Assembly (NCBI GenBank): GCA_024860865.1
Contig: JACRDV010000017.1
Span: 1-9,301 of the forward strand
Length of the DNA stretch: 9,301 bases
Source: JACRDV01 sp024860865 [NCBI: Methanobacteriota archaeon]
GTDB lineage: Archaea > JACRDV01
Direction: 5' to 3'
The notes beneath the pieces were generated by a model. That model did no database searches, was not told the origin of the DNA, and saw nothing but the letters and a program-made list of their open reading frames with translations. Numbering within the stretch: the first letter of the stretch is position 1; every line of letters starts with the position of its first letter. Both the position numbers and the translations under genes were made by a program. Of the stretch, positions 1 to 9,301 are shown piece after piece.

Positions 1-146
1 ACTTATGGGTAGAATATCTAATTATCCAATGAGAAAAATAACTTAAACAAAAGTAGGTCGTACTCGTAGAAGACCAAATGTTAGGATTTTTCTTAGGTGA
101 ATGAAGGAGCTAAATACATACATTTCTATTGGATTAGGTTTATACG

Positions 147-259
147 GTGAACTACCTACTGGCTAAAGCCAGTGGCATCACAGATGCCTTATGGTTTCCA
201 AGGTCGCACGCTGGTTGGCTAGCCTCTCGCTATCGAGGCGTAGCTGCACAAAGCCTTGG
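147..259 (-). ncRNA. Putative omega RNA (reRNA) scaffold / element right end
   Basis: On the minus strand the 3' end of tnpB and the sequence after its stop are highly structured. A 9-bp stem with one bulge (GCTA-GCCTC at 218-226 with GAGGC-G-TAGC at 235-244) spans the tnpB stop codon. It is enclosed by a 6-bp helix, 198-203 with 254-259. Then come two perfect hairpins: GATGCC/GGCATC (183-188 with 174-179, 3-nt loop) and ACTGGC/GCCAGT (168-173 with 158-163, 4-nt loop). The segment ends GGTAGTTCAC at 147. Known omega RNAs overlap the 3' end of tnpB and run through the right end, with the guide taken from flanking DNA, which here would be about 127-146. The 5' limit of the RNA is not visible. 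Confidence 0.65.
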
Positions 260-1316
260 TTATGGGCTGGTTCACAAACAGCCCTGTTCCAAACATATAG
301 TCTAGGAACCTGTTTGCAATATTTATTGCTCCATTTAAATCTGCACTATATTCTAAGCCACAAGAGCACTTGAATAATCTTTTTATTCTAACTCCTTTCG
401 CTCCACATTTATGGCAAGTTATTGAAGTGTGATTCTCTGGTATCAATTCAACTGGAATTCCTTCCCAGTTTGCTTTGTAAGTTATGAATTTTGTTAATTG
501 AGCAAAAGCCCAACTATTTATTTTTCTATTGTTCTTTCTGCACCTAGTTTTCCCCTTTATCCTCGGCTTTCTGATTTTCTTTAATTTTCCTAAAACAATT
601 GCTGGCACGTACCCTTTGTTTTTTAGCTCAACTGCTCTGTTTACGATTTCTCTGCTTATCTTATGGTTTACATCCCTAACAATTCTCTGCTCTTTATTTC
701 CAATTCTTTTGATGATTCTTATTGCCTTCTCTATTTTTGCCTTGCCTAGGCTTTTTCTTAAATTGTTGTAGTGAGCTCTTATGGCTCTAATTTTATTTCC
801 GTAGAACCTTGGGATCATTTTCCCATCCAACAACTCCACAGAAGTTGCTGGATTTCTTTCTCCTAGGTCTATGGCAATTATAGCAAGCTTAGAAAAATTT
901 TGAGGGTGTTTAATTTCAACCTCTTTCTTAACAGCAAAATGCAGGAAATATTTTTCATTTTTTCTGGTTAACTTTGATTCGCAAATCTCGAAGTTTTCGA
1001 AATTGCAATGGGGCTTGATTGCGACCCACACTCCTCCCCTTCTTCCAGCAACTGGAATCCTTGACCAATACTTTGCAATTTTTGTTTCTTGCTTTTCAAT
1101 TTTTATTAAGTCCTTTCTTATAGATATTGGGTATTCTTTTCCTTGCTTTATTTTTTTGTAAAATCTTAAAGACTGCTGCTTGTTTGCAGAGTAAAGCTTT
1201 GCGCCTTTATTCCCTCGAAGGAAGAGCTGGAGGTTTTTGTATTCTTGATCTAAAATTTGCTTCTTAATTTTTGTTAAAGCAACAACCTTTGCTTTTATTG
1301 TTTTCTTAACTTCCAT
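219..1316 (-). CDS. tnpB: TnpB, RNA-guided nuclease of IS200/IS605 family (RuvC-II Glu replaced)
   Basis: This is a TnpB of 365 aa from the chosen ATG, within the usual range. Visible motifs: RuvC-I IDLGERNPAT with Asp150; a segment IVLGKLKKIRK (about 240-250) where Gly243 sits at the place of the usual RuvC-II Glu (IVxEDL); a zinc ribbon CHKCG...FKCSCG (Cys301, Cys304, Cys317, Cys319, the second pair being CxC); and RuvC-III SADLNGAINIA with Asp326. TnpB proteins use an omega RNA to cut DNA next to a short target motif. The frame is open to 1394, but the extra 26 residues are not TnpB-like. A TATA-like TTTAAAT at 1341-1347 lies about 28 bases before the ATG at 1316, which suits a leaderless transcript. 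The Gly could mean lost activity, a repressor-like derivative, or the subset of TnpBs with a relocated glutamate; sequence alone cannot decide. Confidence 0.9.
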   Translation of the reverse strand: MEVKKTIKAKVVALTKIKKQILDQEYKNLQLFLRGNKGAKLYSANKQQSLRFYKKIKQGKEYPISIRKDLIKIEKQETKIAKYWSRIPVAGRRGGVWVAIKPHCNFENFEICESKLTRKNEKYFLHFAVKKEVEIKHPQNFSKLAIIAIDLGERNPATSVELLDGKMIPRFYGNKIRAIRAHYNNLRKSLGKAKIEKAIRIIKRIGNKEQRIVRDVNHKISREIVNRAVELKNKGYVPAIVLGKLKKIRKPRIKGKTRCRKNNRKINSWAFAQLTKFITYKANWEGIPVELIPENHTSITCHKCGAKGVRIKRLFKCSCGLEYSADLNGAINIANRFLDYMFGTGLFVNQPITKALCSYASIARG

Positions 1317-1340
1317 GGTTTTAACTGAAACATAAATTTT

Positions 1341-1350
1341 ATTTAAAAAT
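1341..1350 (-). promoter_or_regulatory. TATA-like element for tnpB
   Basis: The minus strand reads ATTTTTAAAT here, centred about 28 bases upstream of the ATG at 1316. That distance would place transcription start at or next to the start codon, giving a leaderless mRNA. No Shine-Dalgarno sequence precedes that ATG. Confidence 0.4.
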
Positions 1351-1399
1351 TTCCGAACAAAAAGCAAGTGGAGGGGGTGACCGAAAGTATTCAATTCAT

Positions 1400-1420
1400 C
1401 TCTCCAGCTAAAGCAAAGAG
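1400..1420 (-). repeat. Imperfect hairpin, probable left end of the IS element
   Basis: Read on the minus strand the segment is CTCTTTGC-TTTA-GC-TGG-AGAG. CTCT pairs with AGAG, TT with GG by wobble, and GC with GC, leaving one bulged T and a TTTA loop. Left ends of IS200/IS605 elements typically carry such a short, bulged subterminal hairpin, with the cleavage site some bases 5' of it. I could not identify the cleavage tetranucleotide or the target-adjacent motif with certainty. Confidence 0.4.
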
Positions 1421-1427
1421 TATTCTT

Positions 1428-1446
1428 GCAAAATTATTTATAAAAA
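1428..1446 (+). promoter_or_regulatory. BRE/TATA promoter for the UPF0212-PfkB-RibL operon
   Basis: GCAAAATTATTTATAAA matches the promoter at 3488-3504 in 16 of 17 positions: a purine-rich BRE-like GCAAA followed by TTATTTATAAA. If used, the start would be near 1465, giving an untranslated leader of about 170 nt before the ATG at 1637, long for an archaeon. I see no clear gene or stable structure in 1470-1625. The IS element ends immediately upstream, so it may have replaced the native upstream region. Confidence 0.5.
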
Positions 1447-1636
1447 CGTTACTTTAAAAGGCTTAGAGTTAACGAAATCTACCGATATAGTTATGGTAAG
1501 CTCTACACAAGTTTGTTAACTAATACAACTATTCAGAGAATAGGACAGCTACCCCTATGTATTGTTCCAGTCAACCTCATTTTATGGGGCAGAAGCACTA
1601 GTTAGATTTGAGCCAAAAGAAATTTGGAGAAGAAAT

Positions 1637-1996
1637 ATGGAAAAAAAGAAAGGTAAAACATTCATTGTAGTAATTGAAGCCCCGTGGTTAGTTCATCATA
1701 CCAAGAGTATCTCTGATTCTGTTAAAATTGCAGTTTCAGAGGCTGGAAAAAAACTAAACGAAGCTAAAATGCAATTTGTAGATGTTGAAGTTGGAACAAC
1801 TCCCTGCCCCATCTGCAGCGAGAGCTTTGAAAGCGCATTTTTAGTTGCAGGAACAGCTCTAGTTGGGCTACAAATGACTATGAAAGTCTACAATGCACAA
1901 AGCGATGAACATGCAAGCAGAATTGCTAAACTTCAAATCGGAAAGGCATTAAAGGATGTTCCATTGAAAGTAATCGAAACTCGTTCCATCGAGTGA
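1637..1996 (+). CDS. UPF0212 / DUF555 family protein
   Basis: A 119-aa protein of the archaeal UPF0212 (DUF555) family, function unknown. I recognise the conserved core: WLV near the N-terminus, ISEAGKKLN-like helix (about 33-41), then VEVGTTPCPIC with Cys57 and Cys60, and EHASRIAK...IGKALKDVPL near the C-terminus. The CPxC pair suggests a metal or redox role, but no activity is established. The start is set at ATG 1637 because GGAG at 1626-1629 lies 7 bases upstream. An in-frame ATG at 1562 would add 25 residues unlike the family. Only 4 bases separate it from the PfkB kinase gene, so the two are almost certainly co-transcribed. Length matches the family, and nothing looks truncated. Confidence 0.88.
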   Translation: MEKKKGKTFIVVIEAPWLVHHTKSISDSVKIAVSEAGKKLNEAKMQFVDVEVGTTPCPICSESFESAFLVAGTALVGLQMTMKVYNAQSDEHASRIAKLQIGKALKDVPLKVIETRSIE

Positions 1997-2000
1997 TTCT

Positions 2001-2957
2001 ATGGATTTGCTTTGCATTGGGAGAATTATATTCGACCATATCTTCAACGTGCCGATGTTTCCACATCCAAATAGCTGCATAAAAATAGACGGCATCGAGC
2101 CCTACTTTGGGGGGTCGGCTGCAAATGTGGCTGCAATTGCTTCTAAGCTCGGTTTAAAAACAGGATTAGTTTCAGCTGTCGGTGAAGATTTTAGAGGGTC
2201 AGAATATGAAAAAAATCTGAAAAAGCTTGGAGTTGATTTAACTGGAGTAAAAATTATTCCGGGCACAAGAACTTCTAGGTCTTGGATTTTCACTAATAAA
2301 CAAAACAATCAAATTACTTATATCTATGAGGGAGCTGGCGATTATTTCGAAAAGGTTAGCCCTGAAAACGATTTGCATAACAACCTGAGAATTATGCATA
2401 TTACAACTGGAAATCCAGTTTTTAATAAAAAAATTGCAGAAAGTGCGCGCAACACTGGAACTGAAATAAGCTTTGACCCTGGGCAAGATTTGTATCGATA
2501 CTCAAAAGATGACTTGCTAAGTATAGTTCGAGCGTCTAAATTTCTATTCTTTAACCGGCGTGAAGCGCGACAGACTTGTAAGAAGCTCAAACTAAGGCCA
2601 ATCGATTGTTTGTTAGAAATGGGACCAAAAGTAATAGCAGTAACAATGGGAAAGAAAGGAAGCTTAATTTATACAAATGGATCAAAATTAAAGGTCTCAG
2701 CAGCTACTCCAAAACAAATAATTGATCCGACCGGAGCAGGGGATGCGTACAGAGCAGGATTTTTAGCAGGATACATAGGGGGATATAGCATCGATATTTC
2801 TGCACAGTTAGGCTCGACTGTGGCATCGTTCATTATCGAGTCACTTGGCTGTCAAACTAATGCTCCCACTTGGGAAATGGTAAAAGAGCGCTATTTTTTA
2901 GCATATGGTGAGGAACTTGAAGAAAAAAATCAGAGTAATGGCAAGTGGAGTATTTGA
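2001..2957 (+). CDS. PfkB-family carbohydrate/nucleoside kinase
   Basis: A 318-aa ribokinase-family (PfkB) kinase, which phosphorylates a sugar or nucleoside hydroxyl with ATP or a similar donor in the cytosol. The N-terminal substrate signature is GGSAANVAAIASKLG (about 37-51). The C-terminal signature is DPTGAGDAYRAGFLAGY (242-258), with Asp248 as catalytic base and GAGD as the anion hole. The tail GCQTNAPTWE (283-292) is one I associate with archaeal members close to the Methanocaldococcus nucleoside kinase MJ0406. The substrate cannot be fixed from sequence; nucleoside or ribose are the likely choices. Translation starts at ATG 2001, 4 bases after the UPF0212 stop. Its last about 53 bases overlap the RibL-like gene, suggesting translational coupling. 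Confidence 0.9.
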   Translation: MDLLCIGRIIFDHIFNVPMFPHPNSCIKIDGIEPYFGGSAANVAAIASKLGLKTGLVSAVGEDFRGSEYEKNLKKLGVDLTGVKIIPGTRTSRSWIFTNKQNNQITYIYEGAGDYFEKVSPENDLHNNLRIMHITTGNPVFNKKIAESARNTGTEISFDPGQDLYRYSKDDLLSIVRASKFLFFNRREARQTCKKLKLRPIDCLLEMGPKVIAVTMGKKGSLIYTNGSKLKVSAATPKQIIDPTGAGDAYRAGFLAGYIGGYSIDISAQLGSTVASFIIESLGCQTNAPTWEMVKERYFLAYGEELEEKNQSNGKWSI

Positions 2958-3351
2958 TTTACTCCATACGGGTCATCTTTTCTATCTCACTGAGTGCAAA
3001 AAGCTTGGAGATGAGCTAACAGTTGTTATAGCTCGAGATTCAACGGTTAAAAAGCTGAAGAATCGCCCTCCAATAATTCCGGAAACTAATCGCTTGCAAA
3101 TGGTTCAAGCTTTAAAACCAGTGGATGAAGCAATCCTTGGAAGTGAAACTGACCCACTTGAAACCGTTGAAAAAATTAAACCAAACATAATCGCGTTAGG
3201 CCCAGACCAAAGCTGGAGTGAAACAGAACTTGAAGTTAAGCTTAAAGCCAGAGGATTAAGCCCTAAAATTGTAAGAATTGAAAAAAGAGAAATTAGTCAG
3301 CTCAGCAGCACTAGCAAGATAGTTGAAAAAATTTTAAAGCGTGGAAAATAA
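2905..3351 (+). CDS. ribL: FAD synthase (FMN adenylyltransferase), archaeal RibL type
   Basis: A 148-aa nucleotidyltransferase of the cytidylyltransferase-like fold. In the archaeal RibL family (MJ1179) it transfers AMP from ATP to FMN, giving FAD. Visible: GVFDLLHTGH with the HxGH-type motif HTGH (21-24), ARDSTVKKLKNRPPIIPE (about 44-60), ALKPVDEAILGS (69-80), ALGPDQ (97-102) and the C-terminal SSTSKI (134-139), which corresponds to the second nucleotide-binding signature. Two C-terminal cysteines reported for the characterised enzyme are absent; the only Cys is at 31. The first ATG (2905) overlaps the PfkB gene by 53 bases. A TTG at 2917 or ATG at 2938 are possible alternatives, the latter cutting the first beta strand short. 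A related glycerol-3-phosphate cytidylyltransferase is less likely. Confidence 0.83.
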   Translation: MVRNLKKKIRVMASGVFDLLHTGHLFYLTECKKLGDELTVVIARDSTVKKLKNRPPIIPETNRLQMVQALKPVDEAILGSETDPLETVEKIKPNIIALGPDQSWSETELEVKLKARGLSPKIVRIEKREISQLSSTSKIVEKILKRGK

Positions 3352-3480
3352 CCGCAAATAGTTCAATCGGCTTTTCTTCCTCTTCAAAAATGAGTAATCC
3401 AACTTAAGACCGTACTCACTTCATGATGTCCAAGGCTGCAGGAGAGTGACAACAAAATTTAAATTTAATGAAGTTGAGTA

Positions 3481-3541
3481 GGCTAAGGCAAAGTTATTTA
3501 TAAAGTCCCTAAGGTATTTATATCACTCAGGTCCCTTAGGG
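3481..3541 (+). promoter_or_regulatory. Promoter with three CTWAGG sites at exact 26-bp spacing
   Basis: CTAAGG (3483-3488), CTAAGG (3509-3514) and CTTAGG (3535-3540) start exactly 26 bases apart. The last two are embedded in longer near-palindromes, GTCCCTAAGG and GTCCCTTAGG. The BRE/TATA element GCAAAGTTATTTATAAA (3488-3504) lies between the first and second site, and a second TATA-like TATTTATA between the second and third. The third site overlaps AGGGG (3538-3542), which serves as ribosome binding site for the ATG at 3549. The arrangement looks like an operator array, perhaps bound by the RHH-like protein encoded next to it (inference). Confidence 0.55.
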
Positions 3542-3548
3542 GTTAAAT

Positions 3549-4184
3549 ATGGTTAAAATTAAAGTCGACATACCAGAGAGCGTGAATAAAACCTTCAAAA
3601 AGCGAGTAGCCATAAAATATGGCTTCCATAGAGGGGCATTGAGTGCAGCTGCAACTGAAGCGTTTCGATCATGGGCTGAAATGAAAAAACCAGTTGACCC
3701 TTATTTCTATGTAGATAGCAATCTTTCAATTGAAATTGATCCAGAGCGCACATTAGAGTTCCTAAAAGCTTTAGTTTCAGATGTAGCATCCAAAGAATTG
3801 GAAATCTCATTTGACATGGACAAAAAAGATATAGCAGGTTTGCCTAGAAAACCTACTTCAACTGTGCAATTCAACAGAAGTTTACTCGTTATCTATAAAC
3901 TTAAAAAGCAAGATGCTGCTCAATTGTTGGAAAAAATAAATTCGCTGAAGCCATTAAAAGAAATATTTTCTTTAATGCTAGAATTCGATGGGCTTAAGCT
4001 AATAACGGGCGGAGAAGGTTGTTTTTCAATCCATGGAGCAAAAGAAAAATCATTAGTTGAAAAAATTGTTGCAATACTCTTAAAAATTCACAATTTAAGT
4101 TTATTTGAGAGTTTACCCGAGCATTTCGCACTTATTTTAGAAAAGCCCAACTATGAACTTGAAGTGATTGAACTTGGAAGATAA
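3549..4184 (+). CDS. Unknown protein with RHH-like N-terminus, possible regulator
   Basis: I do not recognise the full-length family. The first 45 or so of 211 residues look like a ribbon-helix-helix unit: a short strand KIKVDIP, then SVNKTFKKRVAIKYG and GALSAAATEAFRSWAE as two helices, as seen in many archaeal CopG-like proteins. The remaining about 160 residues form a mixed alpha/beta region without catalytic motifs that I can name; it has one Cys, in GGEGCFSIHG (about 155-164). The start ATG 3549 has AGGGG six bases upstream and lies just after a three-site repeat array, so autoregulation is plausible. The next gene starts inside its last codons (17-bp overlap), indicating a two-gene operon. 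DNA binding is inferred, not shown. Confidence 0.6.
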   Translation: MVKIKVDIPESVNKTFKKRVAIKYGFHRGALSAAATEAFRSWAEMKKPVDPYFYVDSNLSIEIDPERTLEFLKALVSDVASKELEISFDMDKKDIAGLPRKPTSTVQFNRSLLVIYKLKKQDAAQLLEKINSLKPLKEIFSLMLEFDGLKLITGGEGCFSIHGAKEKSLVEKIVAILLKIHNLSLFESLPEHFALILEKPNYELEVIELGR

Positions 4185-4395
4185 GCTTGTAAAAAGAGCT
4201 ATCGGTCATTTTAGGAATATAATAGACCATTCGCTAAAGCCTTATGAACCGACTCCAGAGCATGTATTAAAGAGACTTATAACTCCTTTATGTGCTGATC
4301 TAAAATTATTAAGCGAAGTAATGACGGGTAAGGACGCAAAAGAAGTTATTACGGGATTTAGTTCAGAGTGCCACCAAATCTTTAAGAACAAATAA
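4168..4395 (+). CDS. Small helical protein of unknown function
   Basis: A 75-aa, probably all-helical, soluble protein with no recognisable domain. It is predicted to start at TTG 4168 and overlaps the end of the RHH-like gene by 17 bases; a second TTG at 4174 is an alternative. The weak GAAGTGA just upstream could aid initiation, but coupling to the upstream gene is more likely. Residues include two Cys (about 43 and 69). The tight overlap implies joint expression and perhaps physical interaction with the 211-aa protein. Whether the pair forms a toxin-antitoxin or repressor-cofactor module cannot be read from sequence. Confidence 0.5.
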   Translation: MNLEDKLVKRAIGHFRNIIDHSLKPYEPTPEHVLKRLITPLCADLKLLSEVMTGKDAKEVITGFSSECHQIFKNK

Positions 4396-4430
4396 TCCAC
4401 TTTGTCTGGGATTTAAAACATGTTGGCTCC

Positions 4431-4473
4431 TTTAAATTCACTAAAAAGAAATTAAAACAAATCAAAGGGTGAT
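4431..4473 (+). promoter_or_regulatory. Promoter and ribosome binding site of the AbrB-type gene
   Basis: TTTAAATT at 4431-4438 is TATA-like and would put transcription start near 4458. GGTGAT at 4468-4473 is an excellent match to the archaeal anti-Shine-Dalgarno partner and lies three bases before ATG 4477. This site fixes initiation at 4477, not at the GTG 4548 that opens the frame of the AbrB domain. Confidence 0.5.
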
Positions 4474-4476
4474 GGA

Positions 4477-4572
4477 ATGCCTAAAAAAATTGATTTGGAT
4501 AGGATGGAGCTCAAATGTGAGCTTGGGAAATTCTCAAGAAAACAACAGTGGATTACGAAGGGTTTCAAATGA
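4477..4572 (+). pseudogene. 5' part of a frameshifted AbrB-type gene (or leader peptide)
   Basis: ATG 4477, with a strong ribosome binding site, opens a 31-codon frame (MPKKIDLDRMELKCELGKF...) that ends at TGA 4570-4572. It overlaps the AbrB frame, which begins at GTG 4548 without any ribosome binding site. Its KCELGKF segment followed, in the other frame, by RGWKCKKCG reads like a single N-terminal zinc-ribbon region. A one-base indel between about 4545 and 4570 would join both parts into a protein of about 108 aa. Alternatives are a genuine leader peptide, programmed frameshifting or a sequencing error. Confidence 0.45.
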
Positions 4573-4802
4573 GAGGATGGAAGTGCAAAAAATGCGGGAA
4601 TGAGCTAGCAGATCCTAGAGATGCTCAACGTATACTTGAGATTAAAAAAGCAGTAAGCAAGGGAGCGACTGTCGGAAAGGTTGGGAAGAGTCTAGCAATA
4701 AGGATTCCAAAATCACTGGTCACTTTTTATAATATAAAACCGGGGAACAAAATAAAACTTGCTCCAAAAGCGAAGGAAATTTCAATCCTAGTTGGAGATT
4801 GA
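4548..4802 (+). CDS. AbrB/MazE/SpoVT-type DNA-binding protein with zinc-ribbon residues
   Basis: The 84-codon frame has a CKKCG pair (about 14-18) in RGWKCKKCGNELADPRDAQRILEIKKA, then a swapped-hairpin AbrB/SpoVT domain with the typical GKVGKSLAIRIPKSLVTFYNIKPGNKIKL (about 43-72). Proteins of this class are small dimeric transcription regulators or antitoxins of archaea. The GTG at 4548 lacks a ribosome binding site, while an overlapping frame at 4477 has a very good one. So the natural protein probably begins at 4477 and the gene carries a one-base frameshift, or is read by frameshifting. No partner toxin is visible next to it. The domain is clear; its target and whether it is expressed are unknown. 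Confidence 0.72.
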   Translation: MDYEGFQMRGWKCKKCGNELADPRDAQRILEIKKAVSKGATVGKVGKSLAIRIPKSLVTFYNIKPGNKIKLAPKAKEISILVGD

Positions 4803-4841
4803 TTGAAAACATTACAATTAAAGGATTGTAAAAAATAAATC

Positions 4842-4850
4842 GTTTTTTTC
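4842..4850 (+). terminator. Poly-T transcription terminator
   Basis: A run of seven T (4843-4849) follows the AbrB-type stop codon by about 40 bases. Archaeal RNA polymerase commonly terminates at such oligo-T tracts without a hairpin. It separates the plus-strand AbrB unit from the convergent minus-strand genes. Confidence 0.45.
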
Positions 4851-4872
4851 TCACTGGAAGACACGGCTTTAG

Positions 4873-5030
4873 CTAGCCCATCAGATGAAACCATTTCAGC
4901 ACACTTTTAATTTCTTCTTTTCTAACAGTTTTTGTAAAGAAAATCAAAACTCCATAAATAACAAAAGTAAAGATTGAAAATGGTATAAGGCTTAATTTAT
5001 CATCTAAGAAAAAACATAAAACAAAAAAAT
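4873..5030 (-). pseudogene. Possible C-terminal remnant of a membrane flippase
   Basis: A minus-strand frame ending at TAG 4873-4875 encodes a hydrophobic helix (LSLIPFSIFTFVIYGVLIFF) followed by TKTVRKEEIKSVLKWF. This resembles the last membrane helix and cytosolic tail of polysaccharide-biosynthesis (Wzx/RfbX-type) flippases, which often end with a Lys/Glu-rich helix of the KEDIE type. There is no start of its own; upstream it runs into the HicB-like gene in another frame. I therefore read it as a decayed gene end. The resemblance is short, so confidence is low. Confidence 0.35.
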
Positions 5031-5218
5031 TGCGGAACAAATTTACCTTCCTTCTCCGCAGTCTCCAACCATAGGCCAATGGCTATCCTAATCTCCTTTA
5101 AAGCTTCTTCTTCGGTTTTCCCAAAGGCTGAACAACCTGGAAGCTCTGGAGCCACAGCAATATAGCCCTCATCATCCTCGCTATAAAATATTTCTACAGT
5201 ATACTTATGACCATCCAT
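5000..5218 (-). CDS. HicB-like antitoxin-family protein, aberrant C-terminus
   Basis: A 72-aa HicB-family protein, a partial RNase H-like fold that in type II toxin-antitoxin pairs neutralises the HicA mRNA interferase. Visible: YTVEIFYSEDDEGYIAVAPELPGCSAFG (6-33) and KTEEEALKEIRIAIGLWLETAEKEGK, the standard short solitary HicB layout. The usual ending GKxIPxP is replaced by KFVPQFFCFMFFLR, a hydrophobic tail that appears to come from the adjacent membrane-protein remnant, so the gene may be truncated at its 3' end near 5040. No HicA (small protein with a GSHxxY-like motif) is found within the window. Solitary HicB proteins are common in archaea. ATG 5218 has GGATGA about 10 bases upstream. 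Confidence 0.8.
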   Translation of the reverse strand: MDGHKYTVEIFYSEDDEGYIAVAPELPGCSAFGKTEEEALKEIRIAIGLWLETAEKEGKFVPQFFCFMFFLR

Positions 5219-5343
5219 CTTTTATTCATCCAAGGTTTTCATATATTTTCTTCCTATCCATTTTCATAGCTTAAACCTCAAGGAAACCCGCTGCTTTGCG
5301 TTAAATTTATTTTTTCATACCTAGAGTGTAGACTTTTATGGTG

Positions 5344-5778
5344 CTATGGATTGACTTTAAAAGAAGTTTTTGCTTCGTATTTAGGCTTGCTTGTTATGAT
5401 TCCAATTAAAGTATAGGTTCCAACTTGAGTTGTTTTCCAAGTTTCAAAATAACTTTGCTTTTCTCCCGGTTGCAGAGTGACTGAGCCAATCACTTGAGCG
5501 AATGCTTTATCAGCTGACCAACGCCAAATCTCATTGTTGTTTTTTAAAATGATGAAATCGTAACGTTGCGATGAAGCAAATTCAATAGTTATTGGATTAG
5601 GTCCATTGTTTAAGATAGTCACTGTCATATTGACAATTTGACCAGACCAATACTCGGGCTTGTCGGCTGAGATTGTTACCTTCAGCCCTCCTTCAGCAGG
5701 TTTAGGCTTCAAGTATAAAACTAAAGCTATAGCCAAGATTGCTGCAATCAAAACTATTAAAATTCTTAAAGCTTTCAA
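5344..5778 (-). CDS. Membrane-anchored BsuPI-domain protein
   Basis: A 144-aa protein with one N-terminal membrane segment (KALRILIVLIAAILAIALVLYL) and an extracellular beta-sandwich. The domain resembles BsuPI (PF12690, named after a Bacillus intracellular proteinase inhibitor): NNGPNPITIEFASSQRYDFIIL...EIWRWSADKAF...VTLQPGEKQSYFETWK...GTYTLIGIITSKP. Its substrate or partner is unknown. I chose TTG 5778 because AGGGG lies five bases upstream and it leaves a clean signal-anchor. The frame stays open to an ATG at 5862, but those 28 residues would run through the hairpin leader of the divergent transporter gene. It shares an intergenic region and perhaps a TATA region with that gene. Confidence 0.72.
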   Translation of the reverse strand: MKALRILIVLIAAILAIALVLYLKPKPAEGGLKVTISADKPEYWSGQIVNMTVTILNNGPNPITIEFASSQRYDFIILKNNNEIWRWSADKAFAQVIGSVTLQPGEKQSYFETWKTTQVGTYTLIGIITSKPKYEAKTSFKVNP

Positions 5779-5809
5779 TATGGCCCCTATAAAAAATATT
5801 ATTAGCTGG

Positions 5810-5816
5810 TATAAAT
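5810..5816. promoter_or_regulatory. TATA element between divergent genes
   Basis: TATAAAT on the plus strand would place transcription start near 5836, right at the first arm of the leader hairpin of the transporter gene. On the minus strand the same site reads ATTTATA and lies about 35 bases before the TTG of the BsuPI-domain gene, also a workable distance. One element may therefore serve both directions. A further TATAAAAAA at 5788-5797 could drive the plus strand from about 5813. Confidence 0.4.
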
Positions 5817-5834
5817 CAATTATTAACGCCCAGA

Positions 5835-5875
5835 GCGGAGCCGAACTCCGCAATGACATCAAATTCTGCGGAGGT
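5835..5875 (+). promoter_or_regulatory. Candidate switch leader: competing hairpins over the ribosome binding site
   Basis: GCGGAG occurs at 5835-5840 and again at 5868-5873, with CTCCGC at 5846-5851 between them. The middle segment can pair with the first copy (6 bp, 5-nt loop CCGAA) or, as CTCCGCA, with TGCGGAG at 5867-5873 (7 bp, 14-nt loop). The second pairing covers most of GGAGGT (5870-5875), the ribosome binding site eight bases before TTG 5884. The two helices exclude each other, as in translational riboswitches or attenuators. No known preQ1 riboswitch class matches the sequence by eye. A ligand is speculation. Confidence 0.45.
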
Positions 5876-5883
5876 TGGTAGGT

Positions 5884-6603
5884 TTGATTGAAATAGTAGC
5901 TTGGATACTGGCAATAAGTGCAATAACATTAATTGGAGCCGAATATGCTCGAAGATTTGATTCCTCCACACTTTTAGTTGCATTGTTCACTACATTCATC
6001 TTGCTTAGCGAAATAATAGCTGTCAAATTTGCAAAATTTGAGTTACTAGACTACCCTATTTTTGCGCCTGCAGCAGTTTTAATTTTTTCAGTTACCTTTT
6101 TGTTAACAGACATTGTCAATGAAAAATTTGGGCGAATGGAAACTCATAAGATGATTTTCATAACTTTCGTTTGCCTTTTAGCTATGGTGTTTTTTATTCA
6201 GATAGCCAGCATTTGGCCAAATGCCCCATTCTGGGCAAACAGTGAAGCATGGAATAAAATTTTAGGTTTAGTTCCTAGGATTACCATTGCCTCAATGATT
6301 GCCTATTTGGTCTCAGAAAACTTTGATGCCTGGAGCTTTGCTAAACTAAAAGAAAAAATTGGGAAACATCTCTGGATTAGAAATGCCTTTAGCTCAATTC
6401 CAGCATTAGGATTAGACACTATCATTTTTATTACTATTGCTTTTTATGGAACTATGCCAGTCTACCAAGTGTATCAGATTATCCAAGGACAATTTATTTT
6501 AAAATGGTTAACTGCAGTTATAGATATTCCGTTCATGTACCTTGCACGCTATAGGTTAGGAGTCAAATCAAAGCCTTCGCTGACTGGTCAAGCCTACGCT
6601 TAA
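5884..6603 (+). CDS. yhhQ: Queuosine/archaeosine precursor transporter (YhhQ/Vut_1 family)
   Basis: A 239-aa integral membrane protein of the COG1738 (DUF165, Vut_1) family. E. coli YhhQ imports 7-deazaguanine precursors preQ0 and preQ1. About six membrane helices are visible. Family hallmarks: FAPAAVLIFSVTFLLTDIVNEKFGR (about 61-85), the loop FWANSEAWNKILGLVPRITIASMIAYLVSENFDAW, and WIRNAFSSIPALGLDTIIFITIAFYG near the end. In archaea the imported preQ0 would feed archaeosine synthesis, which fits the RaSEA and ArcS-like genes following 160 bases downstream. Start TTG 5884 has GGAGGT 8 bases upstream; a TTG at 5875 would overlap that site. The leader can form alternative hairpins over the ribosome binding site. 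The exact substrate (preQ0, preQ1 or the nucleoside) is not readable. Confidence 0.9.
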   Translation: MIEIVAWILAISAITLIGAEYARRFDSSTLLVALFTTFILLSEIIAVKFAKFELLDYPIFAPAAVLIFSVTFLLTDIVNEKFGRMETHKMIFITFVCLLAMVFFIQIASIWPNAPFWANSEAWNKILGLVPRITIASMIAYLVSENFDAWSFAKLKEKIGKHLWIRNAFSSIPALGLDTIIFITIAFYGTMPVYQVYQIIQGQFILKWLTAVIDIPFMYLARYRLGVKSKPSLTGQAYA

Positions 6604-6711
6604 CATAATAGTTAGGCTGAAATTTGAGTGCAATGACTTTGGAAGAATGTTTCTACCTTGGGTATTTAGAAAATCCTAACAAATAAAGCTAAATAGAGAG
6701 AAAATTTCAAA

Positions 6712-6722
6712 TAAATTTATAG
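6712..6722 (+). promoter_or_regulatory. TATA-like promoter of the RaSEA-ArcS operon
   Basis: TAAATTTATAG in an A/T-rich context with TTTCAAA just upstream would start transcription near 6743, some 20 bases before ATG 6766. GAGATC at about 6757-6762 is a modest ribosome binding site. The 160-base gap after the transporter gene otherwise holds nothing that I can name. Confidence 0.4.
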
Positions 6723-6765
6723 AAAACTTTGAACTGTAATCGCTGCTCGAAAGTAAGAGATCAAT

Positions 6766-7851
6766 ATGCCACCTAACTACTATGACAAGCTAATTCGAAA
6801 ATTTAAGATGCAAAAAGGTTTTTCTGCTATACAGGCACGACCGGCCAAATTTAACTATGATGAGCTTGTTCGAGGATTTAGAACACAAAAAAATACTCGC
6901 CCAGTATCAGAGCCGGTTGCTTATTGGGTTGAGAACGAGGTACTATATGATAAGCGCAGCCATCCAGTTGGAACTATCATTCTTAACACAAAGGAATGCC
7001 CATATGCATGCACAATGTGTGGCTACTGGAAAGATTCATTAGATTTTACCCCATCTCATGAAGCGCTAATTGATCAAGTTAAATTTGCATTAGGGAAATT
7101 AAGAGAAATAGATGCTATAAAAATTTATAATAGTGGAAGCTTCTTTGACGATGAAGCAGTTCCACCTGCTGTTAGGAATGAAATTGCAAATTTAGTTAAA
7201 GACATTAAATTAGTCACAGTTGAATCGAGATGGAACTATATTAGTGATCAAGCAATCGACTTTGCAAATAAGTTAAATGGAGCGCTAGAAGTTGCTATTG
7301 GACTGGAGGTAGCTGATAACAAAAAGCTGGCTCAAATCAACAAAAAAATGACTTGCAAAACATTTAAAAAAACAGTAACTTTCCTAGAAGGAAATGGAAT
7401 TTATGTAAAAGCATACATGTTGGTTAAGCCACCGTTCACAACAGAAAAACAAGCGTTTTTGCTTGGGAGACAAACAATCGATTTTGCTTTCGATTGTGGA
7501 ATTTATACACTAAGTATTTTACCAACTGCTGTGATGGATGGATTTATTGACCATTTAGCTCAAACTGAATTTTTTAAGCCGCCAAATCTATGGACAGTAT
7601 ATAAATTAGTTCAATATGCACTTCAAAAAAGATTTGAGCGCGTTCTAGTTGATACATCTGATCTAGAGCAGTTGGTCAAATGTAAAAATTGTGCTGAAAT
7701 TTTTAAGCGCTCTTTTAGCTTTATGAATCAGCGGCAAATTCTTCTTGAGTTCGATTGCGCATGTAAAAAAGACTGGTTAAACCTGCTTAAGCAAGATAGT
7801 ATTAGGCCTTTTAAAGAATTGGTGAGAGAAGTTATTGCCAAAAAAATTTGA
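6766..7851 (+). CDS. raSEA: Archaeosine biosynthesis radical SAM enzyme RaSEA
   Basis: A 361-aa radical SAM protein. ECPYACTMCGYW carries the cluster-binding cysteines Cys78, Cys82 and Cys85 (CX3CX2C) near the N-terminus. NSGSFFDDEAVPP (about 122-134), VESRWNYIS (152-160) and LEVAIGLEVADNKKLAQINKKMT (about 174-196) are typical of the archaeosine radical SAM family. Four further cysteines, CKNC (306-309) and CAC (331-333), could form a C-terminal metal site. In the characterised pathway ArcS adds lysine to preQ0 at tRNA position 15, and RaSEA converts this intermediate to archaeosine. The gene overlaps the ArcS-like gene by 17 bases and follows a precursor transporter, which agrees. A related TIGR01210-type protein with another role is less likely. 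Confidence 0.87.
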   Translation: MPPNYYDKLIRKFKMQKGFSAIQARPAKFNYDELVRGFRTQKNTRPVSEPVAYWVENEVLYDKRSHPVGTIILNTKECPYACTMCGYWKDSLDFTPSHEALIDQVKFALGKLREIDAIKIYNSGSFFDDEAVPPAVRNEIANLVKDIKLVTVESRWNYISDQAIDFANKLNGALEVAIGLEVADNKKLAQINKKMTCKTFKKTVTFLEGNGIYVKAYMLVKPPFTTEKQAFLLGRQTIDFAFDCGIYTLSILPTAVMDGFIDHLAQTEFFKPPNLWTVYKLVQYALQKRFERVLVDTSDLEQLVKCKNCAEIFKRSFSFMNQRQILLEFDCACKKDWLNLLKQDSIRPFKELVREVIAKKI

Positions 7852-8485
7852 GATTCCAGAAAAAGATTGGGATGTTATAGGAATTAACGGAGTTAGTGAA
7901 AAACAGTTAACTCATCCACACTTTGAGGCTTGGCATAAATGGATCATCTCTGAGTACCAGCCGCCGAAAAAGAAAATTGCTGTTTTTATCCCATGCGCAG
8001 CAATTAAACCTTATTTCAATTCTCCGATCCACAAGGCATTTAATTCGATAATTGACAAGTACGATTCTCATAAGATTGTAATTTCAAATGCTGGAGTCAT
8101 ACCCTACGAGTTCTCGAATTGTTGGCCATATAATGCATATGATTGGAATCCAGCTTTTGAAACTAAAAAAATTAAAAAAAGTTATATCGAAGTTACAATG
8201 AAACGCATAAAAAATTTTCTAATTAAACATAGTCCAAAATATAAAAATTATGTGGCTTATTTACATCCAAATTCTGAAAGTTTAAAAGCATTAAGAAAAG
8301 CTTGCGCTGAATTGAATGTACCATTAAATATTGTTAAAGTCAAAAAAATTCGATTACATAAAACTGCTGATCGCGATTTAATTTTAGCTATATCTGTTAA
8401 CCTAAAGAAATTAGAGCAGGTATTAGAAAAACTTTCTAAAAAAATCAAAGCTAAGGAAAGCCATTACTCCTCAGCTTTAATTTAG
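7835..8485 (+). CDS. arcS: Minimal ArcS-like archaeosine synthase subunit (DUF5591 core)
   Basis: A 216-aa protein containing the core catalytic domain of ArcS (DUF5591). Motifs: IAVFIPCAAIKPYFNSPIHKAF (about 48-69; PC-x3-KPY and a following His, matching the conserved PCSxxKPY-S-SH pattern), then VISNAGVIPYEF and WPYNAYDWNP (97-106). Full-length ArcS has a TGT-like N-terminal part and a C-terminal PUA domain; both are absent here, so tRNA binding may be supplied by another protein such as RaSEA. The protein starts at TTG 7835 with GGTGA nine bases upstream, overlapping RaSEA by 17 bases. The expected role is addition of lysine to preQ0 in tRNA. It converges with the next minus-strand gene, one base apart. 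Confidence 0.8.
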   Translation: MPKKFEIPEKDWDVIGINGVSEKQLTHPHFEAWHKWIISEYQPPKKKIAVFIPCAAIKPYFNSPIHKAFNSIIDKYDSHKIVISNAGVIPYEFSNCWPYNAYDWNPAFETKKIKKSYIEVTMKRIKNFLIKHSPKYKNYVAYLHPNSESLKALRKACAELNVPLNIVKVKKIRLHKTADRDLILAISVNLKKLEQVLEKLSKKIKAKESHYSSALI

Positions 8486-8486
8486 T

Positions 8487-8909
8487 CTATACTATTCCAA
8501 CGCCAGTTCTCTTTGTACCGTCTACGATACCTGGTGGTGAAACATCACCGTAATATAATGTGCCATAGACTTTGTATCTATAACCAGCTGTTAGATTAGT
8601 TTTACTCCAGTTAGTAGCTATCTTCCAAATGCCAGGTGTTAACCATTGTATGGTCGAATTGAACTCTTGGACTGTTTCGTTGGTAGCAATTCTAATGACC
8701 ACATAATGAACCTGACAGAACGCGTTGGCATCTACAACTGAAATCTTAGCATAAAGCGTGTTATCCACCTCAGCAAGTACCCAATGGTGCTTTGCCGGAT
8801 AAATCCTAGCGAGCGTAGCGGTTGGAGAAGATAAAGCTGTAATCGATATGCTTCCTACCATGGCTATAGCTACAATTAAGATAGCGATCGCTTTATTCAA
8901 AATTCTCAC
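8487..8909 (-). CDS. Small exported protein of unknown function
   Basis: A 140-aa protein with a typical signal peptide: basic start, hydrophobic AIAILIVAIAMVGSISI, then ALSSPTA where cleavage could occur. The mature part of about 110 residues is rich in aromatic, Thr and Val residues, suggesting a beta-sandwich, with several N-x-S/T sites (NETV, NSTI, NWSK, NLTA) that in archaea could be N-glycosylated. I recognise no family. GTG 8909 is the first start. TTG 8900 is a strong alternative, because GGTGA at 8906-8910 lies five bases before it and would give 137 aa. An A/T-rich promoter region lies at 8911-9000. Confidence 0.65.
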   Translation of the reverse strand: MRILNKAIAILIVAIAMVGSISITALSSPTATLARIYPAKHHWVLAEVDNTLYAKISVVDANAFCQVHYVVIRIATNETVQEFNSTIQWLTPGIWKIATNWSKTNLTAGYRYKVYGTLYYGDVSPPGIVDGTKRTGVGIV

Positions 8910-8931
8910 CCATTTTTTTTATAAAGTTTTA

Positions 8932-8945
8932 TTTATTTATAATTT
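8932..8945 (-). promoter_or_regulatory. TATA-like element for the exported-protein gene
   Basis: The minus strand reads TTATAAATAAATAA-like sequence here, about 25-30 bases upstream of a start near 8914. That would give a very short leader containing GGTGA, which favours TTG 8900 as start. The surrounding 8911-9000 is almost pure A/T, so the exact box is uncertain. I see no gene in 8911-9004. Confidence 0.35.
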
Positions 8946-9004
8946 TTTTTATAATTTATGATTTAATAAATTAAATTTTATTTTTTAAAATTCAAACTAT
9001 CGTT

Positions 9005-9017
9005 AAAAAACAAAAAA
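9005..9017 (-). terminator. Poly-T terminator after ribH
   Basis: The minus strand reads TTTTTTGTTTTTT, starting 7 bases after the lumazine synthase stop codon. Two adjacent T6 runs are a typical archaeal oligo-T termination signal and end the ribH transcript before the exported-protein promoter. Confidence 0.5.
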
Positions 9018-9024
9018 GAGAAAT

Positions 9025-9301
9025 CTATTTTAATCTCTGAACCATTTTAACAGCTGACTCAACTGCTCGCTTTGCATATTCGTCAATCCTTTCCATTGCT
9101 TGAAGCCTAGTCATTCCAGGGCCCGAAATTCCAAGCCCAATTGGTTTGTTATACTGTAAACTCAAATCAATAATCTTTCGAGCTGCATGCTGCATTATCA
9201 CCTCATCGTGAGCTGTTTCTCCTTCAATTACTGCTCCTAGAGTTATCACAGCGTCTATCTCTTTCTTTTCTATCAATTTTTTAACTCCCAAGGGAATTTC
9301 G
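9025..9301 (-). CDS. ribH: 6,7-dimethyl-8-ribityllumazine synthase, N-terminus outside window
   Basis: The C-terminal about 91 residues of lumazine synthase. This enzyme condenses 5-amino-6-ribitylaminouracil with 3,4-dihydroxy-2-butanone 4-phosphate in riboflavin synthesis. Visible: [10 protein letters not shown]...[20 protein letters not shown], where GETAH contains the conserved catalytic His, and [38 protein letters not shown], the phosphate-binding and C-terminal helix region in its archaeal form. The frame is open to the window end at 9301 and continues upstream, so a TTG near 9291 is not the real start. About 45-50 residues should be missing. It complements the RibL-like FAD synthase at 2905 in the flavin pathway, though not in the same operon. 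Confidence 0.92.

What the first reader, a model, noticed from the sequence alone, without database searches (positions are those of the whole stretch)
5835..5884. Possible RNA switch controlling a preQ0/preQ1 transporter in an archaeon
GCGGAG is present twice (5835-5840, 5868-5873) around a single CTCCGC (5846-5851). One pairing leaves GGAGGT free; the other (7 bp, 5846-5852 with 5867-5873) hides it just before the TTG start of the YhhQ-type transporter. The predicted transcription start (about 5836) falls on the first arm, so start-site choice could also toggle the structure. Bacterial preQ1 riboswitches control the same transporter family, but I know of none described in archaea, and the sequence does not resemble preQ1 classes I-III by eye.
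Basis: partly seen in the sequence, partly recalled or inferred. Interest (0 to 1): 0.62.

Follow-up and report, generated by a model that had tools for sequence, protein, structure and literature searches.

The report
Alternative hairpins before archaeal preQ0 transporter
In one archaeon the start of a gene for importing a tRNA-modification precursor carries a repeated motif that could hide its ribosome-binding site in a hairpin, but no relative examined shares it and nothing shows that it senses a metabolite.

Summary
The gene is a TIGR00697 queuosine-precursor transporter beside archaeosine genes. TgtA is present and QueC not recognised, so preQ0 salvage is likely. Corrections: the start is probably TTG 5884, because TTG 5875 overlaps the Shine-Dalgarno sequence (SD); the SD-hiding hairpin is longer (5840-5852/5867-5879). 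The switch reading is weak. At 37 C a transcript from 5835 frees the SD but pairs the start codon, while one from 5836 or later keeps the SD hidden. The closest homolog found (68%) lacks the motif, and 0 of 64 other SD-bearing homolog leaders have any such arrangement. Rfam finds no preQ1 class here, though it finds preQ1-I in 9 of 27 bacterial yhhQ loci. 'None described in archaea' is not right: sRk28 of Thermococcales was proposed as preQ1-like (PMC3124441). Best reading: a lineage-specific SD-sequestering hairpin with unknown trigger. An operator palindrome or coincidence remain possible. Covariation could not be tested: no same-phylum genome is held.

The parts
5835..5840 (+). segment 1, GCGGAG (5' arm of hairpin A)
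5846..5851 (+). segment 2, CTCCGC (shared arm: pairs with segment 1 in hairpin A or segment 3 in hairpin B)
5868..5873 (+). segment 3, GCGGAG, overlapping the Shine-Dalgarno sequence
5840..5879 (+). hairpin B, SD-sequestering: 5840-5844 with 5875-5879, A5845/G5874 mismatch, 5846-5852 with 5867-5873
   Evidence: fold; pair probabilities
5870..5875 (+). Shine-Dalgarno sequence GGAGGT
   Evidence: 9 nt from GGAGG to TTG 5884
5853..5891 (+). 12-codon ATG frame (MTSNSAEVGRFD) running over the SD and the yhhQ start; no evidence that it is translated
5810..5817 (+). TATA-like TATAAATC, candidate box A (by eye only)
   Evidence: no promoter consensus found
5884..6603 (+). yhhQ / Vut_1 family queuosine-precursor (preQ0) transporter gene, corrected start TTG 5884
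6766..7851 (+). RaSEA-like archaeosine radical SAM gene (below that model's cut-off)
   Evidence: TIGR01210 168.7 bits, cut-off 212.15
7835..8485 (+). ArcS-like gene, DUF5591 part (archaeosine synthase alpha, partial)
   Evidence: PF17884 61.7 bits, cut-off 26; NF040592 60.7 bits, cut-off 440

Best explanation
A lineage-specific translational-control leader. Shown by sequence and folding: segment 2 can pair either with segment 1 (hairpin A, 5835-5851) or with segment 3 as part of a longer hairpin B (5840-5852/5867-5879) that buries the yhhQ Shine-Dalgarno sequence. Inferred: hairpin B is the usual state and holds down translation of the preQ0 transporter, and its opening (by hairpin A on transcripts starting at or before 5835, by heat, by a protein or by an RNA-binding ligand) lets ribosomes in. 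The trigger is unknown, and there is no evidence that it is preQ0, preQ1 or archaeosine.
For: Three-segment arrangement in 0 of 20,000 shuffles, twice. Longest SD-complementary stem (7 bp, next 5) and second-lowest fold energy among 43 strong-SD genes in 40 sampled stretches plus the window. Each hairpin alone folds better than 200 of 200 shuffles (z -4.46 and -3.76). Hairpin B probability 0.98-1.0 for transcripts starting at 5836, 5838 or 5840 at 37 C; over all five starts tried 0.66-1.0 at 60 C and 0.93-0.99 at 75 C. Salvage context: transporter beside archaeosine genes; TgtA present (TIGR00432 576 bits, cut-off 350); the four QueC-model (PF06508) hits, all just over that model's cut-off, are GMP synthase, argininosuccinate synthase, LarE and NadE.
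Against: No evolutionary support: the closest homolog (68%) lacks it, 0 of 64 other SD-bearing leaders have any three-segment arrangement, and no same-phylum genome is held. Hairpin B is not always the main state: from 5835 at 37 C A has 0.97, from 5819 A 0.27 and B 0.73 with an A-type minimum-energy fold, the minimum-energy fold of 5779-5900 also contains A, and in the genome comparison, where folding began at 5834, the SD was paired only 0.15 while 4 of 43 genes had 0.9 or more. The A state also pairs the start codon (2% free from 5835), so it is no clean ON state. The transcription start is unknown; one near 5850 would remove the element and leave an AU-rich hairpin. Longer leader folds have modest z-scores (-1.8 to -2.4).
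Confidence: 0.4

Rival explanations
1. DNA operator: GCGGAG-CCGAA-CTCCGC is a 17-bp palindrome just downstream of a TATA-like box and is bound as double-stranded DNA by a dimeric repressor. The third copy only overlaps the SD.
For: Perfect 6-bp arms, the only such palindrome in the 1.54-Mb assembly, placed where archaeal repressors commonly bind (general knowledge). In 7 loci of other archaea a small ribbon-helix-helix (weakly CdrS-like) gene lies just upstream of yhhQ, so control of yhhQ by a DNA-binding protein is plausible.
Against: No other copy with one mismatch is listed, and matches with up to 3 mismatches are no commoner than the reversed control (141 against 140 per strand), so no regulon shows. 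No match to the ribbon-helix-helix protein at E below 0.05 in this genome (best 0.07). It does not explain why the third copy coincides with the SD.
Confidence: 0.2
2. Coincidence or neutral structure: a GC-rich leader with SD-like and anti-SD-like words and no selected function beyond constitutive tuning of translation.
For: Single example; not found in any of 64 other SD-bearing homolog leaders. The exact pattern occurs in 6 of 394 archaeal genomes (8 places, this one included) against 6 places for the reversed control, so it has no general enrichment. The find came from a free reading of a 9.3-kb window. A two-segment SD complement alone arises in 2-2.6% of shuffles.
Against: The three-segment arrangement was not reproduced in 20,000 shuffles, done two ways, and the sampled genome is 35% GC.
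Confidence: 0.3
3. A preQ0-, preQ1- or archaeosine-sensing riboswitch of a new class, with the SD in hairpin B as expression platform.
For: Right gene family (bacterial yhhQ is under preQ1 riboswitches, PMC5372724, passages read), apparent lack of QueC with TgtA present, and a bistable SD-overlapping leader.
Against: A leader of 48-65 nt (starts 5819-5836) with two simple hairpins and no evident aptamer core; no Rfam preQ1 family at E up to 10, while the same models find preQ1-I in 9 of 27 bacterial yhhQ loci and 0 of 48 archaeal ones; absent from the tgtA leader by eye and from the homolog leaders examined.
Confidence: 0.07

Closest known systems
preQ1-I riboswitch (RF00522)
   Same: tied to queuosine-precursor salvage genes including yhhQ (PMC5372724 passages); often works on the SD (recalled)
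   Different: no covariance-model match here; the 5-nt loop CCGAA and lack of an A-rich tail and pseudoknot do not fit the class as I recall it
sRk28 of Thermococcales (proposed preQ1-like RNA, PMC3124441, PMC4247193; passages read)
   Same: archaeal RNA beside a 7-deazaguanine gene, said to share features with preQ1 riboswitches
   Different: 70 nt, conserved with compensatory changes and a possible pseudoknot in Thermococcales, next to a QueC-like gene rather than yhhQ; its sequence was not in the passages read, so no direct comparison was made
SD-sequestering leaders with alternative hairpins, including RNA thermometers (general kind, recalled)
   Same: one arm shared between an SD-hiding and an SD-freeing hairpin
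   Different: no trigger known, no conservation seen, and the SD-freeing state pairs the start codon

Membership tests
preQ1 riboswitch classes I, II, III | match to an Rfam covariance model | tested here: not met
   no match at gathering score or at E up to 10 for 5760-5920; positive control: 9 preQ1-I hits in bacterial yhhQ loci
preQ1 riboswitch classes I, II, III | upstream of a queuosine-precursor gene | tested here: met
   TIGR00697 over cut-off
preQ1 riboswitch classes I, II, III | binding of preQ1 or preQ0 | not testable with these tools
   needs in-line probing or calorimetry
riboswitch in general | element conserved in leaders of homologous genes | tested here: not met
   0 of 64 other SD-bearing homolog leaders have any three-segment arrangement; caveat: nearest is 68% identical and no same-phylum genome is held
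riboswitch in general | covariation of the paired segments | not testable with these tools
   no second example to align
SD-sequestering leader with alternative hairpins | two mutually exclusive hairpins, one covering the SD | tested here: met
   predicted only:
SD-sequestering leader with alternative hairpins | the other state frees both SD and start codon | tested here: not met
   from 5835 at 37 C: SD 92% free, start codon 2% free
SD-sequestering leader with alternative hairpins | transcription start upstream of both arms | tested here: inconclusive
   no promoter consensus derivable
repressor operator | palindrome near the promoter, shared by a regulon | tested here: inconclusive
   palindrome present but at one place in the genome
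sRk28-type RNA | sequence or structure similarity to Thermococcales sRk28 | not tested
   sequence not in the passages read

The most novel reading that the evidence does not exclude
An archaeal preQ0-sensing translational switch of an undescribed class in an organism that seems to depend on imported preQ0: ligand binding would decide between hairpin A (SD exposed) and hairpin B (SD buried), closing the transporter when preQ0 is plentiful.
Probability: 0.07. Interest if true: 0.7.

Novelty: new member of a known kind. Interest (0 to 1): 0.22.

Why it matters
Natural archaeal riboswitches with experimental support are very few: a 2021 paper names the fluoride riboswitch of Thermococcus kodakarensis as the only one determined (PMC8241225, passages read). 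A real switch on a preQ0 importer in an organism without recognisable QueC would be a compact test case. As it stands it is one unconserved example.

Tried and rejected
Protein query in genome contigs: 31 pattern stretches, no relative. Same-phylum search returned only the window's own genome. The class of the 68% homolog gave matches in 8 of 23 genomes and nothing closer. Archaeal 16S (RF01959) was not found in this assembly, so I did not place the organism. The exact 17-nt palindrome is in 6 stretches of viral contigs, not examined. Exact three-segment pattern in the 133 loci held: only two loci that are copies of the window itself. A T-arm mimic and an H-type pseudoknot (loop CCGA with 5875-5878) were considered by eye and dropped: the loop is 5 nt, not 7, and the pseudoknot would leave no nucleotide for its first loop. 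Promoter consensus from 84 genes: none. sigma-70 and terminator scan: nothing useful. tRNAs of the sample were listed to guess growth temperature; many carry introns and I drew no conclusion.

Full report
Observation. The sequence holds GCGGAG at 5835-5840, CTCCGC at 5846-5851 and GCGGAG at 5868-5873. Segment 3 overlaps GGAGGT (5870-5875). The SD-hiding hairpin is longer than described: 5840-5844 with 5875-5879, one mismatch, then 5846-5852 with 5867-5873.

Chance. With the SD fixed and the upstream leader shuffled keeping dinucleotides, a 6-nt complement to the SD region appears in 399 of 20,000 (5780-5869 shuffled) and 529 of 20,000 (5819-5869 shuffled); the three-segment arrangement appears in 0 of 20,000 each time. 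Among 397 GGAGG sites with at least 75 nt upstream in 40 sampled stretches of the same genome plus the window, both strands, 3 have the complement and 1, the window, the third copy. Among 43 genes with a strong SD found by a simple ORF rule in the same sample and window (316 ORFs kept), this one has the longest SD-complementary stem (7 bp, next 5) and the second-lowest fold energy, but in that fold, which begins at 5834, its SD is paired only 0.15, while 4 of 43 genes have 0.9 or more. The palindrome occurs at one place in the assembly. Across 394 archaeal genomes the exact pattern is in 6 genomes, 8 places, against 6 places for the reversed pattern, so it is not generally enriched.

Function of the gene. 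It is Vut_1 (PF02592) and TIGR00697 queuosine precursor transporter. Downstream lie a RaSEA-like gene (below its NCBIfam cut-off) and an ArcS-like gene (over Pfam's DUF5591 cut-off; below the NCBIfam one). TgtA is encoded elsewhere in the genome. The four QueC-model hits, each counted by the tool as over that model's cut-off, are GMP synthase, argininosuccinate synthase, LarE and NadE, so no QueC is recognised in an assembly estimated 92% complete; QueD and QueE were not searched. preQ0 salvage for archaeosine is therefore the likely role. PMC5372724 reports that yhhQ is under preQ1 riboswitches in different bacteria and says that preQ0 salvage is likely in archaea with homologs (passages read).

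Folding. At 37 C, transcripts from 5819 give A 0.27 / B 0.73 (with an A-type minimum-energy fold); from 5835 A 0.97; from 5836 B 0.98; from 5838 or 5840 B 1.0. At 60 and 75 C B is the larger for each of the five starts tried (from 5835: 0.66 and 0.93). In state A from 5835 the SD is 92% free but the start codon only 2% free, because 5858-5864 can pair with 5882-5888. Each short hairpin beats 200 of 200 shuffles (z -4.46 for A, -3.76 for the core of B); the longer leader folds have z -1.8 to -2.4. The transcription start is not known: I could not derive a promoter consensus from 84 genes.

Relatives. No same-phylum genome is held. The protein has matches in 53 of 394 archaeal genomes, own genome included, the closest at 68% (G181, L162). 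There yhhQ overlaps the end of a small ribbon-helix-helix gene, so it has no leader of its own, and it lacks the arrangement; its start region folds no better than shuffles (z -0.32). In one script I examined 114 loci including the window: 7 duplicate leaders and 1 without a start were dropped, leaving 106; 41 had no SD-like word; of the 65 with one, window included, 6 have a 5-nt complement to the SD and only the window has the third copy. Four further fetched loci with distant or broken matches (L015, L016, L017, L185) were not put in, and weaker matches had no locus. Starts in that script were chosen automatically and some bacterial ones are probably internal. Most of these homologs share 30-55% identity with the window protein, so the absence shows that the element is not a widespread conserved switch and cannot exclude a lineage-specific one.

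Known classes. Rfam finds nothing in the window at gathering score and no preQ1 family at E up to 10 for 5760-5920 (the two listed matches are far below their gathering scores). As a positive control, in 75 distinct yhhQ loci scanned whole (27 bacterial, 48 archaeal, not all independent, fetched loci not scanned being left out of the count) preQ1-I is found in 9 bacterial loci (Sporosarcina, Planococcus, Planomicrobium) and in 0 archaeal ones. Those nine lie roughly 600 nt upstream of the yhhQ match, so they need not be in the leader of yhhQ itself. In archaea, sRk28 of Pyrococcus was said to share features with preQ1 riboswitches (PMC3124441, passages read) and was detected in Thermococcus as a putative preQ1-sensing RNA, function unproven (PMC4247193, passages read). 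In the listings of four searches (riboswitch with archaea, preQ1 and queuosine, 20 of 32 papers shown; with archaeosine, 12 of 12; archaeal riboswitch phrases, 7 of 7; with preQ0, archaea and transporter, 5 of 5) I saw no title on a yhhQ leader switch in archaea; the library holds open-licence papers only.

Verdict. The sequence feature is real and unlikely by composition alone. The most economical reading is an SD-sequestering leader hairpin with a competing hairpin, confined as far as seen to this lineage. Metabolite sensing is not supported by anything beyond the identity of the gene and its salvage context. An operator palindrome and coincidence are live rivals.

Noticed in passing
L055, L068, L078, L086 (Archaeoglobi), L162, L008, L175, just upstream of yhhQ: A small conserved ribbon-helix-helix gene (the L068 copy weakly CdrS-like, 32.8 bits against a cut-off of 100) overlaps or lies within about 60 nt of yhhQ in 7 loci found by a motif search of the loci held; a candidate DNA-binding regulator of preQ0 transport in archaea.
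   Followed up: partly
window 7835-8485; L127:937-2577: The ArcS-like gene is only the DUF5591 part (216 aa), while the 547-aa TgtA elsewhere in the genome also matches the ArcS model over residues 205-540; archaeosine synthase looks split differently from the model.
   Followed up: no
window 5853-5891: A 12-codon ATG frame spans the SD and overlaps the yhhQ start; a possible leader peptide, untested.
   Followed up: no
window 219-1394, minus strand: Open frame that looks by eye like a TnpB-type transposon protein (CxxC pairs near the end); not searched.
   Followed up: no
window 5344-5778, minus strand: Divergent gene with a BsuPI (intracellular proteinase inhibitor) domain (PF12690, 91.2 bits) sharing the intergenic region with yhhQ.
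   Followed up: no
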